From Bacilli bacterium (GTDB lineage Bacteria > Bacillota_I > Bacilli_A > RF39 > UBA660), in contig JAAVZT010000021.1 in NCBI GenBank assembly GCA_022791775.1, positions 1-53,173 on the forward strand: DNA of 53,173 nt, in the 5' to 3' direction. Shown here in pieces: positions 1-53,173 of this stretch; position 1 is the stretch's first letter, and every line of letters starts with the position of its first letter. The notes under the pieces were generated by a model that was not told where the DNA came from, searched no databases, and saw nothing but the letters and a program-made list of their open reading frames with translations. The position numbers were made by a program, and so were the translations under genes.

Positions 1-32
1 AAAAAAAAGCTAACTGCACCTTTTATAACACT

Positions 33-62
33 AAAAAAGAATCTATTTTTAGACTCTTTTAA
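33..62 (-). terminator. Intrinsic terminator after truA
   Basis: Read on the minus strand, an 11-bp stem (positions 50-60 against 35-45, one G-U pair) with a 4-nt loop is followed by a T run. It lies about 27 bp past the truA stop and closes the EcfA-like/truA unit. Confidence 0.75.
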
Positions 63-88
63 AAAAATATATAAAGTGATAAAAAATA

Positions 89-820
89 CTAAAATTCTTT
101 ATACTTTACATCCATCAAATATAAACCATTACTAATTACAGTAGAAAAAGAATAAATATAATCGGGATCATCTAAAGCCATTTTAACTTCATCTAAAGTT
201 CTTTTTCCACGTCCTACATCCAACATAGCACCCACTAAATTTCGAATCATATAACGATAAAAACTTTTACCTATAAAATAAATGTTTAAATAATCACCTT
301 CTTCTTGGAAAAAAATAACATCAATAATAGCATCATAACTTACTCTTTTACCACTTACAAAATTACAAAAATTATGACCTCCAATAAAAAGATTGGCAAC
401 CTTTTGCATCAATGCTAAATTAAAATCTTTAGAACACTCGTAAGTATAATCATAAAGACATGGATCAAATTCACCAGTATATATTCGATAACAATAAGTT
501 TTCTGAGTCACCGAAAAACGCGCATGAAAATCATCTTTAACCACAAAACATTCAGAAATAGATATATAAGGAAATAATAGTTTATTTAATACAGACTTCA
601 AACCAGTTGGAGGAATATTATGAACTAATTCAAAATGGGCACATTGCCCTTTAGCATGTACACCTCGGTCTGTTCGACCTGCCCCTTTTATATTTACATT
701 GGACTGATCTATTTTAGATAATGCTTTTTCTATTTCTTCTTGAACAGTTACCTGATTTTTTAAACGCTGAAAACCAAAAAATTTACTTCCATCATAAGAA
801 AAACGAACAAAATATTTCAT
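89..820 (-). CDS. truA: tRNA pseudouridine(38-40) synthase TruA
   Basis: Converts uridine to pseudouridine at positions 38-40 of the tRNA anticodon arm. The 243-residue length is typical for bacterial TruA. The conserved GRTD motif at residues 48-51 holds the catalytic Asp51, followed by GVHAKGQ, and the N-terminal FSYDGSKFFGFQ segment also fits the family. The start overlaps the stop of the upstream gene by 4 nt (ATGA), so the two are translationally coupled. In Bacilli truA usually follows ecfA1-ecfA2-ecfT; here two degenerate EcfA-like genes precede it and ecfT is missing. A terminator follows. Identification is secure. Confidence 0.96.
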   Translation of the reverse strand: MKYFVRFSYDGSKFFGFQRLKNQVTVQEEIEKALSKIDQSNVNIKGAGRTDRGVHAKGQCAHFELVHNIPPTGLKSVLNKLLFPYISISECFVVKDDFHARFSVTQKTYCYRIYTGEFDPCLYDYTYECSKDFNLALMQKVANLFIGGHNFCNFVSGKRVSYDAIIDVIFFQEEGDYLNIYFIGKSFYRYMIRNLVGAMLDVGRGKRTLDEVKMALDDPDYIYSFSTVISNGLYLMDVKYKEF

Positions 821-1473
821 AAATCAGCCCCGCTTGTTACATTTCGATAAATTCCTTTTAATAATTCCTTCATTTCCAAATAAGGTTGCACTTGAATATT
901 TTTAGAATGCAAATATTTAATATATGAAATAATCGGTGGCATTTCGACATAATCATAAATACGATTATCATAAAAATCATGAATCAAAAGATAGTTTTGT
1001 TTCGTATATAAATAAAATTGCTTGGTCATACCCATTAAAAAAGAAATATCATTTGAAAAAACACAAATGCATTTTCCATATTGAGTTAACTTTAAAAATA
1101 ATTTTTGATAATAACTACGATTTCTAGCAAAAAAACCTTGTTCAAAATTTTCAAATAAAATAGTTTCAGAATTATATAATAAAGCCTCTACAAATCTTAA
1201 TTTTTTTACTTCAGTAAAAGAAAGATGTAACAAATTAGATTTCAAAATATCTGGATTTAATAAAACCATCTGACAAGCTTTTTGAAATTTTTCTTGAGAA
1301 AAAGAGACAAATTTCTTTTCTAAATATTTTTTTACCCCAATATTTTGACGATATGCATTTGCTAATACATAAGCAATTTTTTTATTACTTTTTAAATTTG
1401 AAAAAGAAGTTGGTACATTGACAAAAGCCACAATTTTTTCCTTTTCAATAAAATCTTTTAATTTTATTTCCAT
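817..1473 (-). CDS. Degenerate EcfA-like ABC ATPase without Walker A
   Basis: A 218-residue protein that looks like the remains of an ECF-transporter ATPase (EcfA/CbiO type). By eye, LSFTE at residues 84-88 sits where the LSGGQ/E signature should be, ILFENF at 105-110 replaces the Walker B LLLDEP, and FSND at 139-142 replaces the switch-histidine region. The C-terminal tail (MPPIISYIKYLHSKNIQV) resembles the EcfA tail that contacts the T component. No GxxxxGK[ST] motif is present near the N-terminus, so ATP binding is doubtful. It overlaps the upstream ATPase-like gene by 10 nt and truA by 4 nt, which is the usual place of ecfA2 and ecfT. The family call is inference from motifs and position. 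Confidence 0.55.
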   Translation of the reverse strand: MEIKLKDFIEKEKIVAFVNVPTSFSNLKSNKKIAYVLANAYRQNIGVKKYLEKKFVSFSQEKFQKACQMVLLNPDILKSNLLHLSFTEVKKLRFVEALLYNSETILFENFEQGFFARNRSYYQKLFLKLTQYGKCICVFSNDISFLMGMTKQFYLYTKQNYLLIHDFYDNRIYDYVEMPPIISYIKYLHSKNIQVQPYLEMKELLKGIYRNVTSGADL

Positions 1474-2189
1474 ATCTGATTTGTCAACTCTCTTTCATCT
1501 GAATATACATCCTGTAATAAATCATAACAAGATAATTGTAAAGATAAATCGATTAAAAATGGCAAAGAAAAACCTAAACGTTTTAAAATTTTTTCTTCTT
1601 TTAAAACTTGAATCGTATTTCCTTCTATTAAAATTCCATGTCTTCCCATTATTAACAAATACGGAAAAAATAGTACATCTTCCATATTACTCGTTACATA
1701 AATTATCGTAATATTACAGCGATGAAAAAATTCAAAAAGCGCCCGTTTTTCTGATTTTGAAAAAACATACAACACATCATCTAAAAATAAAAAAGTGGGA
1801 TGTTTTAATAATTCTTTCAAAATAGATACCTTTATTTGACAGGGCAAACTTAATTTTTGAATAAGGTAATCGTAAGAAGAAAAATTTAAAAACGCCTTTA
1901 CCAATTTTCGATCCTCTAAAGATAAAGATTCATAATCTAAAAATTCATAAATACTTTCTTTTTTATTAACAACAGGACAAATTAATCCAGCACAAGTAAC
2001 TTCTTTTTTAAGACTTCCTTGATAAGAAGAAAGTCCCAAAATAATTTTGAAAAGGGATGTCTTGCCAACACTTTCTGAACCTATGATACAAATATCTTTT
2101 CCTTCTTCAAATTCAAATGAAAAATGCTCAAAAATCAATTGATTTTTTACATACTTTTCTATATTTTCCAAATGTATTTTCGCGCCCAT
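1464..2189 (-). CDS. Divergent EcfA-like ABC transporter ATP-binding protein
   Basis: A 241-residue ABC-type ATPase. A Walker A motif, GSESVGKT, is present at residues 37-44. The signature is reduced to LSLPCQ (113-118), Walker B reads FLFLDD (133-138) without the usual catalytic Glu-Pro, and the switch histidine is replaced in TSNME (166-170). ECF-transporter ATPases are the best match because the gene sits two genes upstream of truA and has a C-terminal extension after the ATPase core. ECF modules import vitamins and metals through EcfT and S components, but no EcfT is encoded here. The start has a GAAGTGAT-type ribosome-binding site. It may bind ATP, but efficient hydrolysis is doubtful. 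Confidence 0.6.
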   Translation of the reverse strand: MGAKIHLENIEKYVKNQLIFEHFSFEFEEGKDICIIGSESVGKTSLFKIILGLSSYQGSLKKEVTCAGLICPVVNKKESIYEFLDYESLSLEDRKLVKAFLNFSSYDYLIQKLSLPCQIKVSILKELLKHPTFLFLDDVLYVFSKSEKRALFEFFHRCNITIIYVTSNMEDVLFFPYLLIMGRHGILIEGNTIQVLKEEKILKRLGFSLPFLIDLSLQLSCYDLLQDVYSDERELTNQIWK

Positions 2190-2221
2190 AATATCACTTC
2201 AAATATATTCTAATCGAAAAG

Positions 2222-2246
2222 CAAAAAAAAAGGAAGAAAATCTTCA
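2222..2246 (-). terminator. Terminator after divIC
   Basis: On the minus strand, GAAGA/TCTTC with a 3-nt loop is followed by C and a run of nine T, directly past the divIC stop. It separates the sporulation/division unit from the EcfA-like/truA unit. Confidence 0.6.
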
Positions 2247-2549
2247 CTATTGAATACTTTTTGGTATTTTAATAATAATTTCATTTGGTAAAGAATACAT
2301 ATATTTCTCTCTAGCATATCTTGCCACATAATCAATATCATGTAATTTAGTAACTTCAGAATTTAAAGACTCCTCTTGATCTAGCAAATCTTTATATTGA
2401 ACGGTTAAACTTGCTAATGTATTTCGATTGTCTACGATTTGTACCCAATCTTCTAATATGGTACCCACAAATACTCCTATTACCAAAAGTAAAACGCAAG
2501 CCAAAAAACAAAGCCGACGCTTCATTTTTGAAGTCACTTTCCTTTTCAT
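2247..2549 (-). CDS. divIC: Septum formation initiator DivIC/FtsB family
   Basis: A 100-residue bitopic protein of the divisome: a short basic cytoplasmic N-terminus, one membrane segment (about residues 12-30) and an extracytoplasmic coiled coil (about 38-75). The C-terminal segment DYVARYAREKYMYS is the conserved DivIC/FtsB end (YxExxAREKxxx). DivIC works with FtsL and DivIB to activate septal wall synthesis. The order yabP-yabQ-divIC is the same as in Bacillus subtilis, which supports the call. The start has an AGGTGAT site 5 nt upstream. Confidence 0.85.
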   Translation of the reverse strand: MKRKVTSKMKRRLCFLACVLLLVIGVFVGTILEDWVQIVDNRNTLASLTVQYKDLLDQEESLNSEVTKLHDIDYVARYAREKYMYSLPNEIIIKIPKSIQ

Positions 2550-2576
2550 TCTATCACCTAATTATAAAATATTATA

Positions 2577-2891
2577 TCATCGAAAAAATCGCTTTTCAAC
2601 GAATCGACGAAACTTTACATGTTTTTTAACATTTTTAAAAAGTGATTTTTCACAAAAATAACCAATAAAAGTACAAATTAAAAAATAAAAATGAAAAACA
2701 CCTTGATTTACATAATATAATATTAAAATATATAATAAAGAAATATCTAAAATAAATAGAAAGGTAAGGAAATATCGATACCATCGATTTAAAGAAAAAA
2801 CAAGCTTATAATGAAAGCGACTCGTAAAAGAAAAAAATAAACCAAAAAGAAAGGAAAGAAAAAAAGACAAAAGTTGTACTTTATAGTTCAT
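2577..2891 (-). CDS. yabQ: Spore cortex biosynthesis protein YabQ
   Basis: A 104-residue hydrophobic protein with about three membrane segments (residues 5-25, 40-60, 65-85) and a strongly basic tail. YabQ is an outer-forespore-membrane protein needed for cortex formation. Sequence conservation in this family is low; the call rests on size, topology, the FGLFFSFTSRFHY segment and above all its place between yabP and divIC. Its start overlaps the yabP stop by one base (TAATG). Confidence 0.75.
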   Translation of the reverse strand: MNYKVQLLSFFLSFLFGLFFSFTSRFHYKLVFSLNRWYRYFLTFLFILDISLLYILILYYVNQGVFHFYFLICTFIGYFCEKSLFKNVKKHVKFRRFVEKRFFR

Positions 2892-3181
2892 TATTTAAAT
2901 AATTTTGCAAAAATGGATTCTTCTTTTACTTTTTCTCTATTTTCTAAATAAGCAAAACTATTAATTTTTCCTTTAATTCGTACATTTCCATCATGAGTAT
3001 CTAAACGCAAAATTTCCAAGCCTTCTCCTTTTAACAACAATACTCCCATTGTAGTTTCTAATAAAAATTCTTCATTATCAAAACTACTAATTTTTTTGAC
3101 ACCACTTAAATAAATCTGCCGACGATCCATTATTTTCACTTCATGATTACTAGTAATAAGTTCTTCTATATTCTTATCCAT
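2891..3181 (-). CDS. yabP: Sporulation protein YabP
   Basis: A 96-residue YabP/YqfC-family protein. The family pattern is visible: NHEVKIMDRRQIYLSGVKKI near residues 12-31, then SFDNEEFLLET and a GxLxIxGxxL-type strand (GVLLLKGEGLEI), then a strand pair with G.V.IKG.I. YabP is made in the mother cell and is needed for normal spore cortex. It is translationally coupled to yabQ and has a strong AGGAGG site. Confidence 0.88.
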   Translation of the reverse strand: MDKNIEELITSNHEVKIMDRRQIYLSGVKKISSFDNEEFLLETTMGVLLLKGEGLEILRLDTHDGNVRIKGKINSFAYLENREKVKEESIFAKLFK

Positions 3182-3229
3182 TTTAATGCCTCCTAATAAA
3201 AGCTATGAAGGAAAAAAAATTTTATTCAT

Positions 3230-3256
3230 AAAAAAAGAATTCCTTTATTGGAATCT
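3230..3256 (-). terminator. Terminator after spoVG
   Basis: On the minus strand AGATTCC/GGAATTCT flanks a 6-nt loop and is followed by seven T. It overlaps the spoVG stop region. Confidence 0.5.
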
Positions 3257-3522
3257 TATTCAGCAGTTTCTGCTTTTTGAAATTCTTCAAAAATAGCTTC
3301 TTCAAACATTTTACGAACATCTGGATTAATTGGATGAGCAATGTCACGGTAATCCCCAGTAGCTGTTTTTCTACTTGGCATAGCAATAAATAATCCATTA
3401 TCTCCTTCAATAATACGAATATCATGAATAGCAAAAGAATCATCGATTAAAACAGATGCAATTCCTTTCATTCGAGAGCCTTCTTTTTCAATTTTTCGAA
3501 CGCTTACTGATGTTATCTTCAT
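3256..3522 (-). CDS. spoVG: Septation/sporulation regulator SpoVG
   Basis: An 88-residue SpoVG with an almost canonical sequence: start MKITSVSVRKI, the core ASVLIDDSFAIHDIRI (residues 22-37), GLFIAMPSRK (46-55) and HPINPDVRKM (63-72). SpoVG is a small nucleic-acid-binding regulator that affects asymmetric septation, cortex formation and, in other Firmicutes, virulence and cell-wall genes. It has its own promoter just upstream and its own terminator. Clear identification. Confidence 0.96.
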   Translation of the reverse strand: MKITSVSVRKIEKEGSRMKGIASVLIDDSFAIHDIRIIEGDNGLFIAMPSRKTATGDYRDIAHPINPDVRKMFEEAIFEEFQKAETAE

Positions 3523-3561
3523 AGTTACACTCCTTCTAAAGTTTTAATCAAACTTATTTAT

Positions 3562-3590
3562 ATCATATAGCAGATAATCTTGGAAATCAA
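3562..3590 (-). promoter_or_regulatory. Promoter for spoVG
   Basis: On the minus strand TTGATT (3585-3590), a 17-bp spacer and TATGAT (3562-3567), about 40 bp before the spoVG start codon: a housekeeping-type promoter. No clear sigma-H sequence was seen. Confidence 0.6.
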
Positions 3591-3597
3591 TAGGTTT

Positions 3598-3810
3598 TTA
3601 CATATACTTTACTTGTACTTCACCCGTTATCACATCTGCATAATTAAAGCTTTTTTCGACTCCATTCACTAAAACTGTAAAAATATAAGGATACATTTTC
3701 GAAATTCGTCCAATAAAATATTCTGTCTTATTTCGAAGTCCATATACTGAAATTTCTACATTTTCATTCATATGTTTTTGCATTTCATTTTTAATTATAT
3801 CCAGATTCAA
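3598..3810 (-). CDS. veg: Veg family protein
   Basis: A 70-residue Veg homologue. The family features are the two strands around NVEISVYGLRNKTEYFIGRI and the C-terminal FNYADVITGEVQV, matching the Bacillus YSYADILTETV ending. Veg is strongly expressed in vegetative cells and promotes biofilm matrix gene expression in B. subtilis. The start appears to be TTG, with AAAGGA 10 nt upstream. It follows yabG as in B. subtilis (yabG-veg). Confidence 0.85.
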   Translation of the reverse strand: MNLDIIKNEMQKHMNENVEISVYGLRNKTEYFIGRISKMYPYIFTVLVNGVEKSFNYADVITGEVQVKYM

Positions 3811-3825
3811 TCTAATTCATTCCTT

Positions 3826-4605
3826 TCATCTTGGATACCCAACATACATGATACCATTACACATAAGACCACCCATACCATCTTTACCATATTTTGTTTT
3901 ATCTAATAAGTTAACTAAATCAATTTCTTTATTTCGTTCACTCATTGCAATCGTTGACGCAATAATGGCAGGATCCAAAGCATGAATATTGACTCGTTTT
4001 GGACTAGAAGCAAAATTTGCTCCAGCTTTAATTAATTCTTCATAATTGCTTTGACAAGCTCCAGCAATAATAACTAATTTTTCATGACTTTTTTCAAAAC
4101 GACGTGCCTCTTTTACGGCTTTAATAAAGTTTTCTGTATTTTTATAGTTTCGCGTATCATGAATATCCCCTTTTTTCTTATAATACGCATCATGACCTGT
4201 AATAATGACGATATCTGGTTGATATTCTAATAAAAGCATATGAATTTTAGAAGGAATTTCACTTTCACTCACTTTTTTTCCTACTGCAAACACTTTATTT
4301 TTACGATAAAATTTTAAACATCTTTCTAAATATTCACTATCTCCATCTATGTGAAGTATTTTTCCTGGCAAATAAAAGAAATCTCCTCGAAGCATAGAAT
4401 CTTCTGCAACCTTAATTTCTGGCTCCACTTCTTCTTCCACCTTAAAATCCTGAGCCAATATTAAATCATCCACAATACTATCAGCATAAAGACGAACATC
4501 GACACCTTTTAGATAATACATATCACCTTTTATATTTATAACTTTAAAAATCGTGTCATTTTGATAACTATTGCGAGTTACATAATCACCTTTTTTTATA
4601 TTCAC
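3826..4605 (-). CDS. yabG: Sporulation-specific protease YabG
   Basis: A 259-residue YabG, slightly shorter than the roughly 290 of B. subtilis. An N-terminal SH3-like segment (KGDYVTRNSYQNDTIFKV, residues 5-22) is followed by the peptidase domain with ITGHDAYY, IIAGACQSNYEEL (candidate catalytic cysteine) and the highly conserved ASSPKRVNIHALDPA. YabG is a mother-cell cysteine protease that processes spore coat proteins and, in clostridia, germination proteases. It lies between rsmA and veg as in Bacillus. Confidence 0.93.
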   Translation of the reverse strand: MNIKKGDYVTRNSYQNDTIFKVINIKGDMYYLKGVDVRLYADSIVDDLILAQDFKVEEEVEPEIKVAEDSMLRGDFFYLPGKILHIDGDSEYLERCLKFYRKNKVFAVGKKVSESEIPSKIHMLLLEYQPDIVIITGHDAYYKKKGDIHDTRNYKNTENFIKAVKEARRFEKSHEKLVIIAGACQSNYEELIKAGANFASSPKRVNIHALDPAIIASTIAMSERNKEIDLVNLLDKTKYGKDGMGGLMCNGIMYVGYPR

Positions 4606-4648
4606 AATATCACCAGTATAATAATATGCAAAAGCCTAAAACATTTTA

Positions 4649-5437
4649 CTAATTTAAGCTTAAAAATATTTTCTCAAATACATAAGATGGTATTTCTTCA
4701 GCTCGAACTTGGTCACTCAATTGATTTTCTTTTAAAATCTTCAAAATAGCATCCCATTGATAATTTTTTAAATTATTTCGTAAAGTTTTTCGCTTATTTG
4801 CAAAACATTCTTTTAAAAATTGAAAATACTTTTTTTGATTTAAAAATGTCCTTTCTTTACTTGTAAATAAAACTACTGCACTATCGACATTTGGAACAGG
4901 AATAAAAGCAGTACGAGGAACATCCATCACTTTTCTAACGTTAAAATAATAATTTAAAAAAACAGTAAAATAACCATATTCTTTGGTCCCAGGAAATGCT
5001 GCAAAACGTTCTGCTACTTCTTTTTGTACTAATAACACCATTTTAGCAAGTGGTACATCAGCATTGATAACATGTTCAATAATCGGCGTAGTAATATAAT
5101 AAGGAATATTAGCAATCACATAAAAACAATCAAAAGAAATATCTTTAAAATCTTCCTTTAAATTACTTTTTAAAAAATCCTTATATATAATATGATTAGA
5201 ATAAGTAGTTAAAATTGGTTTCATTCGCTCATCAATTTCATACGCTTTATAATAACAATTTTTCTCTATTAAGTATTTAGTTAAAGCTCCTTTTCCTGGG
5301 CCAATTTCTAAAATTAAATCGCTTGGTTTAACTGAAATGATAGAGGCTATTTTTTGTAAAATTTGTTCATCTTTTAAAAAATTTTGGCCTAAACTTTTCT
5401 TCGCTGGAATATGCATGAAATCACTCTTTTCTTCCAT
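4649..5437 (-). CDS. rsmA: 16S rRNA dimethyladenosine transferase RsmA (KsgA)
   Basis: Dimethylates two adjacent adenosines in the 3' helix of 16S rRNA, a late 30S assembly step. It has the family start motif KKSLGQNFLKD (residues 13-23), the SAM-binding motif LEIGPGKGALT (44-54) and the catalytic NIPYY motif near residue 114. The 262-residue length is normal. The first ATG lacks a clear ribosome-binding site; ATG at residue 8 (start 5416), behind GAGTGAT, is an alternative. The rnmV gene (RNase M5) that normally sits beside ksgA is not present here. Confidence 0.95.
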   Translation of the reverse strand: MEEKSDFMHIPAKKSLGQNFLKDEQILQKIASIISVKPSDLILEIGPGKGALTKYLIEKNCYYKAYEIDERMKPILTTYSNHIIYKDFLKSNLKEDFKDISFDCFYVIANIPYYITTPIIEHVINADVPLAKMVLLVQKEVAERFAAFPGTKEYGYFTVFLNYYFNVRKVMDVPRTAFIPVPNVDSAVVLFTSKERTFLNQKKYFQFLKECFANKRKTLRNNLKNYQWDAILKILKENQLSDQVRAEEIPSYVFEKIFLSLN

Positions 5438-5456
5438 AAAAATAGCAAATTAATCA

Positions 5457-5488
5457 AAAAAAAACAAGGTTTAAGAATTCCAGCCTTG
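5457..5488 (-). terminator. Terminator after the 3D-domain gene
   Basis: On the minus strand CAAGG/CCTTG (5484-5488 with 5465-5469), with the gene's stop codon in the loop, is followed by eight T. Confidence 0.55.
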
Positions 5489-6022
5489 TCTTAAAACATC
5501 ATAAGTTATAGACTTTCTGCCAACATATTGCTTCGCATATGCCTCACTTGGTGAAAGCAAATCTAAATCATTCCCTAATACACCACGGTCTAATACGATT
5601 GCTACGATAGGTTCTTTTGATAAACCTTTATGCTGAAAACGAACTATCGTTCCACACGGTAAATTTTTACTAGAAGCCACAATTCGAACATTACCATAAA
5701 TGGGATCAGCATATGTATCAGTACCATCTTTCACATAATAATTAGGAAGACAAGCAAGTGTGCCACCACACAGAGGACAATCTGCACCATACCCTGTCAA
5801 ATCTCCTGTATAGGTATCTTTAGCACTATATAAATCATTTTTAATATCTTCTTCTAATTTTAAAGCAATAGTCGATAAATTAATCGTTCGATTAGTTGCA
5901 TCATTTTCAAATTTCGTTTCGATAATATTGGAACTAGATTCTGCCACTAAAATAACAAATATTATGAAACAAGTACGAATCACTTGGGATAAAGATAATT
6001 TAAATTTTCCCAAAATCATCAC
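5471..6022 (-). CDS. Membrane-anchored 3D-domain protein (YabE/YuiC-like, minimal)
   Basis: A 183-residue protein with an N-terminal membrane segment (about residues 8-28) and a C-terminal 3D (double-psi beta-barrel) domain. The domain shows VASSKNLPCGTIVRF and AIVLDRGVLGNDLDLLSPS, including the Asp residues that give the fold its name. In B. subtilis the gene beside ksgA is yabE, a muralytic factor with DUF348 and G5 domains as well; those are absent here. An unusual two-cysteine insert (DCPLCGGTLAC) precedes the barrel. Probably acts on peptidoglycan outside the membrane; activity is inferred. The start is uncertain: a GTG or ATG codon abuts GAGGTG, and TTG at residue 4 would have better spacing. 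Confidence 0.75.
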   Translation of the reverse strand: MMILGKFKLSLSQVIRTCFIIFVILVAESSSNIIETKFENDATNRTINLSTIALKLEEDIKNDLYSAKDTYTGDLTGYGADCPLCGGTLACLPNYYVKDGTDTYADPIYGNVRIVASSKNLPCGTIVRFQHKGLSKEPIVAIVLDRGVLGNDLDLLSPSEAYAKQYVGRKSITYDVLRQGWNS

Positions 6023-6050
6023 CTCAGATCATAGAATAATCCTATCATAA

Positions 6051-6803
6051 TTAAGATAATTTGTCAAAAATGGCGTAAAGATTATCATTGGTAACTTTTT
6101 CAACTTGACTTATATCAATTTTTAAAGTTTCAGCAATAAAAGAAGCAATCAAATAAATATTCTTCGGTTGATTTTGTTGTCCTCGATAAGGATGTGGAGT
6201 CAAATAAGGACTATCTGTTTCTAAAACAATTGAAGGAAAAATAAAAGGTAATATTTCTTTTAAATGGCTATTCTTAAAGGTTACCACTCCATTAATTCCC
6301 AATTTATAACCCATTTCAATATAAATCTTCGCTGTTTCTAAACTACCAGTAAAAGAATGAATAATTCCTTTTACTTGATATCTTTTTAAAATTTCTATGG
6401 TATCTGCAGTTGCTTCGCGGGAATGAATTATAACTGGCACATGATATTTTTCAGCTATTCTTAATTGCGCTTCAAATAATTCTTTTTGTAATTCTTTATT
6501 TTCTTTCGTATAATGATAATCTAAACCAATTTCTCCTATTCCTAAAATTTTAGTATCTTGAATATGTTCTTCCAAATATATTAAAGCTTTTTCTTGATTT
6601 TCAGATGCTTCTTCTGGATGAATACCAATAACACCATAGCAAGAAGCATTGGAAAGTAATGTCATGACTTCACGGTTGCTTTGATGATTACAGCCACTGA
6701 CAATATATCGACCTACTGATGCAGCTTTTGCATTCTGAAAAACTTCTTCTAATGAAGAATAATATTCCCGAAACAAATGACAATGAGAATCAAAAAAATT
6801 CAT
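6051..6803 (-). CDS. tatD: TatD family metal-dependent DNase
   Basis: A 250-residue TIM-barrel amidohydrolase-type nuclease. It has the metal-binding start FDSHCHL (residues 4-10), GEIGLDYHY (about 93-101), PVIIHSREA (about 124-132), IHSFTGS (about 148-154) and ETDSPYLTP (about 196-204). TatD proteins are 3'-5' DNA exonucleases or D-tyrosyl-tRNA deacylase-like enzymes; the exact substrate cannot be read from sequence. The order metG-tatD-(3D)-rsmA follows the Bacillus metS-yabD-yabE-rnmV-ksgA block. A good AGGTGA site precedes the ATG. Confidence 0.95.
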   Translation of the reverse strand: MNFFDSHCHLFREYYSSLEEVFQNAKAASVGRYIVSGCNHQSNREVMTLLSNASCYGVIGIHPEEASENQEKALIYLEEHIQDTKILGIGEIGLDYHYTKENKELQKELFEAQLRIAEKYHVPVIIHSREATADTIEILKRYQVKGIIHSFTGSLETAKIYIEMGYKLGINGVVTFKNSHLKEILPFIFPSIVLETDSPYLTPHPYRGQQNQPKNIYLIASFIAETLKIDISQVEKVTNDNLYAIFDKLS

Positions 6804-6809
6804 TTTGTT

Positions 6810-8336
6810 TCACCTATCTTTAGATAAATCAATCCGTTGAAATAATATTTCTGGTTGATTTAATTCATATTTTAAAGTAGACTCAAAAGATCTAGAATCA
6901 TTCTTTTGATTTAATTGACATAACATTTTTTGGCCAGTTTCGGGTAAAAAAGGACTCAAATAAATAGCCGAAACTCGAATAGATTCTAATAAATGATACA
7001 ACACAGTTTCTAAACGATCTTGTTTTTCCTCATTTTTGGCAAGTATCCATGGCATTGTTTCATCAATATATTTATTACTAGCACGCAGCAAATCAAAAAT
7101 ATCATCGATTGCATTGCCAATCTCTAATTTATCCATATGTAATATAACCTGTTGGTCTAAATCATTTATTTTTGCTAAAAATAAATGATCAATTTCTTCG
7201 ATTTGATTAGGATTTTGAATATGACCTTGAAAATATTTTTGACCCATCGTAATCGTACGATTCACTAAATTTCCTAACACATTTGCTAAATCAGAATTAA
7301 TTCGCTCTTCTATTAAAGATAATGTAATATTTCCATCATGATTATATGGAATCTCATGTAACAAATAATAACGAATGGCATCTACTCCATATTGTTTTAC
7401 CAAATCATCCGCATAGAGAACATTTCCTTTACTTTTACTCATTTTATCATTATTCATTAATAACCAAGGATGGCCATAAATTTTTTTAGGCAAAGGTAAA
7501 TCTAAAGCCATTAGAAAGATAGGCCAATAAATCATATGAAACCGAATAATATCTTTCCCCACCACATGAAGATCTGCTGGCCATATTTGATAAAATTCAT
7601 TACTTGGAGCAGCCACATCATAACCAACATTTGTAATATAATTTGTAAGTGCATCTAACCAAACATATACCACATGTTTCTCATTCATTGGAACTTTAAC
7701 TCCCCAATCAAAAGAAGTTCTTGAAACACATAAATCAAATAAACCGGGTCGTATAAAATTATTTATAATTTCATTTTTCCTAGATTCAGGTTCAATAAAA
7801 TCAGGATGTGATTCAATATAATCTTCTAATTTTTTTTGATACTTAGACATTTTAAAAAAATAAGCATCTTCACTTTTTATCACAACCTCTCGACCACAAT
7901 CAGGGCATTTCCCATCTACCAATTGGCTTTCTGTAAAAAATGACTCACAAGGGATACAATAAAGACCTTCATATTTACTTAAATAAATATCACCTTGTTC
8001 ATATAATTTTTGAAAAATTCGTCCAACTATTTCCTCATGACGCTTATCGGTTGTTCTAACAAACTTATCATAAGAAGTATTCATTAAATCCCAAATATTT
8101 TTTATTTCCTGGGAAATATTATCACAATATTCTTGGGGTGTGATTCCAATATTGCTAGCATTTAAAGCAATTTTTTCACCATGTTCATCTGTTCCAGTTT
8201 GAAAATAAACTTGAAATCCTTGAAATCTCTTAAAGCGGGCAATTGCATCTGCTAAAACAATTTCATACGTATTTCCAATATGAGGTTTTGCAGAAGTATA
8301 GGCTATTGCAGTAAAAATACTATATTTTTTTTCCAT
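6810..8336 (-). CDS. metG: Methionyl-tRNA synthetase, short form
   Basis: Charges tRNA-Met. The class I HIGH motif appears as HIGN (KPHIGNTYE), the KMSKS loop as MSKSKGN, and a zinc knuckle as CIPC...CPDC. I place the start at 8336 because an AGGAGA site precedes that ATG; the open frame upstream runs through the T-box leader and is not coding. At 508 residues it stops after the anticodon-binding domain (SPFLPETGQKM) and lacks the C-terminal Trbp111-like tRNA-binding domain found in the roughly 660-residue Bacillus enzyme. Expression is probably controlled by the T-box in its leader. Confidence 0.96.
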   Translation of the reverse strand: MEKKYSIFTAIAYTSAKPHIGNTYEIVLADAIARFKRFQGFQVYFQTGTDEHGEKIALNASNIGITPQEYCDNISQEIKNIWDLMNTSYDKFVRTTDKRHEEIVGRIFQKLYEQGDIYLSKYEGLYCIPCESFFTESQLVDGKCPDCGREVVIKSEDAYFFKMSKYQKKLEDYIESHPDFIEPESRKNEIINNFIRPGLFDLCVSRTSFDWGVKVPMNEKHVVYVWLDALTNYITNVGYDVAAPSNEFYQIWPADLHVVGKDIIRFHMIYWPIFLMALDLPLPKKIYGHPWLLMNNDKMSKSKGNVLYADDLVKQYGVDAIRYYLLHEIPYNHDGNITLSLIEERINSDLANVLGNLVNRTITMGQKYFQGHIQNPNQIEEIDHLFLAKINDLDQQVILHMDKLEIGNAIDDIFDLLRASNKYIDETMPWILAKNEEKQDRLETVLYHLLESIRVSAIYLSPFLPETGQKMLCQLNQKNDSRSFESTLKYELNQPEILFQRIDLSKDR

Positions 8337-8353
8337 ATTTTCTCCTCTTTTCC

Positions 8354-8548
8354 AAAAAAAAATCATGAACAAAAGGACGAGCAAACCCGTGGTACCACCT
8401 TTTTTCATGATTTTCATGCGCTTTTCTTCGTAACGTGAAGTCATCGTTTTAGCTCCAGAACCATCTTCCATATCTCTTTTTATCTATTCTCACCAATTCA
8501 TAGACTCTCTTAAAAAAGACAATATTTCTCTTTCCTTCTTCACTAAAT
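8354..8548 (-). promoter_or_regulatory. T-box leader of metG
   Basis: On the minus strand, AAGGTGGTACCACGGG (8385-8401 region) is the T-box antiterminator core (usual TGGNACCGCG). It is followed by a terminator made of AAAATCATGAA/TTCATGATTTT plus AAAAGG/CCTTTT and a run of T (8354-8414). Upstream lies a Stem I region with AGAGAG and several AUG triplets that could serve as the Met specifier. Uncharged initiator or elongator tRNA-Met would stabilise the antiterminator and allow metG transcription. The 5' end is estimated from the promoter. Confidence 0.9.
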
Positions 8549-8556
8549 TTATCCAA

Positions 8557-8586
8557 ATTCTATCACAATTATTTATGAAATGTCAA
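8557..8586 (-). promoter_or_regulatory. Promoter for T-box/metG
   Basis: TTGACA (8581-8586 on the minus strand), an 18-bp spacer and TAGAAT (8557-8562). The -35 lies inside the 3' end of spoVT. Confidence 0.75.
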
Positions 8587-9100
8587 TTTTATTCGCAATT
8601 AAAGTAGCCAAAAATTTGGCAAATTGTTTCTCTTCTTTCGATAAAGATTGATCCTTAATGAAAATAATAAGACCCAAACAATCCATCGTAGAAATAATCG
8701 GTTGAAAATAAAAATAGCCTTCTATTTCATAATCTCCAATATTCATTTTTTCATACGAAGTTGACTCATATGTCTCTCGATTTTGTATATACTCCATAAA
8801 ACGGTTTTCTATTAATGACTGATCTAAATCTATTTTAATATTGTTAGAAAAAGAAACAATTCGATCCCGATCAGTTATCATAATTCCTAAATCCATAGAA
8901 CTTGGTATTAATTCACATAATTTAGCTGAAAAATCTGCATATTCTAACATTTTAGAATATTTCTTTAAAACAATTTGATCTCCTTCTACAAAGATTTCTA
9001 AATTTTCTCCTTCACGAATTCCTAAGTGTCTCCTTATTTCTTTTGGGATTACAATTCTCCCTAATTCGTCAATTCTTCGAATAACTCCAGTTGACTTCAA
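8573..9100 (-). CDS. spoVT: Stage V sporulation protein T (AbrB-GAF regulator)
   Basis: A 175-residue protein with an N-terminal AbrB swapped-hairpin DNA-binding domain (STGVIRRIDELGRIVIPKEI, residues 3-22, then REGENLEIFVEGDQIVLKKY) and a C-terminal GAF-like domain (about 55-175) ending in FAKFLATLIANKI. SpoVT is a late forespore regulator that tunes sigma-G genes. Its length (178 in B. subtilis) and place next to mfd and metG agree. The apparent start is TTG, with GGAGTGA at good spacing. The second domain separates it from plain AbrB. Confidence 0.93.
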   Translation of the reverse strand: MKSTGVIRRIDELGRIVIPKEIRRHLGIREGENLEIFVEGDQIVLKKYSKMLEYADFSAKLCELIPSSMDLGIMITDRDRIVSFSNNIKIDLDQSLIENRFMEYIQNRETYESTSYEKMNIGDYEIEGYFYFQPIISTMDCLGLIIFIKDQSLSKEEKQFAKFLATLIANKIDIS

Positions 9101-9154
9101 ATTTGTTCACTCCAATCTATATATATTCTTGGAATAAACAAAATATTTTATACT

Positions 9155-12100
9155 TTAATTATTGAAAAAAGGTAAAATATCTTGCAAAATTTTATCCATC
9201 AAAGGTACTACATAATAAACAAAATGTTTTTCTAAACCTTTTAATGATAATTGAATGATGATACGTTTATTAAGGTATTTTAACTGAAACTTAGGATTAA
9301 TATTATATACCTCTAAAAATAATTTATCGCCTTTTAACATCGAACTAATTTCTTCAGGAATTTCAATTGTAATTTCACGATCACTTTGAACAACTTTAGT
9401 AATATTTAATCGATTCGCTAATTTTTCAAACCATTCTTCATACATATATACTTCGATAGAATTACTAATTTTACCAAATCTATCTTCTAATTCAGTTTTG
9501 ACTTCTAATAATTTATCATAACTATCTATTTCATTAATCTTTTGATGAATTTCAATTTTTAAATCTTCATCAGAAACATAATTATCACTAATATGAGTTT
9601 CAACATTAAGCAGTGATTTTGTATCTTCTTCTTCTAATACTTCTTCTCCTCGAAGACGCATCATTTCTTCTTCCACCATTTTCATGTATAAGGAGATACC
9701 TACAGTATCAACAAATCCTGCTTGTTCACTTCCTAGTAAATCTCCAGCTCCACGAATAGATAAATCGCGCATTGCAATTCGGTAACCACTACCTAATTCA
9801 GTAAATTCTTTAATTGCTTGCAAACGTTTTACTGCTATTTCATTTAAAATTCGAGACGGATTATACATCAAATAAGCATAAGCTATTTTATTGCTTCGTC
9901 CTACCCGACCACGTAACTGATAAAGTTGACTTAAACCAAAATGATCTGCATCATATATAATAAGCGTGTTCGCATTTGGAATGTCAATTCCTGTTTCAAT
10001 AATCGTTGTACAAAGTAAAATATCAAATTCATAATTAACAAATGATGTCATAATATCTTCTAATTCTTTTTTTGTCATACGTCCATGTGCAAAAGTAATT
10101 CTTGCTTCTGGAACTAATTTTTGTAATTCTGCCATTTTTTTATCAATAGAAGAAATTTGATTATAAAGGATAAAGATTTGTCCTTGACGAGATAATTCTT
10201 TATAAATGGCATCTTTAATAAGCAAAAAATTTTCTTCAATCACATAAGTTTGAACTGGATAACGATTGACTGGAGCAGTATCAATAATAGATAAATCACG
10301 TAAACCACTTAGAGCCATTTTTAAAGTTCGCGGTATAGGAGTAGCTGAAAGAGTTAAAACATTAACATCATTTTTAAACTTCTTAATCTTTTCTTTATGC
10401 GTAACTCCAAAACGTTGTTCTTCATCAACAATTAATAAACCTAATTTTTGAAATTGTACATCTTCACTCAATAAGCGATGAGTACCAAATACCAAATCAA
10501 TTTTACCTGTTTTTAAATCATTTAATATTCGTTTTGTTTCTTTAACAGTTGTAAAGCGATTTAACAAAGCAATTTCAAGAGGATATTCAGAAAAACGAGC
10601 TGAAGCGGATTCATATTGCTGTTTACTTAAGATTGTTGTAGGACACAAATAAAACACTTGCTTATTATTTAAAATAGCTTTAAAAATAGCTCGAAAAGCA
10701 ACTTCTGTCTTTCCGAATCCCACATCTCCACATAAAAGACGATCCATTGGTACAGGATTTTTTAAATCTCTATCAATATCCTGAATGGCTCTTTCTTGAT
10801 CACGAGTTAACATATAAGGAAAATAGGAAGCAAAAACAGCCTCTTCTTCATAATCCATATATATTTCTCCTTGAATTTGATTTCGCGCAGCATAAAGTCG
10901 AATGAGTTCATCAGAAATATCATGTATTCTTTTTTGAATGGCACGCTTTTTATTTACCCAACTAGGAGAATTTAATTTATTGACCTGAGGTTTCATACCA
11001 TCTTTATCCGTATATTTATATATGGTTGAAATTTTTTCAACTGGAATATATACTTTGTCGTTGCCAAAATAATTTATTTGAATATAATCCTTTTTAACTC
11101 CATATTGTGTCAAAGTTACTACCCCAAAATAGATACCAATTCCATGCATTCGATGAACAACATAATCTCCAGTTTTTAAAGAATCCAATGTATTAATTTT
11201 ACGACCAATTCGATAATTATTTTTATAATGAATCGTAGTATTCTGTACTTTTTCAATATCAAATTCAGAAATCACAACAAAATCTTGAATTTCAAATCCA
11301 TGATTCATTTTCATTTTCCATATATGTATTACGTTAGTATAAATTTTGTTTTGTTGATAAGTAATTTCACATTGAGAAAAAAGATTTGAAATATGCTTTA
11401 TTTGGCTTTCTTTCGATAAACAAAAGATAATTTTTTTCTTCAAATGAAGCTTTTGCAATACATATTCTTTTAATAAATCAAAATTACCATTAAAATTTTC
11501 AATTTCTTTTGAATCATAATGATATAGATTATCTTTTTTTTGCTCTTGTAATACCGCATTTAAATATATTTCGTAATCGGGACTTATTTCATCAAAAGAA
11601 AACATATATTTCTTGCCATGTTCTTCTTTCGAAATTTGAAATTGCAAAATTTCTTCTTCTAATTTCATTGCACTGATCTTTATTTGTTGATAATCCTTAT
11701 AAATTACGACTGGTTTATCTAAATAATCAATCAAATTACTTTTTGAATCTGTATTCATCTCCTGATAAGGATGTATGATTATTTCATTCAAAACCTCTAA
11801 TGACGTTTGGGATGACTCATCAAATCGACGAATTGATTCAATCTCATCTCCAAAAAATTCAATTCTAATCGGGTGTTCTTCATAAATAGGAAACAAATCA
11901 ACAACAAATCCTCGGATCGCAATTTCTCCAGTAGAAGTTACTAAAGATTCTTGTTTATAACCATATTGTAATAATAAATCATGTAATTTATCTCTCGAAA
12001 AAGTCGTTCCAACAGACAATCCTAGTTGAAAAAGCGACTTTTTTGATAAATCTGGCAAAAAACGAAGATAACCAGTTAAATTAGTTATGATTATCCAATG

Positions 12101-12385
12101 CTCATGTTTTATCTTTTCTAAAGTTTCTAAACGTTTCATTTGAAGTTCAGGAGAAACAGCAACAGCAACTGATGTCAAAAAGTCATCCATTGGAAATAAT
12201 AAAACATGATCTGTATATGTTTCTAAGGAATTATAAATTTGATTTGTTTCATATAAACTACTTGTAACTACTAAAATATTCTTTTGAAAATGTTGATATG
12301 CTTCATAAATATAAAAAATATTTAACTCACTAGTTAAACCTTGAATAATACAATTTTTATCAAAAGAAAAAAGACTGTTTAACAT
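9155..12385 (-). CDS. mfd: Transcription-repair coupling factor Mfd
   Basis: A 1076-residue SF2 translocase that removes RNA polymerase stalled at DNA damage and recruits UvrABC. In order: UvrB-like N-terminal domain, RNAP-interacting domain (GDYVVHRMHGIGIYFG, about 415-430), helicase motifs with Walker A GDVGFGKTEVA, DEEQRFG (Walker B), TLSATPIPRTL, then LRGRVGRS (motif VI) and a C-terminal D7 domain. Gene order pth-mfd-spoVT is as in B. subtilis. Confidence 0.97.
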   Translation of the reverse strand: MLNSLFSFDKNCIIQGLTSELNIFYIYEAYQHFQKNILVVTSSLYETNQIYNSLETYTDHVLLFPMDDFLTSVAVAVSPELQMKRLETLEKIKHEHWIIITNLTGYLRFLPDLSKKSLFQLGLSVGTTFSRDKLHDLLLQYGYKQESLVTSTGEIAIRGFVVDLFPIYEEHPIRIEFFGDEIESIRRFDESSQTSLEVLNEIIIHPYQEMNTDSKSNLIDYLDKPVVIYKDYQQIKISAMKLEEEILQFQISKEEHGKKYMFSFDEISPDYEIYLNAVLQEQKKDNLYHYDSKEIENFNGNFDLLKEYVLQKLHLKKKIIFCLSKESQIKHISNLFSQCEITYQQNKIYTNVIHIWKMKMNHGFEIQDFVVISEFDIEKVQNTTIHYKNNYRIGRKINTLDSLKTGDYVVHRMHGIGIYFGVVTLTQYGVKKDYIQINYFGNDKVYIPVEKISTIYKYTDKDGMKPQVNKLNSPSWVNKKRAIQKRIHDISDELIRLYAARNQIQGEIYMDYEEEAVFASYFPYMLTRDQERAIQDIDRDLKNPVPMDRLLCGDVGFGKTEVAFRAIFKAILNNKQVFYLCPTTILSKQQYESASARFSEYPLEIALLNRFTTVKETKRILNDLKTGKIDLVFGTHRLLSEDVQFQKLGLLIVDEEQRFGVTHKEKIKKFKNDVNVLTLSATPIPRTLKMALSGLRDLSIIDTAPVNRYPVQTYVIEENFLLIKDAIYKELSRQGQIFILYNQISSIDKKMAELQKLVPEARITFAHGRMTKKELEDIMTSFVNYEFDILLCTTIIETGIDIPNANTLIIYDADHFGLSQLYQLRGRVGRSNKIAYAYLMYNPSRILNEIAVKRLQAIKEFTELGSGYRIAMRDLSIRGAGDLLGSEQAGFVDTVGISLYMKMVEEEMMRLRGEEVLEEEDTKSLLNVETHISDNYVSDEDLKIEIHQKINEIDSYDKLLEVKTELEDRFGKISNSIEVYMYEEWFEKLANRLNITKVVQSDREITIEIPEEISSMLKGDKLFLEVYNINPKFQLKYLNKRIIIQLSLKGLEKHFVYYVVPLMDKILQDILPFFNN

Positions 12386-12396
12386 AGAAACTCTCC

Positions 12397-12945
12397 TTAA
12401 TGATTATAATCATTCATTGTTTGATCAATACCTTTTAAAATAAACGACTCAATTATTTTAAAGAAAACATCATATTGAGAAGATAATTGATCCGATTCTA
12501 TTTTAGAAAATTTGCCTAATACAAAATTGATAACATCATCCTTTTTAGTAGTTTGAATACCAATTTTTAATCGAGAAAATTGATTAGAATTTAGAGCTGA
12601 TATAATCGATTTAATCCCATTATGACCACCATGAGAACTATTCTTTTTTAAACGATATTTTCCAAAAGAAATGTCTAAATCGTCTTGAATTACTAAAATA
12701 TCTTGAATTTCTATATTATAAAACTTTACCGCTTTAACCACCGAATTACCTGACAAATTCATATATGTTAATGGTTTTAAAAAAAGAACTTTTTCTTGAT
12801 CAATCGTAATAATTTGATAAACCCCATCAAATTTCTTTTTCCAATCTTTGGAATTAAGATAATGATCCAAAACCATAAAACCAATATTATGACGTGTATT
12901 GTCATATTCACATCCTGGATTCCCCAAACCTACAATTAATTTCAT
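12397..12945 (-). CDS. pth: Peptidyl-tRNA hydrolase
   Basis: Releases tRNA from peptidyl-tRNA dropped by ribosomes. It has GLGNPGCEYDNTRHNIGF with the catalytic His20 region, the substrate-binding PLTYMNLSG, the D95 region IQDDLDI, and SSHGGHNGIKSI. Length 182 is normal. It sits just upstream of mfd with an 11-nt gap and has a GAGGTGG site. Confidence 0.97.
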   Translation of the reverse strand: MKLIVGLGNPGCEYDNTRHNIGFMVLDHYLNSKDWKKKFDGVYQIITIDQEKVLFLKPLTYMNLSGNSVVKAVKFYNIEIQDILVIQDDLDISFGKYRLKKNSSHGGHNGIKSIISALNSNQFSRLKIGIQTTKKDDVINFVLGKFSKIESDQLSSQYDVFFKIIESFILKGIDQTMNDYNH

Positions 12946-12954
12946 TTTTCCACC

Positions 12955-13662
12955 TCATTCAAACAAATTTTGATAAGTTTTCAGCTGATTCAAATAAATG
13001 GGAGAGTAAACCTTTAATCCCATTTTAGCATTTTTAACAGCTCGAAAAAGGATTAAAAATGATTCTTTATTGGGATTCGGATAGACAAAATACAACTCTT
13101 TCATACCAAATCCATAACGATTTAACAATATCATAATTTCTTGTAATCGAGACGGAATATGTACCATATATAGACTTCCCTTTAATTTTAAACACTTTGA
13201 CGATAAATCAATAATTTCTTCTAAAGTAATCTTTACTTCATGCCGAGCTATTTGTTTCAAAGGCTGTGAATTTATAAAATCTAGATGATGAACTTTAAAA
13301 TACGGAGGGTTACAAGTAATAATATCAAAATTATTTCCCGGGAAATAGAGATTCCAATTCTTGATATCATCGTGATAAATGTTAATTTGCTCTTCTTTCT
13401 GGTTATATTTAACAGATTCTCTTGCTAATTGATATATTTCATTTTGAATTTCGAACCCTACAATGGGAAGGTGAGTTTTTGTTGATAATATTAAAGGAAC
13501 TACCGCATTTCCTGTACATAAATCCAATATATTTTGAGTATTTTTGCAAACATGTACCATTTCTGCCAATAAAATGGAATCAAGAGAAAACTTAAATCCT
13601 TCTTCGTATTGATATATTTTCATTCCAAAATAATCATATAAATCATTTAATACTTTCTTCAT
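12955..13662 (-). CDS. TrmN6-like tRNA adenine N6-methyltransferase (YabB family)
   Basis: A 235-residue SAM-dependent methyltransferase. It shows the SAM motif ILDLCTGNAVVPLIL (about residues 45-59) and the N6-adenine catalytic NPPYF (about 116-120). The family methylates A37 of tRNA1-Val in Escherichia coli, and Bacillus has the homologue yabB close to yaaT. Its ATG lies inside the end of ricT (20-nt overlap). A perfect Noc-type palindrome is embedded in it at codons reading FPGN (13333-13346). Confidence 0.85.
   Translation of the reverse strand: MKKVLNDLYDYFGMKIYQYEEGFKFSLDSILLAEMVHVCKNTQNILDLCTGNAVVPLILSTKTHLPIVGFEIQNEIYQLARESVKYNQKEEQINIYHDDIKNWNLYFPGNNFDIITCNPPYFKVHHLDFINSQPLKQIARHEVKITLEEIIDLSSKCLKLKGSLYMVHIPSRLQEIMILLNRYGFGMKELYFVYPNPNKESFLILFRAVKNAKMGLKVYSPIYLNQLKTYQNLFE
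13333..13346. other. Noc-binding site (NBS), perfect
   Basis: The 14-bp palindrome ATTTCCCGGGAAAT, identical to the Bacillus Noc consensus, lies inside the trmN6-like gene. A Noc-type protein is encoded at 34.9 kb. Confidence 0.75.
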
Positions 13663-14434
13663 CTATTTTAATTTCCTTATATTCACCATTTACCATAACA
13701 ATAAATTTACGATTTAAAACATCAACTTGAGAAACAATACCTTCACCAAATGATGTCATCACTTTTTCCCCTATAGATGGCATTCCTTTTTGGCATCTTG
13801 AATATTCAGCATCTTCGTAAGTAAAACAACATAATAATCTACCGCAACTTCCATTTATTTTAGAAGGATTTAAAGCAATATTTTGATTCTTAGCCATATT
13901 CATTGAAACAGACTCCAAATGTGTTAAAAAACTACTGCAACACAGTTCTCTACCACAAGGACCTATTCCACCAACTTGAGAAGCTTTATCTCTTGCACCA
14001 ACTTGACGTAACTCTATTCTCGTACGATAAATTGCCGCTAATTTTTTAGCTAACTCTCGAAAATCAATACGATCATCAGCATAAAATGATAATAATAATT
14101 GTTTTCGATCAAAAGTAAATTCAGCAGATATAAAATTCATTTCTAACTTTAAATCTTGAGCTAATTTTCTTGCTTGCTCTAAAGCTAATTTAGCATCTTT
14201 TAAATTCTTTAAATATTGATCATAATCTTGTTTCGTACTAATTCGAACTATATTTTTAATATTTTCCTTAAATTTTTCTGACATTTCTGAATTGGCGATT
14301 GAAATTACTTTTCCAAACTGTAAGCCTTTTTCAGTTTCTACTATTACAGTGACATTTAACGCAATTTTTAATTGATTACCGTTAAAATAATATATTTTCC
14401 CTCGCTCTTTTAATTGAACACCATATATATTCAT
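13643..14434 (-). CDS. ricT: Regulatory iron-sulfur protein RicT (YaaT, PSP1 domain)
   Basis: A 263-residue PSP1-domain protein. The domain holds the two cysteine clusters GPCGRELCCSSFL and GSCGRLLCCF. In B. subtilis RicT works with RicA and RicF as an Fe-S complex that promotes mRNA maturation by RNase Y and affects sporulation, competence and biofilm. It lies between holB and the trmN6-like gene as in Bacillus (holB-yaaT-yabA-yabB), but yabA (initiation regulator) is absent. Confidence 0.93.
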   Translation of the reverse strand: MNIYGVQLKERGKIYYFNGNQLKIALNVTVIVETEKGLQFGKVISIANSEMSEKFKENIKNIVRISTKQDYDQYLKNLKDAKLALEQARKLAQDLKLEMNFISAEFTFDRKQLLLSFYADDRIDFRELAKKLAAIYRTRIELRQVGARDKASQVGGIGPCGRELCCSSFLTHLESVSMNMAKNQNIALNPSKINGSCGRLLCCFTYEDAEYSRCQKGMPSIGEKVMTSFGEGIVSQVDVLNRKFIVMVNGEYKEIKIDEESIK

Positions 14435-14436
14435 AT

Positions 14437-15264
14437 TTACCTCGTTTCTAGGACAAATCGATCTAGTAACAAATTTAAATTTACATTATAATTTAACTCT
14501 TTCTCTAATAACTGAACTAATTGTATTTGTTCTAAAAGAAGATCAGAAGATTTTTTAAATAAAAAATTTAGTTCTGAATATAAATTATTATCTTGTTCAT
14601 AAAATTGACTTTTATAAAAATAATAATAAATTTCTATCATTTTTTGAAATACTTTTTGACATAATTCTTTAGAAAAATCATTGGTTAAAATTGACTTATT
14701 GAATAATAATGCCATTTCTTTTGAAAGGTGTACCTCGCTAATAAGTTGAATCGCGATTTGGTTCACTTCTTCATTAGAATCTTTTTCATCATATAATTGA
14801 ACTAAAATTTGACACCTACTTTTAATTGTCTCAATTATATTCTCTTTATTATTTGTAATAAAGAATCCTAATATACCATTTTCTGGTTCTTCTAAAAACT
14901 TTAAAATTGTATTTGAGGAGGATGCATTTAAACGTTCTGAGGCCATAAAAATATACATATTGTATTTAGAATAAATCGGGATTGTACTAAATTTTTTCTT
15001 TAAATCTAAAACCTGCTCCTTGCGTATATTTTGACCATCAGGTCGAACTATTATCAAACTAGGAAGATTCTCAAGTTCAATTAAATGACATAAATTACAT
15101 TTAAAGCAATCTTGTACATATTCTTGCTCACAATTTATTTCACATAATATTTTCTTTAAGTCTTTTAAACATTGTTCCTGATTATTTGTTTCAATCAAAA
15201 AAGCATGAGAAAGACGCTCCTCACGATAGCTAGTTAAAATACACTCTAATTGTTGATTATCCAT
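14437..15264 (-). CDS. holB: DNA polymerase III delta-prime subunit
   Basis: A 275-residue clamp-loader subunit without Walker A, as expected for delta-prime. It has the typical SHAFLIE start segment (where ATPases have GPxGxGK), a zinc-binding cysteine group (C...CFKCNLC, about residues 40-60), RPDGQNIRKEQV, and SSNTILKFLEEPENG followed by the sensor segment TIKSRCQ. The start is placed at the ATG at 15264, 5 nt after GGTGG; an in-frame GTG at 15273 is less likely. Together with DnaX it loads the beta clamp. Confidence 0.92.
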   Translation of the reverse strand: MDNQQLECILTSYREERLSHAFLIETNNQEQCLKDLKKILCEINCEQEYVQDCFKCNLCHLIELENLPSLIIVRPDGQNIRKEQVLDLKKKFSTIPIYSKYNMYIFMASERLNASSSNTILKFLEEPENGILGFFITNNKENIIETIKSRCQILVQLYDEKDSNEEVNQIAIQLISEVHLSKEMALLFNKSILTNDFSKELCQKVFQKMIEIYYYFYKSQFYEQDNNLYSELNFLFKKSSDLLLEQIQLVQLLEKELNYNVNLNLLLDRFVLETR

Positions 15265-15278
15265 TACTACCACCTATA

Positions 15279-15467
15279 TTACTTTAAAATAAAAAACATT
15301 GCTATTAACGATAATAAACCTGGTACTCCTAAACAACTAACGGTTCCTAAAGTAATTACATTTATCGGAATAAAGATATTAATAGATGAAACTAATAAAT
15401 TAAATCCATATAAAATTAAAAAGGCAATTACAATTTTTCGTCCTGCATTTATTATCTTCTTTATCAT
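15279..15467 (-). CDS. bofA: Pro-sigma-K processing inhibitor BofA
   Basis: A 62-residue membrane protein with two hydrophobic segments (about residues 10-32 and 45-61) separated by the conserved INIFIPINVITLGTVSCLG loop. BofA, with SpoIVFA, holds back the SpoIVFB protease until the forespore signals, delaying sigma-K activation. Its place just downstream of recR matches B. subtilis (recR-yaaL-bofA). Short length makes this a family call by pattern and context. Confidence 0.85.
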   Translation of the reverse strand: MIKKIINAGRKIVIAFLILYGFNLLVSSINIFIPINVITLGTVSCLGVPGLLSLIAMFFILK

Positions 15468-15506
15468 ATAAATCCCTCAAAAATATATATGATATAAAAG
15501 AAAAAT

Positions 15507-16109
15507 TTATTCGGATATTTGTTTTCGATCACTCAGAGCATGTGAAAGAGTTACAGTATCGATATAATCTATTTCTGCTCCCATTGGAAGCCCATATGAT
15601 AATCTAGAAATTACAACATTTTTTCCTTCAAAAATTTTTTTAATATATAAAGTCGTTGTTTCACCCTCTATAGAAGATTTTAATGCTAATATTAATTCTG
15701 ATTGTTCTAACTTTTCAATTCGCTTCACTAAACATGCTAAATTAATATCATCAGCACCTATATTATCCATTGGAGAAATTAATCCATTTAAAACATGATA
15801 AACTCCCCGATAATTACCTACCTTTTCAAAAGAAAACACATTTTTATAATCTTCTACTACACAAATCAAGTTCTGTTCTCGTTGATCATTTGAACAAATA
15901 TAACAAACATCACGCTCCGTCAAATGACCGCAAATAGAACAAGGATGTAACTGTTGACGAGCTAACTTTATATTCTCAGAAAAATCTAAAATCTCACTTT
16001 CTTTCATATCTAAAGTAGCAAGGGCTAAACGCTCAGCACTTTTTTCTCCAATTCCTGGCAATTTTTTATAAAATTCCATAATTTTTTCAAATTTTTCAGG
16101 ATAAATCAT
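15507..16109 (-). CDS. recR: Recombination mediator RecR
   Basis: Acts with RecO (and RecF) to load RecA on gapped DNA. A 200-residue protein with a helix-hairpin-helix (KLPGIGEKSAERLAL), a C4 zinc finger (CSICGHLTERDVCYIC), a Toprim domain beginning ICVVEDYKN, and the C-terminal LPMGAEIDYIDTVTLSHAL. It directly follows ybaB and dnaX, the classic dnaX-ybaB-recR operon. Confidence 0.97.
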   Translation of the reverse strand: MIYPEKFEKIMEFYKKLPGIGEKSAERLALATLDMKESEILDFSENIKLARQQLHPCSICGHLTERDVCYICSNDQREQNLICVVEDYKNVFSFEKVGNYRGVYHVLNGLISPMDNIGADDINLACLVKRIEKLEQSELILALKSSIEGETTTLYIKKIFEGKNVVISRLSYGLPMGAEIDYIDTVTLSHALSDRKQISE

Positions 16110-16110
16110 C

Positions 16111-16410
16111 TTACATCAAACCATCAAGCATACCAGCATAAGAGCCCATTTTATCTTGAAATGCTTTATCTATTTTTTGCATAGAATCTTTTACAGCTAA
16201 TAAAAACATATCTTCTAACATTTCCTTATCATCTTGAGTAATATTCCCTTCAAAAAGAATTTTAACACTTTGAATCTCACGACTCCCATTAAATACTACT
16301 TCTACCCAGTCAGATTTCCCGGGAAATAATTCTTTATTTAATTCATCTTTCTTTTTTTGTAAATCTCTTTGCATTTTTTGCGCTTGTGCCATAATACTTT
16401 GCATATTCAT
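16111..16410 (-). CDS. ybaB: YbaB/EbfC nucleoid-associated protein
   Basis: A 99-residue tweezer-like dimeric DNA-binding protein: N-terminal helix MQSIMAQAQKMQRDLQKK, a strand pair, and a C-terminal helix ending KMGSYAGMLDGLM. It is located between dnaX and recR as in nearly all bacteria. A perfect Noc-type palindrome lies inside (16314-16327). Confidence 0.95.
   Translation of the reverse strand: MNMQSIMAQAQKMQRDLQKKKDELNKELFPGKSDWVEVVFNGSREIQSVKILFEGNITQDDKEMLEDMFLLAVKDSMQKIDKAFQDKMGSYAGMLDGLM
16314..16327. other. Noc-binding site (NBS), perfect
   Basis: A second exact ATTTCCCGGGAAAT palindrome, inside ybaB, about 3 kb from the first. Confidence 0.75.
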
Positions 16411-16430
16411 TTTTTGTTCCTTCTTTCTAA

Positions 16431-18053
16431 TTAAACTATCTCTATTTTATCATGATCAAATAGTTCTTGAGCAATTTTTTCAAGAGATGGCTCTCTTTTT
16501 TCAACAGAATCCAAAGGAATCGTCAAATTTTTCTCACTTAGCATTTCGTATGTTTTACCATTATGTAAATTTTCAATATATATCTGCTTTTCTTTTAACC
16601 ATTCTGATTCACTAAGTGCAATAAATGTAAATTCTTGAGCAAAAAATTCACATAAATAATCGGTAATTTCTAAAAGACGATTATTAATTAAAATAGCAGT
16701 TCCTTCCACATTAGTAGCAATAATAACATGACTCTCAGATGCAGCTACAATTTTAGAATCAACCAATAAATTTAAAATATCATCAGGAATTGGTGAAGTC
16801 ATAATATTCAACCATTCTTGCTGCAATTTTTGTAAAATATTCTTCTTGGCTCCACAAAAACAATTATTAATGCGTACTGTTTTTATTTCTAAAAAATGAT
16901 TTTGGAGAGACTTTTCTTCTAAAGATGTATCTTCCACTTCATGAGTAATATTATTCACATTTTCATTTATACTATCGTTATTTTTTAAGTCTTCTTCTAC
17001 TTTTGATTTCATGGGATCCTTAACAAAGTCATTCTTTATATATCCTAATAAAATTAATTCAATCAAAGAATAAGGATTTACATTTATATTTGCCCGATTC
17101 ATACAATCATTTAACTCAAAGACAATACATTTTACTTCTTCATAAGACAAATTTGAAGTAATATATTCAGTTTTTAACTTAATACAATAAATCATTAATT
17201 CTTGAATTAGTTTTTTTATAAAAATTTTATAATCGGTTGCTCCTCTTTTTAATTCATCAAATAACGACATAATAGTTTTTATATCTTTATTCAATAAGCT
17301 TTGAACAATATTTTTTATAAATACTATTGATATAGAACCATAATTAGATAATATATTTTCTATCGTTATATCAGTAGAATTGGCTGATAATTGATCTACT
17401 AAACTCAATGCATCACGCATTCCTCCCTCAGATATATACGCAATTTCCTCTACAGCATCGTTTGTTATTTGAATATTTTCTTGTTTGCATACATATTTAA
17501 TTTGAGAAACTAATTCTTCTATTGAAAATTTCTTAAAATCAAACCGTTGACAACGCGATAAAATAGTAATAGGAACACTTTCAATATTGGTAGTAGCCAT
17601 AATAAATATGACATGAGATGGCGGTTCTTCCAAAGTTAATAATAAAGCATTAAAAGCACTTTGAGTCATCATATGAACTTCATCGATTATATATATTTTA
17701 TATTTACTATTAGTAGGAGCGATTTTAACATTATTAATAAGTTCACGTACTTCATCTACACCGTTATTAGATGCAGCATCTATTTCAATAATATCTGAAC
17801 TAGATAAGAAATTTAAACATGAATTACAAGTTCCACAAGCTTCTCCATCAATCGGATGTTCACAATTAATAGATTTAGCAAAAACTTTAGCTGTACTCGT
17901 TTTTCCTGTTCCTCTTGGACCCGTAAATATATAAGCATGTGATATTTTTTTATTTTTCACAGCATTTTGTAACATAGTTTTTGTAAAATCTTGTCCAACG
18001 ATATTTTTAAAACTATCAGGACGATACTTTCGATAAAGAACTTTGTATTCCAT
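16431..18053 (-). CDS. dnaX: DNA polymerase III gamma/tau subunit
   Basis: The clamp-loader ATPase. It has YRKYRPDSF at the start, Walker A GPRGTGKTS (about residues 45-53), four zinc cysteines (C...CGTCNSC), DEVHMM (Walker B) and the SRC arginine-finger motif (ILSRCQRF). After the ATPase core (about 1-370) comes a low-complexity linker and a tau-like C-terminal domain ending near 540, so the full-length tau product is encoded in a single frame. Confidence 0.97.
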   Translation of the reverse strand: MEYKVLYRKYRPDSFKNIVGQDFTKTMLQNAVKNKKISHAYIFTGPRGTGKTSTAKVFAKSINCEHPIDGEACGTCNSCLNFLSSSDIIEIDAASNNGVDEVRELINNVKIAPTNSKYKIYIIDEVHMMTQSAFNALLLTLEEPPSHVIFIMATTNIESVPITILSRCQRFDFKKFSIEELVSQIKYVCKQENIQITNDAVEEIAYISEGGMRDALSLVDQLSANSTDITIENILSNYGSISIVFIKNIVQSLLNKDIKTIMSLFDELKRGATDYKIFIKKLIQELMIYCIKLKTEYITSNLSYEEVKCIVFELNDCMNRANINVNPYSLIELILLGYIKNDFVKDPMKSKVEEDLKNNDSINENVNNITHEVEDTSLEEKSLQNHFLEIKTVRINNCFCGAKKNILQKLQQEWLNIMTSPIPDDILNLLVDSKIVAASESHVIIATNVEGTAILINNRLLEITDYLCEFFAQEFTFIALSESEWLKEKQIYIENLHNGKTYEMLSEKNLTIPLDSVEKREPSLEKIAQELFDHDKIEIV

Positions 18054-18095
18054 TGATAATCACCACAATAATTATAACATAAATTGCAATTTTTA

Positions 18096-18512
18096 CTACC
18101 TTTTATTCCGAAAAAAACTCGATAAAAGTTCACTATAACACTTTTCAAGCTCTTCATTCTTTTTGTTATAAAAAAGTGTTTTATTATACTCCTTTTTATA
18201 AGATAATTTCTCATTTAAATAATAAACATGTTTTATACGTGCCTGCTTAATAACACTTTCACACATAGAACAAGGCTTTAAAGTAACATATAGATCACAA
18301 TCACACAAATTCCAACGTTTTAAAATTTTAGAAGCACATTTTATAGCTAAAATTTCAGCATGTGCTGTAATATCATGTCTTTTTTCGCGTAAATTATAAT
18401 TTTTAGCAATTATTTTATCATTATGTACTATAACTGCCCCAATGGGAACTTCACCAATTTTAGCTGCTTTTTCAGCTAATTTAATACATATTTTATATAT
18501 TTTTTCATCCAT
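18096..18512 (-). CDS. tadA: tRNA(Arg) adenosine-34 deaminase TadA
   Basis: Deaminates A34 to inosine in tRNA-Arg(ACG). A cytidine-deaminase fold with HAEILAIK (catalytic His and Glu) and PCSMC (zinc ligands); YNLRE is also typical. The start is placed at 18512 behind AGGTGAAAAT, giving 138 residues; the longer in-frame ATG at 18539 would begin inside the SRP RNA. The Shine-Dalgarno lies directly after the RNA terminator T run, and no separate promoter is visible, so tadA probably depends on read-through from the SRP RNA promoter. Confidence 0.94.
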   Translation of the reverse strand: MDEKIYKICIKLAEKAAKIGEVPIGAVIVHNDKIIAKNYNLREKRHDITAHAEILAIKCASKILKRWNLCDCDLYVTLKPCSMCESVIKQARIKHVYYLNEKLSYKKEYNKTLFYNKKNEELEKCYSELLSSFFRNKR

Positions 18513-18524
18513 ATTTTCACCTAT

Positions 18525-18602
18525 AAAAAAAGTGCACACAAACAGGGATTACATTGGCTGCTATCTTCCGATTCTGACCAGTTTGCAATATATTTGTTGC
18601 AC
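18525..18602 (-). ncRNA. ffs: Small SRP RNA (4.5S/scRNA)
   Basis: The minus strand carries GGTCAGAATCGGAAGATAG followed by CAGCC, matching the SRP helix 8 motif (GGUCAGG.CCGGAAGGAAGCAGC) with the GGAA tetraloop closed by AUC/GAU pairs. The flanks pair outward: AUAUUG with CAAUGU, and GUGCA-ACAAA with UUUGU-GUGCAC. A T run follows. The estimated length is about 75 nt, short even for the bacterial small type. Location beside tadA and dnaX is the usual Firmicute position. Confidence 0.88.
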
Positions 18603-18608
18603 ATATAC

Positions 18609-18637
18609 ATTTTAACAAAGAGAAAAGCTTTTATCAA
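18609..18637 (-). promoter_or_regulatory. Promoter for the SRP RNA
   Basis: TTGATA (18632-18637), a 17-bp spacer and TAAAAT (18609-18614) on the minus strand, 6-7 bp before the inferred RNA 5' end. Confidence 0.8.
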
Positions 18638-18647
18638 CTTTTTTTTA

Positions 18648-18663
18648 TGTTCCACGTGGAACA
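18648..18663. other. parS-like site 1
   Basis: TGTTCCACGTGGAACA, a perfect 16-bp palindrome, matches the chromosomal parS consensus TGTTNCACGTGAAACA except one position. It lies just upstream of the SRP RNA promoter. Confidence 0.75.
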
Positions 18664-18822
18664 TATTTATGCACATAAAAATTCTTTTTTTTAAATAAAA
18701 TATGAAAAAACAAGTGTGAATCGAAAGAATAAAAGTTAAAAGATATGTTTTAATTAGATTTAAAAGCATTTATAAACAATTTATTAAAGAAAGAAAATTT
18801 GATAACAAGAAGTTATACACAT

Positions 18823-18838
18823 AGTTTCACGTGGAACA
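18823..18838. other. parS-like site 2
   Basis: AGTTTCACGTGGAACA shares the CACGTG core and arms of parS, with the first base different from the other two sites. It directly follows a DnaA box. Confidence 0.65.
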
Positions 18839-19010
18839 TCAAGATTATTATTCAATAAAAAGCTAAACTAAAAGTTTTTTTGTTAATTATATATTTTATA
18901 ATGTATTTATCCACATAATTTTAATATTATTATTTTATATATTTTTACTTATACACAAACAACCGTAAATTTAATATTTGAAAAAAATATAGTTATCCAC
19001 AAAAAAAGAA

Positions 19011-19026
19011 TGTTTCACGTGGAACA
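19011..19026. other. parS-like site 3
   Basis: TGTTTCACGTGGAACA, about 10 bp from the gyrA stop codon, preceded by a perfect DnaA box. Confidence 0.75.
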
Positions 19027-19036
19027 TTCTTAATAT

Positions 19037-21475
19037 TTAATCTGTAGTTTGTTCTAAATCCGATTCTTCATGATCAACCAAACTAATTGTTGAAACTATC
19101 TGATTATCTTTTAGATGAATTAATCGAACGCCTTGTGTGACTCTTCCTAATGTTGAAACTTGCTCAAGGGGCATACGAATTAACATCCCTGTATTAGTAA
19201 TAATTATTACATCTTGATTTTCTGATACAACTTTAAATGCTGAGATATTACCGTTTTTATCTGTTGTATTTAAAGCTTTTACACCCTTACTACCTCGTTT
19301 TGTACCTCTATATTCACAAACATTTGTTTGCTTTCCGTATCCTTTTTCGGTAACAATTAACACTTTATCATCATCAGTAGCTATTTCCGCTCCAACACAA
19401 GTAGATTCACCTAAATTAATTCCTTTTACCCCTGTAGCAGTTCTACCCATTACTCGTAATTCATTTTCATCAAATTTTACCATACGCCCTGTACTAGAAC
19501 CTAAAAGAATTAAATTATCTCCAGTAGTCTTTTTTACCGCAATTAATTCATCATCATCTCTTAAATTAATGCATATTTTTCCAGAAGTTCGAATACTATC
19601 AAACTCATGAATTGCAGTTTTTTTCACAATTCCTTGTTTTGTAACAAATAAAATATATTTATAATCATGATCGTTACTTATATTAATTACACTATTAATC
19701 ATTTCATCTTTTTCAATTTGAAGTAGATTAATAATTGGTAATCCTTTTGATTGACGACTATATTCTGGTATTTCATAACCTTTTAAACGATAAACTTTTC
19801 CTTTATTTGTAAAGAATAAAGCATAATCATGCGTGGACATATTTATTAAATGTTCTACAAAGTCTTCTTCATTTGTTCCCATTCCTTTTACACCTACACC
19901 ACCACGATTTTGAGATTTAAAAGTATCTACCGTAGTACGTTTAATATACCCTTTATTTGTTAAAGCAATCATAATATTTTCTTCTGGAATCAATGATTCA
20001 TCTTCAATATATTCAATGGCTGTCATATCTATATTAGTTCGTCTTTCATCTGCATATTTGTGCTTAATTTCAAGTAATTCTTCTTTTATAATTGCTAATA
20101 TTTTTTCTTCACTTGCTAAAATAGACATTAATTCTTCAATTAACTTATGTAATTCAAACAATTCATTTTCGATTTTTTCTCGTTCTAATCCAGTTAAACG
20201 ACGCAATTTCATTTCCAATATTGCATTAGATTGAATTTCGTCTAAAGTAAAACGTTTCATTAATTCTTCTTTAGCTATCACATCTGTTTTAGATTCTCGA
20301 ATAATTTTAATAACTTCATCTAAATGATCTAAAGCTATTTTCAAACCTTCTAAAATATGTACTCTTTCTTGAGCCTTCCCTAAATCAAACTTCGTTCTTC
20401 GAATAATAATTTCCTTTTGATAATCAATATACTTTGATATAATGTCTTTTAACGGTAAAACCTTTGGTTTTTGTTGATCTAACATCAAGAAATTTATTCC
20501 AAAAGTAGTTTGCAATTGGGTATGTTTATATAAATTATTTAATACAACATTCGCATTTGCATCTCGTTTCAAATAAATAACGACACGAACTGGATTTTCC
20601 AAATTTGATTCTTCATGTAATTCACTAATTCCATCAATAATTTTATCTCGAACTAATTCTCCTATTCGAGATTGAAACTCAGCTTTATTCACTTGATATG
20701 GCAACTCTGTAACAATAATGCGAGATTTACCATTTGTTTCTTCTATTTCAACTTTACCACGAATTGTAATAGTTCCTCTTCCAGTTTCATAAGCTTTTTT
20801 AATTCCGCTATTACCTAAAATAGTAGCACCAGTTGGAAAATCAGGTCCCTTTATAAATTGCATTAAATCTTCCGTTGTTACATCATGATTTTCAATATAA
20901 GCAACACAACCATCAATGACTTCTCCTAAATTATGCGGTGGAATATTCGTCGCCATACCTACTGCAATTCCCATCGTTCCATTTACAAGAATATTTGGAA
21001 ACCTACTTGGCAAAATATCAGGTTCTTTTTCTGTTTCATCAAAGTTCGGTTTAAAATCAACCGTATCTTTTTGAATATCTCTCACCATTTCAAGTGATAA
21101 TTTTGATAAGCGAGCTTCTGTATAACGCATTGCTGCTGCTCCATCCCCATCCATATTACCAAAATTTCCATGACCATCTACTAACATATGACGAAAACTA
21201 AATGATTGCGCCATACGAACCATCGCCTCATAAATTGAAGAATCCCCATGTGGATGATATTTTCCCATGACATCTCCAACAATTCTAGCACTTTTCCGAT
21301 GAGGTTTATCTGGAGTATAACTAGATTCATACATAGAGTATAAAATTCGTCGATGTACTGGCTTTAATCCATCACGCAAATCTGGTAATGCACGAGCTTT
21401 AATGACACTCATAGAATATCTCAAAAATGATTTTTTTACTTCTGCTTCAATATTGTTTTCTATAATTCGATCCAT
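19037..21475 (-). CDS. gyrA: DNA gyrase subunit A
   Basis: The DNA cleavage and wrapping subunit of gyrase. It has [19 protein letters not shown], the quinolone-resistance region [17 protein letters not shown] (Ser and Glu at the two key positions, so no resistance change is visible) and the catalytic tyrosine in [11 protein letters not shown]-terminal six-bladed domain includes a GyrA-box-like [10 protein letters not shown]. At 812 residues it is full length. It lies downstream of gyrB with a 9-nt gap and has GGAGG before the ATG. Confidence 0.98.
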
Positions 21476-21484
21476 TTTAACCTC

Positions 21485-24500
<3,016 letters not shown>

Positions 24501-24524
24501 ATTTATGCCTCTTTTAAGCCTTTA

Positions 24525-24564
24525 TACAAAAATAATAGGTATATTGTGTACCTCTATACCTATT
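24525..24564 (-). terminator. Terminator after comK
   Basis: On the minus strand AATAGGTAT/ATACCTATT (a perfect 9-bp stem, 13-nt loop; 24534-24564) is followed by ATTATTTTTG. It isolates comK from recF. Confidence 0.6.
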
Positions 24565-24604
24565 ACATTATAACATAAAATTAATGATATTTAAAACAAT
24601 TTTC

Positions 24605-25045
24605 TCATTTTTTTCTTCCTCGCAGAACAGATTCTAATCGAGTTGCTCGTAATACCTGATTATCCAAAATTCCAAAGGATAAATCTAAAACAACTCGACT
24701 TCCATTTTTAAATTCAATCACCATTTTTTCTCCAGCTCGAAAATATTTATTAATTTTTTGAAGAGAAATCCAAGAACAATTCTCTTTTCTAGGAGAACTA
24801 GTAGGAAAAAATATCATTTCCTTACTTTCCTCAACAATTACTGGAGCTTTATATGAAACACCTATTAAAAATTCAGTTCCTTTTTGACGCCCTTTTAAAG
24901 AACTACCAAAATATGCACAACTTTCTTCCATGATTTCATTCGCTGACTTATCCACAATAAAATGACTTTCTTCTTCAAAAATCTCCGTTTTATTTTTTAA
25001 AGCAATCAAAGCCAATGTTTTTGAATTAATTTCATAATTTTCCAT
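24605..25045 (-). CDS. comK: ComK-family competence transcription factor, short
   Basis: A 146-residue homologue of the competence master regulator ComK (192 residues in B. subtilis). Matching blocks include YEINSKTLALI at the start, CAYFGSSLKGRQKGTEFLIG (Bacillus: CRFFGSSYAGRKAGT), KAPVIV, FFPTSSPRKENCSWIS and NQVLRA. ComK binds AAAA-N5-TTTT boxes and activates the DNA-uptake genes. The homologue ends right after RGRKK, so the Bacillus C-terminal tail that carries the MecA-binding FMLYPK motif is missing. Strong GGGGGTGA site. Its neighbour is a ComEB-type dCMP deaminase. Confidence 0.85.
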   Translation of the reverse strand: MENYEINSKTLALIALKNKTEIFEEESHFIVDKSANEIMEESCAYFGSSLKGRQKGTEFLIGVSYKAPVIVEESKEMIFFPTSSPRKENCSWISLQKINKYFRAGEKMVIEFKNGSRVVLDLSFGILDNQVLRATRLESVLRGRKK

Positions 25046-25110
25046 CTTTTCACCCCCTAACTTGGAAAATTGACAACTATAATAAGGGATAAAAAGAAAA
25101 ATTTTTGTCG

Positions 25111-25140
25111 AAAAAAAGAATAAATATTTCGTTTATTCTT
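25111..25140 (-). terminator. Terminator after comEB
   Basis: GAATAAA/TTTATTC stem (25118-25124 with 25132-25138) followed by seven T on the minus strand, directly past the comEB stop. Confidence 0.65.
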
Positions 25141-25625
25141 TAATAACCTGCATGTACAACTAAGGAATCATCTTCCATGACCCAAGAAGATACTTCAACA
25201 ACCCGATAATTATCTTTCGTTTCTCGAATGACAACTTGTTTAATACCTGCATTAATAATCATTCTTTTACACATAGAACAACAATCATCATTTTGTACAT
25301 AAGACCCATTTAATACTTCCTTACTACATAAAAATAAAGTACTATCAATCATTTGACTTCGAGAAGTACTAATTATTGCATTAGCTTCTGCATGAACACT
25401 TCTACAAAGTTCATAACGTTCCCCTCTTGGAATTTTATTTTCTTCTCTTACACAAAAATTTAAATCCGAACAATTTTTTCTTCCTCTTGGAGCTCCGACA
25501 TATCCTGTTGCAATTACCTCATCATTTTTAACGATAACAGCTCCATGAGTTCTTCTTTTACAAGTACCTCTTTCAGAAACAGTTTCTGCTAAATCCAAAT
25601 AATAATTAATCTTATCACGTCGCAT
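25140..25625 (-). CDS. comEB: dCMP deaminase (ComEB family)
   Basis: A 161-residue zinc deaminase. It has CKRRTHGAVIVKNDEVIATGY, the catalytic HAEANAI, and zinc cysteines in DDCCSMCKRMI (the usual PCPMC is CCSMC here). dCMP deaminase converts dCMP to dUMP for thymidylate synthesis. In Bacillus the gene lies in the comE operon; here it is between dnaN and comK and has its own strong AGGAGG site and terminator. The dCMP substrate is by family; other CDA-type substrates are possible. Confidence 0.88.
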   Translation of the reverse strand: MRRDKINYYLDLAETVSERGTCKRRTHGAVIVKNDEVIATGYVGAPRGRKNCSDLNFCVREENKIPRGERYELCRSVHAEANAIISTSRSQMIDSTLFLCSKEVLNGSYVQNDDCCSMCKRMIINAGIKQVVIRETKDNYRVVEVSSWVMEDDSLVVHAGY

Positions 25626-25654
25626 ATTTTGCCTCCTTCTTTTTTTATTATAAC

Positions 25655-25679
25655 AAAAAAAGCATCAAAAAATGCTTTT
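25655..25679 (-). terminator. Terminator after dnaN
   Basis: AAAAGCAT/ATGCTTTT stem with a 6-nt loop and a T run on the minus strand, overlapping the end of dnaN. Confidence 0.7.
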
Positions 25680-26796
25680 AATACGTTTTAATTGGCAAAA
25701 TTAATTGAATTAATGATTCATCCTTTAAAGACTTAATTACAATTGGCTTTACATCGTTATTTAACAAAATTAAAATATCCTCGTCTTTTAAAGTTTTTAA
25801 AGCTTCTAACATATATTTAGCACTAAAAGAAATATCAATATTAGAATTTTCACTTGTTTCTACCATTAAACGTTCTTCCGTCTTTCCAATCTCAGAAGCA
25901 TAAGAATTAATTACCATTTCCTTATGTTCAATGCGCATTTTGATAATATTTTTATCTTTTCCTTGCGTTAATAAGGCCGCGCGATCTACTGCAGATGAAA
26001 AATCATCTTTTTTTGTTTGAACAATAATTTCAAATTCAGTTGGAATCAAATTAGAAGTATTCGGATACATTCCAGATAATAAATTAGTTTGAAATATAAT
26101 ATTTTTATATTTAAATAATACTTTATTATTAAAAATATGCATTTCTATATCTTCATCATCCACAATGATCTTTTCTAGTTCAATAATATTTTTTCCAGGA
26201 AGTACAATATTTACATCGTTCTCAACAGGTGCAGATAATTTAATATTTTTTTTAGCAAGACGATAGGAATCGGTAGCTATACATTCTAAAATATCTCCAG
26301 TAATCTTAATATTTATACCAGTTAATAAAGGCCGTAATTCTTGAGTTGAAATAGCAAAACTCGTTTGATTAATAATTGTTTTAAATAAATCACCTTTCAA
26401 AACAATTGGATCTTTATGTTCTTCTAAACGTAAATTTGGATATTCACTAGGATCTAAACAATTTAAATTATATTGATTATAATCAGAATAAATTTTAATT
26501 TTTAAACTGTCGATAACTTCAAAGTTAATCACATCACTTGGCATTTTTCTTAGAATATCTAAAATATATTTACTTCCAATGATGATAACTCCTTCATTAT
26601 CCACATTTTTAATAAGCTTTCTTTCTATAAAAGATTGAATTACTAATTCAGAATCACTTGCAGTTAAATATAAACCTTCACTCTTTAATTCAAATTTAAT
26701 CCCATTTAATACAGGGATCACATTTTTAGTCGATACTCCTTTAATAACATTACTTAAGTTTTCTAAAATAATACTTTTATCAATTGAAAATTTCAT
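25678..26796 (-). CDS. dnaN: DNA polymerase III beta sliding clamp
   Basis: The ring-shaped processivity clamp. The 372-residue protein follows the three-domain pattern: GVSTKNVIPVLNGIKFE in domain 1, SYRLAKKNI in the middle, and the C-terminal PIVIKSLKDESLIQLILPIKTY-type ending. The second in-frame ATG (26796) has AAGGA at correct spacing; the first ATG (26802) overlaps that site. It follows dnaA with a short DnaA-box-containing gap. Confidence 0.97.
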   Translation of the reverse strand: MKFSIDKSIILENLSNVIKGVSTKNVIPVLNGIKFELKSEGLYLTASDSELVIQSFIERKLIKNVDNEGVIIIGSKYILDILRKMPSDVINFEVIDSLKIKIYSDYNQYNLNCLDPSEYPNLRLEEHKDPIVLKGDLFKTIINQTSFAISTQELRPLLTGINIKITGDILECIATDSYRLAKKNIKLSAPVENDVNIVLPGKNIIELEKIIVDDEDIEMHIFNNKVLFKYKNIIFQTNLLSGMYPNTSNLIPTEFEIIVQTKKDDFSSAVDRAALLTQGKDKNIIKMRIEHKEMVINSYASEIGKTEERLMVETSENSNIDISFSAKYMLEALKTLKDEDILILLNNDVKPIVIKSLKDESLIQLILPIKTY

Positions 26797-26945
26797 TTTC
26801 ATTCCTTCTTTCTATTTATTAAATTTATATTAGTATTAATAATACCGTTGATAATGTGTATATCTTTCAAATTTGTGAAAATTCCTAAACAATTTTCAGA
26901 AAATTATTGTGAATAATTATACAGAATTAAAACATTTATCCACAA
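26797..26945. other. dnaA-dnaN intergenic region with a DnaA box (second oriC part)
   Basis: A perfect DnaA box TTATCCACA at 26936-26944 touches the dnaA stop codon, and a weaker TTATACAGA lies near 26918. The spacer is very AT-rich. This matches the bipartite Bacillus oriC, in which boxes flank dnaA on both sides. Confidence 0.6.
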
Positions 26946-28319
26946 TCAAATTTTATTTTTTATTTCTTTAATTGTATTAGAAAGTGTTGGATTTGTTTTT
27001 AAATCCTTTTCTATTTTATCACAAGCATGAATCACAGTCGAATGATCTCTTCCTCCAAATTCTAAACCAATGCGTGGAAAGGTTTCATCCGTTAGCATTC
27101 GACATAAATACATTCCAATTTGCCTAGGATAAGCAATATTTGCACTTTTCTTCTTTCCCTTTAAGTCTGCAATCGTAATATTATAATAATCTGCTACTGC
27201 TTTTTGAATGCCTTCAATACTATTCACAGAATAAATATTTTTATTAATAAAATCTTTTAAAGCTTCATTTGAGAATTCTAAATCAATCACATCTGGAACA
27301 ACCATTGCAGTATAAGCCATCAGTCGATTAATCGCTCCTTCTAAAAAACGAACATCATTTTGACAACTATTTGCAATAAACTCTATTACATCTTCCGTTA
27401 CTTTATTTGCAATACTTGTATTTTTCAACTTTTGTTTAATAATTTTACACCTTAATTCAAAATCTGGAGGATAGATATCCACAGGAAGTCCCCACATAAA
27501 ACGGCTTCGCAATCGATCTTCAAGAATTTTTAAATCATCAGGGGATCGATCCGAACTAATAATAATTTGTTTATTATCATGATGCAGAGCATTAAACGTA
27601 TGAAAAAACTCTTGCTGAGTCTTTTCTGCTCCTACCAAATATTGAATATCATCAATAATTAAAACATCGACTCCCCTATATTTATTTTTAAAATTATTGG
27701 CATATTCTACTGTATTATTCTTATTTTCTAAGTTAGCAATTCCAGTATAATCATTCATAAACATGTCACTAGTTGTATAAAGAACCTTTTTATTTGAATG
27801 TTCAACAATATAATTGCCAATTGCATGCATTAAATGGGTTTTTCCAAGTCCACTCTTTCCATATATAAATAGTGGATTATGAATCTTACCAGGAGCTTCT
27901 GCCACGGCCATTCCCGCAACTTTAGCCAGTCGATTGGAATCACCGACTACATAATTTTCAAAGTTTAATTCAGGAATTAAATTTGTTTCCCAAGAATCAG
28001 AAGTAATGGTTGATTCTTCCGAAATTAGTTCCATTTGGAAGTTATCCACAATATCATTTTGTTCATCCTCTAAAAAAAATTCAATATCAAAGTTCACACC
28101 AGTTAATTTAAAAAAAGTATCTTCAATTAGTGTATAATAATTGTCTCCTAATATTTTTTTGTGTATTTCCATTGGGACTTGAATTCTTATTTTATGTTGA
28201 AGACGGTCTAATTTTATTAAAACTAGATCGTGAAACCATGCATGGAATGAAGCTGCATTGATTTCTTTATAGATTAAATCTAAAAAATTTTGCCATAAAC
28301 TATCTATTTCAGTTGTCAA
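26946..28319 (-). CDS. dnaA: Chromosomal replication initiator DnaA
   Basis: The AAA+ initiator that binds TTATCCACA boxes and melts oriC. 457 residues. Domain I is N-terminal; domain III has Walker A GKSGLGKTHL, Walker B VLIIDDIQYL and sensor SSDRSPDDL. Domain IV carries the signature GGRDHSTVIHACDKI. The start appears to be TTG at 28319, 6 nt after GGTGGGTGA. A possible promoter TTGTTC-17-TACAAT lies upstream on the minus strand within oriC. Confidence 0.98.
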   Translation of the reverse strand: MTTEIDSLWQNFLDLIYKEINAASFHAWFHDLVLIKLDRLQHKIRIQVPMEIHKKILGDNYYTLIEDTFFKLTGVNFDIEFFLEDEQNDIVDNFQMELISEESTITSDSWETNLIPELNFENYVVGDSNRLAKVAGMAVAEAPGKIHNPLFIYGKSGLGKTHLMHAIGNYIVEHSNKKVLYTTSDMFMNDYTGIANLENKNNTVEYANNFKNKYRGVDVLIIDDIQYLVGAEKTQQEFFHTFNALHHDNKQIIISSDRSPDDLKILEDRLRSRFMWGLPVDIYPPDFELRCKIIKQKLKNTSIANKVTEDVIEFIANSCQNDVRFLEGAINRLMAYTAMVVPDVIDLEFSNEALKDFINKNIYSVNSIEGIQKAVADYYNITIADLKGKKKSANIAYPRQIGMYLCRMLTDETFPRIGLEFGGRDHSTVIHACDKIEKDLKTNPTLSNTIKEIKNKI

Positions 28320-28581
28320 CCATCTTCACCCACCATCCCAAACATATTTATCCACTTCATTGTAACTCAACTTGAAAAAGGGAACAAGTATCAATCAAAA
28401 ATTCACACTTATTTCACAAGTTATACACAAGATTGATTCCTTATTCTAACAGGTAAAAACATAGTTATCAACATTATCCACAAATTATTTTAAAAAAATT
28501 ATGCACAGTGAATAAGCGATAACCTGAATAATGTTAAAACTTATCAACATAACTGTGAATTTGTTAATAACCTATTATTTC
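28320..28581. other. Chromosomal origin of replication (oriC)
   Basis: Between divergent dnaA and rpmH lie at least six same-orientation DnaA boxes: TTATCCACT (28348), TTATACACA (28421), TTATCAACA (28465), TTATCCACA (28474), TTATGCACA (28499) and TTATCAACA (28541), plus a reverse TGTTAATAA near 28562. Gene orientation flips here, minus to the left and plus to the right, as expected at an origin. AT-rich stretches near 28484-28500 could be part of the unwinding element. Confidence 0.9.
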
Positions 28582-28611
28582 TTGACTTTTTATTTTAAGT
28601 TTGTATATAAT
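28582..28611 (+). promoter_or_regulatory. Promoter for rpmH-rnpA-yidC
   Basis: TTGACT (28582-28587), an 18-bp spacer and TATAAT (28606-28611), about 35 bp before rpmH. Confidence 0.8.
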
Positions 28612-28645
28612 AAGAGAGCTTTACAAAAAAAGGAGGTAATCAAAA

Positions 28646-28768
28646 ATGAAAAGAACATATCAACCAAATAATCGCAAAAAAGCGAAAAAACATGGCTTCT
28701 TTGCAAGAAAAGAAACAAATATTTTAAAAAGAAGAAGAAAAAAAGGACGCAAACAATTATGTAAATAA
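28646..28768 (+). CDS. rpmH: 50S ribosomal protein L34
   Basis: A 40-residue, highly basic protein starting [20 protein letters not shown], the L34 signature, and ending in a KGRK motif. L34 is normally 44 residues; the middle (usually ATKGGRKVLARRR) is shortened to [11 protein letters not shown] strong AGGAGG site precedes it. It opens the rpmH-rnpA-yidC-jag operon next to oriC. Confidence 0.96.
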
Positions 28769-28769
28769 A

Positions 28770-28791
28770 CCACATCTATGTGGCTTTTTTT
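28770..28791 (+). terminator. Terminator/attenuator between rpmH and rnpA
   Basis: CCACAT/ATGTGG hairpin followed by seven T just after the rpmH stop. It would reduce rnpA expression relative to rpmH. Confidence 0.75.
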
Positions 28792-28808
28792 ATAAAAGGG
28801 TTGAGAGA

Positions 28809-29153
28809 ATGAAAAAATATGAGATTGTTAAAACACAAGAAGAATTTACAGAGATCATTGAAACAGGTCAAAAGTTAAAAAATAACTTCTTTAATATATA
28901 TATAAGGAAAAATAAATTAGGAATTTCTCGATTTGGAATAGCAGTTGGAAAAAAATTAGGAAATGCCGTTTTTCGTAATAAGCAAAAAAGAAGAATTCGA
29001 ACTATTTTGACTGCTCAAAAAAATTGCTTTCCAAAAAGTTATGATTATATTATAATAATGAAAGAACAAGGAAAATTAGCACCTTATCAAGAATTAGAGA
29101 AAAAGTTAATTGACTTGCTATCAAAAGGAGAAAAAAATGAAACAACAAAATAA
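28809..29153 (+). CDS. rnpA: Ribonuclease P protein component
   Basis: The protein subunit of RNase P, which binds the 5' leader of pre-tRNA. A 114-residue protein with the central RNR motif in KKLGNAVFRNKQKRRIR (about residues 48-64). The 3' end overlaps the yidC start by 17 nt. Its partner rnpB RNA was not seen in this window. Confidence 0.95.
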   Translation: MKKYEIVKTQEEFTEIIETGQKLKNNFFNIYIRKNKLGISRFGIAVGKKLGNAVFRNKQKRRIRTILTAQKNCFPKSYDYIIIMKEQGKLAPYQELEKKLIDLLSKGEKNETTK

Positions 29154-30180
29154 AATAATGAGTTTACTAATATTACTAACAGTGATATTGTGTGCAACTG
29201 GTTGTGGAAATAGTAATTACATTAAAGATCAAGAAAATAGAGTTGTCGTAAATGAAGAAACAGGTCAAAGTTTACAAAAAAATATTTTATGTAAACCAAC
29301 CGAAGAAAGTTTATATAATACTTATGAAAAATATAATGATCAGTTAAAAGTAAAATTGGAAGATTTACCTTCATGCAGTGAATTTCAGACTGGTGCAATT
29401 CCATATCACAGTCTTTGGGAATCCCTATTTGTAAAACCGTTAGCTTGGGTAATTTTAAAAGCGGGTTATTTTCTAAAAAACTTTGGTTGGGCCATTATGA
29501 TCGTAGGATTATTGATCCGATTTATTTTATTTCCATTATCAGTAAAAACAATGCGTCAAACTGAGAATATGAAAAAAGCTAACCCTGAAATCATGAAAAT
29601 AGAAAAAAAATATGCTAATCGTACTGACAGTGAAAGTATGATGGCCAAAAGTCAAGAAACAATGTTAGTTTATCAAAAATATAAAATTAATCCTGTTAGT
29701 GGATGTTTATTATCGTTTGTTCAAATCCCGTTATTCTTTGCTTTTTTACAAGCAATTAATCGTGTCCCAGCTATTTTTGAAGGCGAATTATTTGGAATGA
29801 ACTTAGGAATGACTCCTTGGAAGGGAATTAGTAATGGACAATATTTATATATAATTTTAATTGCTTTAATAATTGCCACAACTTATTTTTCTTTTAAACA
29901 TTCAATGAATCAAAATGGAAATATGGGCAATAACGAAGTAATGAAACAAATGGATTTTATGTTTAAATTTATGATCATTATGATTTCTGTCGCTTCATTT
30001 AGTTTACCCACTGCGTTAGCATATTATTGGATTGTCACGAATGGTTTTATCGTTATTCAAAATTTCTTGGTAAAAAAAATACTAGATAGAGATAATGATA
30101 ATCAAATGAAAGAAAAATCGCCAAAAGAAAAAGTTGAAAAGGCAAAAATTATAAAAGAAAAAAAGAAAGCAGGAAAATAA
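29137..30180 (+). CDS. yidC: Membrane protein insertase YidC/SpoIIIJ
   Basis: Inserts proteins into the membrane alone or with Sec. The start at 29137 (AAAAGGAG upstream) gives a lipoprotein signal with the lipobox ATGC (Cys23). A soluble segment of roughly 80 residues precedes the five-helix core beginning near LAWVILKAGYFLKNFGWAIM. The hydrophilic-groove arginine is in LLIRFILFPLS. Conserved QIPLFFAFLQAIN and the final helix ALAYYWIVTNGFIVIQN are present. At 347 residues it is longer than SpoIIIJ (about 260) because of the N-terminal extracytoplasmic segment and a basic tail. Confidence 0.95.
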   Translation: MKQQNKIMSLLILLTVILCATGCGNSNYIKDQENRVVVNEETGQSLQKNILCKPTEESLYNTYEKYNDQLKVKLEDLPSCSEFQTGAIPYHSLWESLFVKPLAWVILKAGYFLKNFGWAIMIVGLLIRFILFPLSVKTMRQTENMKKANPEIMKIEKKYANRTDSESMMAKSQETMLVYQKYKINPVSGCLLSFVQIPLFFAFLQAINRVPAIFEGELFGMNLGMTPWKGISNGQYLYIILIALIIATTYFSFKHSMNQNGNMGNNEVMKQMDFMFKFMIIMISVASFSLPTALAYYWIVTNGFIVIQNFLVKKILDRDNDNQMKEKSPKEKVEKAKIIKEKKKAGK

Positions 30181-30181
30181 T

Positions 30182-30790
30182 ATGAAAGTAGTAGAAAGCA
30201 GTGGCAGAACAGAAAAAGAAGCATTAGATAAAGCATTAATTATGTGTAATGCAAATGAGCAAGAAGTAATTTATAAAATCGAAAGAATAAATTCTTCAGA
30301 AATTAAAGTTACTGCTACTACGAAAAGAGAGCTTTTAGATGATATAAAAGATTTCGTAAAGAAATTGCTTGAAGAATTAGGATTAAAAATAGAAATAGAA
30401 AGTCATTTACAAAATGATATTTATGAATTAAAAATGTATTCTAATAATAATCCAATTTTAATTGGAAAAAATGGCCAAACTTTAAAAGCCTTAGAAACAA
30501 TTGTAAGACAAAAATATCTAATCGAATGGAATCAATATATTAAATTAAACTTTGATGTAGAAGATTATAAAGAAAAAAGAATAAAATATTTAGAACAATT
30601 AGCAATTAAAACAGCTAAAGAAGTTCAAATGTCAAAAATAGATGTTACATTAGAAAATATGAATGCCTTTGAACGAAGAATCATTCATAATACGTTAACA
30701 AATTATCCAGAAATCTTTACAAAGAGTGAAGGAGAAGATCCTAATCGTCATATTATTATAAAAGTAAAAAAAGAGAAAGAATCATGTTAA
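30182..30790 (+). CDS. jag: RNA-binding protein Jag/KhpB
   Basis: A 202-residue protein: Jag_N domain (SSGRTEKEALDKALI), a KH domain with GKNG in PILIGKNGQTLKALETIV, and an R3H domain (AFERRIIHNTL). It binds RNA and affects cell division and wall synthesis in other Firmicutes. It starts 1 nt after the yidC stop, as in the spoIIIJ-jag pair. Confidence 0.95.
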   Translation: MKVVESSGRTEKEALDKALIMCNANEQEVIYKIERINSSEIKVTATTKRELLDDIKDFVKKLLEELGLKIEIESHLQNDIYELKMYSNNNPILIGKNGQTLKALETIVRQKYLIEWNQYIKLNFDVEDYKEKRIKYLEQLAIKTAKEVQMSKIDVTLENMNAFERRIIHNTLTNYPEIFTKSEGEDPNRHIIIKVKKEKESC

Positions 30791-30804
30791 AGGATTCTTT
30801 TTTT
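30776..30804 (+). terminator. Terminator after jag
   Basis: AAAGAATC/GATTCTTT stem (30776-30783 with 30793-30800), with the jag stop in the loop and seven T. Confidence 0.7.
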
Positions 30805-30845
30805 GCAATATTTTTTCCGAGTTCAAAAATAATAGTAAATAAATA

Positions 30846-30854
30846 TGCTATAAT
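30846..30854 (+). promoter_or_regulatory. Extended -10 promoter for mnmE
   Basis: TGCTATAAT is an extended -10 element; no good -35 was found. It is the only promoter-like element between the jag terminator and mnmE. Confidence 0.45.
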
Positions 30855-30924
30855 AAAAAAAATTGCTAAGTTAATAGAAATAAACTATAATAAAAAAACA
30901 AATTTTACGAAAGAAAGTGATAAT

Positions 30925-32280
30925 ATGAACGACACAATTTGTGCAATTTCAACAAATACAGGTAATAATGGAGCTATTTCAATTGTAAGAATAAGTGGCC
31001 CTGAAGCAATTGCAATTACATCCAAAATTTTTACTAATTTAAAATTTGCTACAGCTGAAAGCCATACAATTCATTATGGTTATATAAAATGGAAAGAAGA
31101 ACCAGTCGATGAAGTTTTAGTCATGAAAATGCTTGCTCCAAAAACATATACAACGGAAGATATTGTTGAAATTAATTGTCATGGTGGAATGATTTCAACG
31201 CAAAAAATATTAGAAATATTAATATTAAACGGTGCACGGATAGCAGAACCAGGTGAGTTTACCAAAAGAGCTTTTTTAAATGGCCGGATTAATCTTTTAG
31301 AAGCAGAAGCAGTAAGTGATATGATTGAAGCTAAAACAGATCATGCTAGAAGTTTGGCGATGAATGGGATTAGTGGAAAAATAACAAAATTAATTCAAAA
31401 TTTAAGAGAAGAAATCGTAAATATATTAACAAATATTGAAGTAAATATAGATTATCCAGAATATGAAGATGAATTAGTAATCACTCATGAGAATATTTTA
31501 CCTAGAATAAAAAATATTACAAAAAAACTTGAAAAAATTATTGAAGAATCTCAAAATGGCAAAATTATTAAAGAAGGAATAAATATTGCATTTATCGGTC
31601 GGCCAAATGTGGGAAAAAGCAGTTTATTAAATGCATTTTTGGAAGAAGAAAAAGCAATCGTAACTGACGTTTCTGGAACTACAAGGGATATTGTCGAAGG
31701 TTCTATATCATTAAATGGGATTTTAGTTAACTTAATTGATACAGCAGGAATTAGAGATACAGAAGATATTGTAGAAAAAATAGGTGTTCAAAAAAGCAAG
31801 GAAATGTTAGAAACTGCAGATATTATAATATTAGTCTTAAATTATAATGAACCTCTTCAAAAGGAAGATTATGAACTATTAGAAATAATCAATTCCAAAC
31901 CTCATATTATATTTTTAAATAAAAATGATTTACCAAAAAAAATAAATTGCGATAAAATACTTTCAAATGCTGTATTAGGAAATACAATTGAATTAACTGG
32001 TTTAGATAAATTAAAAGATGAAATAAAAAATCGTTTTCATTTAAATGAATTTGAAACAAAAGATTTTACCTATCTTTCTAATATTCGCCAGCTCACCTTA
32101 GCCAAACAAGCGCTCCAAAATTTAAAATCCGTAGAAGTACAAATTAATATAAATACTCCTATTGATTTACTTGAAATGGATTTAAAAACAGCCTGGAATC
32201 AATTAGGGTTAATTATTGGAGAATCCTATGAAGAAGAATTAGTAGATAACTTATTTCAAAAGTTCTGTTTAGGAAAATAA
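30925..32280 (+). CDS. mnmE: tRNA modification GTPase MnmE
   Basis: With MnmG forms the cmnm5-U34 modification of tRNA wobble uridines. The start at 30925 begins MNDTICAISTNTGNNGAISI, the usual N-terminus. It has the G1 motif GRPNVGKSSLLNA, DTAGIRDT (G3), NKNDL (G4) and the C-terminal catalytic CLGK (canonical C[IL]GK). 451 residues. An in-frame upstream extension overlaps jag and its terminator and is not used. Confidence 0.97.
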   Translation: MNDTICAISTNTGNNGAISIVRISGPEAIAITSKIFTNLKFATAESHTIHYGYIKWKEEPVDEVLVMKMLAPKTYTTEDIVEINCHGGMISTQKILEILILNGARIAEPGEFTKRAFLNGRINLLEAEAVSDMIEAKTDHARSLAMNGISGKITKLIQNLREEIVNILTNIEVNIDYPEYEDELVITHENILPRIKNITKKLEKIIEESQNGKIIKEGINIAFIGRPNVGKSSLLNAFLEEEKAIVTDVSGTTRDIVEGSISLNGILVNLIDTAGIRDTEDIVEKIGVQKSKEMLETADIIILVLNYNEPLQKEDYELLEIINSKPHIIFLNKNDLPKKINCDKILSNAVLGNTIELTGLDKLKDEIKNRFHLNEFETKDFTYLSNIRQLTLAKQALQNLKSVEVQININTPIDLLEMDLKTAWNQLGLIIGESYEEELVDNLFQKFCLGK

Positions 32281-32296
32281 AAAAGGAAGTGAATAT

Positions 32297-34159
32297 ATGA
32301 AATATGATGTTATTGTTGTTGGAGGAGGTCACGCTGGTTGCGAAGCAGCGCATATTGCAGCCTTTATGGGGCAGAATACACTCTTAATTACAATGAATAT
32401 AAATAATATTGCTGATATGCCATGCAATCCTTCTATAGGTGGAACTGCAAAAGGGATTATTGTAAGAGAAATTGACGCTTTGGGTGGCTTAATGGGTAAA
32501 ATTGCTGATCAATCACATTTTCAAATGAAAATGTTAAATAGTGCAAAAGGTCCTGCGGTAAGATCTTTAAGAGCTCAAGCAGATAAAATAACTTATCCTA
32601 AAAACATGTTAAAAGCTCTAAAGAAAACCAAAAACCTAGAAATAAAAGAAGGAATTGTCGAAAATATTATAGTTTGCGACGGAAGAATCCAAAAAATAAT
32701 TTTAAGTGATCAAACAGAAATAGAAACCAAATCTTTAATATTAACTACAGGTACTTATTTAAAAAGTAATATATTAATTGGTAGTGAAAATACAGAAGGA
32801 GGTCCACATGGTGAAAAAAGGAGCAATCATTTAAGTGACAATTTAGCCAAACTAGGGTTTAAAATTCAACGTTTAAAAACTGGGACACCGCAAAGAATCC
32901 AAAAAGACTCAATTAATTTTTCTCTTTTAAAAGAAGAATTAGGAGAAAATAAATCATATACATTTGGTTGGGATGAAAAACCAAATTATAAGATAGAAGA
33001 TCAGCAAAAATGTTACTTATTATATACGAATGAAGAAACGAAAAAAATAATTTTAGATAATTTAGATAAATCTGCAATGTATGGTGGGTATGCAAGTGGA
33101 ATTGGGCCAAGATATTGCCCTTCGATAGAAGATAAAATAGTACGATTCAAAGATAAAGAACGTCATCAATTATTCTTAGAACCAGAAAGTTTATTCTATG
33201 ATGAATGGTATCTTCAAGGCTTTTCAACTAGCATGCCTCGAGATGTTCAAGAAAAAATGGTTCATAGTTTAAAAGGATTAGAACATGCTAAAATCACGAA
33301 GTATGCTTATGCGATAGAATATGATGCCATTGATCCATTACAAATAAAGCCAACATTAGAATCAAAACTCGTGGAAAACTTATATACGGCAGGACAAATT
33401 AATGGGACAAGTGGATATGAAGAAGCAGCAGGTCAAGGATTAATAGCTGGAATTAATGCAAGTTTAAAATTACAACAAAAAGAGCCATTTATTTTAAAAC
33501 GAAGTGACGCTTATATAGGTGTTTTAATTGATGATTTAGTCACAAAAGGAACAAATGAACCATATCGAATGTTAACATCAAGAGCAGAATATCGTTTATT
33601 ATTAAGACATGATAATGCTGATTTAAGACTGCGCCCACTAGCCTGGAAAATTAAAAGTATTACCAAAGAACAATATGAAAGAACAAAGCAGAAACAAGAT
33701 CAAATAAACGATATAATATCTATTTTAAAAGAAAAAAAATTAAAATTAACAGCTGAAAATCAAAAAAAATTGGCGAGTGAAAAGATAGAAGTAAATGCAT
33801 CTAAAACTTTTTATGAATTATTAAAACGTCCAGATATAAATTTAAATAAAATAGAAGAATTTTGTCCAATAATATGTAATGAAGAAATGAAAGAACAAGT
33901 CGAAATCGAAGTGAAATATGAAGGATATATTAATAAAATGAATCGTGACATTGAAAAGATGTTAAAATTAGAAGAAAAGCTAATTCCAGAAAATATAGAT
34001 TATGATAAAATTAAAAACCTAGCTTCCGAAGCAAAACAAAAATTAAATAAAATTCGACCTCTATCAATAGGTCAAGCATCTCGCATAAGCGGAGTAAATC
34101 CAGCCGATATTTCCATATTAGCTATCTATTTAAAAAAGGAATACGCCAAAAATGAATGA
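32297..34159 (+). CDS. mnmG: tRNA uridine 5-carboxymethylaminomethyl synthase MnmG (GidA)
   Basis: The FAD partner of MnmE. It has GGGHAGCEAA at residues 8-17, SIGGTAKG, the conserved TGTPQR and PRYCPSIEDK, and the C-terminal helical domain ISGVNPADISIL that binds MnmE. 620 residues, normal. An AAGGAAGTG site lies upstream, 16 nt after mnmE. Confidence 0.98.
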   Translation: MKYDVIVVGGGHAGCEAAHIAAFMGQNTLLITMNINNIADMPCNPSIGGTAKGIIVREIDALGGLMGKIADQSHFQMKMLNSAKGPAVRSLRAQADKITYPKNMLKALKKTKNLEIKEGIVENIIVCDGRIQKIILSDQTEIETKSLILTTGTYLKSNILIGSENTEGGPHGEKRSNHLSDNLAKLGFKIQRLKTGTPQRIQKDSINFSLLKEELGENKSYTFGWDEKPNYKIEDQQKCYLLYTNEETKKIILDNLDKSAMYGGYASGIGPRYCPSIEDKIVRFKDKERHQLFLEPESLFYDEWYLQGFSTSMPRDVQEKMVHSLKGLEHAKITKYAYAIEYDAIDPLQIKPTLESKLVENLYTAGQINGTSGYEEAAGQGLIAGINASLKLQQKEPFILKRSDAYIGVLIDDLVTKGTNEPYRMLTSRAEYRLLLRHDNADLRLRPLAWKIKSITKEQYERTKQKQDQINDIISILKEKKLKLTAENQKKLASEKIEVNASKTFYELLKRPDINLNKIEEFCPIICNEEMKEQVEIEVKYEGYINKMNRDIEKMLKLEEKLIPENIDYDKIKNLASEAKQKLNKIRPLSIGQASRISGVNPADISILAIYLKKEYAKNE

Positions 34160-34868
34160 AGTAGAATTTTATAATCAAATAAAAGAATTAAAGATTATTT
34201 TAACAGAAGAACAAAAAAAACAATTGAATGAATATGCTTCTTTTTTACTATCCTATAACCAACATACCAATTTAACAGCTATTCGGGAAAAAGAAGGGGT
34301 CTATTTAAAACATTTTTATGATTCTTTAACGATAGTTAAAGCCTTTGATCCAACTCAAAAATACAAAATATTAGATGTAGGAACAGGAGCAGGTTTTCCA
34401 GGAATTGTTTTAGCTATATGCTATCCAAATTTAGAAATCCATCTATTAGATTCAAATATTAAAAAAATAAAATTTTTACAGGAATTAATTCAAAAACTAA
34501 ATTTAAAAAATGTAAAAATAATTTATGATCGAGTTGAAATTTATTCCATAAAGGTGATGGAAGAATATGATTTATTAATATCACGTGCTGTAGCAGAATT
34601 AAGGATTCTATTAGAAACGTCAATTCAAGCCTTAAAAGTAAACGGTCTATTCATTGCGATGAAAGCATCAATTCAAGATGAATTAGAAGCTGCCAAGGAT
34701 ACCATTGAATTATTAAATTGTGTTGTGAAAGAAGTAATACCTTTTGAATTACCAAATCAAATGGGAATCCGAAACATTATAAAAATAGAAAAACAAAAAG
34801 AAACGTTAAAAATATATCCACGCCAGTATGCAACTATTTTGAAAAAAACATTGAAAAAAAAGTCGTAG
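34152..34868 (+). CDS. rsmG: 16S rRNA m7G527 methyltransferase RsmG (GidB)
   Basis: Methylates G527 of 16S rRNA. SAM motif ILDVGTGAGFPGIVLAI (about residues 73-89), HLLDSNIKKIKFL, and ISRAVAEL in the core; the N-terminal NLTAIRE and SLTIVKAF also fit. 238 residues. It overlaps mnmG by 8 nt. Confidence 0.97.
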   Translation: MNEVEFYNQIKELKIILTEEQKKQLNEYASFLLSYNQHTNLTAIREKEGVYLKHFYDSLTIVKAFDPTQKYKILDVGTGAGFPGIVLAICYPNLEIHLLDSNIKKIKFLQELIQKLNLKNVKIIYDRVEIYSIKVMEEYDLLISRAVAELRILLETSIQALKVNGLFIAMKASIQDELEAAKDTIELLNCVVKEVIPFELPNQMGIRNIIKIEKQKETLKIYPRQYATILKKTLKKKS

Positions 34869-34905
34869 TAGGTTAAAATAAAAGAAGAATAAGGGGCTGA
34901 TTAGT

Positions 34906-36120
34906 ATGAATATGGAAAAAGATATTCAAATGATACCAATAGAAGATATTATACCCAATCGCTTTCAACCACGATTAGCTTTTGATGAAAGTGGTTTAAA
35001 AGAATTATCTGAATCCATTAAGCAACATGGAATCATTCAACCTCTCGTATTAAGACGATTAGGAGAAAAATATGAAATAATTGCTGGAGAAAGAAGATAT
35101 AAAGCCGCTACGATGGCAGGATTAAATACTGTTCCCGCAATTATTTCAAATATTGACGATAATCAAAGTGCTGAAGTAGCATTAGTGGAAAATATTCAAA
35201 GAAGAAATTTAACCGCAATTGAAGAAGCAAAATCTTATAAAAGTCTTTTAGATAGAGGCTATTTAACACAAGAACAACTAGCTGAAAAAATGGGAGTATC
35301 TCAATCATCAATAGCGAATAAATTACGATTATTAAACTTAGATGAAGAAGTCCAAAATGCATTATTAAATGAGCGAATTTCAGAACGTCATGCAAGAGCA
35401 TTATTGTCTCTAACAAAAGAAGAACAAAAAAAATGGTTAAAAAGAATTATTGATAAAAGAATGACTGTACGTCAATTAGATATGGAACTAAAAAAAATGA
35501 AAGATGAAAATGATAGTGAAAATATTCCGTTAGTAAGTTTAACGCCAAATTTAGAATCAATTGTAAATAACGCAACTGATATCAATCCCATCCGTGATCT
35601 TCACGATGTAGAAAGTATGTTGAAACCTATGGAAGAAAAAAAAGAAGAACAACCACTTAAAGATGAACCAACTACAATCCCTAATAAATTTTTTAATTTT
35701 TTAGAAGATGAAGCAGCTAATATGAATATGACAGACGGATTAATTACGAAAGAGCCAGAACCAATTAATCCACTTGTTGAAAATATAGAAGTATTAGATG
35801 ATGGTTTAGAAGAAGAAAGAAAACCTGTTATTACAACAGAAAATCCCTTTTTGTTAGAAACTACAAATAATGAAGTAAATACGATTGAAGAAGTAAAAGA
35901 AACGGTAGAAGAAAATATTTTTGATCCCGTAGATTCTATTCTAAAATTAGATCCAAATTATGAACAAAATTTAGAAGAAGAAAATGGTACGGATTTAAAA
36001 ACAGCAATTAATACGGTTCGTAATCTAGTAAATCAATTAAATAATAATGGTTTTCAAATTGAAATCGAAGAATTAGATTTAAATGATAATTATGAAATGC
36101 ATTTAAAAATAAAAAAATAA
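34906..36120 (+). CDS. noc: Nucleoid occlusion protein Noc (ParB family) with long acidic linker
   Basis: A ParB/Noc CTPase-type DNA-binding protein, 404 residues against about 283 for Bacillus Noc. The N-terminal domain has IIPNRFQPR, GERRYKAA (61-68) and ENIQRRNL (95-102). The helix-turn-helix reads like Noc: Gln133, Lys139 and Arg161 (SERHAR) fall at positions where ParB has other residues. The C-terminal 43 residues (from TAINTVRNLV) match the Noc dimerisation end. Between lies an acidic linker of about 150 residues. The amphipathic N-terminal membrane helix of Bacillus Noc is absent. Location after rsmG matches B. subtilis; perfect NBS palindromes exist at 13.3 and 16.3 kb. Confidence 0.88.
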   Translation: MNMEKDIQMIPIEDIIPNRFQPRLAFDESGLKELSESIKQHGIIQPLVLRRLGEKYEIIAGERRYKAATMAGLNTVPAIISNIDDNQSAEVALVENIQRRNLTAIEEAKSYKSLLDRGYLTQEQLAEKMGVSQSSIANKLRLLNLDEEVQNALLNERISERHARALLSLTKEEQKKWLKRIIDKRMTVRQLDMELKKMKDENDSENIPLVSLTPNLESIVNNATDINPIRDLHDVESMLKPMEEKKEEQPLKDEPTTIPNKFFNFLEDEAANMNMTDGLITKEPEPINPLVENIEVLDDGLEEERKPVITTENPFLLETTNNEVNTIEEVKETVEENIFDPVDSILKLDPNYEQNLEEENGTDLKTAINTVRNLVNQLNNNGFQIEIEELDLNDNYEMHLKIKK

Positions 36121-36144
36121 TCTCATGAATTTGAGATTTTTTTT
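36119..36144. terminator. Bidirectional terminator between noc and the sigma factor gene
   Basis: AATCTCA/TGAGATT stem with T runs on the plus side and A-rich sequence on the other. The sigma-factor stop codon lies in the stem. Confidence 0.7.
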
Positions 36145-36773
36145 CGGGTATATCCATTAAAATATTTTTGCAATTGTTTGATAATTTTTGGTATTTTTTT
36201 TGAAATATAGGATTGTGTAACATGTAAATAATTTGCAATTTCTTGTTGTGTTGAAATTTTACCATAAAATCCAAAATACATTTTCAAAATAAGTTGATCT
36301 CTTTCATCTAAATAAGATAAATATTGATATAGATCTGCAATTTCTTCTTTTGCCAAATAATTATCTAGTAGGTCAAAAGAATCAGGAATAATATCTTCTA
36401 AGGTAGATTTAGTTGAAATATTTTTTTGAAGACTATCTTCTTTTAATGAACGATTATATTTTCTAAAATACATTTTTAATGTATTTGAAATGACAGTATT
36501 AGCATAAGTTAAAAATAATATGTTTTTATTTAAATCATAAGTATCTAAAGCTTTTATCAATCCAATTATTGCAATTGAAACAAAGTCTTCAAATTCATCT
36601 TTTTCATAACAAATAGGCCAATTATGATGAATATATTTAATTATATATCTAATATAATGCATAATAATATATTCTCTTGCTTCTTTTGATCCATTTTGAT
36701 ACTGTTTAAAATATAATATAAATTCATCTTGTGTAATAATTTCAAGATTTTGATAAGATAAATTTCTTGACAT
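36123..36773 (-). CDS. Sigma-70 family factor, sporulation type (SigE/SigK-like)
   Basis: A 216-residue sigma factor. Region 2 shows FEDFVSIAIIGLIKALDTYD and FLTYANTVISNTLKMYFRK, resembling the SigE/SigK pattern (YA..CIENEILMxLR). Region 4 shows DERDQLILKMYFG and the helix-turn-helix QQEIANYLHVTQSYISKKI. Region 1.1 is absent. The start at 36773 has a strong GGAGGGG site; an in-frame upstream extension is discussed separately. It lies downstream of the PBP gene. The exact sporulation sigma (E, K or other) cannot be assigned; a divergent stress-type sigma is the alternative. Confidence 0.75.
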   Translation of the reverse strand: MSRNLSYQNLEIITQDEFILYFKQYQNGSKEAREYIIMHYIRYIIKYIHHNWPICYEKDEFEDFVSIAIIGLIKALDTYDLNKNILFLTYANTVISNTLKMYFRKYNRSLKEDSLQKNISTKSTLEDIIPDSFDLLDNYLAKEEIADLYQYLSYLDERDQLILKMYFGFYGKISTQQEIANYLHVTQSYISKKIPKIIKQLQKYFNGYTRKKISNS

Positions 36774-36840
36774 AAAACCCCTCCAAATAAAAAAATTATA
36801 AAGCAAAAAAATAGAAATTCGCTTTTTTAACACTAAAAAA

Positions 36841-38775
36841 TCATTCTTCTTTATGAATTGGAATAGATGTAAGTTCTGTTCCTTTTTCGTAATAAAATAT
36901 TGTTGAGTTTTTAGAATTATAATCTTCTTTACCTGTAACAGCATCCCTTACCAAACCAATTACATTGTGTGGGGTTTCATACCAGTTTGCTTCTTTTTTC
37001 TCTAAATACTTTTCTATAGTCTCTAACCAAACATTTTTAGAAATTCTACTTGCTATACTACCTACTTCAGAGCTATCATCTTTTCCAACCCATACTAAAC
37101 CTAAAGCATCAGGAGTATATCCAACACTCCAGCAGTCTGTATTGGTAGTACCAGTTTTTAAAGCATATTTTCGCGACATCTTTGATGCTAAAGAAAGAGC
37201 AGTTGGTGTAGTATAAGAGTTAAAGGAAGAATTAGTAGTATTGGTTAACATTTCATTTAAAATATAAACATAATTTTGATTTAAAATCATTTCATTTTTT
37301 TGTTTATGTTGATACAAAATATTGCCATCCATATCTTCAACTTTTTCAATAAAATAAGGTTCTTTTTTAAATCCTCCACTTGCGAGAGTCATATAGCCAG
37401 TAGCAAAATCCATCATGTTTAATTCACTAGTTCCAAGTGCTAAAGAAGGGTTAGCTTGTACTTCACCTTTGATGCCAACTTGTTTAGTTAAATCAACTAA
37501 TGTATTTTCTCCTAAAAATAAATGTGTTTTCACAGCATAGATATTATCAGAATAAGCTAAAGCTGCTGACATAGTAATATCTTGATTAGCATAGATATGG
37601 TTATAATTAGAAGGACTATAAGTTTTGTTATTGGAAAAAACAAAAGTTGTTTCACTACTTAGAAATGTAGAAGAAGAAGTAAGGCCATTTGCTAAGGCTG
37701 CATAATACAAAAAGGGTTTCATGGTACTTCCAACTTGCCGCTTTGATTGAATAGCTCGGTTATATTGACTTTTTGAATAATCAAACCCTCCTGTTAAAGC
37801 AAGGACACCTCCTGTTTTTGGATTTAATAAAACACTCGCAATTTGTAAATCAGGTTCTTCCATTTGAGAAAGAATAATTTCTTCCATATTTTTTTGAGCA
37901 TCTTGATTTAAAGTAGTAAAAATTTTTAATCCGCCCGATTCCATAAGACTGGTAGGAATGCCTCGAATGTTTTTAAGTTCATTTAAAACTGCATCTTGAT
38001 AATATTGAATCATTTGGGATCGATTCGTGTTTTCTCTACCATAAATTAAGACGGTATCGGTAAACAGATTATCATAAGTATTTTGATCAATATAATGATT
38101 TTCTAACATTGATTTCGCTACAATCTTGGCACGTTTTAAACAAGCATCATAATCGACAACAGGATTAAATTTATTAGGACTTTTTGGAATTCCAGCCAAC
38201 ATGATCGCTTCTTCTAAAGTGAGATCTTTTACATCTTTATTAAAATAGTATTGACTTGCTTCCCCCACCCCGTAATTTCCTTCTCCGTAATTAATTGTAT
38301 TTAAATATCCTTCTAAAATATTATCTTTTGAATAATGTACTTCTAATTCAACTGTCAAAAAGGCTTCTTCAATTTTTCGATGCCAAGTTTGATCAAATGT
38401 TAAAAACATATTTTTTATATATTGTTGACTAATGGTTGAAGCCCCTTGTCTTCTATTTTTTAAAATATTTGTTACAAATGCTTTTCCAATTCGAAAATAA
38501 TCAAAACCATGATGATGATAAAAATTCTTATCTTCTACACTAATTACAGCATTTAAAAGATGTTCAGACATATCATTTAACGAAACCCATTGATTATTTA
38601 ATGCTCCTTTAAAGACCAATGTTTCATTTTGATCATATAAATAAATTTTTCCCAAATTGGTTAGTTCTAATTTAGGACTAAAAAAAGCATAAACATAAAC
38701 ACCTATTATAGCTATTAAGCTAGATAAAAATAAAAATAAACCAATTCGAAATCCTAATTTTAATTTTTGTTTCAT
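36841..38775 (-). CDS. Class A penicillin-binding protein (PBP1A family)
   Basis: A bifunctional peptidoglycan polymerase. One N-terminal membrane segment (about residues 8-30), then a GT51 transglycosylase (VEDKNFYHHHGFD with the catalytic Glu, GASTISQQYIKN) and a transpeptidase with SxxK in GSTMKPF, SDN in AYSDNIYAV and KTGTT. 644 residues from the ATG at 38775; the GTG three codons upstream overlaps the AGGTGG site. With the sigma factor downstream it may form a sporulation-linked pair (Bacillus PBP2d/PbpG is spore-specific), but this is inference. Confidence 0.93.
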   Translation of the reverse strand: MKQKLKLGFRIGLFLFLSSLIAIIGVYVYAFFSPKLELTNLGKIYLYDQNETLVFKGALNNQWVSLNDMSEHLLNAVISVEDKNFYHHHGFDYFRIGKAFVTNILKNRRQGASTISQQYIKNMFLTFDQTWHRKIEEAFLTVELEVHYSKDNILEGYLNTINYGEGNYGVGEASQYYFNKDVKDLTLEEAIMLAGIPKSPNKFNPVVDYDACLKRAKIVAKSMLENHYIDQNTYDNLFTDTVLIYGRENTNRSQMIQYYQDAVLNELKNIRGIPTSLMESGGLKIFTTLNQDAQKNMEEIILSQMEEPDLQIASVLLNPKTGGVLALTGGFDYSKSQYNRAIQSKRQVGSTMKPFLYYAALANGLTSSSTFLSSETTFVFSNNKTYSPSNYNHIYANQDITMSAALAYSDNIYAVKTHLFLGENTLVDLTKQVGIKGEVQANPSLALGTSELNMMDFATGYMTLASGGFKKEPYFIEKVEDMDGNILYQHKQKNEMILNQNYVYILNEMLTNTTNSSFNSYTTPTALSLASKMSRKYALKTGTTNTDCWSVGYTPDALGLVWVGKDDSSEVGSIASRISKNVWLETIEKYLEKKEANWYETPHNVIGLVRDAVTGKEDYNSKNSTIFYYEKGTELTSIPIHKEE

Positions 38776-38863
38776 ACCAGCCACCTAAAATTATTATGGT
38801 TTAAGTAGTAAATAATATCCGTTCAAATTATAGAAAAATAATAATGCATAAGCGAAAAGTTTA

Positions 38864-38872
38864 TGGTATAAT
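38864..38872 (+). promoter_or_regulatory. Extended -10 promoter for ywiB
   Basis: TGGTATAAT is an extended -10 about 27 bp before the ywiB start and divergent from the PBP gene. Confidence 0.6.
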
Positions 38873-38899
38873 GTCCTAGAAAAAAAGGAGGATATTTAT

Positions 38900-39235
38900 T
38901 TGTTGCTAAATTTAAGACTATATAAAGAAGATAATTTAATATTAGAATCTAAAAAAGTAGCATATACAAAAGAAAAAAATAAACTCTTTTTTGAAATAGA
39001 AGGAATGAATCATGAAATTGATTTAGAATCTAAAATATTTAAGAGAGAAAATCAAGAATATGCTTTTATTTTAGATTTCGATCAAGAAAAATGTTTTTAT
39101 GAATTAAAAGAATATCAAGCAACTTGCGATATTATAGTAGATCAAGCATTTTTCGAACAAACCCAAAATCGCTTAGAAATGATTTATGTTATTGAAACGG
39201 AAGATGAAAAAAATAAAATCATAATTGAATTATGA
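38900..39235 (+). CDS. ywiB: DUF1934 (YwiB-like) beta-barrel protein
   Basis: A 111-residue protein, beta-rich and without membrane segments. Pattern and length fit the DUF1934/YwiB calycin-like family, and in Bacilli this gene is a near neighbour of argS and rpoE, as here (rpoE follows). The function is unknown. The start is TTG after GGAGG. The argS gene that usually lies between is absent. Confidence 0.6.
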   Translation: MLLNLRLYKEDNLILESKKVAYTKEKNKLFFEIEGMNHEIDLESKIFKRENQEYAFILDFDQEKCFYELKEYQATCDIIVDQAFFEQTQNRLEMIYVIETEDEKNKIIIEL

Positions 39236-39397
39236 TAAGATACAATTTTATAATTTTTGCATATAATGGCTAAGAAGTATGGCAAATTCATGTCGAGATG
39301 TAAATAAAATAAAAAATATTACCACATTAGAATTATTTTATCGTATAATGAATGCGGATTTTTATCAATCTAATAATATTATTTTTGGGAGGACAAA

Positions 39398-39811
39398 ATG
39401 AAAATAAATAAAATAACAAAAGAAGAGTTAGAGTTAATGAGTTATGACGATATAGCTTTTGAAATATTAAAAGAAGTAAATAAACAAATGAAAATCAACG
39501 ATTTATTTCATAAAGTATGTGAAATATTGAAATTAAGTGAAAAACAATTTGAAGATCAAATAGCAGATTTTTTTGAAATGCTTACAACAGATAAAAGATT
39601 TACAATGTTAGAAAATGGATTTTGGGATTTAAAAGAAAAACATAGTGAAAAAGTAATTATTGATGAAGATGATGATGAAGTTTTTGTAGAAGAACCTGAA
39701 GAGCCTTCAGATGAAGAAACAAATTTCTATGATGAAGAGGAAGAAGAAAATGATGAAGATGATTTAAAAGATTTAGTAGTCATTGATGAAGAGGAAGAAG
39801 AAAATCTATAG
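39398..39811 (+). CDS. rpoE: RNA polymerase delta subunit
   Basis: A 137-residue protein: a folded N-terminal HARE-HTH domain (EELELMSYDDIAFEILKE and GFWDLKE) and an almost wholly acidic C-terminal tail (from about residue 88). Delta is specific to Bacilli-type Firmicutes and speeds RNA polymerase recycling. GGAGG lies before the ATG. A weak -10 (TATAAT near 39352) precedes it. Confidence 0.95.
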   Translation: MKINKITKEELELMSYDDIAFEILKEVNKQMKINDLFHKVCEILKLSEKQFEDQIADFFEMLTTDKRFTMLENGFWDLKEKHSEKVIIDEDDDEVFVEEPEEPSDEETNFYDEEEEENDEDDLKDLVVIDEEEEENL

Positions 39812-39841
39812 CATAACATCTGAAAAGAAAGGATGAATGAC

Positions 39842-40909
39842 ATGGAAAATAGATTAGAAACGATTTTAGAAAAATATAATGATATAACCAATCAGTTGAT
39901 GGATCCAGAAGTAATGTCTAATTTTAATCAAGTGAAAGCATTATCAAAAGAGCAAAGTGACCTAAAAGAAATTGTAGAAAAATATGATGAATATAAAAAA
40001 ATAAAACAAAATATGGAAGATGCAAAACTACTTTTGAATGATAATGAGTTAAAAGAAATGGCAGAGTTAGAATTACAAGAAAATAATCAAAAATTAATTG
40101 AATTGACAAACGAATTAGAAATTTTACTTATTCCAAAAGATGAAAATGATGGCAAAAATGTTATTATGGAAATTAGAGGTGCAGCTGGTGGAGATGAAGC
40201 GAATATATTTGCTGGGGATCTCTTAAGAATGTATACATATTACGCTGAAAAACAAGGCTGGAAAATAGAAATCAATCATGAAATACCTGGAGTAAGTGGT
40301 GGTTTTTCTAATGTAGAATGTATGATAAAAGGGGAAAATGTTTATTCTAAGTTAAAATACGAAAGTGGAGCTCATCGGGTACAAAGAGTTCCTGTTACAG
40401 AGACTCAAGGCCGTGTTCATACATCTACAGCAACAGTTCTCGTCATGCCAGAAGTAGAAGATGTAGACATTGATATAAAAGAAAGTGATTTAAAAATAGA
40501 TGTATATCATAGTAGTGGAGCAGGAGGACAATCTGTAAATACATCAAATTCAGCAGTAAGAATTACGCATTTGCCGACCAATACAGTAGTTACTTGCCAA
40601 AATGAACGTAGTCAAATGAAAAATAAAGATAAAGCTCTAAAAATATTAAAAGTGAAATTATATGATGACTTACAACAAAAAAAAGAAAATGAAATTGGAG
40701 CTGAACGAAAAAGTAAAGTAGGTTCAGGCGATCGCTCTGAAAAAATAAGAACCTATAATTATCCACAAAACCGAGTGACAGACCATCGAATAAATTTTTC
40801 TATTATGTCATTAGATCGAGTAATGGATGGTGAATTAGAACCCATTATTGAAGCTTTAATTACGGAAGATCTAAAACGAAAATTAGCAGGAGAAGAGGAA
40901 CAAGTTTAG
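39842..40909 (+). CDS. prfA: Peptide chain release factor 1
   Basis: Terminates translation at UAA and UAG. It has the GGQ motif in [20 protein letters not shown], with [14 protein letters not shown] earlier, and the [16 protein letters not shown] segment. The start is set at 39842, 9 nt after AAAGG, instead of the ATG at 39833 that abuts it. 355 residues. Confidence 0.97.
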
Positions 40910-40965
40910 GAAAATCTAAATTTGTTTTTTTATGAAAGGAGTATAATTTAAATAATTGAATCAAA

Positions 40966-40993
40966 TTGAAAATAAACTGAAAAATGTTATAAT
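40966..40993 (+). promoter_or_regulatory. Promoter for prmC operon
   Basis: TTGAAA (40966-40971), a 16-bp spacer and TATAAT (40988-40993) with an extended TG; about 40 bp before prmC. Confidence 0.7.
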
Positions 40994-41031
40994 AAAAAAA
41001 ATTATGAAAAAAGCAAGGAAGACTGGATAAC

Positions 41032-41760
41032 ATGAAACCTAAAAAAATTACAGAATTAGATTGGAATTTAATTCAAGAAAAATACAATAACAATTTAACT
41101 GAAATAAAAGATAAAATTGAAAATAATTATCCAGTACAATATATAATTGGTAATGTTGATTTCTATGGCTGCCAAATTAATGTAGATGAAAGAGTGCTAA
41201 TTCCTCGATTTGAAACAGAGTTATTAGTTGATAAAATAATAAAAAGAATAAATTATTTTTCAAAAAAAGATATTCGAATAATTGATTTAGGTACAGGTAG
41301 TGGCTGTATTGCCATTGCCCTTCAAAAAAATTTATCATGTGATATGAGTGCAGTAGACATTAGTCAGGAAGCATTAGATGTAGCTAAAGAAAATGGGAAT
41401 CAAAATCAGGTTCAAATTAATTGGAAACAATGTGATATGTTAAACATCTCATTAAATTATGATATTGTAGTTTCCAATCCACCTTATGTTGCAAAAAATG
41501 AACCAGTTGGACAAGAAACAAATTTTGAGCCTCAAATGGCTATTTTTGCGGAAGAAAATGGCTTATATTTTTATCACAAAATAATGGAAAAAATATCATT
41601 GGAACCAAGGAAACCTTTTATGATATGTTTCGAAATTGGAATGACACAAGGAACTTCAATTAAAGATTTAGCAAATAAAATCATCCCAGAATACCAATGC
41701 GAAATAGAAAAAGATTATACAGAACGTGAACGTTTTGTCTTTTTAACATTAAAGAGATAG
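41032..41760 (+). CDS. prmC: Release factor glutamine methyltransferase PrmC
   Basis: Methylates the GGQ glutamine of release factors; lying right after prfA is the classic pairing. It has IIDLGTGSGCIAIAL (SAM) and the catalytic NPPYV. The N-terminal domain is short and begins QYIIGNVDFYG; the family is usually about 280 residues, here 242, so the helical N-terminal domain is reduced. Confidence 0.95.
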   Translation: MKPKKITELDWNLIQEKYNNNLTEIKDKIENNYPVQYIIGNVDFYGCQINVDERVLIPRFETELLVDKIIKRINYFSKKDIRIIDLGTGSGCIAIALQKNLSCDMSAVDISQEALDVAKENGNQNQVQINWKQCDMLNISLNYDIVVSNPPYVAKNEPVGQETNFEPQMAIFAEENGLYFYHKIMEKISLEPRKPFMICFEIGMTQGTSIKDLANKIIPEYQCEIEKDYTERERFVFLTLKR

Positions 41761-41773
41761 AAAGAAGATAGTT

Positions 41774-43381
41774 ATGAACATAACCAATTTAAGTTTTTCT
41801 TATAATGAAGATATTATTTATCAAGATGTAAATCTAATACTAAACGAAAAAGATCATATCGGAATAGTAGGAGTAAACGGTGCAGGAAAAAGTACTTTTT
41901 TCAAATTAATATTAAAAGAGCTTTTGCCAGATCAAGGGACAATTAAAATTAAAGCAAATATGAGAATATCCTATCTTCCTCAAGTAATTACAGATGAAAT
42001 ACCCAATTTAAATATTACTGTTTTTGAATATTTATTATCAGCAAGACCCATTCAAAAAATTGAACAAGAAATGAATACTTTATATATCAAATTCGCTGAA
42101 AACCCAGAATCTATAGAGATTCAAAAACGACTTTCTTATTTACAAAATCAATTAGATTATTGGGACTACTATGAAGCAGATAGTATTTTATTTCGGTTGA
42201 TTGAAGATCTCCATATTTCTAGTAAATTACTAGATCAAAAATTAACAGATTGTTCGGGAGGTCAAAAATCTAAAATAGCATTTGCGAAAATATTATATAG
42301 TAAACCAGAAATTTTATTATTAGATGAACCAACAAATCATTTAGATATCGAAACAAGAGCTGCCGTAATCGAATATTTAAAAAAATATGATGGAATGGTT
42401 TTAACCATCTCTCATGATAAGGAATTCTTAAACGCCACAACGAATAAAACTCTTTGGATAGATAAACAAACAAAAAATATGGAATTAGTTTTGGGAAATT
42501 ATGAAGAATATCGAACTAAAAAACAAATCGCAGAAATGAATTTAGAAAAAGCTTATCAACAAGAGCAAAAAGAAATTAATCGTTTAAAATCTATTGTTAA
42601 TTTGTATAGTAATTCTTCTGGAAAGCGAAAGAGAATGGCAGAATCTCGAGAAAAGACATTAAATAAAATATTAGAAAATCAAATAACACTACGCAAAACG
42701 GACAAAAAAATAAAAATGAAAATGCAAATTGAAGAAAATGGAAGCACCATTCCTTTAAAAATAGAAAACATTATATTTGGTTATCAACAAAAAGAATTAT
42801 TCGAAAATATTTCGTTTGATATTTATCGTGGAGAAAGGCTTTTAATAGTTGGGGAAAATGGAGTCGGAAAATCAACCTTATTAAAATTGATTGTGAATAA
42901 ATTAAAACCATGGAATGGAAATATTAAAATAACGAATAAAACAATTTTAGGATACTATGCACAAGAACATGAAACATTAGAACAAGAAAAAACAATAATA
43001 GAAAATTTACAAACATTTCAATTAAATGCAAGCCAAATAAGAGCTCATTTAAGTGCCTTTTTATTCCAAAACAATGATATTTATAAAAAAGTATCCCAAC
43101 TTTCACCTGGTGAACGAAGTAGATTAGCTTTAGCTAAACTAGCTTTAACAAAAGCTAATGTATTATTATTAGATGAGCCAACAAACCATTTGGATCCAGA
43201 AACACAAGATCAGATTGCTAATTTTTTTAAAAGCTATAAAGGTAGTATTTTATTAGTAAGTCATAATTTACCATTTGTTGATAAAATAGGAATTGATCGA
43301 ATTTTACTATTACCAAAAGGTGAGATATTATATTATGATCCAGAAATAATAAAATATTATGAAAATTTGAATAAAAAATAA
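41774..43381 (+). CDS. ABC-F family ATP-binding protein
   Basis: A 535-residue soluble protein with two ABC ATPase domains: Walker A GVNGAGKST and GENGVGKST, signatures CSGGQKSK and LSPGERSR, and two DEPTNHLD motifs. The linker between domains (about 235-310) is helical and charged, as in ABC-F ribosome-binding factors. It may release stalled ribosomes or confer antibiotic protection; the subfamily cannot be settled by eye. It is co-directional with prmC and spoIIR with short gaps. Confidence 0.9.
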   Translation: MNITNLSFSYNEDIIYQDVNLILNEKDHIGIVGVNGAGKSTFFKLILKELLPDQGTIKIKANMRISYLPQVITDEIPNLNITVFEYLLSARPIQKIEQEMNTLYIKFAENPESIEIQKRLSYLQNQLDYWDYYEADSILFRLIEDLHISSKLLDQKLTDCSGGQKSKIAFAKILYSKPEILLLDEPTNHLDIETRAAVIEYLKKYDGMVLTISHDKEFLNATTNKTLWIDKQTKNMELVLGNYEEYRTKKQIAEMNLEKAYQQEQKEINRLKSIVNLYSNSSGKRKRMAESREKTLNKILENQITLRKTDKKIKMKMQIEENGSTIPLKIENIIFGYQQKELFENISFDIYRGERLLIVGENGVGKSTLLKLIVNKLKPWNGNIKITNKTILGYYAQEHETLEQEKTIIENLQTFQLNASQIRAHLSAFLFQNNDIYKKVSQLSPGERSRLALAKLALTKANVLLLDEPTNHLDPETQDQIANFFKSYKGSILLVSHNLPFVDKIGIDRILLLPKGEILYYDPEIIKYYENLNKK

Positions 43382-43413
43382 AAAAAGATTGCATAAGTTA
43401 ATTGGGTGAACTT

Positions 43414-43923
43414 ATGAAAAAATTAATAATTGTCTTATTTGCAATCACAGTGATACTTAGTTTATCAAACCATAAACAAGAAATTTTAATTCCAGATAAT
43501 TCGATTCGGTTTCGAGTTATTGCAAACAGTAATTCTGAAGAAGATCAGGAAATGAAAATAAAAATAAAAGAAGAAATAGAACAAGAACTGAATAAACAAA
43601 TACAACAAGCAAAAAATATAGAAGAAGCTCGAGAACTTATTAAAAACGACTTATTAAAAATTAATGATATTGTTACAAACTATAATATACCTTATCAATT
43701 GAACTTTGGAATGAATCCATTTCCAGAAAAAGAATATAAAGGTGTGACATATAAAGCTGGTGATTATGAATCTTTAGTAATCACTTTGGGTAGTGGACTC
43801 GGAAAAAATTGGTGGTGTGTAATGTTTCCACCATTATGTTTATTAGAAGCCGAAGAAAATAATTTAAATGAGGTTGAATATCAATTTTTTGTCAAAGAAA
43901 TGCTAAATCAGTATCTGGAATAA
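43414..43923 (+). CDS. spoIIR: Stage II sporulation protein R
   Basis: The forespore-secreted signal that triggers SpoIIGA to process pro-sigma-E. 169 residues with an N-terminal signal/membrane segment, IRFRVIANSNSEEDQEMK and the conserved GKNWWCVMFPPLC. The start is ATG at 43414 after GGTGA. Its place near prfA-prmC is as in B. subtilis. Confidence 0.94.
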   Translation: MKKLIIVLFAITVILSLSNHKQEILIPDNSIRFRVIANSNSEEDQEMKIKIKEEIEQELNKQIQQAKNIEEARELIKNDLLKINDIVTNYNIPYQLNFGMNPFPEKEYKGVTYKAGDYESLVITLGSGLGKNWWCVMFPPLCLLEAEENNLNEVEYQFFVKEMLNQYLE

Positions 43924-43927
43924 CTAT

Positions 43928-43964
43928 GTCCTCCATACATATAATGAAACAGGAGGACTTTTTT
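43928..43964 (+). promoter_or_regulatory. Hairpin that terminates spoIIR and covers the mntP ribosome-binding site
   Basis: GTCCTCC (43928-43934) pairs perfectly with GGAGGAC (43952-43958), and six T follow. The second arm is also the mntP Shine-Dalgarno (AGGAGG). The hairpin would end spoIIR transcripts, or block mntP translation in read-through RNA. Confidence 0.55.
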
Positions 43965-44501
43965 ATGGTTGAAATCGTTACAATTTTAACAATTGCCGTT
44001 GCATTAAGTATGGATACTTTTTCTCTATCTTTGGGAATTGGAACATGTAATTTATCTCATAAAAAAAGTCTTACTTTAGCGTCCACAGTGGGAATAATGC
44101 ACTTTATTATGCCTTGTTTTGGAATATTAATTGGTAATACCGTTTTAAATTTTTTTGAATTAAATAGTAACTTACTATTGGGCATTATCTTAATTGTAAT
44201 AGCGGGACAAATGTTATATGAAATCTTTAGTCAAGAAGAGAATACGATTCAATTAAATTTTGGTGGTATTTTATTATTTGCTTTTGGAGTAAGTATTGAT
44301 GCTTTTTCTACAGGATTAGGGTTAACAGCGATTACAGAAAATATTATTTTGGCAATGGTTGTTTTTTCAATAATCAGTTTTTTATTTACCTTATTAGGAC
44401 TTTTAATTGGAAAATATGCAACTCATTTACTTGGAACATATGCTAGTATATTTGGAGCAATTTTATTAATTGTTATTGGAGTCAGCCATTTGTTAAAATA
44501 A
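43965..44501 (+). CDS. mntP: Manganese efflux pump MntP
   Basis: A 178-residue, six-helix membrane protein with the repeated acidic motifs ALSMDTFSLSLGIG and GVSIDAFSTGLGL, which are typical of MntP (DUF204). It exports excess Mn2+. No yybP-ykoY Mn riboswitch was recognised upstream, but the ribosome-binding site is in a hairpin. The start is at the ATG after AGGAGG. Confidence 0.93.
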   Translation: MVEIVTILTIAVALSMDTFSLSLGIGTCNLSHKKSLTLASTVGIMHFIMPCFGILIGNTVLNFFELNSNLLLGIILIVIAGQMLYEIFSQEENTIQLNFGGILLFAFGVSIDAFSTGLGLTAITENIILAMVVFSIISFLFTLLGLLIGKYATHLLGTYASIFGAILLIVIGVSHLLK

Positions 44502-44563
44502 TAAATCTTTACAAAAGTTATGGATTCCTTTATATTAAATAAGAACAAATGAAGGTGATTAGA

Positions 44564-45820
44564 GTGAAACAAATAATTATTGAAGGTGGATATGAATTAT
44601 CTGGAACAATCCCTATTTCAGGAATGAAAAATAGTGTTGTTGCATTATTACCTGCCGCAATATTATCCGATGAAGAAACAAGTATTTCAAATGTTCCAAA
44701 CATATCTGATAAAGCAGCATTAATTGAAATAATTAAAATTTTAAATGGAAAAGTAACCGAGCTGAATAATGTAGTTACCATTAATTCAGAAAATATTATT
44801 TCTAATTTAATTCCAGAAAATTTAGCCAATAAATTACGTGCAAGCTATTATTTTATGGGGGCCTTATTAGGAAGAAAAAAACATGTTGAAATTTATTTTC
44901 CTGGAGGATGTAATATTGGAAATCGTAAAATAGATTATCATATAAAAGGATTTGAAGCATTAGGGGCCAAAATAAAAGAAGAAAATGGAAAATGTATTAT
45001 TCATGCCGACCGTTTGATAGGTGCTACAATCCCTTTAGAATTTGCTAGTGTCGGAGCGACAATTAATATTATGTTAGCAGCAGTAAAAGCAGAAGGAGTC
45101 ACTGAAATTCAAAACGCTGCCAAAGAACCAGATGTAATTAATATAGCAAATTTTTTAAATAACATGGGTGCTAAAATAACGGGTGCAGGAACAAATACAA
45201 TCAAAATCGAAGGAGTTAACTATCTTCATAAAGCAAAAATTGAAGTTTTTCCAGATCGTATCGAAGCAGGAACTTATTTAATTTTAGGAGCTCTAATTGG
45301 TAAAAACTTAACGATTTCTAATATTATTCCATCTCATATTGAAGCATTATTAGAGAAATTGCAGGAGGCCGGAGTTACATATAAATTAGGAACAAATGAA
45401 GTATTTATTGAAAATCATGTATCCTTAAAATCTATTAACGTTACAACAGCAGTCTATCCAGGTTTTGTAACAGATTGGGGGCAGCCATTAAGTACATTAT
45501 TAACTCAATGTTCTGGGGTATCTATATTTGAAGAAACAATTTACGAAAATCGAATGGGACATGTTCCATATTTAAATCGAATGGGAGCCAATATGATTGT
45601 AGAAGATCGAAAGATTTATATTACAGGAAAAACAGAATTAAAGGGTACAGATGTGATTGCTACAGATTTAAGAGCAGGAGCCTCCTTAATGTTAGCAGGA
45701 TTAATTGCAAATGGAATAACCAAGATAAATAATGCAGAACATATCTTAAGAGGATATGAAAAAATTGTCGAAAAACTTAGTAACGTAGGTGCTAAAATCC
45801 AAATAGTGGACATAGAATAG
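44564..45820 (+). CDS. murA: UDP-N-acetylglucosamine 1-carboxyvinyltransferase MurA
   Basis: The first committed step of peptidoglycan synthesis: transfers enolpyruvate from PEP to UDP-GlcNAc; the target of fosfomycin. It has ISGMKNSVVALLPAAIL (usual SGAKNAALPILAA) and the catalytic cysteine in FPGGCNIGNR, so a fosfomycin-sensitive type. A GTG start (44564) behind AAGGTGAT fits better than the ATG at 44549. 418 residues. Confidence 0.95.
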   Translation: MKQIIIEGGYELSGTIPISGMKNSVVALLPAAILSDEETSISNVPNISDKAALIEIIKILNGKVTELNNVVTINSENIISNLIPENLANKLRASYYFMGALLGRKKHVEIYFPGGCNIGNRKIDYHIKGFEALGAKIKEENGKCIIHADRLIGATIPLEFASVGATINIMLAAVKAEGVTEIQNAAKEPDVINIANFLNNMGAKITGAGTNTIKIEGVNYLHKAKIEVFPDRIEAGTYLILGALIGKNLTISNIIPSHIEALLEKLQEAGVTYKLGTNEVFIENHVSLKSINVTTAVYPGFVTDWGQPLSTLLTQCSGVSIFEETIYENRMGHVPYLNRMGANMIVEDRKIYITGKTELKGTDVIATDLRAGASLMLAGLIANGITKINNAEHILRGYEKIVEKLSNVGAKIQIVDIE

Positions 45821-45843
45821 TAGAGTAAAAGTCTACTTTTTTA
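45819..45843 (+). terminator. Terminator after murA
   Basis: AGTAGA/TCTACT stem with a 7-nt loop followed by seven T, directly at the murA stop. Confidence 0.65.
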
Positions 45844-45855
45844 TTTGGGGGAATC

Positions 45856-46536
45856 ATGAAAAAAAAGATTTTGTTAATAATTCTGATTGGAACAATATTT
45901 ACTTTTTGGATTTATCAAGAAAATAAAAATAATAATATTTATTTTGTAGCATTAGGAGATGGACTAGCCACAGGAATGACAGCATATTATGTGGAGGGAT
46001 ATAATTATAATGATTATATTCGTGATTATTTCGAATCAAATCAGCAATTAGAAAAATATATTTCTAATTTTGCAAAAACTGATCAAACCGTAGAAAACTT
46101 AATAACTTGTATAGAAAACAATTATCGCTTAGAAGAAACAAATTTAACCATTCAACAAGCACTTGCCAAAGCAAAAATTATCACAATTGGAATTGGAATG
46201 GATGAATTAATGAATTTATCTTTAAAACAAAATATTCCATCAAAAGATATAGAGGATTATAAAAAAGATATGGAAAAATTATTGAAAATCATTCGTAATT
46301 TTAACAATAATGAAATATATTTAATTGGATTATATAAAGGTTATAATTTAAAGGATGATACTGTATTAGAAATAAATAATGCTTTAAAAGAAATCGCTAA
46401 TCAAAATCAAATAATATTTATAGATATCTCTGATTTTCCTGATAAAAATCAATATTATTTATTAAATACAAGCTACTATATTAATTATAAAGGACATAAA
46501 GAAATTGCAAATCGAATTTTAAGCAGCATTTATTAA
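45856..46536 (+). CDS. SGNH/GDSL-fold protein with catalytic residues lost
   Basis: A 226-residue protein with an N-terminal membrane anchor (about residues 4-20). The first SGNH block reads VALGDGLATG, with Gly36 in place of the catalytic serine. The third block is IGIGMDEL, and the last block is YYINYKGHKEIA, without the usual Asp-x-x-His. All three triad positions therefore look replaced. The fold call is from motif spacing. It may be a binding protein or a pseudoenzyme outside the membrane. It lies after the murA terminator and immediately before the large RNA. Confidence 0.6.
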   Translation: MKKKILLIILIGTIFTFWIYQENKNNNIYFVALGDGLATGMTAYYVEGYNYNDYIRDYFESNQQLEKYISNFAKTDQTVENLITCIENNYRLEETNLTIQQALAKAKIITIGIGMDELMNLSLKQNIPSKDIEDYKKDMEKLLKIIRNFNNNEIYLIGLYKGYNLKDDTVLEINNALKEIANQNQIIFIDISDFPDKNQYYLLNTSYYINYKGHKEIANRILSSIY

Positions 46537-46545
46537 TATTCTAAT

Positions 46546-46574
46546 TTGACAAATCAATAAAAATATAGTATAAT
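46546..46574 (+). promoter_or_regulatory. Consensus promoter for the large ncRNA
   Basis: TTGACA (46546-46551), exactly 17 bp, TATAAT (46569-46574). The strongest promoter in the window. Predicted start near 46581, just before the RNA closing stem. Confidence 0.88.
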
Positions 46575-46580
46575 CCTAAA

Positions 46581-47111
46581 ACATGTGGTGCATTATTCTA
46601 GTCATTCACCCAATATGAAGGTAGGCCTAAAAATCTATCAATTGCATGAAAGCACTTTATATAACTTGCTTCTTCGGCCCAAGTTGGGGCAATTATATAA
46701 TTTTAAATTTTAGGAAAGTTATAATGGCATATAACCAACCTCCTAAAATTACGCATAATAAAAAAAGTGTATGTCGTGCGTGGATACGTGGGAGATAATG
46801 AAATAATTTCTATTTCTGATCAAGTAGAAATATTATCAAAATCGTATTTGCAAAAGCGAATAAGTATTGATAAGTGAATGTCAGGGAAAACCTCTAGAAT
46901 GTCATAATTATAAGGATTAAAGTACGGACTCAGTGGTAATCGAGTAATTAAGCTTGGCAACACTTAGTTACTTTCTTGAAAGAGAAATCGCCCTCGGGTA
47001 ACCAAAGGTAGAAAGTAGAGAAATTCAACTCGACCTAAGCCGTAAAATTAATTTATAATTTACCACAACCAAAACCATTGTAGCTAAAAAGATTCATAAT
47101 GAATCTTTTTT
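46581..47111 (+). ncRNA. OLE-type large structured non-coding RNA
   Basis: About 530 nt with no credible ORF. Its ends pair (TGTGGT 46584-46589 with ACCACA 47062-47067). Internal stems include a perfect 10-bp helix 46706-46715/46741-46750 enclosing GTTATA/TATAAC (46718-46723/46730-46735) and TATTTGC/GCGAATA (46845-46862). A 3' domain nests TACGG/CCGTA (46923/47040), TCGAGT/ACTCGA (46940/47028) and a 10-bp hairpin (46943-46952/46963-46972). A terminator ends it. The known OLE RNA is about 600 nt and lies directly upstream of its membrane partner OapA; the next gene here fits OapA. The family call rests on size, promoter, structure and neighbour, not a model search. Confidence 0.75.
47086..47111 (+). 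terminator. Terminator of the large ncRNA
   Basis: AAAGATTC/GAATCTTT stem with a 5-nt loop followed by six T, 25 bp before the oapA-like gene. Partial read-through could give oapA mRNA. Confidence 0.75.
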
Positions 47112-47135
47112 CATAAGTTTAGAAAAGGAGATTTT

Positions 47136-47642
47136 ATGCGTTGGTGGCCGATAAAAGTCTTTGTTTTATCATTCGTTTTAGCAGCTATTTTTAGCACTTT
47201 AACCAATATGTGTGCAAATATGAATATTTTAATTTTATTACTGATTATTTTTGCTGTAATAGCACTAGGAATATTGTTTGATATGATTGGTGTAGCAGTT
47301 CTGACAAGTAAAGAATCAAATTTTCATGCCATGTCATCAAAAAAAATTAATGGAGCAAAAGAGACAATTTCTTTATTAAGAAATGGAAATATTGTTTCTA
47401 GTATTTGTAATGATGTAATTGGTGATATTTGCGGGATTATTAGTGGAGGGTTAGGAGCAATTTTAACGGCTTATTTAATAGCTCAAGGGTTTCATTTACT
47501 ATTTTCTACTACAATAGTCACTGCAACAATATCTGCATTAACCGTAGGTGGTAAAGCATATGGTAAAAAAATTGCAATGAAAAAAAGTGATAAAATTGTT
47601 TTTGGAGTAGGAAAAATTAAAAGTATGTTGCATATTAAATAA
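47136..47642 (+). CDS. oapA: OapA-like membrane protein (OLE RNA partner)
   Basis: A 168-residue protein with four likely membrane segments (about residues 7-25, 31-53, 98-120, 124-145). It has the family-like block FDMIGVAV (48-55), NFHAMSSKKINGAK (62-75) and NDVIGDICG (92-100), where D93-x3-D97 fits the DX3D motif described for OapA. OapA binds OLE RNA and anchors it in the membrane; this RNP is linked to alcohol and cold tolerance and to Mg2+ homeostasis in Bacillus halodurans. The basic C-terminus (KAYGKKIAMKKSDK) could bind RNA. It has an AAAAGGAG site and no separate promoter after the RNA terminator. Identification is from motif and context. Confidence 0.72.
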   Translation: MRWWPIKVFVLSFVLAAIFSTLTNMCANMNILILLLIIFAVIALGILFDMIGVAVLTSKESNFHAMSSKKINGAKETISLLRNGNIVSSICNDVIGDICGIISGGLGAILTAYLIAQGFHLLFSTTIVTATISALTVGGKAYGKKIAMKKSDKIVFGVGKIKSMLHIK

Positions 47643-47679
47643 AGAAAAAGAATAAGATAAAAATATTGAAAGAATCATA

Positions 47680-47707
47680 TTGCAAGTCTAAAAAATTATG
47701 ATATAAT
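47680..47707 (+). promoter_or_regulatory. Promoter for rpmE
   Basis: TTGCAA (47680-47685), a 16-bp spacer and TATAAT (47702-47707) with an extended TG. Confidence 0.65.
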
Positions 47708-47726
47708 ACAAAAGAAAGAAATTACT

Positions 47727-47744
47727 ATGCCTAAATTTAGGTAT
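47727..47744 (+). promoter_or_regulatory. Palindrome in the rpmE leader
   Basis: CCTAAATTTAGG with flanking ATG/TAT (G-U) forms a stem between the promoter and the ribosome-binding site. L31 leaders with autoregulatory structures are known in Firmicutes; a metal-regulator operator is an alternative. Function is inferred. Confidence 0.35.
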
Positions 47745-47763
47745 GGCGAAAGGAGACATATTA

Positions 47764-47982
47764 ATGAGAGCCAATATTCATCCAGAAATGAAAGAGGTTG
47801 AAATAAAATGCGCTTGTGGAGCAACATTTAAAACGATGTCTACAAAAGAAAAAATTGACGTAGAAGTTTGTAGTGAATGTCATCCATTTTATACTGGAAA
47901 ACAAGGAAATGCTAAAAGAGCAGGGAATATTGAGAAATTTAATCGAAAGTATAATTTAAATCAAGAAAATAAGAATAATTAA
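47764..47982 (+). CDS. rpmE: 50S ribosomal protein L31, zinc-binding form
   Basis: A 72-residue L31 of the C+ type: KCACGATF and [13 protein letters not shown] supply the zinc cysteines. The start is at the ATG after AAAGGAG; the longer frame starts inside the leader. It has its own promoter and terminator. Confidence 0.96.
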
Positions 47983-48012
47983 AAAAGTAGACAAATTAGT
48001 CTACTTTTTTTT
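47981..48012. terminator. Bidirectional terminator, rpmE / collagen-like gene
   Basis: AAAAAAGTAGAC/GTCTACTTTTTTT stem with a 6-nt loop serves the two convergent genes. Confidence 0.8.
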
Positions 48013-48028
48013 ATTAAATTTTGAACAA

Positions 48029-48883
48029 TTAGTTAATTCTAGTAATAGATACGGAAGCAGAATATAAATCATTTGGAACAAGCTCGATACCAACTGGTGA
48101 GGAATTTATAAAACGATAAGTAGCGCCAGATTGTGCATAAAATATTGCATTTCCTACAATAGAACCTGTTTCATTGAAGAATAAACGGTTATGAGTTGAT
48201 GAATGAGCAATTAATGAATCATTTGGCCAAAATTCATGGAATTCTACTCCTAAAGCAGCACAAGTTCTAGTTAATGTATTATTGTTACGAACATTAATCC
48301 ACCAATTAATTAAATACTGTCCATCATCGGGAATAGTAAACTCGCCATTAATAGGATTGTAAGTTATTCCATTACTTAAATTAATTGTATTAAATCGGAT
48401 TACATCATTACTTGGAATTTGTATTTCAGATTCATCATGAACCATAGCCGCTGCATTGAAAGATGGGCCAGTAGGACCAGTAGCACCTTGAGGGCCAGTA
48501 GGACCAGTAATACCTTGAGGGCCAGTAGGACCAGTAGCACCTTGAGGGCCAGTAGGACCAGTAACACCTTGAGGGCCAGTAGGACCAATTATACTAATAC
48601 CCTGAGGGCCAGTAGGACCAGTAATACCTTGAGGGCCAGTAGGACCAGTAACACCTTGAGGTCCAGTAGGACCAGTAACACCTTGAGGGCCAGTAGGACC
48701 AGTAACACCTTGAGGGCCAGTAGGACCAGTAGCACCTTGAGGTCCAGTAGGACCAGTAATACCCTGAGGGCCAGTAGGACCAGTAGCCCCTCTAGGCCCA
48801 GTAGGACCGCATTTGATACAACATCTTACAAGATTACATAGACATTCATCGTTATGATCTAAATTATAATTATTATCTTGCAT
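48029..48883 (-). CDS. Collagen-like spore-surface type protein (BclA-like)
   Basis: A 284-residue protein. A cysteine-rich head ([13 protein letters not shown], residues 13-25) is followed by about 12 GPTGPQGxT repeats (26-141, one interrupted by Ile-Ile) and a C-terminal domain of about 140 residues with a TNF/C1q-like strand pattern ([31 protein letters not shown]). This is the layout of exosporium glycoproteins such as BclA. No signal peptide, consistent with spore-surface assembly. A sigma-K-like -10 (CATATTGTA, 48904-48912) lies upstream, but its -35 partner is not at the expected distance. Spore-surface location is inferred. Confidence 0.82.
48461..48808 (-). repeat. 27-bp tandem repeats coding GPTGPQGxT
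   Basis: About 12 near-identical 27-bp units encode collagen Gly-X-Y triplets, with only the eighth residue varying (I, A or V). Such arrays often change copy number between strains. Confidence 0.92.
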
Positions 48884-49068
48884 TTTTTTCTCCTTTCATA
48901 CTTTACAATATGATAAATAAAAAAAGTGATATCGTTAAATATCCTAGATTTTATAAAAAAAATCCAAAATTTTAATAAAAACAGGAACAAAAATCCAAAT
49001 TTTGAATAAATATGCATTTTTTGACTAAATTATTCGATAATTTACAATTTTAACTTTTAAAAAAGTCA

Positions 49069-49077
49069 TGATATAAT
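49069..49077 (+). promoter_or_regulatory. Extended -10 promoter for the ATP-grasp gene
   Basis: TGATATAAT ends at 49077, so the transcript would start within about 10 nt of the coding start, giving a very short leader. Confidence 0.55.
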
Positions 49078-49092
49078 ATTAATGTGATTAAT

Positions 49093-50085
49093 ATGAAACA
49101 AATCAAGAAAAGTATTTCTTTGAATTATCGAGATGTAAAACATGAAATAAATAAAATAGCTAAAAAAACAAATAAAAATAAATTATCGCTTCTTATAGAT
49201 TTGTTTTTTTGTCATTTAAAATATAAATCAGATGCGAAAGATTATTCCATTTTTGAAATGTATAATATGAATCAATATGAAAGAAAAACATTAGTAACAA
49301 AAGGAATTAATTTGCAATATATGATAAAATATAATGATCCAAAATTTATGCATATTTTTCATAATAAGGCAGAGTTTAATAAAACATTTAACAGGTTTTT
49401 AAATCGTGATTGGTTAGAACTCAATTCAGAAAATAAAAACGAATTTGCTCATTTTTGCTTAAAACATAATTTTATAATGGCAAAATCAGTTCATTCTCAA
49501 TATGGAGATCAAAGTGATAAAATAGATACAACTGTAAGAAATTTAAAAGAACTGTATGAAGAATTAATGGAAGATAATAAAACCGTAATTGAAGAAGTAG
49601 CAATTCAATGTCATCAGTTAAGAAGAATTCATCCAGAAAGTATAAATACAATACATGTAATAACTTTCTTAGGAAATGTGGTTTCATGTTATTTACAAAT
49701 GGGAAATAATCACAGTATTAATTCGAATTTCGAACAAGGTGGTTTAGTAGCTCCCATAGATATTAATACAGGAATAATTATTTCTCCCGCAATTGATAAA
49801 GAAGGAAATGTTTATAGTGATCATCCGTTGACTAAAGTAAGAATTTTAGGTTTGGAAATACCTCGCTTTCAAGAAATCATACATTTTTGTGAGAGTGCAG
49901 CATTAGAAGTTCCTCAAGTGGGTTATCTTTGTTGGGAAGTTGGAGTAGGTGTAAATCAATGCTTTTTTATGGAAGCAAATGAATTTCCAGAACATATCAT
50001 TTATAATTTGCCTCCACATCGTCAAAATAATAAAGGAATTTTACCGGAATTTAAAAAAATAGAAGAAAGGAAATTTGAAATATGA
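49093..50085 (+). CDS. Sugar-transfer associated ATP-grasp protein
   Basis: A 330-residue protein. The C-terminal half shows the pattern of the sugar-transfer ATP-grasp family: QGGLVAPIDINTGII, SDHPLTKVRILGLEIPRFQE, VGYLCWEVGV and a late acidic MEAN ligand motif. Family members are found in polysaccharide gene clusters; the substrate is unknown. It is divergent from the collagen-like gene (200 bp apart) and overlaps rpiB by 4 nt. The start could be the GTG at 49084 or ATG at 49093. Confidence 0.7.
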   Translation: MKQIKKSISLNYRDVKHEINKIAKKTNKNKLSLLIDLFFCHLKYKSDAKDYSIFEMYNMNQYERKTLVTKGINLQYMIKYNDPKFMHIFHNKAEFNKTFNRFLNRDWLELNSENKNEFAHFCLKHNFIMAKSVHSQYGDQSDKIDTTVRNLKELYEELMEDNKTVIEEVAIQCHQLRRIHPESINTIHVITFLGNVVSCYLQMGNNHSINSNFEQGGLVAPIDINTGIIISPAIDKEGNVYSDHPLTKVRILGLEIPRFQEIIHFCESAALEVPQVGYLCWEVGVGVNQCFFMEANEFPEHIIYNLPPHRQNNKGILPEFKKIEERKFEI

Positions 50086-50528
50086 AAATATTTATTGGAG
50101 CAGATCATAATGGCATAATTTTAATGAAACAATTAAAAGAATATTTAGAATCGATGAATTTTAAAGTTGAATTAACAACAATCCAAAATAATGATACAGA
50201 TGATTACCCAGATTTTGCTTTTGAAATAGCTCAAAAAGTAGCTCAAGAACAAGAAAATTTAGGTATACTTATTTGTGGAAATGGAATAGGAATAAGTATA
50301 GCTGCAAATAAAGTGAGAAATATACGCTGTGCAAGAGTAACAAATGACGAAGATGCTAGAAAAGCTAAAAATCACAATGGAGCAAATATTATCGCATTCG
50401 GTGGGATTTCATTTGAAGAAGCTAAAATAATTGTAGATGTTTTTCTTCAAACACCTTTTCCAAAAGAAAAAAGACATATTCGAAGAATTCAAAAGATTAT
50501 GGATTATGAATTAGGAAAAAATAAATGA
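50082..50528 (+). CDS. rpiB: Ribose-5-phosphate isomerase B
   Basis: A 148-residue RpiB/LacAB-family sugar-phosphate isomerase with IGADHNG, the catalytic cysteine in ICGNGIGISIAANK and NHNGANIIAFG. Interconverts ribose-5-P and ribulose-5-P. It overlaps its neighbours by 4 nt on each side (ATGA), so it is in one operon with the ATP-grasp and DUF1146 genes. Confidence 0.94.
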   Translation: MKIFIGADHNGIILMKQLKEYLESMNFKVELTTIQNNDTDDYPDFAFEIAQKVAQEQENLGILICGNGIGISIAANKVRNIRCARVTNDEDARKAKNHNGANIIAFGGISFEEAKIIVDVFLQTPFPKEKRHIRRIQKIMDYELGKNK

Positions 50529-50725
50529 ACGTTAAAATATATTTCTATGTATTTTTTACAATGTTAAGTGCATATACATTAACGGGAGTAAATTTTGATG
50601 CTTGGATGAAAAAAAATAAAATATGGGAATCCCGTTTATTAGTTATTATATTGTCTTTCACATTGGGATATTTGTTAACCAATTTTATTTTTGATTTTCT
50701 AAAATTAAGCAAAATAATTGGGTGA
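50525..50725 (+). CDS. ywzB: DUF1146 membrane protein (YwzB-like)
   Basis: A 66-residue protein with two membrane segments (about residues 3-22 and 38-58) and the family pattern NFDAWMKKNKIWESRLLVIILSF... ending FDFLKL. In B. subtilis ywzB lies near atpC upstream of murAA-spoIID-spoIIQ; here it directly precedes spoIID. Function unknown. Confidence 0.75.
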   Translation: MNVKIYFYVFFTMLSAYTLTGVNFDAWMKKNKIWESRLLVIILSFTLGYLLTNFIFDFLKLSKIIG

Positions 50726-50730
50726 ATAAA

Positions 50731-51723
50731 TTGAAAAATAAAATTCTGCTTAGCATAATCATTTTATTGAGTATAACACTGGTTTTAGAAGTTAGTTTTA
50801 AGAGTGAAACTAACTTTTCTTTATATGAAAAGGAGATCGGCACACAAGATTCTAACGAACAAATAGAGACTTATAAGAAAGAAGAAAAAAAAATAGAGGA
50901 AACTAAAGATTTTGAAAATGATAGAATAATCAAAGTATATGATCCTAAAACAAAAGAGATTAACGAAATGAAATTAGAAGATTATATTATTGGAGTAGTT
51001 GCTGCAGAAATGCCAGTATCATTCGAATCAGAAGCACTAAAAGCTCAAGCAGTTGCAGCAAGAACTTTTGCATTATATAAGATGGAACACCGCAATTTAG
51101 ATTATGATATTATAATAGGTGTATCGGATCAAGCTTATAATAACTTAGATGAAATGCATCAAAAATGGCAAAATAATTTTGAACAAAATTATAACAAAGT
51201 AAAAGAAGCTGTTTTAAATACTCAAAATGAAATAATAACTTATCAAGGTAAAACAATAGAATCATTTTATTTTTCTATGAGTAATGGTTATACCGAAAAT
51301 TGTGAACTTGTGTTTCAAGAACAATTACCTTATTTAACAAGCGTAGAATCAAACTGGGATAATGAAAATATCAAAAATTATGAAGTACAAAAAAAAGTAT
51401 CAAAATCAGAATTTTGTCAAATATTAAGTATTAATTGTAATAATATTATTATTTCCGATATAAAACGAACAGAAGCAAAAAGAGTTGATACTATTACGAT
51501 TAATGACAAAACTTTGAAAGGTGTTGAGATGCGTAAATTATTATCTTTACGATCTACTGATTTTGATATCGAAATTGGTGAAGAAGTAGTGATCACAACA
51601 AGAGGATTTGGGCATGGTGTAGGAATGAGCCAATATGGTGCAAATGGTATGGCTAAAGAAGGAAAAGATTATCAGCAAATTTTAAAATATTATTATCAAA
51701 ATATAGAAATTTCAAAAATATAA
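50731..51723 (+). CDS. spoIID: Stage II sporulation protein D
   Basis: A lytic transglycosylase that drives engulfment by dissolving septal peptidoglycan in the mother cell. One N-terminal membrane segment, then the SpoIID domain with VVAAEMPVSFESEALKAQAV (the family's catalytic Glu in AEMP), FSMSNGYTEN and the C-terminal GFGHGVGMSQYGANGMA. I favour TTG at 50731 behind GGGTGA; the GTG at 50722 lies in that site and overlaps the previous gene. Confidence 0.96.
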   Translation: MKNKILLSIIILLSITLVLEVSFKSETNFSLYEKEIGTQDSNEQIETYKKEEKKIEETKDFENDRIIKVYDPKTKEINEMKLEDYIIGVVAAEMPVSFESEALKAQAVAARTFALYKMEHRNLDYDIIIGVSDQAYNNLDEMHQKWQNNFEQNYNKVKEAVLNTQNEIITYQGKTIESFYFSMSNGYTENCELVFQEQLPYLTSVESNWDNENIKNYEVQKKVSKSEFCQILSINCNNIIISDIKRTEAKRVDTITINDKTLKGVEMRKLLSLRSTDFDIEIGEEVVITTRGFGHGVGMSQYGANGMAKEGKDYQQILKYYYQNIEISKI

Positions 51724-51773
51724 CTGTATAAATTTGGAATTCATGGTTAACACTATAAGTGGAAGGTGAAATC

Positions 51774-52415
51774 ATGAAAAAAAGAAAATTAAAAAAGTAT
51801 GTATTACCAAGCATTTATGGATTAGTAGTTGTATGTATGTTTTTAACAGTTTATTTTTTAAATAATAGCTTAAATTTCAAACAGCCAGAAGTAGAGCAAA
51901 AATCAAAAATTGTGATAGAACAGCCTGATTATGAAGAAGATAAAGCTGTAGTAAATACAGTACCAAATAAACCAATTATACCATTTAATAAAGAAAATGT
52001 TAAAATAAGTAAATCATTTTATAAGCAAGATGATGATGCAACGAATCAGCAAAATTCTTTGATTTATTATGAAAATACTTATATGCAAAATACAGGAGTT
52101 TTATATAGTAGTGAGGAAATTTTTGAAATTTTAGCAAGTGTAGATGGTACCGTGAAAGAAGTAAAAGAAGATGAAATTTTAGGATCAGTAGTTACAATAG
52201 AATATAATAAAAATGTGGTAATTGCATATTATAGTTTGAGTGATGTAAAAGTTAATTCTGGAGATCTTGTAAAAACAAATGATATTATTGGTACAAGTGG
52301 TACAAATAAATTGGAAAATGAAAAACAAAATTGTCTTCTTTTTGAAGTGTATATTAACGGAAATTTAGTGAATCCAATTGAATTTTTTGAAATGAATTTA
52401 GAAGAGTTAAAATAA
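51774..52415 (+). CDS. spoIIQ: Stage II sporulation protein Q (inactive LytM type)
   Basis: The forespore half of the SpoIIQ-SpoIIIAH channel across the intermembrane space. 213 residues: one membrane segment (about 11-31) and a LytM/M23-like domain (about 115-205). The zinc motifs are lost: the first His/Asp region reads NTGVLYSSEE, and the HxH site reads LLFEVYING. So it is structural and not a peptidase. Location right after spoIID is the Bacillus order. The start is ATG 51774 after AAGGTGA. Confidence 0.9.
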   Translation: MKKRKLKKYVLPSIYGLVVVCMFLTVYFLNNSLNFKQPEVEQKSKIVIEQPDYEEDKAVVNTVPNKPIIPFNKENVKISKSFYKQDDDATNQQNSLIYYENTYMQNTGVLYSSEEIFEILASVDGTVKEVKEDEILGSVVTIEYNKNVVIAYYSLSDVKVNSGDLVKTNDIIGTSGTNKLENEKQNCLLFEVYINGNLVNPIEFFEMNLEELK

Positions 52416-52446
52416 AAATAATTTTTTTTGAAAATAGAGATTAACT

Positions 52447-53058
52447 ATGATAAATGAAATATATCTTTATTTTGCTGATAATTTAGTTCAATGTTATCAT
52501 CTTAAATCAAATCGTTTTATAGAAATAAAATTATCTAAAAGGATTTTCAAAGAAGGAAAAATCATCCATCGTCCAAAGTTTCTTCATGAATTTAAAGTTT
52601 TATTAAAAAAATATAAATTAATAAAAAATTTTCAGAAAAATAAAATTTACTTAATTACTCCTCCAAATTTTGAGGAAGTTGATAAAGAAATTATCAAAAT
52701 TATTTTTGAAGATTTACCTATTCAAGAATTAAAACTGATTAAAGAAACTTCTTTATACAAAATGAAAAAAAATGAACTATGGATAAATTTCAATGAAACT
52801 TATGCTTTTTTAACCACTAGTCATAAAGAAAAAAAAGAAACAATAATTTGGAATGATATCGGTTTTAATTTTTTAGAAGTATTAAAGCGTTTTTTATTAT
52901 CATATCCAAGAATAAAAAAAATTATCATAATTGGTCATGGAAAGTTGCTCTATCAAAAAGTGAAAGAAATTGAAAAAGAGTGTCAAAAAAAGACTTTTTA
53001 TTATGAAGAACCACATAAGTTTTTATTAACTTATTTTACACGACTTAACAGAAAATGA
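52447..53058 (+). CDS. Hypothetical protein downstream of spoIIQ
   Basis: 203 residues, not recognised. No signal or membrane segment. It is basic and rich in Lys/Ile. Alternating strand/helix segments (IYLYFADNLVQCYHL, KIYLITPPNFEEVDKEII, KKIIIIGHGKLLYQKVKEI) faintly recall one half of an actin/HSP70-like ATPase, but no phosphate loops are convincing. In Bacillus the region after spoIIQ leads to spoIIID and mbl (an actin homologue), which makes a decayed actin-like protein one idea. Weak ribosome-binding site; a strong terminator follows. Confidence 0.6.
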   Translation: MINEIYLYFADNLVQCYHLKSNRFIEIKLSKRIFKEGKIIHRPKFLHEFKVLLKKYKLIKNFQKNKIYLITPPNFEEVDKEIIKIIFEDLPIQELKLIKETSLYKMKKNELWINFNETYAFLTTSHKEKKETIIWNDIGFNFLEVLKRFLLSYPRIKKIIIIGHGKLLYQKVKEIEKECQKKTFYYEEPHKFLLTYFTRLNRK

Positions 53059-53076
53059 GAGGAAGTCGTGTTTTTT
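53038..53076 (+). terminator. Terminator after the 203-residue gene
   Basis: ACACGACTT/AAGTCGTGT perfect 9-bp stem followed by six T; the gene's stop codon is in the loop. Confidence 0.8.
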
Positions 53077-53099
53077 ATGATGAAAAAATAGGAGGTATG

Positions 53100-53108
53100 T
53101 GATATAAT
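53100..53108 (+). promoter_or_regulatory. Extended -10 promoter before the last gene
   Basis: TGATATAAT extended -10, about 34 bp before the TTG start at 53142. Confidence 0.5.
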
Positions 53109-53141
53109 TGCCAATAGTAAACAGATAGAAGGGTGAGTAAG

Positions 53142-53173
53142 TTGACGATTTTTGTTGTGGTAGAGGATGACAA
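53142..53173 (+). CDS. Possible response regulator, 5' fragment
   Basis: Only about ten codons before the window ends. TTG start behind GGGTGA, then TIFVVVEDD, the typical first strand and acidic pair of a receiver domain. Too short to be sure. Confidence 0.35.
   Translation, partial: MTIFVVVEDD

Follow-up and report, generated by a model that had tools for sequence, protein, structure and literature searches.

The stretch analyzed (hereafter the window, 53,173 nucleotides in full) contains an OLE RNA and, next to it, the gene encoding OapA, the membrane partner of this RNA. OLE RNAs are among the largest structured bacterial RNAs, and OLE is among the last RNAs of such size and conservation in bacteria to which no biochemical activity has been assigned. 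The Rfam covariance model of OLE, with which the earlier note had proposed to search the region, matched with 229.5 bits, far above the gathering cut-off of 50 bits, and the sequence of the downstream protein, its co-occurrence with OLE and its predicted fold all identify it as OapA. Both parts of the original proposal, an OLE-type RNA and an OapA-like partner, are thereby borne out. The coordinates of the features are listed in Table 1.

Table 1. Features of the OLE-oapA locus, in window coordinates.
Feature	Position	Strand	Evidence or remark
SGNH/GDSL-hydrolase-like protein (upstream neighbor)	45856..46536	+	Pfam Lipase_GDSL, E 5e-6
Sigma-70 promoter, TTGACA-17-TATAAT	46546..46574	+	12/12 match
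OLE RNA (Rfam RF01071 match)	46569..47082	+	E 1.7e-63; model positions 1-616 (end to end)
P4 hairpin, A-rich loop CCUAAAAA, putative RNA-dimer contact	46620..46639	+	Projected structure; CUAAAAA conserved
P5 hairpin, loop GCCCA (46677-46681), putative L6 kissing partner	46656..46701	+	Projected structure; GCCCA conserved
P6 hairpin, loop AAUGGCAU	46706..46750	+	Projected structure and loop comparison
Shortened J6/7 to P9, P7 and P8 absent	46751..46772	+	cmscan alignment
P9 arm	46773..46860	+	Apical hairpin P9.3 46806-46831, palindromic GAUC in loop (46818-46821)
3' domain (domain 2)	46904..47061	+	Closed by pairing of its 5' and 3' parts, 46904-46914 with 47052-47061
Terminator-like A+T-rich hairpin with T-run, separating OLE from oapA	about 47086..47111	+	Sequence
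oapA	47136..47642	+	168 aa; DxxxD at residues 93-97 (47412-47426)
L31-Firmicutes ribosomal leader match	47725-47755		30.4 bits against a cut-off of 33.3 (sub-threshold); directly upstream of rpmE
rpmE (L31; downstream neighbor)	47767..47982	+	

Structure and conservation of the OLE RNA

Projection of the Rfam structure onto the window gave 117 pairs, of which 108 were standard. In the cmscan alignment 14 nt were found between P6 and P9 in place of 80 model positions, which means that P7 and P8 are missing. The match covers the whole model in 514 nt, while full-length OLE RNAs contain P7 and P8 and are about 600 nt long. The absence of P7 and P8 defines "variant 2" OLE, which occurs in Bacillota with reduced genomes and is common in the RF39 clade (Fernando & Breaker, 2024, PMC11332333). 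Both helices were entirely absent from the window RNA, as they were from the other variant-2 RNAs aligned. The likeness to the published variant extends to the highly conserved nucleotides, which are kept, to the position beside oapA and to a host from an uncultured, reduced-genome Bacillota lineage in which OapB and OapC are not found. The shortened RNA and such a host lineage are thus already published (PMC11332333). To the extent that the literature shows, what is new here is the covariation of variant-2 RNAs, their frequent loss of P9.3, the coupling of the kink-turn strands, and the tests of partners and anticorrelations within one family.

Across an alignment of 27 variant-2 RNAs, the one from the window included, the bases pair as the structure requires in 93.7% of the 2654 pair cells, compared to 37-45% when the partners were slid as a control, and changes on both sides of a pair were found at 66 of 108 pairs. 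This argues that the OLE RNA is under selection and not decaying. The opposite reading, that OLE is here a decaying relic of a shrinking genome which lost P7, P8 and the partner proteins as the complex lost its function, draws on the shortened RNA, on the failure to find OapB or OapC, on the family genomes without OLE (about a third) and on three family genomes (G063, G134, and G197) with OLE matches of ~380 nt. However, decay would not keep covariation, loops, the DxxxD motif and the promoter. The strong compensatory change over the 27 RNAs largely refutes the relic reading, and the invariant loops, the intact OapA with its invariant DxxxD and the perfect promoter stand against it as well, so that we consider it very unlikely.

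Promoter and transcript ends

Promoter-like sites were no more numerous in this region than in shuffled sequences, and it is the perfect match alone that is notable; the promoter described in the earlier note was recovered at every position. Between OLE and oapA we found the terminator-like hairpin, and the genus has similar hairpins of changed sequence at five further loci (L018, L019, L021, L126, and L129), while L023 and L028 have none. From this hairpin with its T-run, kept in the five other loci, we infer a transcript from about 46581 to 47111, both ends being approximate. Its length would be about 530 nt, in agreement with the size first proposed.

As OLE lies directly upstream of oapA and on the same strand, the stretch could mainly be a long structured leader controlling oapA rather than a free-standing RNA. 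This we find highly improbable, because six loci of the genus have the terminator-like hairpin between OLE and oapA, the two can lie apart elsewhere in the family (L015), and in Halalkalibacterium halodurans the OLE RNA and OapA form a complex at the membrane (PMC12265935). Membership in another large RNA family that resembles OLE, such as ROOL, GOLLD or RNase P, has a negligible probability and is already refuted, since a permissive Rfam scan of 43000-53173 returned OLE and the sub-threshold L31 leader and nothing else, with only OLE passing the Rfam thresholds there and its whole model covered.

The predicted fold of OapA resembles that of CNNM transporters

The 168-residue open reading frame containing NDVIGDICG was present as described, and D93 and D97 were invariant in 57 aligned OapA proteins. 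The CNNM domain (PF01595) was matched weakly by 44 of these 57 proteins, the match of the window OapA being below the Pfam cut-off, and a weak likeness of OapA to CNNM proteins has been published (PMC11332333). No solved relative was found when sought by sequence. The predicted structure of OapA (pLDDT 89.6) has long helices at residues 4-28, 31-57, 84-116, and 121-149. Residues 29-167 of the model were superimposed on the transmembrane domain of MtCorB (7M1T) with a Z-score of 13.2 and an rmsd of 2.2 over 130 residues, compared to a Z-score of about 8 for the best unrelated helical proteins; the Foldseek E-value, 9e-3, is modest when taken alone. The earlier description of a four-helix membrane protein with a DX3D motif therefore holds, given the DxxxD motif, the four predicted long helices and the CNNM-like fold. 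While OapA shares the transmembrane domain fold with the CNNM/CorC/MpfA Mg2+ transporters, it differs from them in having the DxxxD motif and an extra N-terminal helix, which was left unaligned with MtCorB, and in having no CBS or CorC domains.

Within the family, loci with short OLE RNAs have an OapA without a basic N-terminal tail, which gave rise to the idea that this tail contacts P7/P8. The idea was rejected, because short tails are found together with full-length OLE in Bacillus species and some Oscillospiraceae.

Dimer contacts

According to cryo-EM, two OLE RNAs touch each other at four sites: L4 with L4, L5 with L6 twice, and the palindromic P9 loop with itself (PMC12265935; PMC12286853). 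P7 and P8 are not among the contacts and are hence possibly dispensable (PMC12265935). In the 27 variant-2 RNAs three of the four contacts are kept: CUAAAAA in L4 and the core GGCA of L6 were found in all 27 and the core GCCCA of L5 in 26. The fourth is missing from most, the P9.3 loop region being empty in 20 of the 27. A GAUC palindrome in the P9.3 loop was found only in the window RNA and two others (L030 and L032), so that the window RNA differs from most of its kind in keeping this hairpin. The fourth contact thus also appears dispensable in variant 2. By analogy with the clostridial RNA the variant-2 RNAs would still form dimers; as most of them have no P9.3 kissing loop, such a dimer must differ from that of the clostridial RNA.

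Kink-turn strands and partner proteins

OapC binds a kink turn with J4a/5 as the 5' strand, while the 3' strand is J5/6 (k-turn 1a) or, according to cryo-EM, J6/7 (k-turn 1b) (PMC9723947; PMC12286853; PMC12054373). Covariation evidence for k-turn 1b is already published (PMC12054373). We scored motifs for J4a/5 (CNNTGAA) and J6/7 (GGAGAC-like), which were chosen after viewing the sequences and each of which occurs by chance in ~4% of shuffles. Among 99 distinct OLE RNAs both motifs were found in 70, neither in 29 and one alone in none; the 99 include near relatives and are not independent, and the independent joint losses number perhaps three. The 29 RNAs with neither strand are the variant-2 set together with two that do not belong to variant 2, L009 and L052. 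Both strands are retained in L107, which belongs to the genus of L009. In L009 and L052 a J5/6-like sequence, read by eye, is kept, which favors the partnership of J4a/5 with J6/7.

No L7Ae-family protein (OapC, YbxF) was found in any of 19 genomes with OLE or in any of 117 genomes of the family, while B. subtilis and other controls were positive. Likewise, a search for KOW domains revealed no candidate for the KOW protein OapB in the 19 genomes: in nearly all of them the hits were limited to two open reading frames of the size of RplX and NusG. The look-up of OapB and OapC in this genome, as suggested in the earlier note, thus returned neither. Although no OapC was found in the family, its full-length OLE RNAs retain both kink-turn strands, which are therefore not kept there by OapC. 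We tentatively propose, at somewhat less than even confidence, that J4a/5 and J6/7, the kink turn at the P5 base, together belong to the structure of the P7/P8 side of the RNA and do not represent a site for OapC as such. Variant-2 OLE would in that case be the natural minimal complex of OapA and an RNA dimer joined by L4 and L5:L6, perhaps with bS21, and without kink turn, OapB or OapC.

The gene for bS21 was found in 19/19 genomes with OLE, but as bS21 is near-universal its presence is weak evidence. In H. halodurans bS21 binds a mimic of the SD/ASD duplex in P6 (PMC12054373). In the window RNA an SD-like AGGA (46712-46715) faces an ASD-like CCUCCU (46739-46744) in P6, and the two G-C pairs of this duplex were invariant in 27/27 variant-2 RNAs. 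By its position the duplex is the predicted bS21 site.

Proposed complex

It is very probable that the locus encodes variant 2 OLE together with OapA, operating as follows. A stable OLE transcript of about 530 nt is most likely made from its own promoter, and would adopt the OLE fold minus P7 and P8 and pair with a second copy through L4:L4 and L5:L6 contacts. The CNNM-like OapA would hold the RNA at the membrane, and the two would belong to a complex of stress and metal-ion homeostasis. The complex of this lineage would work without OapB and OapC, with bS21 probably still engaged via the SD/ASD-like duplex of P6. The identity of RNA and protein, the fold, the loop conservation and the inventory of partners come from the present analysis. 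Dimerization, binding to the membrane and to bS21, and the role in the cell are carried over from H. halodurans and from the cryo-EM structures of OLE in clostridia.

The full-length OLE complex of H. halodurans (RF01071 with OapA, OapB, OapC, and bS21) shares with the window the RNA architecture, OapA, the P6 SD/ASD mimic and a bS21 gene. In contrast, the window RNA is ~530 nt instead of ~600 nt and has neither P7/P8 nor the J4a/5-J6/7 kink-turn strands, the genome yielded no OapC-family protein or OapB candidate, and the neighbors are not isoprenoid genes. As a natural form that does without P7, P8, the kink-turn strands, OapB, OapC and, in most cases, P9.3, while the remainder covaries strongly, variant-2 OLE shows which parts are needed for the core activity and is also a smaller target for structure work.

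Occurrence within the family

OLE was found in 128 of 193 genomes of the family, in a long form (~530-620 nt), a short form (~465-520 nt) and a few shorter ones. Named relatives, identified via OapA, are mostly uncultured gut bacteria labeled Bacilli or Erysipelotrichaceae, including Candidatus Coprovivens, and these labels fit the RF39 clade of PMC11332333. OapA was absent from 20 of 22 tested genomes without an OLE match. The other two (G002 and G006) appeared to have OapA without OLE, an artefact of a contig end cutting the OLE RNA. OLE thus tracks OapA within the family.

Two published correlations were not reproduced. SpoIID was over threshold in 81/128 genomes with OLE and 51/65 without (p 0.03, ignoring kinship and assembly gaps), a trend that is the reverse of the published one, and a tie of OLE to sporulation within the family was rejected. 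MpfA-type CNNM proteins were found in 9/128 genomes with OLE and 2/65 without (again ignoring kinship and assembly gaps). They are rare in both groups and OLE is lost without a gain of MpfA, which led us to reject MpfA as a replacement of OLE. As neither MpfA gain nor SpoIID presence explains the presence of OLE in the family, the two correlations are limited as general explanations. A single origin of variant 2 was considered from a RecA tree and dropped, the tree being too weak.

Some family members deviated from the common forms. Three genomes have a whole-model OLE match in ~380 nt (G063:C2:57162-57542, G134:C5:12168-12545, and G197:C9:18515-18892; 134-139 bits), far below the length of variant 2, and possibly represent a still smaller OLE form. 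G031 has a second match besides its full-length copy (L024:1501-1885, corresponding to G031:C3:70010-70394), which covers model positions 54-595 in 385 nt near a contig end. At L015 a full-length OLE (1501-2104) with a diverged L4 A-rich loop is separated from oapA (3304-3606) by ~1.2 kb with open reading frames between.

Gene setting

The host assembly, taken as a MAG, is 1.1 Mb in 36 contigs and 91% complete. The gene order murA - SGNH-like - OLE - oapA - rpmE, correctly given in the earlier note, is common to other loci of the genus (L018, L019, and L021) and a sister genus (L023). A dnaA-like open reading frame (26946-28319, identified from its translation) and a switch in GC skew near 28 kb place OLE on the leading strand at a distance of ~18 kb from the origin, which is the sense in which it lies next to the origin. 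This setting distinguishes the window from OLE variant 2 as published. The spoIID gene is located downstream of OLE at 50722-51723 and is followed by a SpoIIQ-like gene.

A few genes upstream of OLE, 43926-44501 encodes an MntP-like manganese efflux pump; OLE phenotypes in H. halodurans have been linked with Mn2+ homeostasis (PMC10898510). Downstream of rpmE, 48029-48883 (minus strand) encodes a collagen-like protein with GPTGPQG repeats, which is found beside OLE in some relatives too (L019 and L126). It is followed at 49084-50085 by a sugar-transfer-associated ATP-grasp protein (PF14397), and similar proteins are encoded near OLE at several variant-2 loci (L018, L020, L023, and L129). The window also contains a bacterial small SRP RNA (RF00169) at 18516-18612 on the minus strand.
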